IMG/VR virus record: IMGVR_UViG_3300025771_002941
Location: 1 to 47,961 of that record
Source of the DNA: a virus
Strand: one strand, 5' to 3'
Length of the DNA stretch: 47,961 nucleotides
Shown here: positions 1 to 47,961 of the stretch, in pieces
How positions within the stretch are numbered: position 1 is the first letter of the stretch
Layout of the letters: every line of letters begins with the position of its first letter
Notes under the pieces: model-generated
Database searches by the model: none
The model's input: the letters and a program-made list of their open reading frames with translations, nothing else
What the model was told of the DNA's origin: nothing
Position numbers and translations under genes: made by a program

Positions 1-143
1 TTGGAGATAGAATGGATGTTGCTGGTAATGATTATCCATTGAAGAAAGTTATACTTGACAAGGATCTTGGCTTCTGTTATAATATAAAAGACTATAAAGA
101 AACTTGGAAAATATTAAAAGATGAATTCTCAAACCCAGACTAA
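1..143 (+). CDS. C-terminal end of an unidentified protein (5' truncated)
   Basis: An open frame enters the window (codons in phase from base 3) and stops at TAA 141-143, leaving about 46 residues. It ends in a charged tail with no motif I can name. Its last 23 bases overlap the start of the UV endonuclease gene, and a perfect sigma70-type promoter for that gene lies inside its coding sequence. The product cannot be identified from this fragment. The long in-phase frame and tight packing with the next gene favour a real gene end. Confidence 0.6.
   Translation, partial: GDRMDVAGNDYPLKKVILDKDLGFCYNIKDYKETWKILKDEFSNPD
55..83 (+). promoter_or_regulatory. Consensus sigma70-type promoter for uvdE
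   Basis: TTGACA at 55-60 and TATAAT at 78-83 are separated by exactly 17 bases, so both hexamers match consensus fully. The predicted start near base 90 gives a leader of about 31 nt before the ATG at 121. The promoter lies inside the 3' end of the upstream gene. Confidence 0.75.
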
Positions 144-1227
144 ACGTATAGGCTTTGCATGTAAGTACATGCACCCAGATCAAACGCAGAAGAAAAAATT
201 ACTAGAAGAAATACAACGACCACTAAACACACGAAGCACAACTGTCGCTTGGCTCAACAGACAAACACGTGAAGTAGCAGAACAGCGTCTATGGGATATT
301 ATGGTACACAATATTCAGTCGTACTATAATCTAATTGAATATGTAGGAAGTTTACCAAATGAATTACGAATGGTCCGGCTTGGAAGTGACGTACTTCCTG
401 TATACACTGAGCCTACTTGGTGCTATTACTGGAAACGTCCTGATGTGGTCCGATATTGTGAAGAGCATTTCGCAAGGGTTGGCGCCCTCGCTAGGTCGCT
501 TGATGTTAGGCTCAGTATGCATCCTGGTCAGTTTACTGTGCTTGCTAGTGACAACCCAGATATAGTAAATAGAAGCATAGAGGAGTTTGAATATCATGTG
601 GATGTCATTCGCTGGATGGGATACGGTACAACATATCAAGACTTTAAATGTAATGTCCACATATCGGGCAGACAAGGTCCAGCCGGTATCATCAACGTCC
701 TTCCAAGACTGTCTCCAGAAGCGAGAAACACAATCACAATCGAAAATGACGAAATGTCGTGGGGTATCGACGCAAGCCTCGAACTTGAAAAACACGTCGC
801 ACTCGTTCTTGACATACACCATCACTGGGTCAATAGTGGAGAATACATTTTACCAACCGACGATAGATTTAGTCGCATAGTAGATAGTTGGCGTGGTGTT
901 CGTCCTGTAATTCATTATTCGGTATCACGAGAAGATTGTCTTGTGGATTTCCCCACAAATGTTAAACCTGATATGCCTACGCTATTAGAAGCAGGTTACA
1001 AAAAGCAAAAACTAAGAGCACATTCAGACTTCATGTGGAATGATGCTGTTAATGATTGGGCATTGTCTTTCTGGGATTACGCCGACATTATGGTAGAGAG
1101 CAAGGCTAAGAACCTAGCCAGTCATAAATTGCATAAATACTATTATGGAGCGAGAAACAATTTACACAAAGGACAGTCCTCTGTTGAAGGAAACAATGAA
1201 AGAGCCGTTGAAGTTTATTCCGTTTAA
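121..1227 (+). CDS. uvdE: UV DNA damage endonuclease (UvdE/UVDE family)
   Basis: UVDE enzymes are metal-dependent TIM-barrel endonucleases that nick DNA 5' of UV photoproducts and start a repair route independent of nucleotide excision. The 368-residue protein carries the family's metal-ligand motifs in order: HPGQF (His134), an IENDE segment (Glu208), D-I-HHH (Asp231 and His233-235), HYS (His265) and HSDF (His301). Family members are usually about 300-400 residues, so this one looks full length. It likely repairs phage DNA in sunlit water, where T4 uses the unrelated DenV. A perfect sigma70 promoter upstream suggests early expression. No clear Shine-Dalgarno precedes the ATG. Confidence 0.9.
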   Translation: MNSQTQTKRIGFACKYMHPDQTQKKKLLEEIQRPLNTRSTTVAWLNRQTREVAEQRLWDIMVHNIQSYYNLIEYVGSLPNELRMVRLGSDVLPVYTEPTWCYYWKRPDVVRYCEEHFARVGALARSLDVRLSMHPGQFTVLASDNPDIVNRSIEEFEYHVDVIRWMGYGTTYQDFKCNVHISGRQGPAGIINVLPRLSPEARNTITIENDEMSWGIDASLELEKHVALVLDIHHHWVNSGEYILPTDDRFSRIVDSWRGVRPVIHYSVSREDCLVDFPTNVKPDMPTLLEAGYKKQKLRAHSDFMWNDAVNDWALSFWDYADIMVESKAKNLASHKLHKYYYGARNNLHKGQSSVEGNNERAVEVYSV

Positions 1228-1309
1228 TCAAAAACTTTTTACTGAACAACAGGCTTTTAAAAACCGAGACAGATTATGGAATTTGTACAAAAAAGAACAA
1301 AATAAATAA
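1196..1309 (+). CDS. Small basic protein of 37 residues
   Basis: This short frame overlaps the last 32 bases of uvdE and starts at an ATG preceded by a good Shine-Dalgarno (GAAGGA) with normal spacing. The product is Lys/Phe/Gln-rich with no recognised domain. Its TAA is embedded in the ATAAATA box in front of the superoxide dismutase gene. The ribosome site and the way it fills the gap between genes are the only support; function unknown. Confidence 0.5.
   Translation: MKEPLKFIPFNQKLFTEQQAFKNRDRLWNLYKKEQNK
1302..1308 (+). promoter_or_regulatory. Putative late promoter box before sodC
   Basis: ATAAATA ends five bases before the sodC ATG, the same spacing found at 2908, 31380 and 38132. No Shine-Dalgarno is present. 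It overlaps the stop codon of the 37-residue gene, so AAA-TAA codon context could produce it by chance; the repeated spacing argues otherwise. Confidence 0.4.
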
Positions 1310-1313
1310 AGTT

Positions 1314-1868
1314 ATGAACTTTAGAGAGATATCCGATACACATTGCCCTAGAACGAGAGCCATTGAATGCCAGTGTTCTCGAGTTAAGGCAATTACAGAA
1401 GCAAAATCTAGTGTTACAGCATTATGTGAACTAGAACATTCAGATAGTGTTAAGGGAACAATCTTACTAAGACAATTCGAAGCAGGAACAGGCACAGTAA
1501 TTGTAGGACGTATTACTGGTTTGAAACCTGGCGAACACGGATTTCATATACACGAGTTTGGTGATTTATCAGATGGTTGCGACTCAGCAGGTGCTCACTA
1601 TAATCCAGATAATGTAAATCATGGAGATTTAGAAAGCGGTCATGTTGGAGATTTAGGAAATGTCGTAGCGGGAACAGACGGCGTAGCCGATTTCACCATA
1701 ATAGCAAAACGTGTTGACCTAATTGGTGAACGCAGTGTTATTGGTCGTGCTATTGTTATCCATTCTGATGTTGATGATCTCGGTAAAGGCGGAGATGACG
1801 AATCTTTGAAAACCGGAAACGCAGGTGAAAGACTCGCTTGCGGGGTAATTATATTAACAGACAAATAG
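1314..1868 (+). CDS. sodC: Cu/Zn superoxide dismutase
   Basis: SodC converts superoxide to oxygen and peroxide at a copper site stabilised by zinc. All key residues are visible: Cu ligands His78 and His80 in GFHIHEFGD, bridging His95, Zn ligands His103, His110 and Asp113, Cu ligand His150, active-site Arg173, and the disulfide pair Cys89/Cys176. The dismutase domain spans residues 33-184. The first 32 residues are extra, contain three cysteines and are not a signal peptide, so the enzyme would be cytoplasmic or virion-associated rather than periplasmic like most bacterial SodC. No later start codon fits well. It may protect the infected cell or particle from oxidative damage; rare in phages. 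Confidence 0.9.
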   Translation: MNFREISDTHCPRTRAIECQCSRVKAITEAKSSVTALCELEHSDSVKGTILLRQFEAGTGTVIVGRITGLKPGEHGFHIHEFGDLSDGCDSAGAHYNPDNVNHGDLESGHVGDLGNVVAGTDGVADFTIIAKRVDLIGERSVIGRAIVIHSDVDDLGKGGDDESLKTGNAGERLACGVIILTDK

Positions 1869-1878
1869 GAGAAAACTA

Positions 1879-2043
1879 ATGTTTGAATGGCTTAAGAACC
1901 TATTCTTTCCATCAGTTCCAGAAAAAGCGGAACCGGAAAAGAAACCTGTCGCTAAGAAAAAGCCGGCGGCTAAAAAACCTACTACTAAAAAAGCACCTAG
2001 CACAGGCGCTAAACGTGGTAGACCAAAAACCAAAAAGGAGTAA
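1879..2043 (+). CDS. Histone H1-like basic protein with an AT-hook core
   Basis: This 54-residue protein starts after an AGGAGA Shine-Dalgarno. A short aromatic N-terminus (MFEWLKNLFF) is followed by a tail of Lys-Pro-Ala repeats like H1 C-terminal tails, ending in RGRPK, the core of an AT-hook that binds the minor groove of AT-rich DNA. Net charge is strongly positive. It is likely a DNA-binding protein, perhaps for DNA compaction or host nucleoid interference. The assignment rests on composition and the hook motif; no family is recognised. The N-terminus could be a membrane or partner anchor. Confidence 0.6.
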   Translation: MFEWLKNLFFPSVPEKAEPEKKPVAKKKPAAKKPTTKKAPSTGAKRGRPKTKKE

Positions 2044-2046
2044 ACT

Positions 2047-2220
2047 ATGTTAAGTAAGTTTAAATCTTGGGTAAGTGATCGTTTTACTGAAAGAACTTCA
2101 TGGGATGGCGCGATGCTAATCCTATTAGGTGTATTAGTATTGATTGCTAAACCTATCGCAGGACTATTAGCATATGTAGCAATCGCATATGGTATTTGGA
2201 CTATTTGGAAGTCTGAATAA
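2047..2220 (+). CDS. Small membrane protein of 57 residues
   Basis: The frame starts three bases after the previous stop with an AAGGAG Shine-Dalgarno inside that gene's end. The product has a polar N-terminus of about 20 residues and then a hydrophobic stretch (roughly residues 21-52, Leu/Ile/Val/Ala rich) long enough for one or two membrane passes, ending in a short polar tail. No family recognised. Overlapping translation signals suggest co-expression with the AT-hook protein. Confidence 0.6.
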   Translation: MLSKFKSWVSDRFTERTSWDGAMLILLGVLVLIAKPIAGLLAYVAIAYGIWTIWKSE

Positions 2221-2223
2221 TTA

Positions 2224-2589
2224 ATGGATTTACAAGATGCCTTTCATAAAACACTAGACAAGGTACAAAATGATTCTCAGTTATGGGAAGAAATAAAACC
2301 TGCTGTTATAGACTGTTTGAGAGGCATCTTTGATCCTGAAATTTCAATAAACATATATGATCTAGGACTCATATATGATATTAAAGTTACCGCTGATGGT
2401 AAACTTTATCTATTAATGACATTTACTAGTGCTTGGTGTCCATTTGCCGACGAACTATTAAATCAAGTTAAAACACTCACACTAGATTCGCATAGTAAAA
2501 TAAACACCGTTGAAGTTGTTACTACAATGCTACCGCAATGGGGCAAAGACATGGTAGCAGAAGAATACCAGTTAGCACTTCCTTTTTAA
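2224..2589 (+). CDS. DUF59/MIP18-family Fe-S assembly protein (SufT/PaaD-like)
   Basis: DUF59 proteins (PaaD, SufT, eukaryotic MIP18) help mature iron-sulfur proteins. The 121-residue product has the family core: an N-terminal helix, DPEI at residues 37-40, the NIYDLGLIY segment, and a CPFAD motif with the conserved cysteine at residue 72. It lies near an IscA-like carrier gene, and a ferredoxin gene is found at 22257, so it may supply or repair Fe-S centres during infection. Its end overlaps the stop of the convergent gene by four bases. Which client it serves cannot be told. Confidence 0.8.
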   Translation: MDLQDAFHKTLDKVQNDSQLWEEIKPAVIDCLRGIFDPEISINIYDLGLIYDIKVTADGKLYLLMTFTSAWCPFADELLNQVKTLTLDSHSKINTVEVVTTMLPQWGKDMVAEEYQLALPF

Positions 2590-2873
2590 ATTTTACTAAT
2601 ATCTATTTCGCTTCCAGCGGGCATATTCCATACAAGACGCTTTTGTACACCTTTCTTTTGTGCAAATCTTTTAGGATCACACTTTTCGCACACATGAAAG
2701 TAATTGTCTGATAAACGTTTAGGGTCAACCTTGCCTTTTTCACGTTTAAACTCTATTTCGCACTCATCACAAATAAACACAGCAATCTGTTTCATACGTT
2801 TGTAGGGGTGTACAGCACCCTTTTTGCTTTTACGATAATAGTGTGTAATTTTGTTTTCAATTCTTACAAACAT
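2586..2873 (-). CDS. Small cysteine-rich, probably zinc-binding protein
   Basis: The product is 95 residues, basic, with two CxxC pairs (CDEC and CEKC) about 30 residues apart, an arrangement typical of a zinc ribbon or treble clef. I chose the ATG at 2871-2873 because the longer reading of this frame runs through the iscA-like gene on the other strand with low-complexity sequence, and because a sigma70-type promoter on the - strand lies just upstream of this ATG. No Shine-Dalgarno is seen. It may be a nucleic-acid-binding protein; no family is recognised with confidence. Confidence 0.65.
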   Translation of the reverse strand: MFVRIENKITHYYRKSKKGAVHPYKRMKQIAVFICDECEIEFKREKGKVDPKRLSDNYFHVCEKCDPKRFAQKKGVQKRLVWNMPAGSEIDISKI

Positions 2874-2891
2874 AAGCGTATTTACATTCGG

Positions 2892-2921
2892 ATTATAAAA
2901 TAATAACATAAATATTGTCAT
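2892..2921 (-). promoter_or_regulatory. Sigma70-type promoter for the zinc-ribbon-like gene
   Basis: Read on the - strand: ATGACA (2921-2916), 18 bases, TATAAT (2897-2892). Eleven of twelve hexamer positions match consensus. The predicted start near 2885 lies about 12 bases before the ATG at 2873, and the site overlaps the divergent late box of the IscA-like gene. Confidence 0.55.
2907..2915 (+). promoter_or_regulatory. T4-late-like promoter box before the IscA-like gene
   Basis: CATAAATAT, with core ATAAATA at 2908-2914, ends five bases before the ATG at 2920. In T4 the late box occupies about -13 to -6, which would put +1 on the A of the ATG. No Shine-Dalgarno is present. Confidence 0.55.
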
Positions 2922-3243
2922 GAGCATTGTAAACGTTACAGATTCAGCAAAAGAACACATGGAAAGCGTACTTGCTAAAGAAGGCAAGAAGTACGTTAAA
3001 TTAAGCGTTAAGGGCGGCGGATGTGCTGGTTTTACGTATGAGTGGAAAGCAGTTGATGAAGTAGCAGACGATGATGAAGTATTTGAGTTAAACAATGGTA
3101 ATTTTGCCATTGATGGAGCAGGTTTATTGTATGTAGCAGGCACGACAATAGACTTTAAGAAAGAAGTTTTTGGATCTTATATGAACATAAGCAACCCCAA
3201 TGCTACATCAAGTTGCGGATGTGGAGAAAGTTTCGGAGTTTAA
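2920..3243 (+). CDS. A-type iron-sulfur carrier (IscA/HesB/SufA family)
   Basis: A-type carriers bind and hand on Fe-S clusters through three conserved cysteines. In this 107-residue protein they are Cys35 (GGGCAGF) and the C-terminal pair Cys99/Cys101 (SSCGCGESF). The length and the N-terminal MSIVNVTDSA start are typical of the family. HesB/IscA genes are known in marine myophages. With the DUF59 gene and the ferredoxin it suggests a phage Fe-S support set. The gene sits directly behind an ATAAATA box without a Shine-Dalgarno, so it may be made from a leaderless late message. Four bases separate it from the giant fibre gene. Confidence 0.9.
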   Translation: MSIVNVTDSAKEHMESVLAKEGKKYVKLSVKGGGCAGFTYEWKAVDEVADDDEVFELNNGNFAIDGAGLLYVAGTTIDFKKEVFGSYMNISNPNATSSCGCGESFGV

Positions 3244-3246
3244 AAT

Positions 3247-6200
3247 ATGGCACGTCAAGAAGTTAATATCGGTACTACGGGTAATGACGCTACTGGTGAT
3301 AGTATCAGAACAGGTTTTAATAAAGTCAATCAAAACTTTGTTGAGATTTATGCGGCACTAGGATTAGGTGGTGGATTAAACTTCCAAAACCTAGATAATA
3401 CCCCGGCAACACTTACTAGTAATAAAATTATTGCGACAAACGCAAACGGTGATGCTATTGTTGAAAAAACACTCGAAGGTGATGGATTAACAATTGACAA
3501 TGCGGCTGATCCTACTAAAATTATTATTAGAAATACAGGTACAGAAGTTGTACGTGATACAACACCAGAACTTGGTGGAAATCTAGATGCACAAAACTTC
3601 TTAATTGAAAATCTTGGTACTCCGACCAAAACACAAGATGCTGTAACAAAACAATATGCTGATGATAAATTCATCGATGCCGCAGGTGATACAGCAACAG
3701 GACAAATTTTATTACAAGATGGTAGTGGAAATCCAAGAACCCCAAGCCTAAATGACGAAGCGGCAAACAAACAATACGTAGACAGCAAGGTTGCACTTGC
3801 CGGTGATTCAATGACCGGTCCATTATTGTTGTCAGGAACACCGCAGTTTGGTGACAACGGATTAACTGCCGCGACAAAAGATTATGTAGACAAAAATAGT
3901 TTTGTAAGTACAAATAACATCTTCGTAAGTAAATCTGGTAGAACAGAAGCACAGATGAAAGCAAGAGGTGTTGACCAATCACAAATAGGACGTTCACAAG
4001 CATACGCATTTGATACTGTTAGAGAAGCGTGTTTCTATGCAGAACGTATCATGAAAGGTGATATTGAACTTAAAAAACAAGGACTTTACACAGGAGATGT
4101 TTTCTGGAAAGTTCCAGGCAAAAAGCCGGGTGAATATACAATTAACCTTGCGGCGGATGGTACAGAAGATTTAACAAACGTTCTTGCAAATAAACTTTTA
4201 GTTGATAACAGAAGATTTGTTCAAGAAGAAACTCTTGCATTTATTGAAGCAGAAATTAATGACGGTGATAATTCCGATGATTTTGCAAGCACATTTACTT
4301 TTGATAGAGATTATTGTTACAGAGATATTGGTTTAATTATTGATGCTGTTAGTTTTGATTTAACCTACGTAGGAAATTCAAAAACAGTAGATGCGGCATT
4401 AAGTTATTGGAACGGTGCTACATCAAAGGTTGCAGGACAACAAAGTGAAACTGTTGCGGCAATTAATTTTGCAAGAGACCTTATTGTTAATAACGTATTA
4501 ACAAATACACCGTATGTTGCTCCTAGTAATTTGCAAAATCCAAATGCTTATACATTGATAACAAATAACCTAGATTTTATTGCTGACGAAGTAATTGCAT
4601 ATATTAATGATGCCATTGCAACCGGAACAGGAATATATTCAGGATTTACTTATGATTCTGTAAAATGTAGAAGAGACACAAAACTTATTTTAGAAGGAGT
4701 TGCTTTTGATTTAAGATATGGTGGTAACACTAAATCAAGAACTAATTCACAAAGTTACTGGGATGGTGCTACAAGCCAAGTTGCTGGACAACAAGCACAG
4801 ACAATTGATTCTTTACAATATGCAAGAGATCTTGTTAACAGTTATATTTTAACAAACACACCTTTTACAGCAAAACAAACATCAACAACACAATTTACAA
4901 ATAGCAACAACGGTGAAGCGGCCGCTATTACAAAAGTAACCACTTTGATGAACAGCATTACATCTGTAATTAATACAGGACTAAGTGCGGTTCCAGCACT
5001 ACAAGGTACATTTAGTAACCAAAGCGGATATAATCAATTTATTGATACAAGTGTTATTGCAGAAACTGGAGCATCAACAACAATTACGTCATTGATGAAT
5101 ATTATTACAAATGTAATAACAAACGGTACAGGTGTTGCTCCTGCTAAAACAGGCGGAGAAGGAAGAGAAACAAATATTCCATTACCTGAAGTAACAATTT
5201 TTGTTGAATCAGGTGTGTATGAAGAATACTTCCCTATTGTTATTCCTGAAAACGTTTCATTAAAAGGTGATGAATTTAGACGTACAACAATTCAACCATT
5301 AATAGGTGTTAGACCTCCTCAAAGATCTTTGGATATGATTTTTGAAAGAGGCGACTTATTACGATATAATGGAACATCACTACCAAAAGAATCAAGATAT
5401 AGAAATCACTATGATAGCCAATATTCAAGAGCGGATACTTTTAGCGGGTCAGTAAACCAAGCAGGTAATACACAGATTACATTAAAAGATTGTGCGTACC
5501 CTCCAGTCAACGGCGTATACTTTATAAACAACAGTGTAACATATTACGTTAAAGATTGGGCGAGCGATCCAGACAGTGTTGGAGATAGCACAAGATGGAG
5601 AGGTAATCTTTACAGTGATATTAACACAACAACAGGCACAACACTAGCAAACACAATTAACAATAATACTGTTATCGAACTTAAGAAACTAAACCAACAC
5701 ATGGACTGTTTCTTAATGAACAATGCAACTATTTTGCGTAATCTATCAGTTCGTAGACATCAAGGGTATGTAAACGTATTAGATCCTGAAGGACAAATTT
5801 TAACCAAATCACCTTATGTTCAAACTTGTTCATCATTCTCTGCACAAGGCGGTGGTGGTCAATATGTTGACGGTAATGCTGGTGTTCAGTATGGTACTGT
5901 GGTTGACAATCCTGCTTCAGGTAGCACAATTACACTACAAGGATTAACAAGACGTATTCAATTACCAACCACATTCCTTTATCAAGATTCAAGAAACTTT
6001 GTTTCAGGTGTAAGCGATTTTGAAAAATTTACACACAGGGTCATTGGTGCAACTGCACCTGTTGATGATGGATTAGGTACTGGAACATTTAAGCAAACAC
6101 TTACTCTTTCTTCGGATACACTAATACAATCAAGAACAAGATCAAACTCTACAGGTAACATTCCACAAGGTACAGAAATAAGAGTTGAAACTGCTGGTAA

Positions 6201-9200
6201 TAAGTCGATGACTGCCAACGACTACACACAGATTAACAGTGATGGTTATGGATTGGTTGCAACAAACGCAGGATTGATTGAAGCGGTGTCAGTGTTTACA
6301 TATTATTGTGATACTGCATACTGGGCACGTAATGGTGGACAAATTAGATCATTAAACGGTTCTAATGGTTATGGTCGTATCGGTATTAAAGCAGAAGGTT
6401 CAGATCCAAACGAAAACCTACAAAGTGGTTTAACATTCTTTAGACAGGTTAATGCTCAAGCAACAGGTTCTCCTGATGTTGATTTTACACAAACAGTAAA
6501 AGCACATACGATTGGTGCAAATGATAACAAAACAGGAAACACTGCATTAATAATTAAAGACTTTGATTATCTACCTTTTGAAGATTCAAGAATTACACTA
6601 ACACAGTTTTCATCTAATAATGACACAACAGAATATGTTGTTAGTGAAGTTATTGCTCCAAGGTTGATTATTTCTGCAATAACAATTGGTTCTCCATGTA
6701 AGGTTACAACAAGCACACAACACTATTTTAGACACGGATCTGTTGTTGAACTAACAGGCCTAAATGGAAATGGTTTTACAACAATCGATGGTGCTTATTA
6801 CATAGATGTCAACAGTGGTAATGGTACAACAGAATTTTTCTTATACACAGATTCGAGTTTAACAACAGGATTTGATAGCAGTACTGTACAAGATGGTGCA
6901 TACAGCAGTGGTGGTGAAGCATTATATGGTGGACGAGCAACATTAAACTTAGGTAGTTCATTAAACTTAGGTGTTGCTACACAAATTCCAAATGATGGAG
7001 TTATTACTCTTACTGTTGGTAAAAAAGTTTTGGTTAGAAATGTACTAGATGCTCCAAGAGTTCTTCCAAGTAGTGCATTGCAGTTTGCTGGTGTAGGTAT
7101 TGATGATCAGGTATTTAGAATTCTAAACGTAGAACGTTTTGATGTTCAAGAACCTGGCGGAACAATATCTAATGTACAAGAACACCTACTAGATTTACGT
7201 GTTCCACCTAACCTAACAGCAGGTACAACAAGTATTATTACAACAAGAATCTCAACCATGAGAGCAACAGGACACGATTTCCTAAATATTGGTTGGGGTA
7301 ACTATGCAGATTCAAATTATCCAAACAATGTGTTTGGTGCTCCTACTGGTAAACCAGACTTTAGTACTGATCAAGCCAACGAAGCAGTTGAAGTTGGTGC
7401 AGGTAGAGTTTTCTATGCAAGTACCGACCAAGACGGTAACTTCAGGGTTGGTTCTTTCTTCCGTGTTAACCAAGGTGATGGTTCGGTAGAACTTAATGCT
7501 AACATTGGTTTAACAAACGTTGACAGTTTAAAATTTACAAAAGGTACATCAATTGATGAATTCTCAACTGATAGAAAAATGCAGGGTCTATCAGACGATG
7601 CTGTACCTACCGAAGGAACTATTGCTGAATACATTAACAGTTCAATAATTGGTCAGCACGAAGATGGTAGTGATTTCCCTGAGCCAACAACAACAGGTTC
7701 ACAAACAGGTGGAACATTTGGTTTATTAAACAGAGCAGGTTACAACGGAACTAATCTTGCTTGGAATAGAATGAACGGTGAACTTAATATGAACACCAAT
7801 AAGATTACCAACATTCTTCAAGGAACTAATAATACAGATGCAATTAATAAATTATACGCTGACAATGTATTCCGTGGTTCAACAACAGACTCTGTTAGAA
7901 CAGATGTAACAGCATTTACAATGTTAAATGATAGTACACTTGATAGTGGTACTATTGACATGAACGGTAACAGAATTAAATCATTACGTGATCCTGTTGA
8001 CGGTAGTGACGCAGTTACAAAACAATATGTCGATTCACAAAACAGTATCGGCGGTTTAGAAGGTACAACTATCACAGGAAATCCTTTAAACACAGATATA
8101 CTAATGTTTACAGGAACTAACACCACAGACGGTTTAGGTAATCCTATTGTTGGAATGGTTAATGTTGGTTTAGACACAACAACAAATTCAAACAGTGCTT
8201 CAAGATTGTTTGGTGAACCAAGCGGAACAGGTTCTGATGTAAGATTTACAAGAGCAGGTAATGCAATTCAAATTGGATTAGCAACAGGATCCGTAAAAAA
8301 TGCTGATGTTAGTCAGGAAGCGGCTATTGCACAATCCAAACTATCACTTAATCTTGCTACATCAAGAACAACAGCAAATGGCGGTGGTAGAACAATAAGC
8401 ACACTTATATTAAACAATCCTATCAGGGTGCAAACTTCTACAAATCATGATTTGGTTCCCGGAGATAGAATTACAATCAATGATGTTAATGGTACAACAG
8501 AATTGAATGGAAATCAATATTATGTTCAGGTTATAAATGCAACAAATATTGATTTATACACTGATTCAGCATTAACTGCAACAGTAAATGGTGGTAGTGG
8601 ATTCAGTGCTTATGTTTCAGGCGGTACGGTAACCAACTCTAGATTGTTACAGGAAGCAAGTGGTTTAGCAAGTTTTGACGCTGACGAGTTTACACTAGAT
8701 AATGGTTGGGTTACTCACAGAACATCAACAAGCATAACAACAGGCTTACCGCTAACAAAACTACAGCAACAGGCGGCATCTAGTATATTAGGTGTACCTG
8801 CAGGTGCTGGCTCGGCGGCAGTTGTACAGCCATTGATTCCATCTGCTGTTAGAACAATTCTTAATATTGAAAACGGTGCTGATGTAACAGATTACGATAA
8901 TGTTAAAACTGCTGGTGCTATTATGAAAGATGGCACTGTGTCAATGAATGATAGCACAACTCTTAAAGTTTATGACCTAGAACCAAAAACAGACAATCAA
9001 AGAGATTTAGGTAGTAGCACAAAATATTGGAATGACATTTACGGTACAACTTTAAATGCAGAAATTATTAAAAAGAAAGCAAGCGGTACTAATTTAACAA
9101 TTCAAAATAATGCAGGTACTACTGCTTTAACAATCGACGAAACAGTAGCAAACTCTACCTTTGCAGGTAGTTCTGCAAAATTAACAACAGCAAGATCGAT

Positions 9201-9831
9201 CACACTAAGTGGTGCTGTAACATCAACTGCTGTTAACTTCGACGGTAGTGCTAATATAACAATTTCAACAAGTGTTAATCACAATCACGATGCTGATTAT
9301 GTAAATGTTGGCGGTGACACAATGACTGGTACTTTAATCAGTCGTGCTATTAGACCTGACGGTAATAACACATATGACTTAGGTACTAGTGGAAACAAAT
9401 ATGCTAATGTTTGGGCAACAACTTTCCAAGGTGTTGCTACAAGTGCAAGATTTGCTGACTTGGCTGAGAACTATTTAGGTGACAATACCTATGAGCCTGG
9501 TACAGTAATTGTGTTCGGCGGACAAAACGAAGTTACCGTTGCACAAGAATTTATGACAACAAAAATTGCTGGTGTAGTTTCGACAAATCCAGCACACTTA
9601 ATGAATGCAGAACTTTCAGGAGACTTTGTTGTTACTGTAGCATTGCAGGGAAGAGTTCCTTGTAAGGTTCAAGGAAAAATTAATAAAGGTGATATGCTTG
9701 TTGCTAGTGATGTTCCAGGGGTTGCTATTGCCAGTGATAATCCAAAATTAGGAAGTGTTATTGGTAAGGCATTAGAAGATTACGATTCAACAGAAGTGGG
9801 AACCATCGAAGTTGTGGTGGGTAGACTGTAA
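3247..9831 (+). CDS. Giant tail-fibre / receptor-binding structural protein (2194 residues)
   Basis: The N-terminus (NIGTTGNDATGDSIRTGF and following to about residue 36) matches the one at 9854 and is typical of marine myophage fibre proteins; it probably attaches the fibre to the baseplate. Fibre repeats of the type A-x-TK-x-YVD occur near residues 131, 171, 208, 1531 and 1588. A segment of about 75 residues is duplicated (about 350-428 and 470-542; both contain SYW-x-GATS-x-VAGQQ). A beta-helix-like middle part follows. The C-terminus (from LAENYLGDNTYEPGTV near residue 2070 to VVVGRL) is a widespread fibre C-terminal domain, possibly a trimerising or self-processing one. It has a Shine-Dalgarno (GGAG) and likely decides host binding. 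Confidence 0.85.
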   Translation: MARQEVNIGTTGNDATGDSIRTGFNKVNQNFVEIYAALGLGGGLNFQNLDNTPATLTSNKIIATNANGDAIVEKTLEGDGLTIDNAADPTKIIIRNTGTEVVRDTTPELGGNLDAQNFLIENLGTPTKTQDAVTKQYADDKFIDAAGDTATGQILLQDGSGNPRTPSLNDEAANKQYVDSKVALAGDSMTGPLLLSGTPQFGDNGLTAATKDYVDKNSFVSTNNIFVSKSGRTEAQMKARGVDQSQIGRSQAYAFDTVREACFYAERIMKGDIELKKQGLYTGDVFWKVPGKKPGEYTINLAADGTEDLTNVLANKLLVDNRRFVQEETLAFIEAEINDGDNSDDFASTFTFDRDYCYRDIGLIIDAVSFDLTYVGNSKTVDAALSYWNGATSKVAGQQSETVAAINFARDLIVNNVLTNTPYVAPSNLQNPNAYTLITNNLDFIADEVIAYINDAIATGTGIYSGFTYDSVKCRRDTKLILEGVAFDLRYGGNTKSRTNSQSYWDGATSQVAGQQAQTIDSLQYARDLVNSYILTNTPFTAKQTSTTQFTNSNNGEAAAITKVTTLMNSITSVINTGLSAVPALQGTFSNQSGYNQFIDTSVIAETGASTTITSLMNIITNVITNGTGVAPAKTGGEGRETNIPLPEVTIFVESGVYEEYFPIVIPENVSLKGDEFRRTTIQPLIGVRPPQRSLDMIFERGDLLRYNGTSLPKESRYRNHYDSQYSRADTFSGSVNQAGNTQITLKDCAYPPVNGVYFINNSVTYYVKDWASDPDSVGDSTRWRGNLYSDINTTTGTTLANTINNNTVIELKKLNQHMDCFLMNNATILRNLSVRRHQGYVNVLDPEGQILTKSPYVQTCSSFSAQGGGGQYVDGNAGVQYGTVVDNPASGSTITLQGLTRRIQLPTTFLYQDSRNFVSGVSDFEKFTHRVIGATAPVDDGLGTGTFKQTLTLSSDTLIQSRTRSNSTGNIPQGTEIRVETAGNKSMTANDYTQINSDGYGLVATNAGLIEAVSVFTYYCDTAYWARNGGQIRSLNGSNGYGRIGIKAEGSDPNENLQSGLTFFRQVNAQATGSPDVDFTQTVKAHTIGANDNKTGNTALIIKDFDYLPFEDSRITLTQFSSNNDTTEYVVSEVIAPRLIISAITIGSPCKVTTSTQHYFRHGSVVELTGLNGNGFTTIDGAYYIDVNSGNGTTEFFLYTDSSLTTGFDSSTVQDGAYSSGGEALYGGRATLNLGSSLNLGVATQIPNDGVITLTVGKKVLVRNVLDAPRVLPSSALQFAGVGIDDQVFRILNVERFDVQEPGGTISNVQEHLLDLRVPPNLTAGTTSIITTRISTMRATGHDFLNIGWGNYADSNYPNNVFGAPTGKPDFSTDQANEAVEVGAGRVFYASTDQDGNFRVGSFFRVNQGDGSVELNANIGLTNVDSLKFTKGTSIDEFSTDRKMQGLSDDAVPTEGTIAEYINSSIIGQHEDGSDFPEPTTTGSQTGGTFGLLNRAGYNGTNLAWNRMNGELNMNTNKITNILQGTNNTDAINKLYADNVFRGSTTDSVRTDVTAFTMLNDSTLDSGTIDMNGNRIKSLRDPVDGSDAVTKQYVDSQNSIGGLEGTTITGNPLNTDILMFTGTNTTDGLGNPIVGMVNVGLDTTTNSNSASRLFGEPSGTGSDVRFTRAGNAIQIGLATGSVKNADVSQEAAIAQSKLSLNLATSRTTANGGGRTISTLILNNPIRVQTSTNHDLVPGDRITINDVNGTTELNGNQYYVQVINATNIDLYTDSALTATVNGGSGFSAYVSGGTVTNSRLLQEASGLASFDADEFTLDNGWVTHRTSTSITTGLPLTKLQQQAASSILGVPAGAGSAAVVQPLIPSAVRTILNIENGADVTDYDNVKTAGAIMKDGTVSMNDSTTLKVYDLEPKTDNQRDLGSSTKYWNDIYGTTLNAEIIKKKASGTNLTIQNNAGTTALTIDETVANSTFAGSSAKLTTARSITLSGAVTSTAVNFDGSANITISTSVNHNHDADYVNVGGDTMTGTLISRAIRPDGNNTYDLGTSGNKYANVWATTFQGVATSARFADLAENYLGDNTYEPGTVIVFGGQNEVTVAQEFMTTKIAGVVSTNPAHLMNAELSGDFVVTVALQGRVPCKVQGKINKGDMLVASDVPGVAIASDNPKLGSVIGKALEDYDSTEVGTIEVVVGRL

Positions 9832-9853
9832 ATAAAGGTGTAGGGAAACTATT

Positions 9854-12565
9854 ATGGCAATACAAACAATTAACATAGGTACTAATCCAAATGATGGTAC
9901 AGGTGACGATCTAAGAACGGCATTTGATAAAGTTAATGATAACTTTGCCGAATTGCTCGCTGTAGGTGGTGAAACAAACACCGCTTCTAATTTAGGTATA
10001 GGTGAAGGTGTATTCAAACAGAAAACTGCACAGAATTTAGAATTCAAAACCCTACGTAACACCGATGGTAAAATAACAATTACATCAGATGCAAATAGTG
10101 TCTATCTAAACACAAGTAATTTGGCTGATAACGACTTTGGTTCTATACAAGTAGATAATGGTGATATAATTACAGCAACAAGTTCTAGTGCAACATTCGG
10201 TATTAAAAGCGGAAACACAAATATTGACGTAACCAAAAGCGGGAATGATGTAGTAATTACAGGTGTGTTTGATGTCGTTAACGATACATCACCTCAACTT
10301 GCAGGTAACTTAGAACTTCTTAATAATAATATTATAGGTCCAGGTGATTTAATTGCCATTGACAGTATCAGCACAACAGCATTAGACACTGATACACTGT
10401 TGGTTAATACAACGTCGACTTTTACGGGAAATGCACAATTTAATGGAGTTCTTACTGCCGCTAACGGAATAATTGTTCCTGGTGGACAAACACTACAAGG
10501 AACTGTGAATGGAAACTTCCAGGGTTCTTTTAGTGGTGCGGTAAATTTAAATCAACAAACACTTAGTGGTGGAGCAAGAATAGAAATTGATGCGTCACTA
10601 ACAAATCAATCTACACCAAATGTTGTTGGATCACCTGCAGGCTTATCATATAGAGATTATACTTTAGGAATACCACCTCTTACAATTCAAACAAATGAAA
10701 ACAGACCAGTTGAATTTATTTCAAGAGGACAGGTAGACAGCATTCCTCAGGTACCATTGGTTATTGAACATGTGGTTGACACTGTTAATTTTCCTGTAAC
10801 TCAATATAATAATGGTGCAGGTAGTGGTATTCAGTTTGCGATTGATTCGACCAACCCGGCACAGGATAGAAGATTATTAGGATCTTTGAGTGCTATTAAA
10901 GTTTCAGATCCTCTAAATGCTGTTGTTATTACTCCGTATGATCCGGCACAGGGTTTTGCAACACCACCTAAATTTATTTTTCAAAGTGATGGATTTGTTC
11001 AAATCGATGATATCGGTATTGACGGTGGCAGTGCTACAATAAGCACACTGGTTTCAAATAAAAATTTAAAATTAGATTCTTCCGGAACAGGTACCGTTGA
11101 TTTCTACGGAGCATATCAGTTTCCAAGAACAATTGGTAACGCAGGTGAAGTACTAACTGTTCCACTTTCAGGCACAATATTAGAATGGGGTGCCGGTGGT
11201 GGCGGTGGTGGTGGTAGTTCTACGTTTGTAGGACTTTCAGATACACCAGCATCATATGCAGGTAGTGCCGCTGATGCATTAAAATTTGTTAGAGTTGCGG
11301 CAAGTGGTACAGCATTAGAATTTGTAACACTAACAAGTGTTGTTGATAGCACATACATTGATACCAACGGTGGCTTGCTAAAAGCAGGTGGCACAATGAC
11401 CGGTGATATCAACCTAGGAACAAATAATATTACAAACGGTAATGCTATTAGTGCAACTACATTTAATGGTACACTCAATGGTGATGTAACAGGTGCAACA
11501 AACGTTACAACAACTAATTTAAATGTAAGTGCGATTGACACAACAGACTCAAGTGAAATTACAGTAACACCAGGTGTTAAATTAGAAAGTTACTTAACAG
11601 TAGAAAGCAGTGTTAACGTATTAGATACAACAACTACTAAGAATTTAAGTGTTACAAATGATGCTACAATTACAGGCAATGCAAATGTAAACGGAACACT
11701 AACAGCAGATAATTTCCAACTAAGTGGAAGTGGTGCTCCTTCATTTAGTTCAGGTAGTGATATTAACTTTACAGCAGTTGGACAATTAAGCACAAATGCT
11801 TCACTAGTTCCTACAGTTGACAACAGTATTACATTAGGAACAAGCAGTTTCAAATGGTCTAATGTTTATGCTACAACATTTACTGGAAATTTAACAGGCA
11901 ATGTTACTGGTAATGCAAATGGTGATCATACAGGAACATTTAATGGAACCGTTGGTGGTGTTACTCCTGGTATTATTACAGGAACTGTAATAACTGCAAA
12001 TACAAACTTTGCAGGTCCGCTTACAGGTGATGTAACTGGTAACCTATCAGGCACAAGTATCGATGTAAATTATGCTGATATTGGAAATGTTAGAATTGAA
12101 TCAAACAGCATCGAAACTGCCAACTCAAATGAAAATTTAAGAATTGCATCATTAGGTACAGGTGTAATTGAACTAGACGGTAAAGTTAACTTTGCTGGTA
12201 CTACTGCATATTCAGGAAATGAAGATATTACAGTTTCTGGTACAGCAACTCCGGTAACCTTAAGTGTTTCAAATAATATTAGTTTTATTACAACAAGCAA
12301 CTGGACTGCCGTAGGTGCTGATTTTGCATATGCCAACTTAGGTGCAGGAACACAGGATGGTCAGATTAAAATGATCAAAATGGTAAACAGAGGCCAGTTC
12401 AGCACAAATGGTGGTGCCACATTTACTGATAGATATTTGGTAGTTAACTTAACAATCAACGGTGCTGTTAGTACGTTGAATGTTTCACAAAATTCGGAAT
12501 ACGGTGCTGTGACACTGGTATGGCATAACAGCAGTTGGTGGATACTAAGTCAGTTTGATAGTTAA
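9854..12565 (+). CDS. Second tail-fibre protein, paralogous N-terminus (903 residues)
   Basis: The first 35 residues (NIGTNPNDGTGDDLRTAF) are a close paralogue of those of the preceding fibre gene, so both likely dock to the same virion site. The body is Thr/Asn/Gly-rich beta repeat, including runs of TGN/TGD units around residues 670-740 and a glycine stretch near residue 455. The C-terminal 100 residues differ from the first fibre and look like a compact beta domain. It probably forms a shorter fibre, or a segment of the same one. A GTAAATA late-like variant and a weak Shine-Dalgarno (TAGGGAA) lie upstream. Confidence 0.8.
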   Translation: MAIQTINIGTNPNDGTGDDLRTAFDKVNDNFAELLAVGGETNTASNLGIGEGVFKQKTAQNLEFKTLRNTDGKITITSDANSVYLNTSNLADNDFGSIQVDNGDIITATSSSATFGIKSGNTNIDVTKSGNDVVITGVFDVVNDTSPQLAGNLELLNNNIIGPGDLIAIDSISTTALDTDTLLVNTTSTFTGNAQFNGVLTAANGIIVPGGQTLQGTVNGNFQGSFSGAVNLNQQTLSGGARIEIDASLTNQSTPNVVGSPAGLSYRDYTLGIPPLTIQTNENRPVEFISRGQVDSIPQVPLVIEHVVDTVNFPVTQYNNGAGSGIQFAIDSTNPAQDRRLLGSLSAIKVSDPLNAVVITPYDPAQGFATPPKFIFQSDGFVQIDDIGIDGGSATISTLVSNKNLKLDSSGTGTVDFYGAYQFPRTIGNAGEVLTVPLSGTILEWGAGGGGGGGSSTFVGLSDTPASYAGSAADALKFVRVAASGTALEFVTLTSVVDSTYIDTNGGLLKAGGTMTGDINLGTNNITNGNAISATTFNGTLNGDVTGATNVTTTNLNVSAIDTTDSSEITVTPGVKLESYLTVESSVNVLDTTTTKNLSVTNDATITGNANVNGTLTADNFQLSGSGAPSFSSGSDINFTAVGQLSTNASLVPTVDNSITLGTSSFKWSNVYATTFTGNLTGNVTGNANGDHTGTFNGTVGGVTPGIITGTVITANTNFAGPLTGDVTGNLSGTSIDVNYADIGNVRIESNSIETANSNENLRIASLGTGVIELDGKVNFAGTTAYSGNEDITVSGTATPVTLSVSNNISFITTSNWTAVGADFAYANLGAGTQDGQIKMIKMVNRGQFSTNGGATFTDRYLVVNLTINGAVSTLNVSQNSEYGAVTLVWHNSSWWILSQFDS

Positions 12566-12591
12566 GGTAAATACTGGTAAGAGGATTATAA

Positions 12592-14844
12592 ATGGCTAAA
12601 CCAGTATGGAACACAACAGCAGGTAGTTTAGGAACTATTCAAGAAAGAACAACACAATCTTTCACCCTTTCGGCTACTGATGCTACATCATTTTCGATAA
12701 TAAGCGGATCTCTTCCGGGAGGTTTACGTCTGTCAAACAATAATATTGTTGGTACTCCTTTTGAAGTTGCTGATACTACAACATCACAATTTGTTATTAG
12801 AGCAAGCAACAGCGAAGGTAGCATTGATAGAACATTTACACTAACAGTTGAAGGTGAAGATGCTCCGTTTTGGTTAACACCAGAAGGAACATTGCCTGTT
12901 GGTCCACAAGGCGAATACTTTATTCTTAATAGAAGTGTTGTTGATTATCAACTAAGTGCAGATGATACAGATTTAGTTGCAGGAGACAAATTAGAATTTT
13001 ATCTAGATGATTTATTTGGAGAACTGCCTCCAGGACTAACAATAGATGTTAATGGTAGAATAACAGGAATTATCGATGCCGAACTTACAGTAGACTACAA
13101 AGCATCGAGTACAAATTATGATAGACAACAGTTTGATTTATTTCCATACGATTATGGCGGAGGCGACGACGGAAGTGGTGCACCTAAATATCTAAACAGA
13201 TACTATGAATTTTTTGTAACAGTTTCAGATGGTGTTACAAGAGCAAGAAGACGCTTTAGAATTTTTGTTGTAAACGAACAAAACTTTAGATCAGATACAT
13301 TAAGTATTAGTGCTGATACAGAAACATTTATTTCAAGTGCTACATATCTACGAGCACCTATTTGGTTAACAACGGGTAATTTAGGTATTAAACGTGCAAA
13401 CAATTATGTTACTATTCCTTTAGAAGTGTATGACCCTAATAAATTTAGCGGAACTGTTACATATAGATTAATTAATAATGCCGACTCAACAGCAAGTGTA
13501 CTACCAGAAGGTATGTCAATAGATTCAACCAATGGTGTACTATTTGGAAAAGTTCCTTACCAACCTGCTGTTACACAATCTTATACATTTACAGTTAGGG
13601 TTGAAAGAGATGATCCTAATTCTGCAGAAAGTGTTGTTAACGACAGACAATTTATTTTAAAGATACAAGGTGAAGTTGATAGTACAATTACATTTACAAG
13701 TCCTCAACTATTAGGAATTCTTTCACCCAACCAAGCATCAACATTGCAAATTTATGCTAAAACAATTTTAACAAATGCAGACATACGTTATGCAAAAATA
13801 GCAGGAGTATTACCTCCGGGACTAATTCTTGCTGGTGGTGGAGAATTAATTGGTAAAGTTAATCAATTTGAAACTTCCGCGGGAGCCGCTGATGGATTAT
13901 TAACAATTGATCTATCTAACTTTGGACTAAACAGTTTTATTTTAGATGGTGGAACAACTACCATTGACAGAGAATTCCGTTTTACAGTACAAGCAAGAGA
14001 TTACTATCAACAAAGTGCTGTAGAAAAAGAATTTAGAATTGCTGTTACAGCAGATACAATTACACAATATAGTAACATATATTTGCAACCATTATTACCT
14101 AAAATAAAGCGTCAATACTATTATGATTTTATAACAGATAACAAAATTTTTCCTGAAAATATTTTATATAGATCGAATGACCCTGAATTTGGAACACAAA
14201 ACACAATCAAAATGTTATTACAGCATGGTATTGAAACTTTAAAAATAGAAGAATATGTTCCTGCGTTAGCCACAAATTTTCACAGAAAAACATTCCGTTT
14301 TGGTGATCTTAAAATTGCAACAGCAAGCGATTCAGACAATAATGTAATATACGAAATAGTCTATATTGATTTATTGGATGAATTCGAAAATGCTAAAGGT
14401 AGTGTAAACAGCAGAGTTAATATTACAAATGCAAACATACCAATCAGCGTTGATCAGGATTCTTATAAGGTCAGTACAAATAAGATCACCATAGATCAGT
14501 TGTTAAAGAAATTCTTATATCCAAACTCAGTATCAAATATGCAGGAAAAGTTGAAAGAGATTTTTCCACGTGGTGATAGCACAATCATAAATATTAATGA
14601 GAAGTTTTTACCACTGTGGATGAGTAGCACACAGGAATTAACTGGTACAGCATTAGGATACACTAAAGCGGTGCCTATTGCATATGTGAAGCCTGGTTTT
14701 GGTGCACAAATACTTGAAAATATTCAGGACAGTGGTTTTGACTTCAAAAATATCGAGTTTGAAATCGATAGATTAATAATAGACAGTGTTGAAGGCCAAT
14801 TTGGCGATAAATACATTGCGTTTCCAAAAAGGAAGGTAACATAA
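12592..14844 (+). CDS. Virion protein with Ig-like (putative He_PIG) domains
   Basis: The 750-residue protein contains at least three cadherin/Ig-like units of the putative-Ig (He_PIG) type, recognisable by the sequence LPxGL followed 8-12 residues later by G(T/I/K): residues about 45-57, 144-155, 303-316 and 404-413. Such domains are adhesive beta sandwiches common in phage tail and fibre proteins. The C-terminal 250 residues are not repetitive and may be the docking part. Its position between fibre genes and small virion genes fits a tail or baseplate accessory protein. The Shine-Dalgarno AGAGG lies before the ATG. Confidence 0.7.
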   Translation: MAKPVWNTTAGSLGTIQERTTQSFTLSATDATSFSIISGSLPGGLRLSNNNIVGTPFEVADTTTSQFVIRASNSEGSIDRTFTLTVEGEDAPFWLTPEGTLPVGPQGEYFILNRSVVDYQLSADDTDLVAGDKLEFYLDDLFGELPPGLTIDVNGRITGIIDAELTVDYKASSTNYDRQQFDLFPYDYGGGDDGSGAPKYLNRYYEFFVTVSDGVTRARRRFRIFVVNEQNFRSDTLSISADTETFISSATYLRAPIWLTTGNLGIKRANNYVTIPLEVYDPNKFSGTVTYRLINNADSTASVLPEGMSIDSTNGVLFGKVPYQPAVTQSYTFTVRVERDDPNSAESVVNDRQFILKIQGEVDSTITFTSPQLLGILSPNQASTLQIYAKTILTNADIRYAKIAGVLPPGLILAGGGELIGKVNQFETSAGAADGLLTIDLSNFGLNSFILDGGTTTIDREFRFTVQARDYYQQSAVEKEFRIAVTADTITQYSNIYLQPLLPKIKRQYYYDFITDNKIFPENILYRSNDPEFGTQNTIKMLLQHGIETLKIEEYVPALATNFHRKTFRFGDLKIATASDSDNNVIYEIVYIDLLDEFENAKGSVNSRVNITNANIPISVDQDSYKVSTNKITIDQLLKKFLYPNSVSNMQEKLKEIFPRGDSTIININEKFLPLWMSSTQELTGTALGYTKAVPIAYVKPGFGAQILENIQDSGFDFKNIEFEIDRLIIDSVEGQFGDKYIAFPKRKVT

Positions 14845-14845
14845 T

Positions 14846-15430
14846 ATGGCAACAAGTAATGATATTAACACAGGTAGCATAGATACAGCATATCCTGTAG
14901 CGGGTCAAGATAACGACTCACAAGGTTTTAGAGATAACTTCTCTAATATTAAACAAGCAATTGATAACGCAAAAAGTGCGATTGCTGGAATAGAAACTAC
15001 AGCACCAACAACACAAGGTGCTAACGATTTTAACGATAACGTAATATCTAAATCTATATTTAGAGATACCGCTTGGAGTGCACCAAGTGCTGAAACAATC
15101 GCAGGGGAAACCAATGTCGATTATCAATCAGGACATTATCGTAGATTAATTTTAACTACAGAAAAATCAGATACAAATACAATAGTTGTTACCAACTGGG
15201 CACCTGCAGAAGGATTAGGCCATATGATCCTCGAAGTAAGATCCAATAACACCAACCAAAAGTTTTTAAACTTTTCTACACCTTCTGGAAACATCCTAAC
15301 AGATAGTGCTAACTTAGACTTATCAAGTGACTTTGATATGACTGATGCTAATGCAAAATACATTTTTGAAATTTGGAGTCCTGATCAGGGTGCTAATATC
15401 TTTGTTTATTACAAAGGTAAGTTTAATTAA
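14846..15430 (+). CDS. Short fibre-like virion protein (194 residues)
   Basis: The N-terminus (DINTGS..., then NDSQGFRDNFSNIKQAI) is a divergent version of the fibre N-terminal domain at 3247 and 9854, in which an RDNF/N-F motif follows a polar Gly/Asp segment. The rest is a predicted beta domain without repeats. It follows the Ig-domain gene with only one base between and has an AAGGAAG ribosome site. It likely binds at the same virion position as the larger fibres, as an adaptor or short spike; exact role unknown. Confidence 0.6.
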   Translation: MATSNDINTGSIDTAYPVAGQDNDSQGFRDNFSNIKQAIDNAKSAIAGIETTAPTTQGANDFNDNVISKSIFRDTAWSAPSAETIAGETNVDYQSGHYRRLILTTEKSDTNTIVVTNWAPAEGLGHMILEVRSNNTNQKFLNFSTPSGNILTDSANLDLSSDFDMTDANAKYIFEIWSPDQGANIFVYYKGKFN

Positions 15431-15436
15431 TAGGTT

Positions 15437-15688
15437 ATGTATAATCCGCTAGTAAAAGATCCGTCTAGCCTTACCGACGACGAACTACAACAAAAGATAT
15501 CTCTCTTGCAAAAAAAATATGTTACTGCAAGTAGATTTTCTAGTCAGAGTGTAGTCATTCAGTTGCAACAATCAATAACTATGTATGTTGACGAACAAAG
15601 AAAAAGAAGTAGAGAAAAACTTCGTCAGCAAATGCAACAAAACAAAGAAGATGGTAAGGACTTAGGTGATCTAATAAATGTTCAATAA
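15437..15688 (+). CDS. Small helical protein of unknown function (83 residues)
   Basis: Gln/Lys/Arg-rich with long predicted helices: residues 15-35 and 40-75 form amphipathic or coiled-coil segments. It ends 11 bases inside the next gene. The setting among virion genes suggests a small structural or assembly protein. No motif is recognised. Confidence 0.6.
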   Translation: MYNPLVKDPSSLTDDELQQKISLLQKKYVTASRFSSQSVVIQLQQSITMYVDEQRKRSREKLRQQMQQNKEDGKDLGDLINVQ

Positions 15689-16313
15689 AGATAATAAAGA
15701 CAACGAAGACGTTTTAAACTTTTTTAGTTGGAATACAAGTTTCGATTCAATAGTACTAATTGATGATGTTGTTTATCCAAACAACTACAATCTAAGTGTA
15801 AGTTTTATTCCAAAAAGCAGTAACATTAAAATGCAAAATGTTGGCTTTGAAAGAATAAAATACTTGCTCAATCGACTGTGCGAAAACGCAGTAATTTTTA
15901 ATCCCAACGATAAAACACAAAAGACATGGTTCATGATGCCTGTTAATAAGATTCTGTTACCAGGTTCGCCATATGATCAACTACTTGGTGCTTGTTTATA
16001 CAGAAAAATACAAAGTATTGCTGGTGAATTCTTCCATTTTGGACATTTATCGGTTGACAGCAAACTGGGAGATCGTGTAAAATACACAGTAGATAATGAG
16101 AGTTTTGAAAACAAACAACTTGAAGTTAAGGACTGGGTTGATAACATTAACCCATGGTGGAATAGAAATGATACTGCAACATTCGATCAACGAATTAATG
16201 CTAACGAAATTTGGCAAGGCGCAACATCTTGGAAAGATTTAGGATATGACACAGAAAGCACAACAACTAAATCATTTAAGCCAACAGTTATCGACGGTGG
16301 TAGAGAAAAATAA
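15678..16313 (+). CDS. Unknown protein in the virion gene block (211 residues)
   Basis: The product is rich in Asn, Asp, Trp and Phe and looks globular; Trp-rich stretches lie near residue 20 and in the NPWWNRND segment near residue 155. No signal peptide, membrane segment or catalytic motif is evident. It overlaps the previous gene by 11 bases and the following DnaE-like fragment by 68 bases in the +1 frame. Adjacent fibre genes suggest a tail or baseplate role, but this is only context. Confidence 0.6.
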   Translation: MFNKDNKDNEDVLNFFSWNTSFDSIVLIDDVVYPNNYNLSVSFIPKSSNIKMQNVGFERIKYLLNRLCENAVIFNPNDKTQKTWFMMPVNKILLPGSPYDQLLGACLYRKIQSIAGEFFHFGHLSVDSKLGDRVKYTVDNESFENKQLEVKDWVDNINPWWNRNDTATFDQRINANEIWQGATSWKDLGYDTESTTTKSFKPTVIDGGREK

Positions 16314-16821
16314 TCTAGGCCAATCTGTTCTATCAGAAAACAACATCATAGAACTTCTATATCAAAACAAATCAAATAATATTAACAAATGTGTTATACC
16401 AAACGAAAAGTTTGCACAAAACTACAACAATCAAATCAACACAAACAAAGATCCATTTGAATTATTAACTATTGAAGATAGTGATTTAATAGGACAGGAC
16501 TTGTTTGATCAAAACAATAGGTTAAATTGGTTTATGCCTGTAGAGTATAAACAATTCGATATTGAAGATTATGTATTCAGTTTGGCTGAAACTCCTGAAC
16601 AAAAACGCAGAGTTGAGCAAGAATTAAATTTATACAAATCACATGCTATGATGGACGTTTTACAATTCCTTAAATACATGGTAGATACACTTAGAAAAAA
16701 CAACATCGTATGGGGTGTTGGACGTGGGTCAAGTGTAGCAAGTTACGTATTATATTTGTTGGGTGTACATAAAGTAGATTCGATCAAATATAATCTAGAT
16801 CCCACAGAATTCTTGAGATAA
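16246..16821 (+). CDS. Truncated DNA polymerase III alpha (DnaE)-like fragment
   Basis: Residues about 130-191 match the DnaE region around the first palm motif: GVGRGSS, then SYVLYLLGVHKVDSIKYNL, corresponding to the GRGS motif and the YLLGI-x-x-xDPIKY segment of bacterial C-family polymerases. The protein stops at FLR, just where DnaE would continue to its catalytic PDFD-type aspartates, so it cannot be a polymerase. The N-terminal 100 residues have no clear PHP domain. The start overlaps the previous gene by 68 bases and has only a weak AGGAT ribosome site; a GTG at 16297 is an alternative. It may be a decayed gene or a repurposed nucleotide- or partner-binding domain. Confidence 0.6.
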   Translation: MTQKAQQLNHLSQQLSTVVEKNNLGQSVLSENNIIELLYQNKSNNINKCVIPNEKFAQNYNNQINTNKDPFELLTIEDSDLIGQDLFDQNNRLNWFMPVEYKQFDIEDYVFSLAETPEQKRRVEQELNLYKSHAMMDVLQFLKYMVDTLRKNNIVWGVGRGSSVASYVLYLLGVHKVDSIKYNLDPTEFLR

Positions 16822-16846
16822 TTACTCATACAAAGGAGAATATAAT

Positions 16847-17287
16847 ATGGGAAGAACATACAGAACAATGCAAGGCAAAACAATTGATATGGATAAATTG
16901 CGTAGCCAAAATGAACTCACTCCAGCAGTTGGTAATATGAAAGTCAATGCTAGAGGTGACGAAATCGGCCCCGGAGGAAAGATACTTCGTACACGTGAAC
17001 AAATTGTTAGCACGTACTACGATAATAATCCAAAAGCAACACCTGATGCTGATGCACCAGAAAAGGTTGTTCCAACTCAAACTAAAACACAAAATCCACC
17101 TTCACAAACAATGAGAATTGAAGATACACCTGTTAGTGAAGTTGTACAAGAAGTACAAGCACCTGCTGAAGAAATTGTAAAAACACAAGAAGCACCTGCT
17201 GAAGAAGAAGTTTTAGATAAGGGCATTGAAGCGGTTAAAAAAGCAAGATCACGCAGACGTGGTATTGCAGATGCAACTGGGGAATAA
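16847..17287 (+). CDS. Acidic, partly disordered unknown protein (146 residues)
   Basis: It has a strong Shine-Dalgarno (AAAGGAGA). The N-terminal 60 residues look folded and contain a GDEIGPGGKI segment. Residues 65-125 are rich in Pro, Glu, Thr and Val and probably disordered, and the end is basic (KKARSRRRG). It is three bases from the GroES-like gene, with which it is probably co-translated. No family recognised. Confidence 0.6.
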   Translation: MGRTYRTMQGKTIDMDKLRSQNELTPAVGNMKVNARGDEIGPGGKILRTREQIVSTYYDNNPKATPDADAPEKVVPTQTKTQNPPSQTMRIEDTPVSEVVQEVQAPAEEIVKTQEAPAEEEVLDKGIEAVKKARSRRRGIADATGE

Positions 17288-17290
17288 GAA

Positions 17291-17725
17291 ATGATGGATG
17301 CTAAAAAGATGATGGGCGGACCTACGGGTCTTAAAATGAGAGTTAAAGGAAAAGTAACTCCCATTCACGACGATGTCCTTGGATATAATATGCACTTTGG
17401 TGAACAAAAAACCAGAGGCGGTATTATTATTGCTAATGATGACGGTAAATCACATGGCATCTATCCTCGCTGGTGTCAAGTATATGCAAAGGGACACGAA
17501 AACAAAGAAGAATATAATGTCGGAGATTGGATACTTGTATCACATGGTCGCTGGAGTAGAAGTTTTATATTAGAACAAGAAGATGGAACACAAATCGAAC
17601 TTAGAAAGATTGATATAAAAGAAATTCTAGCAGTATCAGACGAAAAGCCAAATGATATAATGATTGGTGAAGAAATAGATACTTCACCCGATAAAGCAAA
17701 GGCCGAAGACTTTGGCGCAAGATAA
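17291..17725 (+). CDS. GroES-like co-chaperonin (gp31 functional type)
   Basis: GroES-type caps close the GroEL chamber; T4 needs its own cap, gp31, to fold the capsid protein. The 144-residue product has the cpn10 layout: an early P-x-HDDVLG strand, a mobile-loop segment ending in GGIII (like GroES GGIVL) near residues 38-42, and a VGDWILV strand near residue 78. A Trp-rich insert and a roughly 30-residue acidic tail are additions. It likely replaces or supplements host GroES for phage protein folding. A second ATG follows directly, so the start could be one codon later. Confidence 0.7.
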   Translation: MMDAKKMMGGPTGLKMRVKGKVTPIHDDVLGYNMHFGEQKTRGGIIIANDDGKSHGIYPRWCQVYAKGHENKEEYNVGDWILVSHGRWSRSFILEQEDGTQIELRKIDIKEILAVSDEKPNDIMIGEEIDTSPDKAKAEDFGAR

Positions 17726-17746
17726 AAAAAGACATAGGAGTATAAA

Positions 17747-18163
17747 TTGTCAGTAGATCTAAACAAATATAAAGACTTTGTCGAAAAGGTTACTTCAGAA
17801 GAATCCAACGACAATAATCGCCTATACGGACGTATGGGTTACTTAAATGGAGATGGGCATGGATGTCCGGTTAATATTGCATTACTTGTCACAGGAGGCA
17901 TTGGTCTTTCATCAGAAACAGGAGAACTTAATGAAATTATTAAAAAAGTTTTATTCCAAGGTAAACCATGGGATAGTGACACAAAGTTCCATCTTAAACG
18001 AGAACTTGGCGATATTCTTTGGTACTGGGTTAATACTTGTAGAGCGTTGGATTTAGATCCTAACGAAGTCGTAGCAGAAAATGTTAACAAACTCAAAGCA
18101 AGATATCCAGGTGGAGAGTTTGATGTATATTATTCAGAGAATCGCAAAGACGGCGATCTCTAA
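17747..18163 (+). CDS. mazG: MazG-like nucleotide pyrophosphohydrolase
   Basis: MazG enzymes hydrolyse NTPs or dNTPs to monophosphates and may lower ppGpp or clean the nucleotide pool; they are frequent in marine phages. The Mg-binding motifs are present: SSETGELNE near residues 57-65 (ExxE) and KRELGDILWYW near residues 85-95 (ExxD). The 138-residue length is typical. The start is TTG, preceded by ATAGGAG. Its stop overlaps the next ATG by one base, implying co-translation with the HAD phosphatase. Confidence 0.85.
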   Translation: MSVDLNKYKDFVEKVTSEESNDNNRLYGRMGYLNGDGHGCPVNIALLVTGGIGLSSETGELNEIIKKVLFQGKPWDSDTKFHLKRELGDILWYWVNTCRALDLDPNEVVAENVNKLKARYPGGEFDVYYSENRKDGDL

Positions 18164-18738
18164 TGTTAAAAAAAATTCTTGTAGATGTAGACGGTGTTCT
18201 ACTAGATTGGGAACCCGCATTTGATGCGTGGATGTCACAAAAAGGATTTAAGGTAAAACAAGCAGGTGTATATGATCAATATATACGCTACGGATTTCAA
18301 ACTAAAAATCAATGTAATGAATTAGTAAAACAGTTCAATGAAAGTGCATGGATGGGTTTCTTAAAACCTTTGCGTGACAGTGTTGAATATGTTCATAAAC
18401 TAAAAGCACAAGGCTATCACTTTGAAGCAATTACAAGCCTAAGCACAGATCATTGGGCAAAAGAACTACGCACAATGAATCTAGAACGTTGGTTTGGTCG
18501 CGGTACATTTTATCGTGTGCAGTGTTTAGACACAGGTGCTGATAAAGACGAAGTGCTAAAACAATTTGAACCCGGACATTGGTGGATTGAAGATAAACCT
18601 GCCAACGCAGAAGCAGGACTAGGTGCCGGACATAAACCTATTCTAGTTTCACATTCATGGAATAGTGATTACGAACACCCGGAAGTTGTACGAGCAAACA
18701 ACTGGCAAGAAATTTATAATATTGTAACATCTTGTTAA
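18163..18738 (+). CDS. HAD-superfamily phosphatase (5'-nucleotidase-like)
   Basis: The HAD catalytic motif DVDGVLLDW lies at residues 8-16 with the two aspartates as nucleophile and acid/base. Motif II is the ITSLS segment near residue 88, and a WIEDKPAN segment near residue 145 supplies the motif IV acidic residues. It resembles 5'(3')-nucleotidases that dephosphorylate nucleoside monophosphates. Overlap with mazG suggests a joint role in nucleotide recycling: MazG makes NMP and this enzyme removes the phosphate. The product is 191 residues. Substrate is not proven by sequence. Confidence 0.75.
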   Translation: MLKKILVDVDGVLLDWEPAFDAWMSQKGFKVKQAGVYDQYIRYGFQTKNQCNELVKQFNESAWMGFLKPLRDSVEYVHKLKAQGYHFEAITSLSTDHWAKELRTMNLERWFGRGTFYRVQCLDTGADKDEVLKQFEPGHWWIEDKPANAEAGLGAGHKPILVSHSWNSDYEHPEVVRANNWQEIYNIVTSC

Positions 18739-18767
18739 ATAGTTTTAGTTTTAAAAGAGGTGATTGA

Positions 18768-19730
18768 TTGGACTATATCACACTATGGATGGCGATAGGT
18801 TTTTTATTAGCGGCCTATTCAGTTATCGCAAATGATTCAGTACAAACTCTTGGTACTTGGATTGCTTCAAACAACGAAAGATTCAATTGGAAAATTATGT
18901 GGGGCTGTGCTTCAGCAGTTCTGCTTTACACCCTGTGGTATGGCTGGACAGTAAATGGTGGAGACATCAGTTACGGCAGACTCAACAAAATACCATTCCA
19001 GGAAATACAATGGTACCATGCCGCGGCGCCGGGACTGTTATTATTACTTACAAGGATAGGCGTACCAGTTAGTACAAGTTTCTTAGTACTAAGTGCGTTT
19101 GCTTCTACCTTTGTGTTAGAAAAGATGTTAGTGAAATCAATTATGGGATATGCTGTGGCGGCTGTCGCGGCCTATGTGGCTTATCTACTCATCACTAGGA
19201 TCGTGGATGAAAAACGTGATCCAGTCAAAGAAGAACACAAAGCGTATTGGCGTGTGGCACAATGGATAACCACAGCGTTCTTATGGTTTACTTGGTTAAG
19301 TCATGACATGGCTAACATTGCTGTGTATTTGCCAAGGAGTGTGCCATTTGATATGATGCTGATGGTAAGTGCTGTGTTTGTGATTGGTCTTGCGTTTATG
19401 TTCCGTGAAGGCGGAGGCAAGATACAAAAGATTGTGATAGAAAAACACAACACAAGATACGTAAGGTCGGCTACACTAATCGACCTTTTTTATTGGTTGG
19501 TGCTGTGGTTCTTTAAGGAACTAAATGACATACCGATGAGTACAACTTGGGTGTTTGTTGGATTGCTTTGTGGACGTGAACTTGCTATGGCAACAGTGCT
19601 GGGCAATGGCAAACTAAAAACTGTGTTTCCACTCATAGGCAAAGACTTTATCAAAATGATTGCTGGACTAATGGCATCGGTTGGTATTGTGCTTTCAATA
19701 CACTACATTATTATTCCAAACGGTTTATAA
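18768..19730 (+). CDS. Probable PiT (PHO4)-family phosphate permease
   Basis: The 320-residue protein has about nine hydrophobic segments and an internal two-fold repeat like PiT carriers. Repeat one has ANDSVQTLG near residues 21-29 (PiT: GANDVANAFG) and GVPVSTS near residue 98. Repeat two has SHDMANIAV near residues 178-186 and DIPMSTTWVFVG near residues 254-265 (PiT: PVSTTHTxVG). PiT proteins are ion-coupled inorganic phosphate importers. It starts with TTG behind an AGAGGTG ribosome site. GC appears higher here than in neighbouring genes, which may mean recent transfer. Family assignment is by motif only; phosphate as substrate is inferred. Confidence 0.6.
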   Translation: MDYITLWMAIGFLLAAYSVIANDSVQTLGTWIASNNERFNWKIMWGCASAVLLYTLWYGWTVNGGDISYGRLNKIPFQEIQWYHAAAPGLLLLLTRIGVPVSTSFLVLSAFASTFVLEKMLVKSIMGYAVAAVAAYVAYLLITRIVDEKRDPVKEEHKAYWRVAQWITTAFLWFTWLSHDMANIAVYLPRSVPFDMMLMVSAVFVIGLAFMFREGGGKIQKIVIEKHNTRYVRSATLIDLFYWLVLWFFKELNDIPMSTTWVFVGLLCGRELAMATVLGNGKLKTVFPLIGKDFIKMIAGLMASVGIVLSIHYIIIPNGL

Positions 19731-19733
19731 ATA
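19726..19733 (+). promoter_or_regulatory. T4-late-like promoter box TATAAATA
   Basis: Exact match to the T4 late consensus TATAAATA, overlapping the permease stop codon. Eight bases separate it from the ATG at 19742, so the predicted leader is about 3 nt. No Shine-Dalgarno is seen. Confidence 0.55.
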
Positions 19734-19741
19734 CCTGTACA

Positions 19742-19909
19742 ATGCCAAAAAACGTATATTACACACAACGTGACTGGGACCGTGAAATAGGTTGGGGTTA
19801 TGTTCCAAAAGAATATCAATATCCACATCTACGCAATACGGATGAATACAGGGTCTCCGAAACGGCAAAACACACCAATAAAACACTTGACACTGAAGAC
19901 AAAGCATAG
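19742..19909 (+). CDS. Small protein of 55 residues, Tyr/Arg rich
   Basis: The frame lies between the permease gene and the gene at 19922 and directly follows a TATAAATA box. The product is hydrophilic with aromatic residues (YYTQRDWDREIGWGY) and a Thr/Lys/Asp-rich tail. No domain recognised. Its 3' end carries the promoter of the next gene. Support comes from the late box and the way it fills the gap. Confidence 0.5.
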   Translation: MPKNVYYTQRDWDREIGWGYVPKEYQYPHLRNTDEYRVSETAKHTNKTLDTEDKA

Positions 19910-19915
19910 TATTAT
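19887..19915 (+). promoter_or_regulatory. Sigma70-type promoter, leaderless geometry
   Basis: TTGACA (19887-19892), 17 bases, TATTAT (19910-19915). The ATG of the next gene is at 19922, six bases past the -10 box, so transcription would start at or next to the ATG. No Shine-Dalgarno is present. Confidence 0.65.
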
Positions 19916-19921
19916 ACTACT

Positions 19922-20167
19922 ATGACTGAATTTCGTGTTGGCATATTCAATCTGATCAAGCGATTGATAGGACATAGTAGTTTGGCAAGGGCGGGTATAT
20001 ACACCGCGGGCCATATATTAATTGCTATGATCTGTAATAGATTAATTACGGGTGCGGATCTTGACTTGGCGGCAATTGATGCTATAATAGAACCATTAAT
20101 AAACGGTTTATGGTTTTACACACTAGACAAAATATATACATCATCACAGAAGGTAAAAAATGGCTAA
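19922..20167 (+). CDS. Small membrane protein (DUF2061-like topology)
   Basis: The 81-residue product has a basic N-terminus (about 22 residues), a hydrophobic segment at residues 25-43, the polar ITGADLDLAAID linker, and a second hydrophobic segment at residues 52-68. The order of a TG-x-DL-x-LA turn followed by an E-x-x-x-x-LWFYTLDK helix resembles DUF2061 membrane proteins, but the match is weak. Its last bases overlap the clamp-loader ATG. Transcription probably starts at the ATG from the TTGACA/TATTAT promoter. Confidence 0.6.
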   Translation: MTEFRVGIFNLIKRLIGHSSLARAGIYTAGHILIAMICNRLITGADLDLAAIDAIIEPLINGLWFYTLDKIYTSSQKVKNG

Positions 20168-21089
20168 AGAACTATGGGTAGAAAAGTATCGTCCTAAGAC
20201 GGTAAAAGATTATGTGTTTCGAGATCAAGCACAAAAAGATCAAGTAAAAAGTTGGGTCAAAGACAAAAGTATTCCACACTTGCTTTTTAGTGGTCATGCT
20301 GGTATTGGTAAGACAACACTAGCAAGGGTACTGCTAAATGAACTAGAAGTAAACGAGTATGATGTGCTAGAGATTAACGCATCGCGAACAAACAGTGTAG
20401 AAGATGTTCGTGATAAAATTGTTAACTTTGTGCAGATGATTCCATTTGGTGACTTCAAGGTAGTACTGCTAGATGAGGCTGATTACTTGAGTCCAAACGC
20501 ACAGGCGGCATTGCGTGGCGTTATGGAAGAATACCATACCACAAGCAGATTTATTTTAACTTGTAACTATCCTAACAGAATTATTCCGGCTATCCACAGT
20601 CGTTGTCAAGGCTTTCATATTACAAACGTCGATCAAACAGAATTCACGGCACGTATTGCTACAATACTACTAGAAGAAGGTGTTGAACCTGATCTAGATA
20701 CTCTAGATACATTTGTAAAAGCAACGTATCCAGACATGCGTAAGTGTATCAATATGTGTCAAATGAATAGTACAACAGGCAAACTACTTCCACCACAAAA
20801 AGGTGACACTGGAGAAAGTGATTACAAGGTGGACATGGTTGAACTGTTTAAAGCAGGTAAGATTACAGAAGCACGTAAACTTATTTGTAGTCAAGCAAGA
20901 CCAGAGGAGATGGAAGATATCTTTCGCTGGATGTATGACAACTTGGAAGTGTTTACAAAAGATGAAGATAAACAGGATCAAGCAATATTAGTAATTAAAC
21001 AAGGATTAGTAGATCATTCATTTGTCGCTGATCCAGAAATAAACATGAGTGCTACGTTAGTAAAACTAGCAAGATTAACAAAGGAGTAA
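20160..21089 (+). CDS. 44: Clamp-loader small subunit (T4 gp44/RFC-like AAA+ ATPase)
   Basis: gp44 forms the ATPase part of the clamp loader that opens gp45 and places it on primed DNA. The 309-residue protein (T4 gp44 is 319) shows Walker A GHAGIGKT at residues 45-52, Walker B LLDEAD with Asp105/Glu106, and the SRC arginine-finger motif at residues 147-149. The C-terminal helical collar follows. It lies about 24 kb from the polymerase and clamp genes of this window, unlike the compact T4 order, and no gp62 partner is recognisable directly downstream. Confidence 0.9.
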   Translation: MAKELWVEKYRPKTVKDYVFRDQAQKDQVKSWVKDKSIPHLLFSGHAGIGKTTLARVLLNELEVNEYDVLEINASRTNSVEDVRDKIVNFVQMIPFGDFKVVLLDEADYLSPNAQAALRGVMEEYHTTSRFILTCNYPNRIIPAIHSRCQGFHITNVDQTEFTARIATILLEEGVEPDLDTLDTFVKATYPDMRKCINMCQMNSTTGKLLPPQKGDTGESDYKVDMVELFKAGKITEARKLICSQARPEEMEDIFRWMYDNLEVFTKDEDKQDQAILVIKQGLVDHSFVADPEINMSATLVKLARLTKE

Positions 21090-21090
21090 T

Positions 21091-21297
21091 ATGCCAGGAC
21101 CAGAAATAAATCGTAACTATGACGCTACAACAAACCCCGAAGCGGCAAGACAACGCCAAGAAGAACTAGATCAAATGATAAAAGATTTTTTAGCCAAAGG
21201 GGGCAAAATAGAACGTATTCCAACAGGCATGACCGGCGAACAATATCGTGAAATGAAAGCCGGAGAAAAAAAGAAAAAAGGACGTAAGAAAAAATAA
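21091..21297 (+). CDS. Small Lys-rich protein (68 residues)
   Basis: The gene sits one base after the clamp loader, and its stop touches the start of the next gene. The N-terminal half is polar and helical (Glu/Gln/Arg rich) and the C-terminus is a run of lysines and glycines (KKKKGRKKK) that could bind nucleic acid. It occupies the place of gp62 in T4 but is far too short (gp62 is 187 residues) and shows no similarity I can see. Confidence 0.55.
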   Translation: MPGPEINRNYDATTNPEAARQRQEELDQMIKDFLAKGGKIERIPTGMTGEQYREMKAGEKKKKGRKKK

Positions 21298-22007
21298 TGG
21301 ATGTATACTGGTCAGTACTACCAGAAGTAAAAGGGATAATTAGGGCACAAGAACCTATAAGTGTTGCTAAGACCGTCATTGCGGATAAACGCAATCGAAA
21401 TCTAGTAAGCAAAACTCCTGTTGATAACTTCGAAGACTGTCCTGCTGTTGTAAATGCACTAAAAAACTATTATGCTATTCCAAGCATTTATGATTATGAA
21501 GTACAATTTACATCTAATGGAGTAGAAGCAAAAGAACATAATCAAGATTTTTTTAACGAAGCATTTGTACTACGAAATAGAGAAGAACAGATGTTTAGTT
21601 TTAAAACGCCTTATATATTTTTTTGCGAACAAGATTTAGAAGTTTCCCAGATTCAACCTTTTATGGAAAGAAATTACATAAATGATAACTGTATGATTAT
21701 TCCAGGTAAATTTAATATTAGCAAATGGTTTAGAGGCTTTGATTTTACGTGTTATCTTAAACCTAGTGCAAACGGTACATTTAAAGTAAAAGAAAAAGAT
21801 GTGCTATATTATCTACAGTTTCATACAAACGAAAAGATTAACTTTAAGCATTTTCATATGAGTCGAACGCTGTTAGATTATTTTAGTATTGGTATTGATG
21901 CAAAAGAATACAAGCGTGATTATAAAAACTTAGACTATTTTTACAACCTATTTAAACAATATAATTTAAAAGGTAAAATACTTAAAGAAATAAAAAGTAA
22001 CTTATAA
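21297..22007 (+). CDS. Unknown globular protein (236 residues)
   Basis: The protein has mixed alpha/beta composition with many Phe, Tyr, Asn and Lys residues, no signal peptide and no membrane segment. Acidic and aromatic clusters (residues 105-115, FFCEQDLE) and a HFHMSRTLLDYF segment near residue 180 might be functional, but no family is recognised. It overlaps the genes on both sides by one base, so it belongs to the clamp-loader operon. Confidence 0.55.
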   Translation: MDVYWSVLPEVKGIIRAQEPISVAKTVIADKRNRNLVSKTPVDNFEDCPAVVNALKNYYAIPSIYDYEVQFTSNGVEAKEHNQDFFNEAFVLRNREEQMFSFKTPYIFFCEQDLEVSQIQPFMERNYINDNCMIIPGKFNISKWFRGFDFTCYLKPSANGTFKVKEKDVLYYLQFHTNEKINFKHFHMSRTLLDYFSIGIDAKEYKRDYKNLDYFYNLFKQYNLKGKILKEIKSNL

Positions 22008-22273
22008 TGAAAATTAGATACTATAATAAGATAGACGGCTGGCGTTGGTTAGGATTTGTACTAGCAATGATTAGTGCCTTCTTATTAAGTGGTGGTAATC
22101 CTAATATACAATGGATGGGTTGGAGCGTTGCTGTTATGAGTTGTAGCATATGGATTTATATGGGAATAAAAGATAAAGATATGCCAAGAGCATTAATGGA
22201 ATTAATGTATTTGGTTTTAGCAATTAGAGGCGTAATTAACTGGTTAGGAGGAAATAATGGCACACTTGGTTAA
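22007..22273 (+). CDS. Small membrane protein (88 residues)
   Basis: Three hydrophobic segments (about residues 13-27, 34-51, 62-80) separated by short polar turns indicate an integral inner-membrane protein. A Trp-rich N-terminus and a KDKDM loop face outside the membrane core. It overlaps the ferredoxin gene by 17 bases. The arrangement resembles small phage-encoded multipass proteins of unknown role; no family match is claimed. Confidence 0.55.
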
Positions 22274-22595
22274 TGATAAATGTATAATGTGTAAGCATAC
22301 AACCTGCGTGGATGTATGTCCGGTGGACTGTTTTTATGAAGGTGAAAATATGTTAGTAATTAACCCCGACGAATGTATTGACTGCGGAGTATGTGTTCCT
22401 GAATGTCCTGAAGAAGCAATTTATCAGACAGACGATGCAAATGACCCATGGTATAAACACAACGAGTATTTTGCAACAACCGGCAATTGGCCTAATATTA
22501 CAAATGCTAAAGATCCTATGCCTGAGTATGAAAAATTTAGTGGGCAGTCGGACAAAACTAAACTTTTCAGTAAATTACCCTATAAGGAAATTTAG
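22257..22595 (+). CDS. Ferredoxin, 7Fe/FdxA type
   Basis: This 112-residue protein has two cluster-binding motifs: C9xxC12xxxxC17xxxC21P, then C40xxC43xxC46xxxC50P. The spacing and flanking residues ([10 protein letters not shown] and PDECIDCG) match bacterial FdxA-type ferredoxins with one [3Fe-4S] and one [4Fe-4S] cluster, unlike the plant-type [2Fe-2S] ferredoxins of cyanophages. It would act as a low-potential electron carrier in the host cytoplasm. The C-terminal 50 residues are the usual FdxA extension. Its AGGAGG ribosome site is strong. The stop lies four bases inside the convergent phoH end. Confidence 0.9.
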
Positions 22596-23320
22596 TCTTC
22601 GCCGTAGATATCTAATATTTCTTTAACAGCATCATGTCGTTCAACATCTCCTATATCAAATCTGCATACGCCTATATGCTTTAAATTTGTTCTTGTTTCT
22701 ACTTTATTAATAAAATCTAGCAAGCCGTTCGATTTCATTCTATCAGCCTGTTGTAGATCACCCGTAACTACCATACGACTATGCTCGCCGATACGTGTTA
22801 GCAACATCTTCATTTGACTTGGTGTTGCGTTTTGCATTTCGTCAGCAATAATGTACGATTTTTTAAATGTTCTACCACGCATAAAGGCCAGTGGAGATAT
22901 TTCAATCACCCCCTCTTGTATCATACCGCTGATTTCCTTTTGATAGTAGTACTCTGCAAATACATCAAAAATCGGTTTAGTCCATGGTTCCATTTTTTGT
23001 TCAAGAGTTCCTGGTAAAAAGCCGTGTTGCTCATCCACGCTTACAGCGGGTCGAGTTATCACGATTTTATCCACTTCTTGTTCCTGAAACGCTTTAATAG
23101 CCATTTGAACACCTATAAGAGTCTTACCCGTTCCTGCGGGTCCAACTGCAAATGTAATGTGTGTTTTTGGGTTTTTTAGTGTTTCTAGGTAGGTCTCTTG
23201 ATTAAGGTTCCTCGGAAGTACCTCAACTTGACGTCTTTTATTAGGGATTGGATTAATATATGTAATATTACCCATTTGTGAACGCTCCCTATTGCGTTCT
23301 TTACGCTTTGCTCTCGACAA
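22592..23320 (-). CDS. phoH: PhoH-family ATPase
   Basis: PhoH proteins are RecA/helicase-fold ATPases, very common in marine phages; the exact role is unclear, with links to phosphate stress and RNA metabolism. The 242-residue product has Walker A GPAGTGKT (residues 60-67) and Walker B IIADEMQN with Asp160/Glu161, followed by the family's conserved VVTGD segment. I take the TTG at 23318-23320 because an excellent AGGAGG lies five bases before it; an internal ATG (residue 16) is possible. One of only three - strand genes here, facing the late gene at 23454 across 133 bases. Confidence 0.9.
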
Positions 23321-23429
23321 TTCGTCCTCCTTTAATATATTGAAGTCCTTTGTCCGACTGCAATAGTATTTAATAGAGAATCTTAATCATTAACTAATAC
23401 GTTTATTTTTTGATCATTCTTGTTTTGCG

Positions 23430-23436
23430 ATAAATA
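23430..23436 (+). promoter_or_regulatory. T4-late-like promoter box
   Basis: GATAAATAA in the intergenic region between phoH and the virion-like gene at 23454. The predicted start (about 23442) leaves a short leader that holds a GGAGAAG Shine-Dalgarno. Confidence 0.5.
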
Positions 23437-23453
23437 AAAGTGGAGAAGACAAT

Positions 23454-23984
23454 ATGTACGATATAGTAAAGATCATTGAAAACGTTAAAACAATATACGA
23501 ATCTAATACACATATGCGTGTTTTAAAGGATTTTGAGCGTGTTTTAGACGAATTAGATATGTATGTGTTTGAGAACTGGAGTGAAGGAGAACTAATATCC
23601 GGACCTAATGTCAAAAGACATACTGTAGAATGTGCTTTTATGTGGCCTAGAGATAAAATGCCTAATCCACAAGCAGGACGTAGATTATTAGATTACGACT
23701 GCAAAGTAACATATAAAAAAGATTATTACGTACAACCTCGAAAAATTGAATCTCCAGACGATTATCGACCTGGTACTAAAAAAGGTAAACTAGATCAACT
23801 ACCAATATGGGTAGTGAATATTTCAATGCCAAAGCAATTAATGTTTGATATGTATAAAGGTTACATGAGAAATGTTGACGAATATGTAATGGCTCAATTA
23901 GAAACAACAAATACCCAACCAGAGATTGTACCAGATACCGAAACAGATATAGATACAGGGATGGCAGATGAGTCTACAACCTAA
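23454..23984 (+). CDS. Unknown protein, probably late/virion associated (176 residues)
   Basis: The N-terminal 45 residues are helical and the middle (residues 50-145) is rich in charged and aromatic residues. The C-terminal 30 residues are acidic and Thr-rich and probably unstructured. No catalytic motif is seen. It follows a late-type box and precedes another unknown gene that overlaps its end by 17 bases. Late control suggests a structural or assembly role. No family is recognised. Confidence 0.55.
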   Translation: MYDIVKIIENVKTIYESNTHMRVLKDFERVLDELDMYVFENWSEGELISGPNVKRHTVECAFMWPRDKMPNPQAGRRLLDYDCKVTYKKDYYVQPRKIESPDDYRPGTKKGKLDQLPIWVVNISMPKQLMFDMYKGYMRNVDEYVMAQLETTNTQPEIVPDTETDIDTGMADESTT

Positions 23985-24687
23985 TGATTTAAAAGATTTC
24001 GTTAACGAAATTTTCACCATCGACTCATACAAATCAAAAATGGGTCAAGACAAAGAAATTGCAGTGCTTGCTTTTGAAGTTAAATCACAAGAACCGGCAA
24101 AAGACCTAATGAACTTTATTGAAAAAGGTTATGAATTTGTTTTAGATGCTGATGTAAGCACAGGTGAAAATCGTAAAGGAAAATATAATGTGTTTGTTGA
24201 AATTGAAAGAGACAGACATTTACCAACACGTATTGGTGACTTGCTAGAAGAAGTTTCCAAATTAACAGGCATAAATGATTGGAAATATAGATACTATAAA
24301 AATGTTGAAAGTAAACCTTTTAGCATTGCAGAGGCAGAAAATGATATCCCATTAAATAGCAATGATTATGAAAGCATGATTAACGAATATAATCAAGTAG
24401 AATTAAATCGTTTCTTTAACAAAGGTGTTACTGAACAAAAATATGTTAAAGAAAATGTTATAGAATTTGGAAGACATGCATCTGGAAAGGTAAGAATGGA
24501 AGTGGTAGACGAAGGAAATACCGCTGATATGATTGCCAAATATACAGGTGCTATTCAATTAGATGAAACATCTATGTCAGAAGTATTGTTCCTAACAAAG
24601 TTCTTAGGTAACTATAATATACAGAAAATTGAAGACCACTTGTTCTTTACCAATGGTACAAGAACTAAAGTTATGAAAAGGATATAA
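23968..24687 (+). CDS. Unknown protein, probably late/virion associated (239 residues)
   Basis: A mixed alpha/beta, acidic protein without membrane segments. The segment from about residue 30 to 90 alternates strands and helices (IAVLAFEVKS and KYNVFVEIER). The last 60 residues appear helical. The gene is overlapped by its upstream neighbour and followed after one base by the endolysin gene, so it shares the late operon. No family recognised. Confidence 0.55.
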   Translation: MSLQPNDLKDFVNEIFTIDSYKSKMGQDKEIAVLAFEVKSQEPAKDLMNFIEKGYEFVLDADVSTGENRKGKYNVFVEIERDRHLPTRIGDLLEEVSKLTGINDWKYRYYKNVESKPFSIAEAENDIPLNSNDYESMINEYNQVELNRFFNKGVTEQKYVKENVIEFGRHASGKVRMEVVDEGNTADMIAKYTGAIQLDETSMSEVLFLTKFLGNYNIQKIEDHLFFTNGTRTKVMKRI

Positions 24688-24688
24688 T

Positions 24689-25201
24689 ATGGCAAGCGAA
24701 AACTATCAAAAATGTTTAGACACAATCTTACACCACGAAGGTGGTTATGTAAATCACCCTAAGGATCCGGGTGGCGAAACTAACTTGGGAGTTACCAAGA
24801 GAGTTTACGAAGAGTGGGGTGGAACAAAAGACATGAAAGACCTAACGGTTGAAGATGTTGCTCCAATCTATAAAAAGAACTATTGGGATCGTGTAAAAGG
24901 TGATGACCTACCAGCAGGTTTAGATTTGTGTGTATTCGATTTTGGTGTTAATGCAGGAACAGGCCGTTCAGCAAAATATTTGCAAACAATGATCGGTACC
25001 ACACCAGATGGAGGCATTGGTCCTAACACATTAAAGGCATTAAATGCATACGTCGAAGATAATGGTATTGAACATGCTATTAAACAATTTCAATCAGCAC
25101 GTCAAGGGTATTATGAATCACTAAGTACTTTTGATACGTTTGGTAAGGGATGGACTCGAAGAGTTAACGAAACTACTGAACTTGCTTTACAGATGGTATG
25201 A
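24689..25201 (+). CDS. GH108 endolysin (lysozyme) with peptidoglycan-binding domain
   Basis: GH108 muramidases cut the glycan backbone of peptidoglycan. The diagnostic motif HEGGYVNHPKDPGGETN begins at residue 16, and its Glu17 is the catalytic acid. The C-terminal half (from about residue 95) is the matching peptidoglycan-binding domain, seen in TPDGGIGPNTLKAL. The 170-residue length is typical. No signal peptide is present, so export would need the holin. It starts the lysis cassette, and its stop overlaps the next small gene by four bases. Confidence 0.9.
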   Translation: MASENYQKCLDTILHHEGGYVNHPKDPGGETNLGVTKRVYEEWGGTKDMKDLTVEDVAPIYKKNYWDRVKGDDLPAGLDLCVFDFGVNAGTGRSAKYLQTMIGTTPDGGIGPNTLKALNAYVEDNGIEHAIKQFQSARQGYYESLSTFDTFGKGWTRRVNETTELALQMV

Positions 25202-25356
25202 TCCCAGTCTGCCAAAATTGCGGAAGAAGTCACGAAGGTAAATTAGTAGAAACGTTTACCGACGGTGATAACAAACCAATTGAAATTATTGTTTGTGAAC
25301 AAGCAAGATACAAAACTGAAAGTGCATTAGAAAAATTTTGGAGGCATTATGTTTAG
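25198..25356 (+). CDS. Small zinc-ribbon-like protein (52 residues)
   Basis: The ATG overlaps the endolysin stop (ATGA type), and the TAG lies inside the start of the spanin gene, so the frame is tied to translation on both sides. It holds CxxC (C5, C8) plus His12 and Cys33, enough for a single metal site. Function unknown; the position inside the lysis cassette is unusual for a metal-binding peptide. Confidence 0.55.
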   Translation: MIPVCQNCGRSHEGKLVETFTDGDNKPIEIIVCEQARYKTESALEKFWRHYV

Positions 25357-25780
25357 TTCAATCAGAATAGCAATAATACTTGTAATAATTGGCGCGGCAG
25401 GCGGAGGATTCTTGTATGTTAAAAAACTACAAAGCGATCTCGAAACTGCCAGAGCAAATGTAGCAAAAATGGAAGTTGCTCTTGAAACTAGTGAACAATC
25501 ACTAAAACTTGAAAGAGCAGAATCTGTAAGACTAGGTGAACTGAATCAAGCACTATCTGCTGACTTACAAAAAGCAGAAAAGTATGGAGACGAACTCCGT
25601 GCTACTTTACAGAAACATAACTTAACGCACTTGGCTAATAAAAAGCCAGGTTTAATTGAAAAGAGGATGCAAGATGCGACTAATAAACTATGGGATGATC
25701 TTGAGTCTATCACTGGCCCTAATATTAACAACGGGGTGCAGTCTACTCAGACCGGAACCAAAGATAGTAACAGTAACTAA
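25349..25780 (+). CDS. Inner-membrane spanin (Rz-like)
   Basis: Residues 5-24 form an N-terminal membrane anchor, followed by a long charged helix (about residues 28-85) with coiled-coil character, and an Asn/Thr/Ser-rich tail. This is the layout of i-spanins, which join an outer-membrane lipoprotein to fuse the two membranes at the last step of lysis. The lipoprotein gene starts inside this one in another frame, as in lambda Rz/Rz1. The family is recognised by topology and arrangement, not by sequence similarity. Confidence 0.75.
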   Translation: MFSSIRIAIILVIIGAAGGGFLYVKKLQSDLETARANVAKMEVALETSEQSLKLERAESVRLGELNQALSADLQKAEKYGDELRATLQKHNLTHLANKKPGLIEKRMQDATNKLWDDLESITGPNINNGVQSTQTGTKDSNSN

Positions 25781-26051
25781 TACAGTAAAAACAACTGTAC
25801 CAATTGTTGCTCACCCTAAACAGGTTCAATTGAACGATGTTAAGATCTATGTGGTTTCAAAAGAGAATTACGAAGAATTTGTTAAGGAGTTTGAAGCCAA
25901 GAACGGAGCCGATGCGTATATTGCTATCTCTGTAAAGGATTATGAAAATCTTTCCTTGAATTTTGCTGAACTACGTAGATATATTGAACAGCAAAAACAA
26001 ATTATCGTTTATTACGAAAACGCTGTTAAGCCAGAAGAAACCTCAAAATAA
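25674..26051 (+). CDS. Outer-membrane spanin lipoprotein (Rz1-like)
   Basis: I chose the ATG at 25674 (Shine-Dalgarno AGAGG) over an upstream TTG. It gives a signal peptide of basic MRLINYG, a hydrophobic core, and a lipobox LTTGC with the lipidated cysteine at residue 22. The 125-residue protein then has a Val/Thr-rich linker and a helical C-terminus with a coiled-coil stretch, longer than lambda Rz1. The start is embedded in the i-spanin gene by about 107 bases. Together they would form the trans-envelope spanin complex. Confidence 0.75.
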   Translation: MRLINYGMILSLSLALILTTGCSLLRPEPKIVTVTNTVKTTVPIVAHPKQVQLNDVKIYVVSKENYEEFVKEFEAKNGADAYIAISVKDYENLSLNFAELRRYIEQQKQIIVYYENAVKPEETSK

Positions 26052-26053
26052 TA

Positions 26054-26060
26054 ATAAATA
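26054..26060 (+). promoter_or_regulatory. T4-late-like promoter box with leader
   Basis: AATAAATACTC at 26053-26063, followed by CATA and an AGGAG Shine-Dalgarno. The same extended sequence, AATAAATACTC[A/G]CATA, appears at 33937. The predicted +1 near 26066 gives an 18-nt leader to the ATG at 26084. Confidence 0.6.
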
Positions 26061-26083
26061 CTCACATAATAGGAGCGTGAATT

Positions 26084-26365
26084 ATGTGGGAAATGATACA
26101 AAATATGGCTAGCGATAGACTGTGGATTTACACAGGTATTGTTGGTTCATTATTTGGTGCCGCATTTTTGTTTTGGTTCAAAGATACAAAAATGGCAATA
26201 TGGGCAGTAGGTAAGTTTGATCGCACACTAGAATATCTAGCAATACGTTGGGGTTGGACTTGGTTACAAAACGACCCAAACGCATGGCGTACAAAGTATC
26301 CCAAGATAACATCCAAAATCGACGAGTTAGAGACTCGTATTAAAAATTTAGAGGGTAAAAAATAA
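26084..26365 (+). CDS. Small membrane protein of the lysis cassette (93 residues)
   Basis: A single strong membrane segment at about residues 14-32 is followed by a Trp/Arg-rich amphipathic region and a C-terminal charged helix with coiled-coil pattern (ELETRIKNLEG). It follows the spanins behind a late-type box and overlaps the next gene by one base. It could be a holin partner or antiholin; the sequence only shows an anchored cytoplasmic or periplasmic helix. Confidence 0.6.
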   Translation: MWEMIQNMASDRLWIYTGIVGSLFGAAFLFWFKDTKMAIWAVGKFDRTLEYLAIRWGWTWLQNDPNAWRTKYPKITSKIDELETRIKNLEGKK

Positions 26366-26694
26366 TGGCTGAAGATAAAATTGTAGTACCAGCAGATCAA
26401 AATACTGCTTCAAAAAAAGTGTCAGTTGAACTAGAAGTTGACACAAGCGTAAAAGACCTCGGTCCAAATCCATATGCGAGATTAATACATTTGGCTCGTG
26501 CTGTCGATAGTTGGAGAATTTTTCCAAGAGTATTCATCACAACATACATTATTTTGTTATACAAGGTTGTAGTTTGGTATATGGAACTGCCAAATCCTAC
26601 TATGGAACAATCAGGACTTGTTAGTATCGTAGTTGGTGCTGGTGCGGCATGGTTTGGTTTATATACTGGTTCGAGTAAGAAGATCGACAAATAG
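26365..26694 (+). CDS. Holin-like membrane protein (109 residues)
   Basis: A polar N-terminus of about 50 residues precedes two predicted membrane helices (about 54-72 and 83-101) joined by a short ELPNPTMEQS loop, ending in the basic tail SSKKIDK. Two helices with a basic C-terminus near an endolysin gene fit a holin that releases the signal-less lysozyme. No family similarity is claimed, and the 93-residue neighbour could be the holin instead. Confidence 0.55.
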   Translation: MAEDKIVVPADQNTASKKVSVELEVDTSVKDLGPNPYARLIHLARAVDSWRIFPRVFITTYIILLYKVVVWYMELPNPTMEQSGLVSIVVGAGAAWFGLYTGSSKKIDK

Positions 26695-26697
26695 AAT

Positions 26698-26726
26698 TTG
26701 ACAGATACCTAATTCTGTTGTATAAT
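26698..26726 (+). promoter_or_regulatory. Perfect sigma70-type promoter of dnaJ-like gene
   Basis: TTGACA (26698-26703), 17 bases, TATAAT (26721-26726): 12 of 12 match. The ATG is at 26734, seven bases past the -10 box, so the message would be leaderless or carry a one-base leader. No Shine-Dalgarno is present. Confidence 0.8.
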
Positions 26727-26733
26727 TAACAGT

Positions 26734-27606
26734 ATGAACTACTATGACGTTTTAGGCATATCTCGTGACGCTTCACAAAAGGACATTAAAACCGCCTTTC
26801 GAAAACTGGCGGCAAAACATCATCCTGACAAAGGTGGTGACCATCAAAAATTTGTTGAGATAAAAGAAGCATACGAAACCTTAAACGATCCAAAGAAAAG
26901 ATCATACTACGACAATTATGGGCAAAACAATGCCGGTGGTACAGGTTTTGACTTTAGAAACGGAGAAGAGTTTGGAACTCCATTTGGTAGAGGGTTTGAT
27001 GATATTATGGCTGATATGTTTGGCAGTCATGGAAACTTTTCAGATATATTTGGCAGAAGAACTTCACAACGAAACAAGACATTAAATCTAAACTATACAT
27101 TAACATTAGAAGAAGCATACGAAGGCAAAGCCTTAATGCTTGAAATTCCATTACCTAGTGGCAAAAAACAAACAATAGATACACAAATTCCTGCAGGAAT
27201 AGAAGATGGAATGACTATTAGACTTAGTGGATTAGGAGACGATAGTATTAGAAATATACCCTCTGGTGATATAATGATCACTTGTAAAGTACAAAAGCAT
27301 CCAATATTTAAAAGAGACGGTTGTGATTTGTATCAAGATGTTACTGTTTCAGTTTATGATTTAATACTAGGTAATAAAGTAGAAATCCAAACCCTTAGTA
27401 AAAATTTTATATTAAACATTCCAGCAGGGACACAACCAGGAACCACGTTTAGTATGAAAGGTCACGGTATGCCAATCGTAAATGCCCATGGGATGGGAAC
27501 AATGTATGTAACTATTAAAGGAAAGGTTCCTAAAGACATAAATGAGCATCATAAAGACCTAATCGAGCGAGCGAGAATCTTGACAAACACTAGAAAGGAT
27601 GTATAA
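26734..27606 (+). CDS. dnaJ: DnaJ/CbpA-type Hsp40 co-chaperone
   Basis: J-domain proteins activate Hsp70 ATPase and deliver substrates. Residues 1-60 are a complete J domain with the HPD motif at 30-32. A Gly/Phe-rich linker (about 65-115) and the two C-terminal beta domains (about 120-285, with PAGIEDGMTIRLSG and PAGTQPGTTF) follow. The cysteine zinc finger is missing, so it is of the class II (CbpA-like) type. The length, 290 residues, is normal. It likely redirects host DnaK to phage proteins. Expression is expected early from a perfect promoter. It starts a group with def and clpA. Confidence 0.9.
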   Translation: MNYYDVLGISRDASQKDIKTAFRKLAAKHHPDKGGDHQKFVEIKEAYETLNDPKKRSYYDNYGQNNAGGTGFDFRNGEEFGTPFGRGFDDIMADMFGSHGNFSDIFGRRTSQRNKTLNLNYTLTLEEAYEGKALMLEIPLPSGKKQTIDTQIPAGIEDGMTIRLSGLGDDSIRNIPSGDIMITCKVQKHPIFKRDGCDLYQDVTVSVYDLILGNKVEIQTLSKNFILNIPAGTQPGTTFSMKGHGMPIVNAHGMGTMYVTIKGKVPKDINEHHKDLIERARILTNTRKDV

Positions 27607-27607
27607 G
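27580..27607 (+). promoter_or_regulatory. Sigma70-type promoter of def, leaderless geometry
   Basis: TTGACA (27580-27585), 16 bases, TATAAG (27602-27607). The ATG at 27616 is eight bases past the -10 box. A second TATAAT at 27610-27615 abuts the ATG but is 24 bases from the -35 box. No Shine-Dalgarno is seen before the gene. Confidence 0.5.
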
Positions 27608-27615
27608 TATATAAT

Positions 27616-28131
27616 ATGTTAGAAATAGTAAAATACCCAGCAGAAATATTAGACAAGGCAATGCCGCGATTTGATTTTGAAAATCCAATCATGGATCCGA
27701 AAGAACTTAAAGAAAAAATGCTCGAGGCACAATTTGCAGGCAATGGCGTAGGACTTAGTGCTTGTCAGGTTGGTATTGAAACAGCCGCTTTTACGATGGG
27801 CTCATTTCAATACAAGGATAAAGCACAAATTTTTATTAACCCTACTATATTAGATGCTAGTAAAGATACAATACTCGATTGGGAAGGCTGTTTAAGTTTT
27901 CCTGGAGTCTTTGTAAAAATTAATAGACCTAGTTGGATTGTTGCAGAATTTTTTGATGAAAACGGTGAGAAACAAGTAGGAAAAATTGAAGGTTACGATG
28001 CACGTTGTTACTTGCACGAATCAGATCATTTAAATGGTATCACTTATAAAGATCGTGTTTCAAAAATGAAATGGGATATGGCTGTTAAGCGAGCACATAA
28101 ACAAAATAAAAAAGGACTTGTATATGCTTGA
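27616..28131 (+). CDS. def: Peptide deformylase
   Basis: Deformylase removes the formyl group from new polypeptides with a Fe/Zn-dependent active site. All three motifs are present: G-x-G-x-G-LSACQ at residues 42-51, EGCLS at 90-94 (metal Cys92) and HESDH at 134-138 (metal His134/His138, catalytic Glu135). The first motif reads GVGLSACQ rather than GxGLAAxQ, a small variation. At 171 residues it is full length. Phage deformylases are known in marine phages, where they may serve host or phage proteins with high turnover. It overlaps clpA by eight bases. Confidence 0.92.
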   Translation: MLEIVKYPAEILDKAMPRFDFENPIMDPKELKEKMLEAQFAGNGVGLSACQVGIETAAFTMGSFQYKDKAQIFINPTILDASKDTILDWEGCLSFPGVFVKINRPSWIVAEFFDENGEKQVGKIEGYDARCYLHESDHLNGITYKDRVSKMKWDMAVKRAHKQNKKGLVYA

Positions 28132-30394
28132 ACCAAATGAACAACTAGAAGGTATTTTTGAAGAAGCAATCAAGCAGGCAACAACTGCTAAACACGAATA
28201 TGTTACCATTGAACACTTTGCAATGGCTCTAGTCCAGGAAGAACAATTTGCAAAAACCTTGGAAGAATTTGGTGTTGATTTAACTGCTATCAAAAAAGAT
28301 CTTACACAATATATTGGAGACAAATTACAAGATATTATTGTTCCTAATTTAAGAGGTCGTCCTAAAAAAACACAAGCACTAGAACGTATGCTTAATAGAG
28401 CATTTACGCAAACACTGTTTAGTGGTCGTACTACAATTGAACCAACAGATGTTTTCCTTTCATTGTTAAAAGAGAAAAAATCTTTTGCGGCATTTTGTAT
28501 GCGTAAACACGGAATCGATTCAGAAAAGTTTAGTAATTTTATTGAGGCAGAACAAATAGTGGGTGAAGCGGCTAGTGAAAATTATAACGCAAGTCAATTA
28601 GAAAAAATTATTTCAGCATTTTGTAGTAACCTTTCCGTTAAGGCAAAACGTGGCAAGATTGATCCAGTGATTGGTCGTGCTAACGAAATTGAAGAAACTG
28701 TGCTTATCCTTGCACGTAGACAAAAAGCAAATGTAATGTTGGTTGGTGATCCTGGCGTAGGTAAAACTGCTATCGCTGAAGGACTTGCGGTTGAAATCGC
28801 AAATGATAATGTGCCAGAGTTTATTAAGGGTAGTACAGTTTATTCATTAGACATTGGTGCTCTAGTAGCAGGTAGCAAATATAGAGGTGACTTTGAAGAA
28901 CGTCTTAAAATGGTTATCCATGCACTAGAGAAAAAAGAAAAAGCAATTTTATTCATTGACGAGGCACACATGATGAATGGTGCTGGTGCTGGTGGCAGTG
29001 GTCAATCAAATGATATGGCTAATATGTTAAAACCTGCACTAGGTAAAGGTACTATCAAAGTTGTTGCATCAACTACTTGGGAAGAATATCGTAAACACTT
29101 TGAAAAGGATCGTGCATTAATGAGACGTTTCCAACGTGTAACTGTAGACGAACCGACACCAGAAGTAACAATAGATATTCTACACGGACTTAAAAAATAC
29201 TATGAAGCACATCATGGTATCACTATTACTGACAAAGCAATTGAAGGTGCTGTAAAGTACAGTGAAAAATATATGGCAGATAAAAAATTGCCAGATAAAG
29301 CAATTGATATTATCGATCGTGCTGGTGCTAGATTTAAAGTTAAAGACGAGAAAAACGGCATCGTAGATCACGATCAGGTAGTGTTTGAAGTTAGTAAAAT
29401 GACTAACTTACCACTAGAACAAATTGCGGCCAAAGAAACAGAAACACTTAAAGATTTAGAAGGTGGTATGAAAACTCGTGTATTTGGTCAAGACGAAGCG
29501 ATAAACAATTTGCTTGATAAGATCTTTATTGCACAAGCAGGACTTAAATCACTTAATAAGCCTGTTGGTTCGTTCTTATTTGTAGGACCTACTGGTTGTG
29601 GTAAAACAGAAACAGCAAAAGTCTTATCACAAGAAATGGGTGTAGAACTTGTACGTTTTGATATGAGTGAATTCCAAGAAAAGCACTCAGTTGCTAAATT
29701 TATTGGTGCACCTCCAGGATATGTAGGATTTGAAGAAGATGCAGGACAACTAATTACTAAGTTGCAAGAACATCCTAACTGTATTCTGTTGTTAGACGAA
29801 ATCGAAAAAGCACATAGAGATGTTTCAAATGTTCTATTAGGATTAATGGATAACGGATTTGTTACAGGATCAAACGGTAAAAAAGCAGATGCTCGTAATG
29901 CTATTGTTATTATGACATCAAATCTTGGTGCTAGAGAAATGGAAGCAAATGCTATAGGATTCGGTGATATGGAGAGAAACGGCGAAGATGATACAGCAGT
30001 AAGTAACTTCTTTGCACCTGAATTCCGAAATAGATTAGATGGTATTATTAAGTTTGATAAACTTGAAAAATCTACTATGTTGTTAATTGTAGACAAATTT
30101 GTTAAAGAAGTTAACGACATGATTGCAGATAAAGGTATATTAATTGAACTTACTGATAAGGTTAAACAGTTTTTAGTTAAAACAGGATTCAACAGGAAAA
30201 TGGGTGCAAGACCATTGCAAAGGGTAATTGATGACAAAATTAAAAAACCTATGTCACGAGAAGTACTATTTGGTAAACTCGTTAATGGTGGTCATGTAAC
30301 TGTTGATCTAGACGGCGAGGAAATTAAGTTAGACATAAAAGAATTTATGCCAGCAGAGAAGGATGCCGAAGTTGAAGATGCAACACACGAGTAA
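28124..30394 (+). CDS. clpA: ClpA-type AAA+ unfoldase
   Basis: ClpA unfolds proteins and feeds them to ClpP. The start is the ATG at 28124 (Shine-Dalgarno AAAGGA, spacing 7) rather than a TTG two codons earlier. The 756-residue protein has an N-terminal Clp_N double repeat (about 1-150), AAA1 with Walker A GDPGVGKT at 208-215 and Walker B FIDEAH, and AAA2 with Walker A GPTGCGKT at 488-495 and Walker B LLLDEIEKAH. The tripeptide IGF at residues 611-613 sits where ClpA/ClpX carry their ClpP-docking loop, so it may work with host ClpP. It lacks the ClpB middle domain. It could degrade host proteins or antiviral factors. Confidence 0.92.
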   Translation: MLEPNEQLEGIFEEAIKQATTAKHEYVTIEHFAMALVQEEQFAKTLEEFGVDLTAIKKDLTQYIGDKLQDIIVPNLRGRPKKTQALERMLNRAFTQTLFSGRTTIEPTDVFLSLLKEKKSFAAFCMRKHGIDSEKFSNFIEAEQIVGEAASENYNASQLEKIISAFCSNLSVKAKRGKIDPVIGRANEIEETVLILARRQKANVMLVGDPGVGKTAIAEGLAVEIANDNVPEFIKGSTVYSLDIGALVAGSKYRGDFEERLKMVIHALEKKEKAILFIDEAHMMNGAGAGGSGQSNDMANMLKPALGKGTIKVVASTTWEEYRKHFEKDRALMRRFQRVTVDEPTPEVTIDILHGLKKYYEAHHGITITDKAIEGAVKYSEKYMADKKLPDKAIDIIDRAGARFKVKDEKNGIVDHDQVVFEVSKMTNLPLEQIAAKETETLKDLEGGMKTRVFGQDEAINNLLDKIFIAQAGLKSLNKPVGSFLFVGPTGCGKTETAKVLSQEMGVELVRFDMSEFQEKHSVAKFIGAPPGYVGFEEDAGQLITKLQEHPNCILLLDEIEKAHRDVSNVLLGLMDNGFVTGSNGKKADARNAIVIMTSNLGAREMEANAIGFGDMERNGEDDTAVSNFFAPEFRNRLDGIIKFDKLEKSTMLLIVDKFVKEVNDMIADKGILIELTDKVKQFLVKTGFNRKMGARPLQRVIDDKIKKPMSREVLFGKLVNGGHVTVDLDGEEIKLDIKEFMPAEKDAEVEDATHE

Positions 30395-31124
30395 ACTGTT
30401 TTTTAAAAAATACAAATATAAAGCAGTCGTTACAACACCACAAACTAGTTTTATTAGATACGCAAGCAAAAAAGATATAGAAAGTCTTTTTCAAGCAGAA
30501 TCCAGAGAAAGATGGAGTGGCATAACCAGTCCACTTAGTTATGGTTATGGTCATTTTAGTATGGGCAGTTTGCATGATTACAAAGACAAACAGCATAAAC
30601 GTGTGTGGGATAATAGATTTACATTGTATAAACTGTTTAACTGGATACAAGAAAACTACAACACAGAACAACATAAAATACGCAATGAAGGGGATAAACT
30701 AGCATTGTTTACTAACGATAAAGCAATGTGGGAAAACTTCTGCGGAACATTTAAAGATTTTATATCAGAAATTGTTTGGCCTAAAAATGATGAATATGCT
30801 AGATATTTTGACCAATATCCAAACAATATTATTTGTCAACGTTTGCCCTATAACAAATATAGATATAAAATTAATTTAAAAGGGCACGTTGTTAAACAAG
30901 AAGGATTTGGAGACTGGATTAAAAACTACAAAGGCGAACTTAAGGCTTCAGACAATTTGATAAAAGGCATAAAACGGGGATATTACTATTCAGATGGTAA
31001 ATTTTTATACTCGACAAATTCAGAAATGATGCTATTATTACAATTATACTTAGGCGAAACAATTAAAAACATACAAGAATATATCACGGAGGAAGAACTA
31101 GATGAACAACTTAAAACTGCTTAA
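30363..31124 (+). CDS. Unknown protein (253 residues)
   Basis: A Lys/Tyr/Asn-rich globular protein. It starts inside the end of clpA, with an AGAAGG just before the ATG; a second ATG five codons later is possible. Many aromatic and basic residues (KYKYKAVV, RERWSG, YSYGYGHF-like regions near residues 60-70) suggest RNA or DNA contact but give no family. No membrane segment or signal peptide. It overlaps the next gene by 23 bases. Confidence 0.55.
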   Translation: MPKLKMQHTSKLFFKKYKYKAVVTTPQTSFIRYASKKDIESLFQAESRERWSGITSPLSYGYGHFSMGSLHDYKDKQHKRVWDNRFTLYKLFNWIQENYNTEQHKIRNEGDKLALFTNDKAMWENFCGTFKDFISEIVWPKNDEYARYFDQYPNNIICQRLPYNKYRYKINLKGHVVKQEGFGDWIKNYKGELKASDNLIKGIKRGYYYSDGKFLYSTNSEMMLLLQLYLGETIKNIQEYITEEELDEQLKTA

Positions 31125-31383
31125 AGAAATGATTAAACGAAATATCGTTAAACAAGGAACAGTAATTAATGCTACGGTAAGAGCAAATGGTATCGGAGGG
31201 CAGGTTGTTGAAGTTCCGAAAAACGTAGGTGTTACCATTGCAAACGAAGACGGAATCATTGCATGGGAACGTGATTATGCTGGCAGAGATCACGAATATA
31301 AAGTAAGATTAAGCGATGTACACAACATCGAAGGCATGGATATTGCTAGAATGGCAAAAGCCTATAAAATTAAAATAACATAA
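31102..31383 (+). CDS. Small unknown protein (93 residues)
   Basis: The N-terminal helix (LKLLKEMIKR) is followed by a small beta domain (GTVINATVRANGIGGQVVEV) and an acidic, then basic, end. The layout looks like an OB- or SH3-like fold, but no family is recognised. The Shine-Dalgarno is GGAGG at 31089 inside the previous gene. It ends just before an ATAAATA box. Confidence 0.55.
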   Translation: MNNLKLLKEMIKRNIVKQGTVINATVRANGIGGQVVEVPKNVGVTIANEDGIIAWERDYAGRDHEYKVRLSDVHNIEGMDIARMAKAYKIKIT

Positions 31384-31386
31384 ATA
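31380..31386 (+). promoter_or_regulatory. T4-late-like promoter box, leaderless geometry
   Basis: CATAAATAA covers the stop codon of the previous gene. The box ends five bases before the ATG at 31392, and no Shine-Dalgarno is present. Same spacing as at 1302, 2908 and 38132. Confidence 0.55.
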
Positions 31387-31391
31387 ACAGT

Positions 31392-31775
31392 ATGCCAGCG
31401 AACAGTACAACATTACAATTTATAGATCAAGACGGTACAGCAATCACGCCTGTAGCACAAACGCCTGAAGCGGATAGCACACAAACTGTGCTAACCACAG
31501 ATAAAGTAAAAGGCGATGGTTACTACAAAGGCGGAGACGGCTTACATACCGTACATTATTCTATTACAGATTTTTCAGGAACCATCAAAATGCAGGCTTC
31601 GTTAGCCACTTCGCCTGCGTCAGCAGATTGGTTTGATATCGCTGGAACAACTTATACAACAAGTCCAGATACAGATACAGACTTTGTTGCTAATTTTACA
31701 GGCAACTTTGTTTGGTTAAGAGCAGTAGCAACATATACGAACGGACGTATTAATTCAATTAAGGTTAATTACTAA
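31392..31775 (+). CDS. Small beta-rich virion-like protein (127 residues)
   Basis: Thr/Ser/Asp-rich with alternating hydrophobic strands and no charged clusters, like head-decoration or tail proteins of marine myophages; FIDQDGTAITP, then YYKGGDGLHTVHYSITDFSG. No helical segment is predicted. Late-type promoter control fits a structural role. Its stop overlaps the next start by one base. No family is recognised. Confidence 0.55.
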   Translation: MPANSTTLQFIDQDGTAITPVAQTPEADSTQTVLTTDKVKGDGYYKGGDGLHTVHYSITDFSGTIKMQASLATSPASADWFDIAGTTYTTSPDTDTDFVANFTGNFVWLRAVATYTNGRINSIKVNY

Positions 31776-32062
31776 TGAACGAACACTTTGTAAGAATGAT
31801 TTTTAAAGAAGCACAGGCAGATAATTTTATTAAAACGTTTGCCGGTGCAGTAGCACATACTATTGATTCGCATCTAAACGAAAGCGAAGAGGGTATTGTA
31901 TTTGAAAGTTATCAAACAAACGAAGGACATTATGTTTATGAAGTTGCACTTAATAACGAATTAAGTGACAAAACAGCAGAAGAAATGGCTAACACTATTG
32001 CAAAAGCCATTCCTGGTGAATACGAAATTGAAGTAAGTGGTGGTGACGACTCTAGTCGCTAA
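31775..32062 (+). CDS. Small acidic unknown protein (95 residues)
   Basis: Mixed alpha/beta, with two helices (about residues 10-32 and 65-78) around strands and a Gly/Asp/Ser tail. No recognised motif. It is translationally coupled to the virion-like gene at 31392 and ends 11 bases into the convergent gene's stop region. Probably belongs to the same late unit. Confidence 0.5.
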   Translation: MNEHFVRMIFKEAQADNFIKTFAGAVAHTIDSHLNESEEGIVFESYQTNEGHYVYEVALNNELSDKTAEEMANTIAKAIPGEYEIEVSGGDDSSR

Positions 32063-32741
32063 CCTTTAAATAATTTACAACAGTATCTTTACAATCATAA
32101 AAACTACTATTGCTATGACGTTTAACTTTAAATGTGATAGTGTATTCTTCGCCTTCACGTAATACACCAACGGTTGGCCATTGATTAATATCTTTTTGGC
32201 TAAAGTGTGTTATCAAATCACCTTCACTAATAAAGGTATACACGTAAAAGTCTCGTGTTCGAATGTAACGTGCTTCATGTAATGTAGCACGAACTGTGCA
32301 TTTTTCACCAATAGTTCCGACCCATTGTGAATCAGCAATGCCTTCAACAAAATGAATACGTTGCATTTCTGCTTCATAAAGCGAAGGTAAAGGAGCAAGG
32401 TATCCTAAATCTTTAATACCTACCGTTTCCTTACTAATAACTTTATATACATTGTTAGCAAAATCACTAGAATTGTTTGCCATGATCTTAAAAATTAAAC
32501 CCTGATAGTGAGTATAGATATCCTCAACCATATCATTGCAATTTGGATCTAAACCTATTACATCACGTTCAAATGCCTGACGCATAAGATACTTGTTACC
32601 ACGAACAGTAATGCATTCACTAGGACCTTCATCCGTTTCAACATACTCGTATTGATCTTCTTTGTGATACCTGCCATTTTTAATGTAGGCCTGTACCGCA
32701 AGATTGAGTGCGTCTTTGATCGGAATTTGCTTTTGGTTCAT
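32052..32741 (-). CDS. Unknown protein with possible OB-fold C-terminus (229 residues)
   Basis: The N-terminal 110 residues are mostly helical. The C-terminal 95 residues alternate strands and turns (KCTVRATLHEARY, YVYTFISEGDL, YTITFKVKRHS) in an order reminiscent of an OB fold, which would suit single-stranded nucleic acid binding. This is a visual impression, not a family match. A perfect sigma70-type promoter on the - strand directs the gene, so it is likely early. The ribosome site is AAGGA. It ends convergently with the + strand gene. Confidence 0.6.
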   Translation of the reverse strand: MNQKQIPIKDALNLAVQAYIKNGRYHKEDQYEYVETDEGPSECITVRGNKYLMRQAFERDVIGLDPNCNDMVEDIYTHYQGLIFKIMANNSSDFANNVYKVISKETVGIKDLGYLAPLPSLYEAEMQRIHFVEGIADSQWVGTIGEKCTVRATLHEARYIRTRDFYVYTFISEGDLITHFSQKDINQWPTVGVLREGEEYTITFKVKRHSNSSFYDCKDTVVNYLKVSD

Positions 32742-32774
32742 TTTGAAATCCTTATTTTCTAACTAACTGTATAT

Positions 32775-32803
32775 ATTATAGTTGGTTTTACCACTTCTGT
32801 CAA
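32775..32803 (-). promoter_or_regulatory. Perfect sigma70-type promoter, minus strand
   Basis: On the - strand: TTGACA (32803-32798), 17 bases, TATAAT (32780-32775), matching consensus at all 12 positions. Predicted start near 32768, about 27 bases before the ATG at 32741. Confidence 0.8.
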
Positions 32804-32828
32804 CCATTTATTTTGGTAAAAATTGTTC

Positions 32829-32857
32829 TTGCTTTTTACAAGTATCTGTTGTATATT
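32829..32857 (+). promoter_or_regulatory. Possible sigma70-type promoter, plus strand
   Basis: TTGCTT (32829-32834), 17 bases, TATATT (32852-32857): a moderate match, divergent to the promoter at 32775. An in-frame ATG at 32867 lies nine bases past the -10, but a strong Shine-Dalgarno favours the ATG at 32924. Confidence 0.4.
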
Positions 32858-32923
32858 AATACTAAGATGTTTAAAAAAATATTTAAACTTTTTTCAAATA
32901 ATAAAACAAAGGAGACTAATCAT

Positions 32924-33235
32924 ATGGCTAGAACTAAGCAATATGTTACTTACACTAGAGAATTTACAAAAGGCAACGTAAGTTCAAAAATTGGTGTATT
33001 TGTAGAACCTGCTAACTCATACATGGTAAATGGTGCAGTTAACGGTGGTGCAATTAAATTTGCTAACTTAAAAATGTCTAGACCAACTGCTACTAAAAAA
33101 TTAGTAGATGCTGGTTATGATTTCAATGTGAGAGTGTTAGGAACAGGTTCTTTACAATCTTCATTAGCATTAAAAGAACAGTTAATTGATCTTTTATCAA
33201 ACACAAACAAAACTGTAATCAACAACGCGGCGTAG
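32924..33235 (+). CDS. Small basic protein in its own transcription unit (103 residues)
   Basis: I chose the ATG at 32924 because AAGGAG with good spacing lies before it; longer readings of the frame (from 32813 or 32867) add a low-complexity Lys/Phe/Asn segment. The product is basic and rich in Thr, Asn, Ala and Val, with alternating strands and a C-terminal helix (residues 75-95, SLALKEQLIDLL). No family recognised. A terminator follows 12 bases after the stop and promoters flank the gene, so it is probably expressed alone and strongly. Confidence 0.6.
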   Translation: MARTKQYVTYTREFTKGNVSSKIGVFVEPANSYMVNGAVNGGAIKFANLKMSRPTATKKLVDAGYDFNVRVLGTGSLQSSLALKEQLIDLLSNTNKTVINNAA

Positions 33236-33247
33236 TTTAGTATTCAG

Positions 33248-33269
33248 AAAGGCCCTTCGGGGCCTTTTT
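33248..33269 (+). terminator. Rho-independent terminator with UUCG loop
   Basis: GGCCC, TTCG loop, GGGCC, extended by AAA/TTT and followed by a T run (33265-33269). Perfect stem and stable tetraloop, 12 bases past the stop of the 103-residue gene. Confidence 0.9.
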
Positions 33270-33293
33270 GGCAATCTTAATAGTCAAGAATAC

Positions 33294-33322
33294 TTGACAA
33301 ACAATCTTAGAGATAGTATTAT
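33294..33322 (+). promoter_or_regulatory. Strong sigma70-type promoter
   Basis: TTGACA (33294-33299), 17 bases, TATTAT (33317-33322): 11 of 12 match. Predicted start near 33330 gives a leader of about 45 nt with an AGGAGA Shine-Dalgarno before the ATG at 33375. Confidence 0.75.
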
Positions 33323-33374
33323 ATAAAAGTGAATGTAAGGAAATGGTCTTTACATAGTCAACTAGGAGAAAATA

Positions 33375-33632
33375 ATGACAAACACAATTCAATCAAAGGT
33401 GCTTTCAGCACTAACTGAAGGTCAAGAATTGACTTCAAAGCAAATCAAAGCACGTTTTGGTGCTGGTAACCCTGCGGCAGTGATTCAAGCACTACGCTTT
33501 TCAGGTTACTCAATTTACCTAAACACACACAAGGATACAAAGGGTAGAACTACTCAAAAGTATCGTTTAGGTACTCCAAGCCGTAGAGTAATTGCGGCAG
33601 GTTACAAAGCACTTGCTTCAAAAGTAGCCTAA
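33375..33632 (+). CDS. Small winged-helix-like DNA-binding protein (85 residues)
   Basis: The sequence reads as helix (residues 3-14), helix (SKQIKARFG, 21-29), helix (NPAAVIQALRFSG, 32-44), then a beta wing (YSIYLN and RTTQKYRLG) and a basic tail. This is the order of a winged helix-turn-helix, with the third helix as recognition helix. It probably binds host or phage DNA as a regulator. A strong promoter and a terminator make it a one-gene unit with likely high early expression. No closer family is recognised. Confidence 0.65.
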   Translation: MTNTIQSKVLSALTEGQELTSKQIKARFGAGNPAAVIQALRFSGYSIYLNTHKDTKGRTTQKYRLGTPSRRVIAAGYKALASKVA

Positions 33633-33647
33633 TTACACACAACGATT

Positions 33648-33668
33648 AGACCCCTTCGGGGGTCTTTT
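33648..33668 (+). terminator. Rho-independent terminator with UUCG loop
   Basis: Stem AGACCCC / GGGGTCT around a TTCG loop, followed by four Ts. It closes the winged-helix gene's unit 15 bases after its stop. Confidence 0.9.
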
Positions 33669-33689
33669 CACTTTTCTAAAGGATGCACA

Positions 33690-33923
33690 ATGTCACAATA
33701 TAAAACTCAACTTCCAGAAAAAATTACGGTGCATTGCACAGATACAGATCGATCTGCAGAAGCATATTTGGATAGATATGTGGAAGGAAAATATATGGAC
33801 ATTATCCTTAATACAGTGCGTTTAAAATTGGTTAAAGAAGGCAAAGTCTATGTTGGTCATATGGCAGGTCTTGAATTTACCGCACGTGACCCCGATCTAG
33901 TACATATCAAACAGGGGCGTTAA
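33690..33923 (+). CDS. Small unknown protein (77 residues)
   Basis: A compact alpha/beta protein (helix at about 20-33, then strands KLVKEGKVYVGHMAG) with no cysteine motif; a single His/Cys pair lies near residue 15. It is preceded by AAAGGA. It lies between a terminator and a late-type box. No family recognised. Confidence 0.55.
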   Translation: MSQYKTQLPEKITVHCTDTDRSAEAYLDRYVEGKYMDIILNTVRLKLVKEGKVYVGHMAGLEFTARDPDLVHIKQGR

Positions 33924-33937
33924 AAGGTTAATCTATA

Positions 33938-33944
33938 ATAAATA
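33938..33944 (+). promoter_or_regulatory. T4-late-like promoter box with leader
   Basis: TATAATAAATACTCGCATA then AGGAG; nearly identical to the box at 26054. Predicted +1 near 33950, leader 15 nt. It heads the block of seven proteins with a shared N-terminal signature. Confidence 0.6.
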
Positions 33945-33964
33945 CTCGCATAGGAGAGTTTATT

Positions 33965-35095
33965 ATGGATTTTAGAGAACTTATTAACAAAATTGATTCA
34001 ATCAATTCTGAGGCCAAAAAAGAGCCAGAAAGGCTTGCATTTGCTGACGCTATTAATCATGTAGAAGGTATAGTGTTTACACCACCAACATCGAGTGGTA
34101 TTAAGCAAAGCAGTGCTAACAACAGAGATTTTAAAGGTCAAGATATCAATGATCCTAAGGTAAAACTTGCCTTATTCCAAGCAGAATTAAAAACTTCTCC
34201 AGCAAGATTGCTAGGTGAAATTGCTTCACGCATTAAACCATCAAGTGATGCCCAAATGGACCTAAGTGGTCACATTGGTGCTATGTCAGATAAAATCGCA
34301 AATGGCACAGGCATGCTAAGTGCTCTAAACAACGAAGAAAAAGAACTTGCTATTGCTGTTATCAAAAAAGCATTAAGAGGCATGACACTTGAAAGAGATC
34401 CAGATCAATCAGAATACAAAGACGATGAAGACGACAGCATGGAAAGTTCTCTTCCATGGAAAAAATACGAAACAACTGAAATCCAAGATGACAAAGTTGA
34501 AGAAGGTGATAACATCTATCACTCATGTGTAAAATCATTCAAGCATGAAAAGTTTGGTGAAGGCACAGTACTACACGGCGAGCATACACTGAGCGAGTCA
34601 GGCGAAGTATCACACTACGATGCTAAATTTGTAAGAGAAGATGGTTCACAATTTATTGTTAGAAACATTCCAGTTGCTAACATGAAAGAGTGTGTTGTTG
34701 TAGAACACGGTCATCCAAAGAAAAAGAAAAAAGTTAAAGAAGAAGAGTCAGTTGAACAAGAAGATTGGTTTCAAGGACAAACAGCAGTTACATTAAGCGG
34801 TGATGAGTTTTATGAAACATTTGGTTGGATTGGCGAAAACGATGAAAACATCGAAGAAGCAGAATACCAAGGACGCACAGTAAAACTAAACAAGCCAATG
34901 CGTGGTGATGTTAAGAAGTTTAAAGTATACGTAAAAAATCCAAAAGGTAACGTTGTTAAAGTTAACTTTGGCGATCCTGACATGAAGATTAAAAAATCAA
35001 TTCCTGCTAGACGCAAAAGTTTCCGTGCTAGACATAATTGTGACACTCCAGGTCCAAAGACAAAAGCACGTTATTGGTCTTGTAAAAAGTGGTAA
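33965..35095 (+). CDS. Putative internal head protein with basic Cys/Trp tail (376 residues)
   Basis: The N-terminus MDFREL fits the signature of the next six genes. Residues 1-140 are helical. An acidic patch at about 140-175, a beta domain at 175-245, a Lys run (PKKKKKVKEE) near 245, and a C-terminal basic domain (about 300-376) follow. The tail ends in CDTPGPKTKARYWSCKKW, a Cys/Arg/Trp motif that also appears in varied form in the gene at 37486. It begins an apparent late operon. I suggest, as inference, a head-internal protein; no enzyme motif is seen. Confidence 0.6.
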   Translation: MDFRELINKIDSINSEAKKEPERLAFADAINHVEGIVFTPPTSSGIKQSSANNRDFKGQDINDPKVKLALFQAELKTSPARLLGEIASRIKPSSDAQMDLSGHIGAMSDKIANGTGMLSALNNEEKELAIAVIKKALRGMTLERDPDQSEYKDDEDDSMESSLPWKKYETTEIQDDKVEEGDNIYHSCVKSFKHEKFGEGTVLHGEHTLSESGEVSHYDAKFVREDGSQFIVRNIPVANMKECVVVEHGHPKKKKKVKEEESVEQEDWFQGQTAVTLSGDEFYETFGWIGENDENIEEAEYQGRTVKLNKPMRGDVKKFKVYVKNPKGNVVKVNFGDPDMKIKKSIPARRKSFRARHNCDTPGPKTKARYWSCKKW

Positions 35096-35101
35096 AATAT
35101 A

Positions 35102-35461
35102 ATGTTATTAAAAGAACTGTTTACATATGATGATGAAAATAACACGCCAAAATATGATCTAATAGATGATATTACGTTTTTCATTGACAACGACGATACC
35201 CTTCATAAAGAATACTTTCTACCAGCAGTACACGAATTAAAACGTAAAAAAGTTATCGATCGAAACAGTATCGATGAAATTGCTCCGGCATTTAAAAGTC
35301 TTGTAAAAAGAGGGTTTGAAATGTATAATGAAAAATACAAACCAACAGGAAAGACTGAACAAGTGTTTACGGAAAAATTATTATTAAGTATTGCTAGAAA
35401 ACTAGCAGAAAAACATTTAGATTACATCAAGTCTGGCCATTACGATCCTAAGGAGGCTTAA
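35102..35461 (+). CDS. Small protein with capsid-targeting-like N-terminus (119 residues)
   Basis: It starts MLLKELFTYDDE, which resembles the N-terminus of T4 Alt (MELITELFDED), an internal head protein. The rest is helical and charged, with no catalytic motif. Six bases separate it from the upstream gene, and the next ATG follows its stop directly. Likely part of the same late unit; packaging is inferred from the N-terminus only. Confidence 0.55.
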   Translation: MLLKELFTYDDENNTPKYDLIDDITFFIDNDDTLHKEYFLPAVHELKRKKVIDRNSIDEIAPAFKSLVKRGFEMYNEKYKPTGKTEQVFTEKLLLSIARKLAEKHLDYIKSGHYDPKEA

Positions 35462-36319
35462 ATGCTACTTAACGAACTGCTAGAAGCACAACCTAAAAAG
35501 ACGGCAGTTGTTGCTTGGGGCAGAATGAACCCTCCAACCATAGGACACCAAAAAGTTGTTGATACTGTAAAGCAGTACGCACAAAAGTTTTTAGGCGATC
35601 CTATTTTATTTTTAAGTAAATCACAAAAGCCTAAAACAGATCCTCTTTCATTTGCAGAAAAAGTTCACTTTGCTGGAGAAATGTTTAGTATCAAAATAGA
35701 TAGAAACACTTCTGTAAAAACAATTATTCAAATGTTTCAGCAACTACAAGGACAAGGATATGATAATGTAATTCTTGTTGCTGGCAGTGACAGGGTTCAA
35801 CAGTATCAAGATTTAATTGACAAATACAATAATAAACCAGATACCAAAGGCGAAATACCTTTTAAATTTGCTAACGCAAAAGTTGTAAGCAGTGGTGTGC
35901 GTGATCCTGATGAAGAAGGTGTTGCAGGCATGAGTGCTAGTAAACTCAGAGCATTTGCCGCTGATGGTGACTTTGAAAGTTTTAAACAAGGTGTTTCTGG
36001 TAACGAAACATTAGCAAAACAGATGTATAATAGAGTACGTCAAGGTATGGGGTTAGAAGTAACTGAAGTTTTTGGTTTTGCTACACGCAACGTACCACGC
36101 ACAACAATTAAAAAGAAATCTCTACCACAAGAATTAAGTGTTGCAGATAAAGTTAAAGCAAGAAGAGCCGCGGCGGCAAAAGGCGATAAAGATGCATTCA
36201 CAAACAAGTTTAAAAAAGAAGAAGCCGCAGGTGTTGGCATTATAACAAAACAAAATACAACCAAAGATGTTAACAAAGGCACATTGCGTAAAATGTTAAA
36301 AGGTTTTAAACTTATATAA
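35462..36319 (+). CDS. Nucleotidyltransferase (NMNAT/cytidylyltransferase-like) with basic tail
   Basis: The nucleotidyltransferase fold is marked by AWGRMNPPTIGH near residues 18-29 (the (H/T)xGH nucleotide-binding motif), an ILVAGSDRVQQY segment, and MSASKLR near residue 159 (ISSTxxR type). Such enzymes attach a nucleotide to a phosphorylated small molecule, for example NMN to NAD. The N-terminus MLLNELLEAQ matches the T4 gp22 head-scaffold propeptide style (LIAE-AQ), with possible cleavage after Glu8. The C-terminal 85 residues are a basic extension absent from typical NMNATs. It may be packaged and injected; substrate unknown. Confidence 0.75.
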   Translation: MLLNELLEAQPKKTAVVAWGRMNPPTIGHQKVVDTVKQYAQKFLGDPILFLSKSQKPKTDPLSFAEKVHFAGEMFSIKIDRNTSVKTIIQMFQQLQGQGYDNVILVAGSDRVQQYQDLIDKYNNKPDTKGEIPFKFANAKVVSSGVRDPDEEGVAGMSASKLRAFAADGDFESFKQGVSGNETLAKQMYNRVRQGMGLEVTEVFGFATRNVPRTTIKKKSLPQELSVADKVKARRAAAAKGDKDAFTNKFKKEEAAGVGIITKQNTTKDVNKGTLRKMLKGFKLI

Positions 36320-36531
36320 TGACGTTGGATGAACTAAAAAAATTAGCAGGTGTTAATGTAATTCGAAATGATAACGAACAGTCATTGGAAAATATTTCAC
36401 ATACAGCACAGGCACTAAAAGATAGAGAACGTAAACTTGGAATCAAACCTGGGGATCCAGAATGGTTTAAACTTTGGTTTAGTAGACCTTACATGACAGG
36501 TCCTGTGCAGTTTAGAGGACGCAAGAAATGA
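36319..36531 (+). CDS. Small basic protein (70 residues)
   Basis: It begins MTLDELKKLAG, in line with the block signature, has a helical middle and an Arg/Phe/Lys-rich end (VQFRGRKK). Start and stop overlap both neighbours by one to four bases. No domain recognised. The signature and co-translation suggest it travels with its neighbours. Confidence 0.55.
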   Translation: MTLDELKKLAGVNVIRNDNEQSLENISHTAQALKDRERKLGIKPGDPEWFKLWFSRPYMTGPVQFRGRKK

Positions 36532-37484
36532 GACTATACGAATTCGAAAGCAAAGTAAAATCAGAAGTATACATCGACATGGATGGTGTTCTTGTTGATT
36601 TTTTTGACGCTTGGGCGAAATTAATGGGCGAAAAAAGTTTTCGTGATATCAAAGATATTAACAAAGGCCTACAAGCAATTCGTGACACAGATGATTTTTG
36701 GTTAAAACTAAAACCTACTCCTAATGCTGGAAAACTATTGGCTTTGGTACGTAAACTTAAAGGTAGTTACACTATCCTAAGTTCACCTTTGGCTGACGAT
36801 CCTAGATCCGAACCACACAAGAGAATGTGGGTTGAAAAGTATCTCAAACAGTTTCCACCTAAGAAAGTAATCATCACCGGAAACAAAGCCAAGTATGCAC
36901 AGCAAAGTGATGGTACTCCGAACATTCTTATCGACGACTTTGGTCAAAACATTGACAAATGGAATGCCGCAGGAGGCATTGGAGTCAAACATAAAGATCA
37001 CAAGTTTGAAAGAACGCTACAAAGTCTAATGCAACATTTAAGCAAAGACGAAAAAGTTAAAGAAGATCAACTAAACGAAATTGCATGGGTTATTCCTGCT
37101 ATTGTTGGTGCATTAAGATTAGGTGCACCTATTATAAAAAAATTAATAACTTCAAAAGGTGCTAAACAAGTTGCTAAAACAGTTGCCAGAGGTGCCGGAA
37201 AAGGTACAGAGATTGTGGTAAAAAACCCAGGTAAGGCTTTGCTCGGATATGGTGCTTACGAAACTTTCAAAACATTAGAAGCATTTATGGAATGGTTAGA
37301 ACAATTAGACATTGTTGGACTAGCCAAAGAAATTGCTTTAGCACTCGGCAAAGTTGTTGTTAAGTATGGTATTCCTATTGCGGTTGTTATTGCTGTGTTG
37401 TTAGGAGGTTGGAAGTTAATTAAAACTCTTACCGGTACTGACGATCAACCGGAATCGCCGGAGGCGGGTCAAAGAGCATTTTAA
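36528..37484 (+). CDS. HAD phosphatase fused to a membrane-active C-terminal region
   Basis: Residues 14-170 form a HAD 5'-nucleotidase-like domain: DMDGVLVDF starts at Asp17 (Asp17 and Asp19 catalytic), ILSSP is motif II, and LIDDFGQN is motif IV. Residues 185-318 are unlike any HAD: two hydrophobic segments (185-207 and about 277-300) flank a basic amphipathic part (KGAKQVAKTVARGAGKG). The junction contains QLNE (181-184), an L-x-E site like T4 prohead protease cleavage sites, directly before the hydrophobic part. The N-terminus MRLYEFESK fits the block signature. It may be a packaged enzyme fused to a membrane-active peptide that could be released by processing. Confidence 0.75.
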   Translation: MRLYEFESKVKSEVYIDMDGVLVDFFDAWAKLMGEKSFRDIKDINKGLQAIRDTDDFWLKLKPTPNAGKLLALVRKLKGSYTILSSPLADDPRSEPHKRMWVEKYLKQFPPKKVIITGNKAKYAQQSDGTPNILIDDFGQNIDKWNAAGGIGVKHKDHKFERTLQSLMQHLSKDEKVKEDQLNEIAWVIPAIVGALRLGAPIIKKLITSKGAKQVAKTVARGAGKGTEIVVKNPGKALLGYGAYETFKTLEAFMEWLEQLDIVGLAKEIALALGKVVVKYGIPIAVVIAVLLGGWKLIKTLTGTDDQPESPEAGQRAF

Positions 37485-37485
37485 T

Positions 37486-38139
37486 ATGAGAGCAGTAGAA
37501 TTTCTTACAGAGAAATGGAGCAACAAATATAAACGCTCAATTAACTGCAACAATCCAAAAGGGTTTAGTCAGAAGGCGCATTGTGCTGGACGTAAGAAGA
37601 ATGAAGGTGCAGAAATTACTATGTGGACCAATCCTGAGTATCAAGGTGCTGACGTTGACGACAAATATTATAAAAAACAACCTGCGAAACTAATAGACGT
37701 ATCTAAACTTACACCTTTTGAGCCTGCTGACAAAATGGATGATGGGATCAGTGCCGCTAATATGGGTAAACTAGTAACAGCAATACAGGCAGGTGAAAAA
37801 ATTAATCCCGTTGTTATTACAAAACACCAAGGTAAATGGTTAATCATTGACGGGCATCATAGATACTTTGCACACCTAAAAGCAGGTGCAGATAAGATAC
37901 GTGTAGTAATCGCTGATCCAAAAGATTTAACTTGGCGTGATGATGTTCCAGAAAGTGTACAAGAAAACTTTGCTGATGGTAAAGTAAAAGGCAAAAGTAG
38001 ACCTGGGCGTGTCAAACGTGCAGGTGCTAGTTGTAAAGGATCTGTTACAGATCTGCGTAAACGTGCTAAAAATGCTAGTGGTGAGAAGGCTAAAATGTAT
38101 CATTGGTGCGCCAACATGAAAAGCGGTAGGAATAAATAA
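37486..38139 (+). CDS. ParB/Srx-like protein with basic, cysteine-bearing ends
   Basis: The central domain (about residues 65-150) has the ParB/sulfiredoxin core: INPVVITKHQGKWLIIDGHHRYFAHLKAG, whose GHHR part is the nucleotide-binding and catalytic motif. ParB-fold phage proteins may be nucleases or CTPases. The N-terminus MRAVEFLTEKW fits the block signature, with a possible L-T-E cleavage. It is followed by INCNNPKGFSQKAHCAGRK, a basic two-Cys motif. The C-terminus repeats a Cys/Arg/Lys-rich tail ending in MYHWCANMKSGR. The last stop overlaps a late-type box. Confidence 0.7.
   Translation: MRAVEFLTEKWSNKYKRSINCNNPKGFSQKAHCAGRKKNEGAEITMWTNPEYQGADVDDKYYKKQPAKLIDVSKLTPFEPADKMDDGISAANMGKLVTAIQAGEKINPVVITKHQGKWLIIDGHHRYFAHLKAGADKIRVVIADPKDLTWRDDVPESVQENFADGKVKGKSRPGRVKRAGASCKGSVTDLRKRAKNASGEKAKMYHWCANMKSGRNK
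38132..38138 (+). promoter_or_regulatory. T4-late-like promoter box, leaderless geometry
   Basis: AATAAATAA overlaps the stop of the ParB-like gene; the box ends five bases before the ATG at 38144, with no Shine-Dalgarno. Same geometry as at 1302, 2908 and 31380. Confidence 0.55.
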
Positions 38140-38143
38140 CATT

Positions 38144-39028
38144 ATGCGTATTAAAGATTTAGCAGAAGCAAAAAAACAAGAGCCAATTAAGGCACGTGAT
38201 CCTAACTGGCGTGATATGGAAGCATTGCGTAAAAGCGGTGCGGCAGGTTCACATGGTGATAAAACCAAGACCATTCCACGCAAAGAAAAATACAAAAAGA
38301 TTTCAATGGAAGATCAGTTTCAACAATACATGGAAGCAGACCCGGACACACTGGGTAAAATGAATGATAAAATGCGTGATGTTTTATCTAAAGTTGACAC
38401 TGATGACAAAGCACAAGCACAAGCGGCCAAAGACAAAGCAGAAGCCGATCGTCAAGCAAAAGCAAAAGAATTAGGTCCACAAGCAATGGACGATTATATT
38501 ACCAAACTTAAAAGACATGATTGGTCATATGATTACAGCGATGATCATAGTGTTTGGCAAAGAGGTGTTGCTGAAAGAGACGCAATTAGAAATTTACAAA
38601 AAGTTATTGACCCGGATTTTGAAGTGTACAACAAATATGCTCCAGATGGTTACAAAGTTAAGGTAAACAGAGAGTCAACACAAGAACAAGCATCAAAAAA
38701 ACAAATTGATAAGTTTCATAAAAAATTAGATAAACTGGTTCACAAGTCTTTTGGACATTCGTCGGACGAAAAGAAAAAAGAATCAAGTGACATTTTTAAA
38801 GCACTACAAACAATTGACGAAACAGCAACAGCAGGTTCTACAAGTGCAGGAAATATAGCAACAGTGGTAAGTCCGCATATTGCTATAGGTGATAAAAAGA
38901 CACGTAAAAAATATGGACTTATGGGAGGATTACCAAATCCACCAAAAGCCAAAGCACAAAAACCAACAGACAATGCACTGGACATGAAGGGTACTTCTAT
39001 TTTCGGTGGTACCTTAAAAAGGAGTTAA
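38144..39028 (+). CDS. Putative internal head protein (294 residues)
   Basis: The N-terminus MRIKDLAEAKKQ resembles the T4 IPIII targeting peptide (MKTYQEF-IAE-A type); cleavage after Glu8 would be the (L/I)-x-E rule. The body is a charged, Ala/Lys/Asp-rich helical protein. Near residue 225 a second possible site, I-D-E followed by TATAGSTSAGNIATVV, precedes a Gly/Pro-rich tail, a type of C-terminus seen in marine phage structural proteins. No enzyme motif. Late-type control and the signature suggest a head-internal or scaffold role. Confidence 0.6.
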   Translation: MRIKDLAEAKKQEPIKARDPNWRDMEALRKSGAAGSHGDKTKTIPRKEKYKKISMEDQFQQYMEADPDTLGKMNDKMRDVLSKVDTDDKAQAQAAKDKAEADRQAKAKELGPQAMDDYITKLKRHDWSYDYSDDHSVWQRGVAERDAIRNLQKVIDPDFEVYNKYAPDGYKVKVNRESTQEQASKKQIDKFHKKLDKLVHKSFGHSSDEKKKESSDIFKALQTIDETATAGSTSAGNIATVVSPHIAIGDKKTRKKYGLMGGLPNPPKAKAQKPTDNALDMKGTSIFGGTLKRS

Positions 39029-39029
39029 T

Positions 39030-39482
39030 ATGATTAAAGAAGACAAATATGATGAACCAGCAAGCAGTTACGAAGCAGAAATGCTGGACAATCAAATTGC
39101 TTTTATCAAATATGCCGCTGACGAAATTAAAGATCACGTACACAAAGGTGGCGTGTTTCCAGAATGGTTCCAGAACAAATTTAGTGGTGTACACGAACAA
39201 TTAAAAACACTTCACGCATACATGGAAGGTGAGCGTCAACAAGAAGCAGAACGCAAACGCATGATGAGCATGAAGGATATGAAAGATGATTATTTTGAAT
39301 CACTAGAACAAAAACTTAACGAGTCTAAAGATATTTGCAAAGAATGTGGTAAACCAAGTTATACTACATTGCCTGAAGAAAAGCAAAAAGGTGTTGACGG
39401 TAAAGTATGCTGGAAAGGCTACAAGCGTATGGGCACTAAAAAGAAAAACGGAAAAACAGTTGATAACTGTGTCAAAATGTAA
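39030..39482 (+). CDS. Unknown protein with a two-Cys basic C-terminus (150 residues)
   Basis: The N-terminal 90 residues are helical and acidic. The C-terminal 50 carry CKECG and a later C-x(24)-C arrangement ending in Lys-rich KKKNGKTVDNCVKM, which looks like a small zinc site. It does not share the N-terminal signature of the seven upstream genes, although it follows after one base with its own AAGGAG. Function unknown. Confidence 0.55.
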   Translation: MIKEDKYDEPASSYEAEMLDNQIAFIKYAADEIKDHVHKGGVFPEWFQNKFSGVHEQLKTLHAYMEGERQQEAERKRMMSMKDMKDDYFESLEQKLNESKDICKECGKPSYTTLPEEKQKGVDGKVCWKGYKRMGTKKKNGKTVDNCVKM

Positions 39483-39492
39483 GGAGTAGACC

Positions 39493-39885
39493 ATGGCAAT
39501 CTTAAGTAACATAAACCCAAATAGACCGCAAAGAGGCAAAAGGTCTGTGAGATTATCAGGAGAAGCGTCTCCGCAAGAAATACCTCTAACTGCTGGCACG
39601 GTGGTATTGATTGCCAACGGCTCTGGAACAACCTTTACATTGGCTAATGGTCAAGAAGGACAGATGATGGCCTTTGTGGCAAGTTCAGATGGTGCAGGCA
39701 ACATAAACGATATTAGAGTAAATTGTAGAGCAAGATACGCATTTGACAACAGCGGCGTAAGAATCACAGGTGCCAGTAGCACGGCAGAATGGGCACCATT
39801 CAATGTTACACAAGAACATTCAATGGCTTGGGCAGTATTCACAGAAGGCGAATGGTGTTGGAGTCAAGGCACCAACGAAGAATAA
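39493..39885 (+). CDS. Beta-rich virion-like protein (130 residues)
   Basis: Gly/Ala/Thr-rich, with alternating strands over almost the whole length and a basic N-terminal arm (NPNRPQRGKRSVR). It looks like a jelly-roll-type decoration or tail protein; similar composition is seen in the protein at 31392. It has a clear AAGGAG ribosome site. No family is recognised. Confidence 0.55.
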   Translation: MAILSNINPNRPQRGKRSVRLSGEASPQEIPLTAGTVVLIANGSGTTFTLANGQEGQMMAFVASSDGAGNINDIRVNCRARYAFDNSGVRITGASSTAEWAPFNVTQEHSMAWAVFTEGEWCWSQGTNEE

Positions 39886-39895
39886 GGAATAGGCA

Positions 39896-40486
39896 ATGGC
39901 AGACTTACAAAAAATACTAAACACTTTTTCAAAACTAGGTATTGAAAATAAAGGTCTGGTTCCAGATAATCCTATGCAACAAAGTAGTGCTTTAAAAGAA
40001 CAATACGGAAATAATAACACAACAGATCCAAATGCACATGCACGTATGGTAGCAGAAAGCATTAAAGGAAAACATATTCCTGGTGTAAGTGATACTAGTG
40101 CAAGTGATATGGCCGCACTAGCAGGTATAGGTAAACCAACACAACGTCCGCAACCAGCAAATCCAAATCCTAATATATCAATAGCACCTACACAAACCGT
40201 GGACAAATGGGCAGAAGTTGATTCTAGATTAAACAACATTGAAACTAAACTTAACACTATTTTTGAAAGTATTCAAAAACTAACAGAAATTAGCGATGAA
40301 GATTATCGTGCTAAACGTAAAGCACTACAGGATATTCAAGCAGATCCTAACACAAACAAGGATCCTGAATTGAAAAAAGAACTAATGCGTCGAAAAGCAC
40401 AATTAGAAAAAGAACGCAAAGAAACAACCAAAGAATCACTTGAAAGAGGATTTGCCAGTTTTTTAAAAGAGTTGGAGGGTAAGTAA
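39896..40486 (+). CDS. Coiled-coil unknown protein (196 residues)
   Basis: An N-terminal helix precedes a Pro/Asn/Thr-rich linker (about 75-105). The C-terminal half is a long coiled coil: residues 108-130 and 138-190 show heptad-like spacing and many Lys/Glu. It could be an assembly chaperone, a scaffold or a tail protein. Its stop is followed directly by the ATG of the cysteine-rich peptide. No family recognised. Confidence 0.55.
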   Translation: MADLQKILNTFSKLGIENKGLVPDNPMQQSSALKEQYGNNNTTDPNAHARMVAESIKGKHIPGVSDTSASDMAALAGIGKPTQRPQPANPNPNISIAPTQTVDKWAEVDSRLNNIETKLNTIFESIQKLTEISDEDYRAKRKALQDIQADPNTNKDPELKKELMRRKAQLEKERKETTKESLERGFASFLKELEGK

Positions 40487-40606
40487 ATGACTGAATGTAA
40501 ATGCGAAAATTGCGGATGCAATCATCACTGCGGTAAAGAGTGTGAAAAGTGTGCTAATGATGTTTGCACAACTTGTAAATGCGAACACTGCAAAGATGAA
40601 AATTAA
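40487..40606 (+). CDS. Cysteine-rich metallothionein-like peptide (39 residues)
   Basis: Eleven cysteines and three histidines lie in 39 residues, in CxC, CxxC and CxxxC spacing (CKCENCGC, HHCGKECEKC, CTTCKCEHC). With no hydrophobic core, it must fold around metal ions, as bacterial metallothioneins do. The gene has a GGAGG Shine-Dalgarno and starts right at the previous stop, so it is not a chance frame. It could buffer Zn, Cu or Cd, or protect against oxidants together with SodC. It might instead be a compact zinc-finger pair. No exact family match. Confidence 0.65.
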   Translation: MTECKCENCGCNHHCGKECEKCANDVCTTCKCEHCKDEN

Positions 40607-40757
40607 AGAAGTAGTAGATTATTTCTACGGACTAGATCCTGCTCACATGTCCTATCGACACAAGGTAGGAGACATATATGGTAAAAAGAATTTAAAAATT
40701 CCAAGAGCAAAACTTCACAAATCCAAAAAAGTAAAATCAAAGCCTAGTAAAGCATAA
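40596..40757 (+). CDS. Small very basic protein (53 residues)
   Basis: I chose the ATG at 40596, which overlaps the cysteine-rich gene's end by 11 bases; the longer frame reading from 40542 lies entirely in the other gene's code. The product has a short helical N-terminus and a Lys-rich tail (HKSKKVKSKPSKA). Likely nucleic-acid binding; function unknown. Confidence 0.5.
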   Translation: MKIKEVVDYFYGLDPAHMSYRHKVGDIYGKKNLKIPRAKLHKSKKVKSKPSKA

Positions 40758-40765
40758 TTACTATT

Positions 40766-41803
40766 ATGAAAGTTACTAGCATTCCCGGCATGGGAAAATA
40801 CGGTGTTTATATTGATGGCTTAAAAGCCAAAGATATAGACGATGACCTATGGTTAGAAATAGGATCAATACATCTACAAAGCCTTGTAACAATTATACGT
40901 GATATAGATTTTACCATAGACGAATATTCTAAAAGGATTCTTCAATGGGGTAAACACGTTGATCTATTTGAAATTCATTTACAAAAAGAATACAATACCA
41001 AAGATGTAACAGCACTGTTACGTAATGATAATATTAACGGTAAACAAGTAAATCCTGAAGATAAAAAGTGGGTTGAAACTGTTTTGAATTACTGCGAAAC
41101 CGATGAAGTTATGCGTGTTAGCGGAATGAAAGATGCAAACGGAAAACCAATCGGTATGTTCGCAGAAGGCGAACTTCTTTGGCACAGTAATGAAAGTGCT
41201 AATCTAAATCATACTCCGGGTGTTAGTTTATTAGGTGGAACAGGAATGACCAAGAGTTGCACCGGATTTGTTACAACTGCTGAATGGTATGAAAATCAAA
41301 CAGAAAGTTTTAGAAGTGAACTTGATCAAATCATTATACAACATAGATTCACTCCGGGAAAAATAAATCCCGGATTAAGAGCAGAGCAGGATTATGTTGT
41401 TCAAAAAAATATGTGCCCTGAAGATAGTTATATACCTTTGGTTATCAAATCACCATATGGACACAAAGGACTGCATTATTCTGTAAACACGGTTTATGGA
41501 GTAAAAGATATGAAGCAAGAAGAAGCACAAAAACTTTTTGATTACATAAACAGCACACTGTTCACCGACGAATACATATATGATCACTGGTATCAAAACG
41601 ATAACGATTTATGTTTGTTTGATAATAGCATTACATTACACAGACGGTTGGGTAGCACAGATAATCGACTTGCTTATAGAATACAGTATGACTACGGAAA
41701 TCTTATAGAAAATTATAATCCATACATCTTAGAACCTTTTGCTAGTGAATATAGAAAAAATAAAGACAGCATCAATCAAGTATTATCTAGTAGAAATCAA
41801 TAA
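40766..41803 (+). CDS. TauD/TfdA-like Fe(II)/2-oxoglutarate dioxygenase, altered metal motif
   Basis: The fold is recognised from LLWHSNES at residues 138-144, followed by a GVSLLGG strand, and the distal LFDNSITLHRR with His292 and Arg301/Arg305 for 2-oxoglutarate. TauD-type enzymes hydroxylate small molecules with a His-x-Asp...His iron site. Here the Asp is replaced by Asn142 (HSN), although Glu143 follows directly. That change may weaken iron binding or change the chemistry. The 345-residue length is near TauD size plus an N-terminal addition. Substrate unknown; related 2OG oxygenases are frequent in marine phages. Confidence 0.65.
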   Translation: MKVTSIPGMGKYGVYIDGLKAKDIDDDLWLEIGSIHLQSLVTIIRDIDFTIDEYSKRILQWGKHVDLFEIHLQKEYNTKDVTALLRNDNINGKQVNPEDKKWVETVLNYCETDEVMRVSGMKDANGKPIGMFAEGELLWHSNESANLNHTPGVSLLGGTGMTKSCTGFVTTAEWYENQTESFRSELDQIIIQHRFTPGKINPGLRAEQDYVVQKNMCPEDSYIPLVIKSPYGHKGLHYSVNTVYGVKDMKQEEAQKLFDYINSTLFTDEYIYDHWYQNDNDLCLFDNSITLHRRLGSTDNRLAYRIQYDYGNLIENYNPYILEPFASEYRKNKDSINQVLSSRNQ

Positions 41804-41806
41804 ATA
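41800..41806 (+). promoter_or_regulatory. T4-late-like promoter box with leader
   Basis: AATAAATACGTACATA at 41799, overlapping the stop of the dioxygenase gene; the predicted leader of about 21 nt contains AAAGGA before the ATG at 41833. Confidence 0.5.
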
Positions 41807-41832
41807 CGTACATAAACAAAAAAAGGATTTTT

Positions 41833-42483
41833 ATGGCGTTTCTAGTACACAATCTTCCACCCATCGAAGTTTTTGTTAAAAAAGAATATCTGTACGACCA
41901 TCAAAAGGGTCACGGAGAACTCACTCCTGGTATGTGGATTAGTATTAGAAGCATACAAAGCAAAGCACTTTACTTTGAAACTTTACTAGTTGAATACGGT
42001 GCTTTATATGATAAGTTACCTATATCAGCATTTGTATGGAAGAAAGACTACGACAAAGACAATCAACTTCCACTAGACACATTACAAATTTGGGATTGTT
42101 TTGATTACGACATCACAGTAATTAAAAAGCCTATGCTATGCGATTGTGAATTCTTTGGCAAGGATCGCAAAATGCACAAAGGTGAGTATATGTTTACACT
42201 AGACACCTGTCACGCACAACATTCGACACTTGATATAAATTTTGCAGAACATGACCCAGAACATAAAACATTTAATATTATTAAATTAAACAACGGACAG
42301 TTTGCGGCACAACCAAACAACAGGGTAGTGTTTACAGATCAAAGTTTAATTCCAACAGAAAGAAAGACACCAGATTTTAAAGTATGCACACAGAACTACA
42401 CAGTGGAGAACAATCCTAAATGGAGCGTTGGACACACGGATGAATGGGCATACAAAGATAAAGGCGAGGGATTGAAGGATTGA
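41833..42483 (+). CDS. Unknown late protein (216 residues)
   Basis: A mixed alpha/beta protein rich in Tyr, Asp, Lys and His, with Cys residues in CDCEFFG and one in LDTCHAQH near the middle that could bind metal. No known motif. The upstream late-type box suggests a structural or assembly role. Its stop overlaps the TTG of the next gene by four bases. Confidence 0.55.
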   Translation: MAFLVHNLPPIEVFVKKEYLYDHQKGHGELTPGMWISIRSIQSKALYFETLLVEYGALYDKLPISAFVWKKDYDKDNQLPLDTLQIWDCFDYDITVIKKPMLCDCEFFGKDRKMHKGEYMFTLDTCHAQHSTLDINFAEHDPEHKTFNIIKLNNGQFAAQPNNRVVFTDQSLIPTERKTPDFKVCTQNYTVENNPKWSVGHTDEWAYKDKGEGLKD

Positions 42484-42677
42484 CTTTAGAGGATGTCAAA
42501 GATGCATATAAAATCTTTTGGCAAGTAAAAGGTCATTTAAACACATCGCACGAAACAATACTAAGTTGTAAAGAATCTTATTTTAAAAGATTATGGTACA
42601 ACGAAGAAGCATATATACACCAAGACGGATTTGAAGAAGCATGGCAAACGATAAAATCAAAATTAAAAGAACAATAG
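42480..42677 (+). CDS. Small helical protein (65 residues)
   Basis: It begins with TTG, preceded by GAAGG, and reads MTLEDVKDAY, similar to the block signature at 33965-38144. The product is charged and helical with two Trp. It overlaps the methyltransferase gene by 37 bases. No family recognised. Confidence 0.5.
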   Translation: MTLEDVKDAYKIFWQVKGHLNTSHETILSCKESYFKRLWYNEEAYIHQDGFEEAWQTIKSKLKEQ

Positions 42678-43180
42678 AGTACAACGGTCCAAATAAAAGA
42701 GACTATTTTTTAGCAGATTTATTAAAAAAATTTAATCCTACCCTAGGATGTGAAGTCGGAGTACGCAACGGTCGTACTACATTTTATTTGCTTAATACAT
42801 TTATTAATCTAAAAATGTATGCTATTGATTATGATATTAAATTATTTTACAAAGACAATATAATATTAAAGTACGGACCTCGACTAAAAGCAATACAAGG
42901 ACATAGTCATCATGTACACGATCAAATTGAAGATAACAGTTTAGACTTTGTGTTTATTGATGCTGGTCATGATTACAATAGTGTAAAAGGTGATATAGAA
43001 TACTATACACCTAAACTTAAATCAAACGGATGGTTATGTGGACACGATATGGATTTTCCTGGTGTAAACAAAGCAGTAAACGAATTGCTACCAAACAACC
43101 ATCATATTGGCCCAAACAATGTTTGGTTTACGTGCTTAGACAAATCGGTGCCAATTCCGTTTAAAGTTCTTGACAACTAG
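42641..43180 (+). CDS. Class I SAM-dependent methyltransferase
   Basis: Rossmann-type motif I reads CEVGVRNGRTTFYL (about residues 37-50) and the post-motif strand is DFVFIDAGHDYNSVKGDIEYY (about 104-124), with GWLCGHD later; this is the Methyltransf_24 subgroup common in sugar and lipid modification clusters. The 179-residue length is near minimal. Target not predictable. It overlaps the 65-residue gene, so translation is probably coupled; the promoter of the next gene lies in its last bases. Confidence 0.75.
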   Translation: MANDKIKIKRTIEYNGPNKRDYFLADLLKKFNPTLGCEVGVRNGRTTFYLLNTFINLKMYAIDYDIKLFYKDNIILKYGPRLKAIQGHSHHVHDQIEDNSLDFVFIDAGHDYNSVKGDIEYYTPKLKSNGWLCGHDMDFPGVNKAVNELLPNNHHIGPNNVWFTCLDKSVPIPFKVLDN

Positions 43181-43198
43181 CATAAATCTATATACAAT
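43170..43198 (+). promoter_or_regulatory. Strong sigma70-type promoter
   Basis: TTGACA (43170-43175), 17 bases, TACAAT (43193-43198): 11 of 12 match. Predicted start near 43205; leader of about 22 nt with AAAGGAG before the ATG at 43227. Confidence 0.75.
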
Positions 43199-43226
43199 AT
43201 AAAAATTATTAACAAAGGAGACTCAC

Positions 43227-43490
43227 ATGAGTGATAGAACTTTTGGCGCGGAAGAAAAAGCCAAATTGGTCCAAATTGTAAATGAAGGTGTAACTGTACT
43301 AACTGAAGTGCAAGACCTACAAGAAGGATTACGTGATACTGTAAAAGCAGTAGCAGAAGAACTAGATATTAAACCAGCACTGATCAACAAAGCAATTAAG
43401 ATTGCACAAAAAGGTGAATGGCAAAAAGCAGTTGATGAGTTTGAAGACTTAGAAACCATCATTGTTACTACAGGCAAGGACAAAGTCTAA
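43227..43490 (+). CDS. DsbA-like small dsDNA-binding protein (T4 late-transcription type)
   Basis: The 87-residue acidic protein has a helical N-terminus, then ELDIKPALINKAIKIAQKG and an acidic helix WQKAVDEFEDLETII. The spacing resembles T4 DsbA (89 residues; ELGVDGKMFNRLLALYHK, then EAETEEVVELYD), a double-stranded DNA-binding protein that modulates late transcription. Similarity is by pattern and length; I hold it as likely, not sure. A near-consensus early promoter precedes it. Confidence 0.5.
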   Translation: MSDRTFGAEEKAKLVQIVNEGVTVLTEVQDLQEGLRDTVKAVAEELDIKPALINKAIKIAQKGEWQKAVDEFEDLETIIVTTGKDKV

Positions 43491-43492
43491 TT

Positions 43493-43774
43493 TTGCAAAA
43501 AGTAAAAGACTTTTGGATAAACTCTTACAGGAGTGATAAAATAGCATTTTCATTTGAACTTGTTAGTTTTATCTTTACGGTTGGAGCAAGTATGACGTTG
43601 GCTTTTAACGCAAGAGATCCTAATATGATGGTAGTTTATCCTGGATTCTTTATTGGTAGCATTACGCAAGTTTATGCTAGTTGGCGCAGAGGTGCCGCTT
43701 GGATTATGTTGTTAACTTCATATTTTGCTTGTGTAAACGTATTTGGATTTGGTGTAGCCGCAGGATGGTGGTAA
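43493..43774 (+). CDS. Small multipass membrane protein (93 residues)
   Basis: It starts with TTG two bases after the previous stop. After a basic N-terminus (about 17 residues), three hydrophobic segments follow (about 18-38, 47-62, 70-91), with positive residues (WRRG) in a loop. The C-terminus ends in Gly/Trp. No family recognised; perhaps a small transport or channel protein. It is directly followed by another tiny membrane gene. Confidence 0.55.
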   Translation: MQKVKDFWINSYRSDKIAFSFELVSFIFTVGASMTLAFNARDPNMMVVYPGFFIGSITQVYASWRRGAAWIMLLTSYFACVNVFGFGVAAGWW

Positions 43775-43882
43775 ATGCTTTCATATATCACTAAACCCTG
43801 GCATAATTGGTTAGCCATAATTATATTAGGAATTCTAGAATTAACCTTCATAGGATTCTTTATTTGGACTTTGGTAAAATAA
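43775..43882 (+). CDS. Tiny membrane protein (35 residues)
   Basis: The ATG directly follows the stop of the preceding gene. The peptide has a polar N-terminus of about 12 residues and a hydrophobic segment (residues 13-33, LAIIILGILELTFIGFF) that can cross the membrane once. Likely co-translated with the 93-residue membrane protein and perhaps a partner of it. Confidence 0.5.
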   Translation: MLSYITKPWHNWLAIIILGILELTFIGFFIWTLVK

Positions 43883-43895
43883 ATTAATTAAAGGC

Positions 43896-43924
43896 TTGAT
43901 TTTTTTAGGCACAGAACGTATAAT
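43896..43924 (+). promoter_or_regulatory. Sigma70-type promoter of the DNA polymerase gene
   Basis: TTGATT (43896-43901), 17 bases, TATAAT (43919-43924): 10 of 12 match with a perfect -10. Predicted start near 43931; the leader to the TTG at 44011 is about 80 nt, the longest in this window. Confidence 0.7.
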
Positions 43925-43976
43925 AGTAAATAATGTTGAAGAAGGTCAGTCGGCCATAAACGACATAATTGGTTTT

Positions 43977-43994
43977 TGCCAGCCGCAAGTGGCA
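43977..43994 (+). promoter_or_regulatory. Leader hairpin before the DNA polymerase gene (possible translational operator)
   Basis: TGCCA pairs with TGGCA around an 8-base loop GCCGCAAG, ending 16 bases before the TTG and just ahead of the AGGAGA ribosome site. T4 gp43 represses its own translation by binding a 5-bp, 8-base-loop hairpin at the same place. A second, weaker hairpin (GTCG/CGAC, also an 8-base loop) lies at 43949-43964. Function inferred from architecture. Confidence 0.5.
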
Positions 43995-44010
43995 TATATA
44001 GGAGAAGATA

Positions 44011-46680
44011 TTGAGTTACGTAGATGCACTCTGGGATCGTGATAAAGACATTATCAAGGTTGTAGAGAGAAACAAAAAAGGCGAACGTGAGTTTCGCGAA
44101 TTCCCCGCAAGATATGTATTTTATTATGGCGATGCTAAAGGCAAGCAAAAAAGTACCTTTGGCGATAGCGTCAGTCGTGTTGTTTGCAAAAGTTGGAAAG
44201 ACTTCTTAAAAGAACAAAAGATTAACAAGCACCGCGGATTATTTGAAGCAGATATCAATCCTGTATATAGATTACTAGAAGAAAACTATCTTGGACAAGA
44301 TGCACCAAATCTAAATGTTGCGTTTTTCGATATTGAGGTAGACTTTGATCCAGAACGTGGGTACAGTTCACCGGAAGATCCTTTTACGGCCATTACTGCA
44401 ATCACAGTACATCTACAATGGCTTGATAGCCTTATTACACTAGCACTTCCGCCCAAAACACTTACTATGGAACAGGCGAAAGAAGAATGTAAGGATTTTC
44501 CTAACACATATCTGTTTGAAACTGAAGCCGAAATGCTCGACACGTTTTTGGACTTAATTAAAGACGCAGATATTTTATCAGGTTGGAACAGTGAAGGTTA
44601 TGATATTCCATATACCGTAAACCGTATTACTCGTGTTCTTTCAAAAGAAGATACAAGACGTTTTTGTTTGTGGGATCAATATCCTAAGAAAAGAACATAT
44701 GAAAAATATGGAAGAGAGCAGGAAACCTATGACCTAATAGGCAGACAGCATTTAGACAGTCTTGAACTTTATCGTAAATATACGTATGAAGAAAGGCACA
44801 CTTATAGACTTGATGCCATTGGTGAAATGGAAGTCGGTGAAAAGAAAACTGTTTATGAAGGTACCCTCGATCAACTTTATAACAATGACTTCCGAACGTT
44901 TATCGAATACAACAGACAAGACGTTGCACTACTGGACAAGTTGGACAAAAAATTAAGGTTTATTGACTTAGCCAATGAACTTGCTCATGCAAACACAGTT
45001 TTGCTACCCACCACAATGGGTGCTGTGGCTGTTACAGAACAAGCAATCATAAACGAAGCACACAGACGTGGTTATGTAGTTCCTAACAGAGTACATAGAG
45101 AACCAGGCTCTGCACAGGCGGCAGGTGCTTATGTTGCATATCCTAAAAAAGGATTGCATGACTGGATCGGTTCAATGGACTTGAATTCACTATATCCTTC
45201 CGTTATTCGTGCATTGAATATGGATCCGGCAACCGTTGTGGGTCAACTGCGTCAAACACATACAGAAAACTATCTCAGCGAACAAATGAACTTTAAAAAG
45301 AAATCATTTGCGGCGGCTTGGGAAGGAAAGTTTGGTAGTCTTGAATATGACTACGTTATGGAACAACGCAAAGATATCGAGATCACAGTTGATTGGGAAA
45401 ACGGCGAAAGTGATTCGTTAAGTGCCGCGGAAGTTTACAGACTTATTTTTGAAAGCAATCAACCATGGATGTTGAGTGCTAACGGTACTATTTTTACAAC
45501 TGAGTATGAAGGTATTATTCCTGGACTATTAAAGAGGTGGTATGCAGAACGTAAAGAAATGCAGGCAAAGAAAGTTGCATCACAAGACGCAGGTAACAAA
45601 ATTGAAACTGCTTTTTGGGACAAACGTCAGTTGGTTAAGAAAATTAACCTTAACAGTTTGTATGGTGCTATTCTTAATCCTGGCTGTAGATTTTTCGATC
45701 ATCGTATTGGTCAAAGCACAACACTTACCGGAAGAAGCATTGCAAAACATATGGCTTCTAAGGTCAATGAGATTATAACAGGCGAATATGATCACACAGG
45801 TAAGAGCATTATCTATGGTGACACTGACTCTGTTTATTTTAGTGCATATACAAGTCTACGTGCTGAAATACAAAAAGGCGATATTCCGTGGACTAAAGAA
45901 AGTGTTACACAACTGTATGATCAAATTTGTGAAGAAGCAAACACTACGTTTCCTAAGTTTATGGGCGATGCATTTCATTGTCCTAAGAGCAGAGGGGAAG
46001 TTATTGCGGCAGGTAGAGAAGTTGTTGGTATAAAAGGTTTGTTTATTACAAAGAAACGATATGCTGTATTGATTTATGATCTCGAAGGCTTTAGAACAGA
46101 TACTGAAGGTAAGCCGGGCAAAGTAAAAGCAATGGGTCTTGATCTTAAGAGATCAGATACTCCTGTGTTTATGCAGGATTTCTTAAGTGAAGTATTGTTG
46201 GCAGTGCTGACAGGTGCTCAAGAAGATCAAGTACTAGAAATGATTACAGACTTTAGAACAAAATTTAAAGCACGACCAGGTTGGGAAAAAGGTTCACCCA
46301 AACGTGCAAATAATATTACTGATTATCTTGCTAAACTTAAAAAGCAAGGTAAGGTTAATATGCCGGGTCATGTAAGGGCAAGTATCAATTGGAATACCCT
46401 TAAAGAAATGAACGGTGACAAATTTAGTATGAACATTGTAGACGGTATGAAAGTTATTGTTTGCAAACTAAAAAATAATCCAATGGGATATACTTCGGTT
46501 GCGTATCCCACGGATGAACTGCGTATTCCAAAATGGTTCCAAGAACTGCCATTTGCTGACGAAGAAATGGAATCAACCATTATCGACAACAAATTGGATA
46601 ACTTGATTGGAGTTCTAGAATGGGATATAAAATCAACCGAACAGAAGAATACATTCAATAATTTATTTGACTTTGAATGA
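44011..46680 (+). CDS. 43: Family B replicative DNA polymerase (gp43-like)
   Basis: The enzyme replicates the phage genome and proofreads. The exonuclease domain has FDIEVD with Asp107/Glu109. The polymerase domain has DLNSLYPS at Asp390 (motif A), KKINLNSLYG from Lys543 (motif B) and YGDTDS with Asp604/Asp606 (motif C). At 889 residues it matches T4 gp43 (898) and is not split. It starts with TTG behind AGGAGA, with a sigma70-type promoter and a structured leader, so expression is early and perhaps autoregulated. The clamp gene follows. Confidence 0.95.
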   Translation: MSYVDALWDRDKDIIKVVERNKKGEREFREFPARYVFYYGDAKGKQKSTFGDSVSRVVCKSWKDFLKEQKINKHRGLFEADINPVYRLLEENYLGQDAPNLNVAFFDIEVDFDPERGYSSPEDPFTAITAITVHLQWLDSLITLALPPKTLTMEQAKEECKDFPNTYLFETEAEMLDTFLDLIKDADILSGWNSEGYDIPYTVNRITRVLSKEDTRRFCLWDQYPKKRTYEKYGREQETYDLIGRQHLDSLELYRKYTYEERHTYRLDAIGEMEVGEKKTVYEGTLDQLYNNDFRTFIEYNRQDVALLDKLDKKLRFIDLANELAHANTVLLPTTMGAVAVTEQAIINEAHRRGYVVPNRVHREPGSAQAAGAYVAYPKKGLHDWIGSMDLNSLYPSVIRALNMDPATVVGQLRQTHTENYLSEQMNFKKKSFAAAWEGKFGSLEYDYVMEQRKDIEITVDWENGESDSLSAAEVYRLIFESNQPWMLSANGTIFTTEYEGIIPGLLKRWYAERKEMQAKKVASQDAGNKIETAFWDKRQLVKKINLNSLYGAILNPGCRFFDHRIGQSTTLTGRSIAKHMASKVNEIITGEYDHTGKSIIYGDTDSVYFSAYTSLRAEIQKGDIPWTKESVTQLYDQICEEANTTFPKFMGDAFHCPKSRGEVIAAGREVVGIKGLFITKKRYAVLIYDLEGFRTDTEGKPGKVKAMGLDLKRSDTPVFMQDFLSEVLLAVLTGAQEDQVLEMITDFRTKFKARPGWEKGSPKRANNITDYLAKLKKQGKVNMPGHVRASINWNTLKEMNGDKFSMNIVDGMKVIVCKLKNNPMGYTSVAYPTDELRIPKWFQELPFADEEMESTIIDNKLDNLIGVLEWDIKSTEQKNTFNNLFDFE

Positions 46681-46695
46681 TTTTCTAAATATAAT
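46667..46695 (+). promoter_or_regulatory. Sigma70-type promoter of the sliding clamp gene
   Basis: TTGACT (46667-46672), 17 bases, TATAAT (46690-46695): 11 of 12 match, lying across the polymerase stop codon. Predicted start near 46702; leader of about 17 nt with a GGAG ribosome site. Confidence 0.7.
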
Positions 46696-46718
46696 AGTAA
46701 TAAGGAACGGAGAAAACT

Positions 46719-47450
46719 ATGAAAGACATATTACAAGACATTGTAGCACATACACACGCACTTGGCTTTTTAAACATTGTTAAAGTAAACGGTGATGATG
46801 CACAAACAGGTATTGATAGCATGGCAGAGGATCGCTCTGTAATCATGCAGGCAAATACAAAAAATGCACAGGTTGAAATGAAGGGTACCTTTGGTATGCC
46901 TAACCTAAATAAACTAGACATTCATTTGAAGTGTCCAGAATACAAAGATGGTGCAACTATTGATGTTGTGCATCAGGATAGAAATGGTGTACAAATTCCA
47001 ACAGGTATACACTTTGAAAATCAAGCAGGCGATTTTAAAAACGATTATCGTTTTATGAATGCAGATATTATTAATGAAAAACTTAAAACTGTTAAGTTTA
47101 AAGGTGCTCAGTGGGACGTCGAAGTTTCACCAACACTAGCAAGTGTACAGAGATTTAAAATGCAGGCAACTGCAAACGCAGAAGAAACTGTGTTTACAGT
47201 ATTAACAGATGGTGCAGATATTAAATTTAAGTTTGGTGATGCAAGCACACACGCAGGTGAATTTATTTTTGCAACAGGTGTAACTGGTAGTCTTAAAAAT
47301 GAATGGGCATGGCCTGTACAACAAACACTTGCTATTCTAAGTTTAGATGGCGACAAGGTTATGAAGTTTTCAGATCAAGGTGCTATGCAAATTAGTGTTG
47401 ACAGTGGTCTTGCAACTTATGAATATATCTTGCCAGCACAAAGCAAGTAA
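46719..47450 (+). CDS. 45: Sliding clamp (gp45-like)
   Basis: The clamp is a ring that tethers the polymerase to DNA and, in T4, activates late transcription. The 243-residue product (T4 gp45 is 228) has alternating strands and short helices in a two-domain layout and ends SGLATYEYILPAQ, a clamp-type C-terminal strand. Its position right after the polymerase supports the call. The GMPNLNKLDIHL segment near residue 58 resembles clamps of marine T4-like phages. Sequence similarity to T4 gp45 itself is weak by eye. Confidence 0.75.
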   Translation: MKDILQDIVAHTHALGFLNIVKVNGDDAQTGIDSMAEDRSVIMQANTKNAQVEMKGTFGMPNLNKLDIHLKCPEYKDGATIDVVHQDRNGVQIPTGIHFENQAGDFKNDYRFMNADIINEKLKTVKFKGAQWDVEVSPTLASVQRFKMQATANAEETVFTVLTDGADIKFKFGDASTHAGEFIFATGVTGSLKNEWAWPVQQTLAILSLDGDKVMKFSDQGAMQISVDSGLATYEYILPAQSK

Positions 47451-47459
47451 GGATAAGAT

Positions 47460-47627
47460 ATGGGATACGGTGACGATAGTATTAAATGGCCAAATAGAAA
47501 TAAACCTAGACAAATACGAAAAGGTGTTCGTATGTTAGCAGATGGTACAACTCAAACATGGGTTAAACCATTTGGTTCAAGAAAAGGTTATTGGTCACCA
47601 CCAAAGAAAAATAGAGTACCTAAATAA
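47460..47627 (+). CDS. Small basic protein (55 residues)
   Basis: The ATG follows the clamp stop by nine bases behind AAGG. The product is Lys/Arg/Trp/Pro-rich (RNKPRQIRKGVRM and GYWSPPKKNRVPK) and looks nucleic-acid binding, without a known motif. The next gene's AGGAG ribosome site overlaps its stop codon, so they are probably co-translated. Confidence 0.55.
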   Translation: MGYGDDSIKWPNRNKPRQIRKGVRMLADGTTQTWVKPFGSRKGYWSPPKKNRVPK

Positions 47628-47638
47628 GGAGAATGACA

Positions 47639-47961
47639 TTGAACACTGATCTAACAAAAGAACAAAAAGATTACGCTATATTTTTGCCAGCGATCAGTGG
47701 TTTCTATGCGACTTTCATCGGCAAACAACGTAGAGAAGAATATGTAGACAAAAGTCGTATTCCTTTTCCTAACAACGAGATGGAAGGTCTTAATTGGTTT
47801 AACAAGAAAGACGGACTATTCAATTATCATTGGAGTTTGTATTCAGCAGGACATGCTGAACTAGATATCAATAAAGACGCACCTAAAGAACTTATGATTC
47901 GTGAACGTGATCGCGAAAACAGTTGGTTGCTTGGTGACTCAGGTGGATTCCAGATTGGTAA
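47639..47961 (+). CDS. dpdA: TGT/DpdA-like 7-deazaguanine transglycosylase, N-terminal part (3' truncated)
   Basis: The frame runs off the window after 107 residues. It contains DSGGFQIG with Asp100, the hallmark of tRNA-guanine transglycosylases and of the phage/island DpdA enzymes, which exchange guanine for a 7-deazaguanine in DNA. Asp in DSGGFQ is the general acid that binds the base. The upstream GHAELD segment and the long N-terminal part fit DpdA better than bacterial Tgt, but the zinc-binding C-terminus lies outside. The start is TTG behind AGGAG; an in-frame ATG at 47633 is too close to the ribosome site. If right, the phage DNA may be base-modified. Confidence 0.6.
   Translation, partial: MNTDLTKEQKDYAIFLPAISGFYATFIGKQRREEYVDKSRIPFPNNEMEGLNWFNKKDGLFNYHWSLYSAGHAELDINKDAPKELMIRERDRENSWLLGDSGGFQIG

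Follow-up and report, generated by a model that had tools for sequence, protein, structure and literature searches.

In a 47,961-nucleotide stretch of viral DNA (IMG/VR record IMGVR_UViG_3300025771_002941, positions 1 to 47,961; hereafter the window), seven consecutive genes encode proteins that begin alike and continue into unrelated domains. Why should one short signal stand at the head of a nucleotidyltransferase, a HAD phosphatase, a ParB-like protein and proteins with Cys modules? The answer that we favor, and consider highly likely, is that these genes belong to a marine T4-like phage (Kyanoviridae-type) and form a modular block, expressed late, whose products are prohead cargo, targeted by a capsid-targeting sequence (CTS) and cut by the prohead protease gp21. 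The phage probably loads the block proteins into its particle, because their starts resemble the T4 head tag and one of them copies the end of the major capsid protein, gp23.

The shared start and the genes that carry it

An earlier note on this DNA reported seven open reading frames, beginning at 33965, 35102, 35462, 36319, 36528, 37486 and 38144, with the start M-x-hydrophobic-x-[ED]-[LF]. All are present with the claimed starts, and the expression ^M.[AVLIMFYW].[ED][LF] matches nothing else among the approximately 65 greedily called genes of the window. We pooled the window with 90 related loci and removed redundancy over the first 12 residues; in this sample the motif was found in 66 of 175 block N-termini (38%) as opposed to 13 of 448 other genes (3%; p about 1e-28, for sequences that are related and so not fully independent). 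Its rate fell to 1.3% once residues 2-14 were shuffled, and was 0.7% at internal methionines. Candidate [LI]-x-E sites whose P1 falls at residue 5-12 occurred in 55% of block N-termini, compared with 12% elsewhere and 18% after shuffling, while an Alt-type site occurred in 33% compared with 4% of other genes. The start also persists when the domain behind it changes: MRAVEFL opens both the window protein at 37486 and a protein of a related locus (L002) that has no ParB domain.

Replication and metabolic genes surround the block, and gp43 lies downstream of it. A late-type promoter had been claimed at 33938, and the sequence there is a true NATAAATA match: a late-promoter-like ATAAATA at 33938..33944, 5' of the block. 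A second lies at 38132..38138, 5' of the gene at 38144; all 12 copies of ATAAATA in the window, and every feature described below, are on the coding (+) strand.

The seven proteins do not form the single class originally proposed: 33965 and 36319 stand apart. The 376-residue product of 33965..35095 has an N-terminus of class MDFRxLINKxD and a C-terminal basic Cys module, RARHNCDTPGPKTKARYWSCKKW (35024-35092). Its family begins MDFRDI, MDFRTL or MDFRKL, and we place it in a separate N-terminal class because position 5 is not always acidic; a C48C1 protein sharing its C-terminal module starts with a canonical CTS, MKKFKQYIDEG. Basic Cys modules occur on many block proteins. The 70-residue protein of 36319..36531 has the N-terminus MTLDELKKLAGV, which resembles the C-terminal tail (IxxLAG[LI]) of the scaffold protein gp22, a tail conserved in 75 of 75 sequences. 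It starts with an ELKKLAG motif, and LAG recurs at the N-terminus across its family; comparable scores arise by chance elsewhere in the proteome, and the resemblance is suggestive only.

Among the others, the 119-residue protein of 35102..35461 has the Alt-type start MLLKE/LF (slashes mark predicted cuts). Glu5 is invariant in 15 members of this family. Relatedness of the 35102 family to the cyanophage GC198 family was considered and rejected after a profile comparison by hhalign. The second (L/I)-x-E site claimed for 35462, 37486 and 38144 is present at residues 6-9, within the first ~6-19 residues where such a propeptide should end; 35102, 36319 and 36528 (three of the seven) have the Alt-type site at 3-5 only, with no second L-x-E. 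The last gene, 38144..39028, encodes a 294-residue protein with the CTS MRIKDLAE/A. Two block-associated genes follow: 39030..39482, whose product has no CTS and ends in a CWKGYKRMGTKKKNGKTVDNC module, and 39896..40486, whose product ends in an FxxFLxE-like motif, ERGFASFLKELEGK (40442-40483). In relatives of 39030 a similar module, CWKGYxxKGMKTMFG, directly follows MRISEIVEG.

The enzyme domains that the earlier note named fared unequally. The protein of 35462..36319, with the CTS MLLNELLEA, matches phrog_3041 (E 8e-48) as an HxGH-type Rossmann nucleotidyltransferase; its G-R-x-N-P-P-T-x-G-H motif is invariant in 14 relatives, and its AF2 model resembles NMN/NaMN adenylyltransferases and FAD synthetases in the PDB. 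It is a putative cytidylyltransferase/NMNAT-like enzyme, its substrate being assigned by likeness only. The product of 36528..37484, which has the Alt-type start MRLYE/F and a hydrophobic C-terminal tail (replaced in relatives by a fused basic Cys module), is a borderline prediction of an NT5C 5'(3')-deoxyribonucleotidase-like HAD phosphatase: it scores 24.9 bits against PF06941 (curated cut-off 24.8), and in the PDB its best sequence match (E 9e-4) is a mitochondrial 5' nucleotidase. In the protein of 37486..38139, which combines the CTS MRAVEFLTE/K, a INCNNPKGFSQKAHCAGRK module (37540-37599), the ParB-like domain and a C-terminal Cys module, the ParB/Srx-like assignment is a remote similarity only, since scores fell below the cut-offs for both PF02195 (20.7; curated cut-off 26.3) and TIGR00180 (31; cut-off 58).

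Orthologues in virions and the prohead protease

Orthologues of the cytidylyltransferase in cultured Kyanoviridae carry, as read from their N-termini, an unmistakable T4-type CTS: MKKFSAFLNEA in S-SM1, MKSFLQFLKEA in S-SCSM1, MKGFSNFLIEA in S-H34, MKNFSSFLTEA in S-CREM2, MKLFNQFFKEA in S-CRM01 and MKSFSQFLTET in P-SSM2. The S-SCSM1 protein aligned with 378 records over at least 80% of its length. Cytidylyltransferase/NMNAT-like orthologues are reported from purified virions of several cyanophages (PMC3037559, PMC9602691, PMC10665884, PMC9146016), and the proteome authors warn that virion enzymes may be carried over from the lysate (PMC10665884, PMC9602691). The virions in which the cytidylyltransferase was reported were CsCl-purified.

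In S-CREM2, each of the four non-structural enzymes detected in virions carries a CTS, which is internal in the Cas9-like ORF12. A tight cyanophage CTS pattern, drawn up after some of these N-termini had been seen, matched 5 of 26 detected non-structural proteins and 1 of 167 undetected ones (p = 2e-4); the matches detected by mass spectrometry are the SAM hydrolase, the kinase, ORF13, ORF136 and the cytidylyltransferase. A broad [LI]-x-E pattern separated the groups weakly (6/26 virion, 12/167 non-virion; p = 0.02). The comparison was uninformative in S-SCSM1, where the pattern occurred in 1 of 48 listed virion proteins and in four non-virion ORFs; the GenBank record of this phage labels seven neighboring block genes as virion proteins. 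As a positive control, the CTS pattern selected 8 of 282 T4 ORFs. Among these are IPII, IPIII, Alt and gp24, which are all known substrates of gp21; in IPII the annotated cut follows residue 10.

A PF03420 search for the gp21-type protease, whose presence elsewhere in the genome had been proposed as a check, gave no match in the window, as expected for a fragment that excludes the phage's own gp21, gp22 and gp23; a gp21-type (S77) prohead protease is nevertheless encoded in syntenic relatives (G001 and G004). In one such relative the gene after the portal starts MLLKEFF. The gp23 proteins of the window lineage have L-x-E/ATAGATSAGNVAT in 76 of 76 cases, at the place where the T4 protein is cut; P1 and P3 are invariant and P2 is variable. 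Sequence conservation thus points to a gp21-type protease with L/I-x-E specificity in this lineage.

A copy of the capsid arm and competing readings

A different, putative link to the head lies inside the protein of 38144. Residues 226-241 (38819..38866) follow a gp21-like site, TIDE/TATAGSTSAGNIATVV, and are a near-copy of the mature N-terminal arm of the lineage's own gp23. The copy scored 58, compared with at most 43 over 1000 shuffles, and is the best match within the window; in two relatives (G001 and G002) the best matches to the gp23 arm other than gp23 itself were the corresponding block proteins. Cyanophage block proteins, two of them found in virion proteomes, carry copies of their own gp23 arm, which differs from that of the window lineage; the copy is matched, independently in each lineage, to the phage's own gp23 in S-SM2, S-CREM2 and S-SCSM1 and weakly so in S-SM1. 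No copy was found in T4 or a distant phage (G005). In the literature that we found, neither such an arm copy on block proteins nor a shell docking of this kind for phage internal proteins is described.

The arm copy may do no more than serve gp21 as a substrate or recognition sequence, supplying the P and P' sides of the site with no docking to the shell. We regard this as a serious possibility, though one that falls short of an even chance: [ILV]-x-E precedes the copy in most of the window-lineage members listed, as in gp23, but the copy spans 14-24 residues, stands at the protein's own N-terminus without a cut site in S-SCSM1_97, and lacks a preceding site in S-CREM2 ORF160. That cargo is sent headward by several signals copied from prohead parts (CTS-like propeptides, the gp23 arm with its cut site and possibly the gp22 tail) is, in our estimate, close to an even bet. 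If true, a cargo protein with an arm copy would take its place in the lattice of the shell, a new candidate way of fixing cargo to the capsid, and a copy matched to a phage's own capsid protein offers a sequence-level test of head location.

Two broader readings concern the block as a whole. The shared start could be a short amphipathic or charged N-terminus serving translation initiation, stability or docking to a membrane or complex, with the proteins acting in the infected cell. Tandem duplication could spread such a sequence, 33965 and 36319 have other N-termini, and the block sits among replication and metabolic genes; yet the downstream domains are unrelated, the start survives the L002 domain swap, the same motif stands on the gene beside the portal, and orthologues with canonical CTSs are found in virions, which together make this reading improbable. 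Alternatively, the proteins might be packaged as structural parts that condense DNA or build the capsid and are not injected, their enzyme domains inactive or active only in the head. The basic Cys modules on many members and the mimicry of the gp23 arm by 38144 fit this idea, which we still think unlikely, given the invariance of the nucleotidyltransferase catalytic motifs in 14 relatives and the injection of the model proteins T4 Alt and IPI (PMC5694885, PMC3012670).

The proposed packaging route and known systems

In the CTS-targeting model that we prefer, short N-terminal CTSs would bind the gp22 scaffold core, as we infer for the window phage, and the proteins would therefore be built into the prohead. 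The cargo would comprise the NMNAT/cytidylyltransferase-like enzyme, the NT5C-like HAD phosphatase, the ParB-like protein and the basic Cys-module proteins. Cutting by gp21 after [L/I]-x-E, whether the site is of Alt type (residues 3-5) or of IP type (residues 8-9), would free the mature proteins among the packaged DNA, while the internal site and arm copy of 38144 could dock that protein to the shell. Packaging in the window phage is likely; judged by homology, cleavage by gp21 is probable; and the proteins may be delivered into the host. The earlier idea of head-packaged, injected effectors is thereby upheld in part: by homology the N-termini behave as T4-type CTS propeptides, orthologues are reported in virions and a relative encodes gp21, but the seven do not make up one class.

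Its claim that such effectors were not described as such stands for the signal, which the papers found do not give, but not for enzyme packaging, already reported for cyanophages. A review puts the CTS forward as a packaging route general to T4-like phages (PMC9026906), and our literature search found no paper assigning it in cyanophages. Cyanophage particles repeatedly yield enzymes (NMNAT-like proteins, kinases, a SAM hydrolase and a Cas9-like nuclease), and their authors left cargo or contamination undecided. A readable T4-type CTS on these enzymes would account for their presence, and would allow injected effectors to be predicted from genome sequence in a group of phages that is very abundant.

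Among known systems, the ejected inner-body proteins of phiKZ-like giant phages are likewise cut after Glu by a prohead protease, but have much longer propeptides and another protease family and motif. T4 IPI, IPII and IPIII resemble the block proteins in that a short N-terminal propeptide, with [L/I]-x-E at its end, precedes mature parts of many kinds, and in being host-directed cargo. The cyanophage orthologues have their layout, M-K-x-[FY]-x-x-F-[LI]-x-E, whereas in the window lineage the tag is shorter by 1-5 residues, usually reads MRxxE[FL], differs in spacing from IPIII, and is found on enzymes and Cys-module proteins whose genes form a single contiguous block. Of the T4 propeptides to which the starts had been likened, Alt (MELITE/LF) is a closer parallel than IPIII to the window's motif at positions 3-5. 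Alt, an ADP-ribosyltransferase that is injected, is cut at ITE-6 (PMC5694885) and at LTE-619; it too is an enzyme carried as cargo behind a very short propeptide, and its I-T-E/L (residues 4-7) parallels the window's Phi-x-E-[LF] (residues 3-6), although the enzymes are unrelated and the block has no ADP-ribosyltransferase. The remaining comparison is with the virion NMNAT/cytidylyltransferase and kinases of S-SM1, S-SCSM1, S-CREM2, S-SZBM1 and S-CRM01, whose virion papers, in the portions available, do not mention a targeting sequence; these phages share an orthologous cytidylyltransferase and a comparable gene block with the window phage, which belongs to a lineage apart and has a gp23 arm unlike theirs.

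A start motif shared by neighbouring genes

The window is a 48-kb piece of a marine T4-like myovirus encoding a clamp loader, gp43, a gp10-like connector, tail fibres and TauD, and its closest annotated relatives lie within the Kyanoviridae. The TauD-like dioxygenase is encoded at 40766-41803, and a match to the phage superoxide dismutase family at 1314-1868. All seven ORFs singled out in the earlier note (named by start coordinate: 33965, 35102, 35462, 36319, 36528, 37486 and 38144) exist with the N-termini claimed, and M-x-hydrophobic-x-[ED]-[LF] is unique to them among about 65 greedily called window genes. The proposal of one common signature held in part: all seven match, but the 33965 and 36319 families start differently (MDFR-x-[LI]-I-[ND]-K, with the acid not conserved, and [ED][LI]xxLAG[IV], respectively). 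Among 15 members of the 35102 family Glu5 never varies, and among 14 members of the nucleotidyltransferase (35462) family it is almost invariant. The further (L/I)-x-E site suggested for several members is clear in 35462 (MLLNELLE/A; slash, predicted or known cut by the prohead protease gp21), 37486 (MRAVEFLTE/K) and 38144 (MRIKDLAE/A), while 35102, 36319 and 36528 have L-x-E at residues 3-5 only, the same site as in T4 Alt (MELITE/LF), which is cut at ITE-6 (PMC5694885). The window has 12 copies of ATAAATA, every one of them on the coding strand; 33965, where a late-type promoter had been placed, and 38144 are each preceded by one, a distribution that fits late transcription.

The ten N-terminal residues of T4 IPIII are enough for packaging, residues 4 and 7 acting in targeting and 8 and 10 in processing (PMC9026906), and this packaging signal is the sole common feature of the diverse T-even internal proteins (PMC3012670). 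A control pattern for such capsid-targeting sequences (CTSs), M-x(1-3)-[FYLIV]-x2-[FLIMV]-[LIMFV]-x-E, matches 8 of 282 T4 ORFs, including four established substrates (IPII, IPIII, Alt and gp24). Two more T4 ORFs (KJ477686 18952-19116 and 114222-114452) have the CTS-like starts MKTFKEFIKED and MLLEFKQFLYEA.

Relatives of 36528 and 38144 were gathered from viral contigs, genes were called in 90 loci, and duplicates were collapsed on the first 12 residues before counting. The earlier note's pattern was found in 66 of 175 non-redundant block proteins versus 13 of 448 other genes (1.3% expected when residues 2-14 are shuffled), and 55% of block N-termini have a gp21-type [LI]-x-E whose P1 falls at residues 5-12, versus 12% elsewhere and 18% after shuffling. 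The p-values (1e-28) overstate independence because the sequences are related; the contrast between block and non-block genes is large despite this.

Putative cargo domains and cyanophage virions

The enzyme domains attributed to the block were borne out for 35462, a nucleotidyltransferase in the fold group of NMNAT and FAD synthetase, and 36528, an NT5C-like HAD, but the ParB-like domain of 37486 is only remote, scoring below curated cut-offs. Paired-cysteine basic modules reappear among block proteins in varied combinations. The C-terminal region of 33965 (35024-35092), which bears the RARHNCDxPGPKxKARYWSC module, matches small stand-alone Pelagibacter podo- and siphovirus proteins (MN698240 7622-7894 and MT375529 44414-44653). 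MKKFKQYIDEG is the start of the phage C48C1 protein that shares the C-terminal module of 33965 (RARHNCANPGPKWKARYWSC), and a HAD-like block protein of Melnitz starts MKSIVEVTSINEE.

Orthologues of 35462 in cultured phages, cytidylyltransferases, start MKKFSAFLNEA in S-SM1, MKSFLQFLKEA in S-SCSM1, MKGFSNFLIEA in S-H34, MKNFSSFLTEA in S-CREM2, MKLFNQFFKEA in S-CRM01 and MKSFSQFLTET in P-SSM2. Published studies report this enzyme in CsCl-purified virions of S-SCSM1 (PMC9602691), S-CREM2 (PMC10665884) and S-SZBM1 (PMC9146016), in purified S-SM1 virions (PMC3037559) and, as cited by PMC10665884, in S-CBWM1 virions. Seven S-SCSM1 genes in this genomic region (89, 90, 91, 92, 93, 95 and 97) are annotated as virion proteins. 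The remaining MS-detected non-structural enzymes of S-CREM2 bear the signal too (SAM hydrolase, MKDFDSFLEE; kinase, MKRFDAFLTEE), as do ORF13 and ORF136, and its virion-detected Cas9-like protein (OR473000 ORF12) has an internal CTS-like LRFASFMAEAA at residues 17-27. A tight pattern, not blind since it was written after some of those N-termini were known, matches 5 of 26 MS-detected non-structural S-CREM2 proteins versus 1 of 167 undetected ones (p = 2e-4). Six consecutive S-CRM01 genes carry CTS-like sequences: g131, a kinase, g129, the cytidylyltransferase and g126 at the start, g128 internally.

Comparable sequences occur elsewhere. The cyanophage gp16-gp17 interval encodes CTS-bearing proteins (MKTLKQFLKET, MKTFKQFMSES; GU071095 91376-91804, MK867354 44215-44535). 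A distant T4-like phage (locus L089, G005:C1:87820-101149) has a comparable set, with M[DN]NF[DN]xxKYLAEG starts in four copies, a kinase-like protein starting MILLTELLKEA, a nucleotidyltransferase-like protein with an LxE-type start, and the scaffold gp22 starting MATNRNLLKEA. CTS-like C-termini are seen in the 39896 protein (FASFLKELEGK, 40442-40483), and KTFRDFL and RTFKEFLEYIE end the Cas9-like ORF12 and virion protein SSCSM1_93; the 39896 and SSCSM1_93 ends suggest that targeting from the C-terminus may be possible.

Prohead genes and a capsid-arm copy

The search for a gp21-type protease that the earlier note called for succeeded in a 181.9-kb relative, G001, whose block is syntenic and which encodes gp21. 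Immediately after its portal gene lies a small gene starting MLLKEFFYF, where T4 places prohead core genes; relatives were found at 15 loci, the start being conserved in all inspected. The maturation site of the major capsid protein gp23 is L-x-E in 76 of 76 sequences of the lineage, with Glu at P1 and Leu at P3 never varying, and the residues after it are variants of ATAGATSAGN[VI]ATLNRVILP.

Residues 226-241 of 38144, E/TATAGSTSAGNIATVV, directly preceded by I-D, near-copy this mature N-terminal arm (BLOSUM62 score 58 versus at most 43 for 1000 shuffled arms in three proteomes). This segment is the top arm match in the window, and corresponding block proteins are the top non-gp23 matches in G001 and another relative, G002. 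In the window's lineage the copy usually has [ILV]-x-E just before it, and in one relative the CTS joins it directly (MKIKDITE/AASAGASSAGSIASVV). The cyanophage gp23 arm differs, and cyanophage block or gp16-gp17 proteins copy the cyanophage version: SSM2_108 (83% over 24 residues), S-CREM2 ORF160 (75% over 24) and SSCSM1_97 (68% over 22), both in virion lists, and S-SM1_197 (57% over 21). Neither T4 nor G005 yielded an arm copy.

A proposed packaging model and known systems

We propose a model where the N-terminal signal would bind the prohead core, gp21 would cut the cargo after [LI]-x-E, and the cut cargo would stay with the DNA, while the arm copy may anchor 38144 to the shell. The block proteins of the window phage are very probably packaged in the head and quite likely cut by gp21; their injection is about as likely as not. 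In the literature searched, we found no link between CTSs and cyanophage virion enzymes, and no description of a run of tagged genes or of a lineage-matched capsid-arm copy. The underlying elements are already known, CTSs from T4 and virion enzymes from cyanophages.
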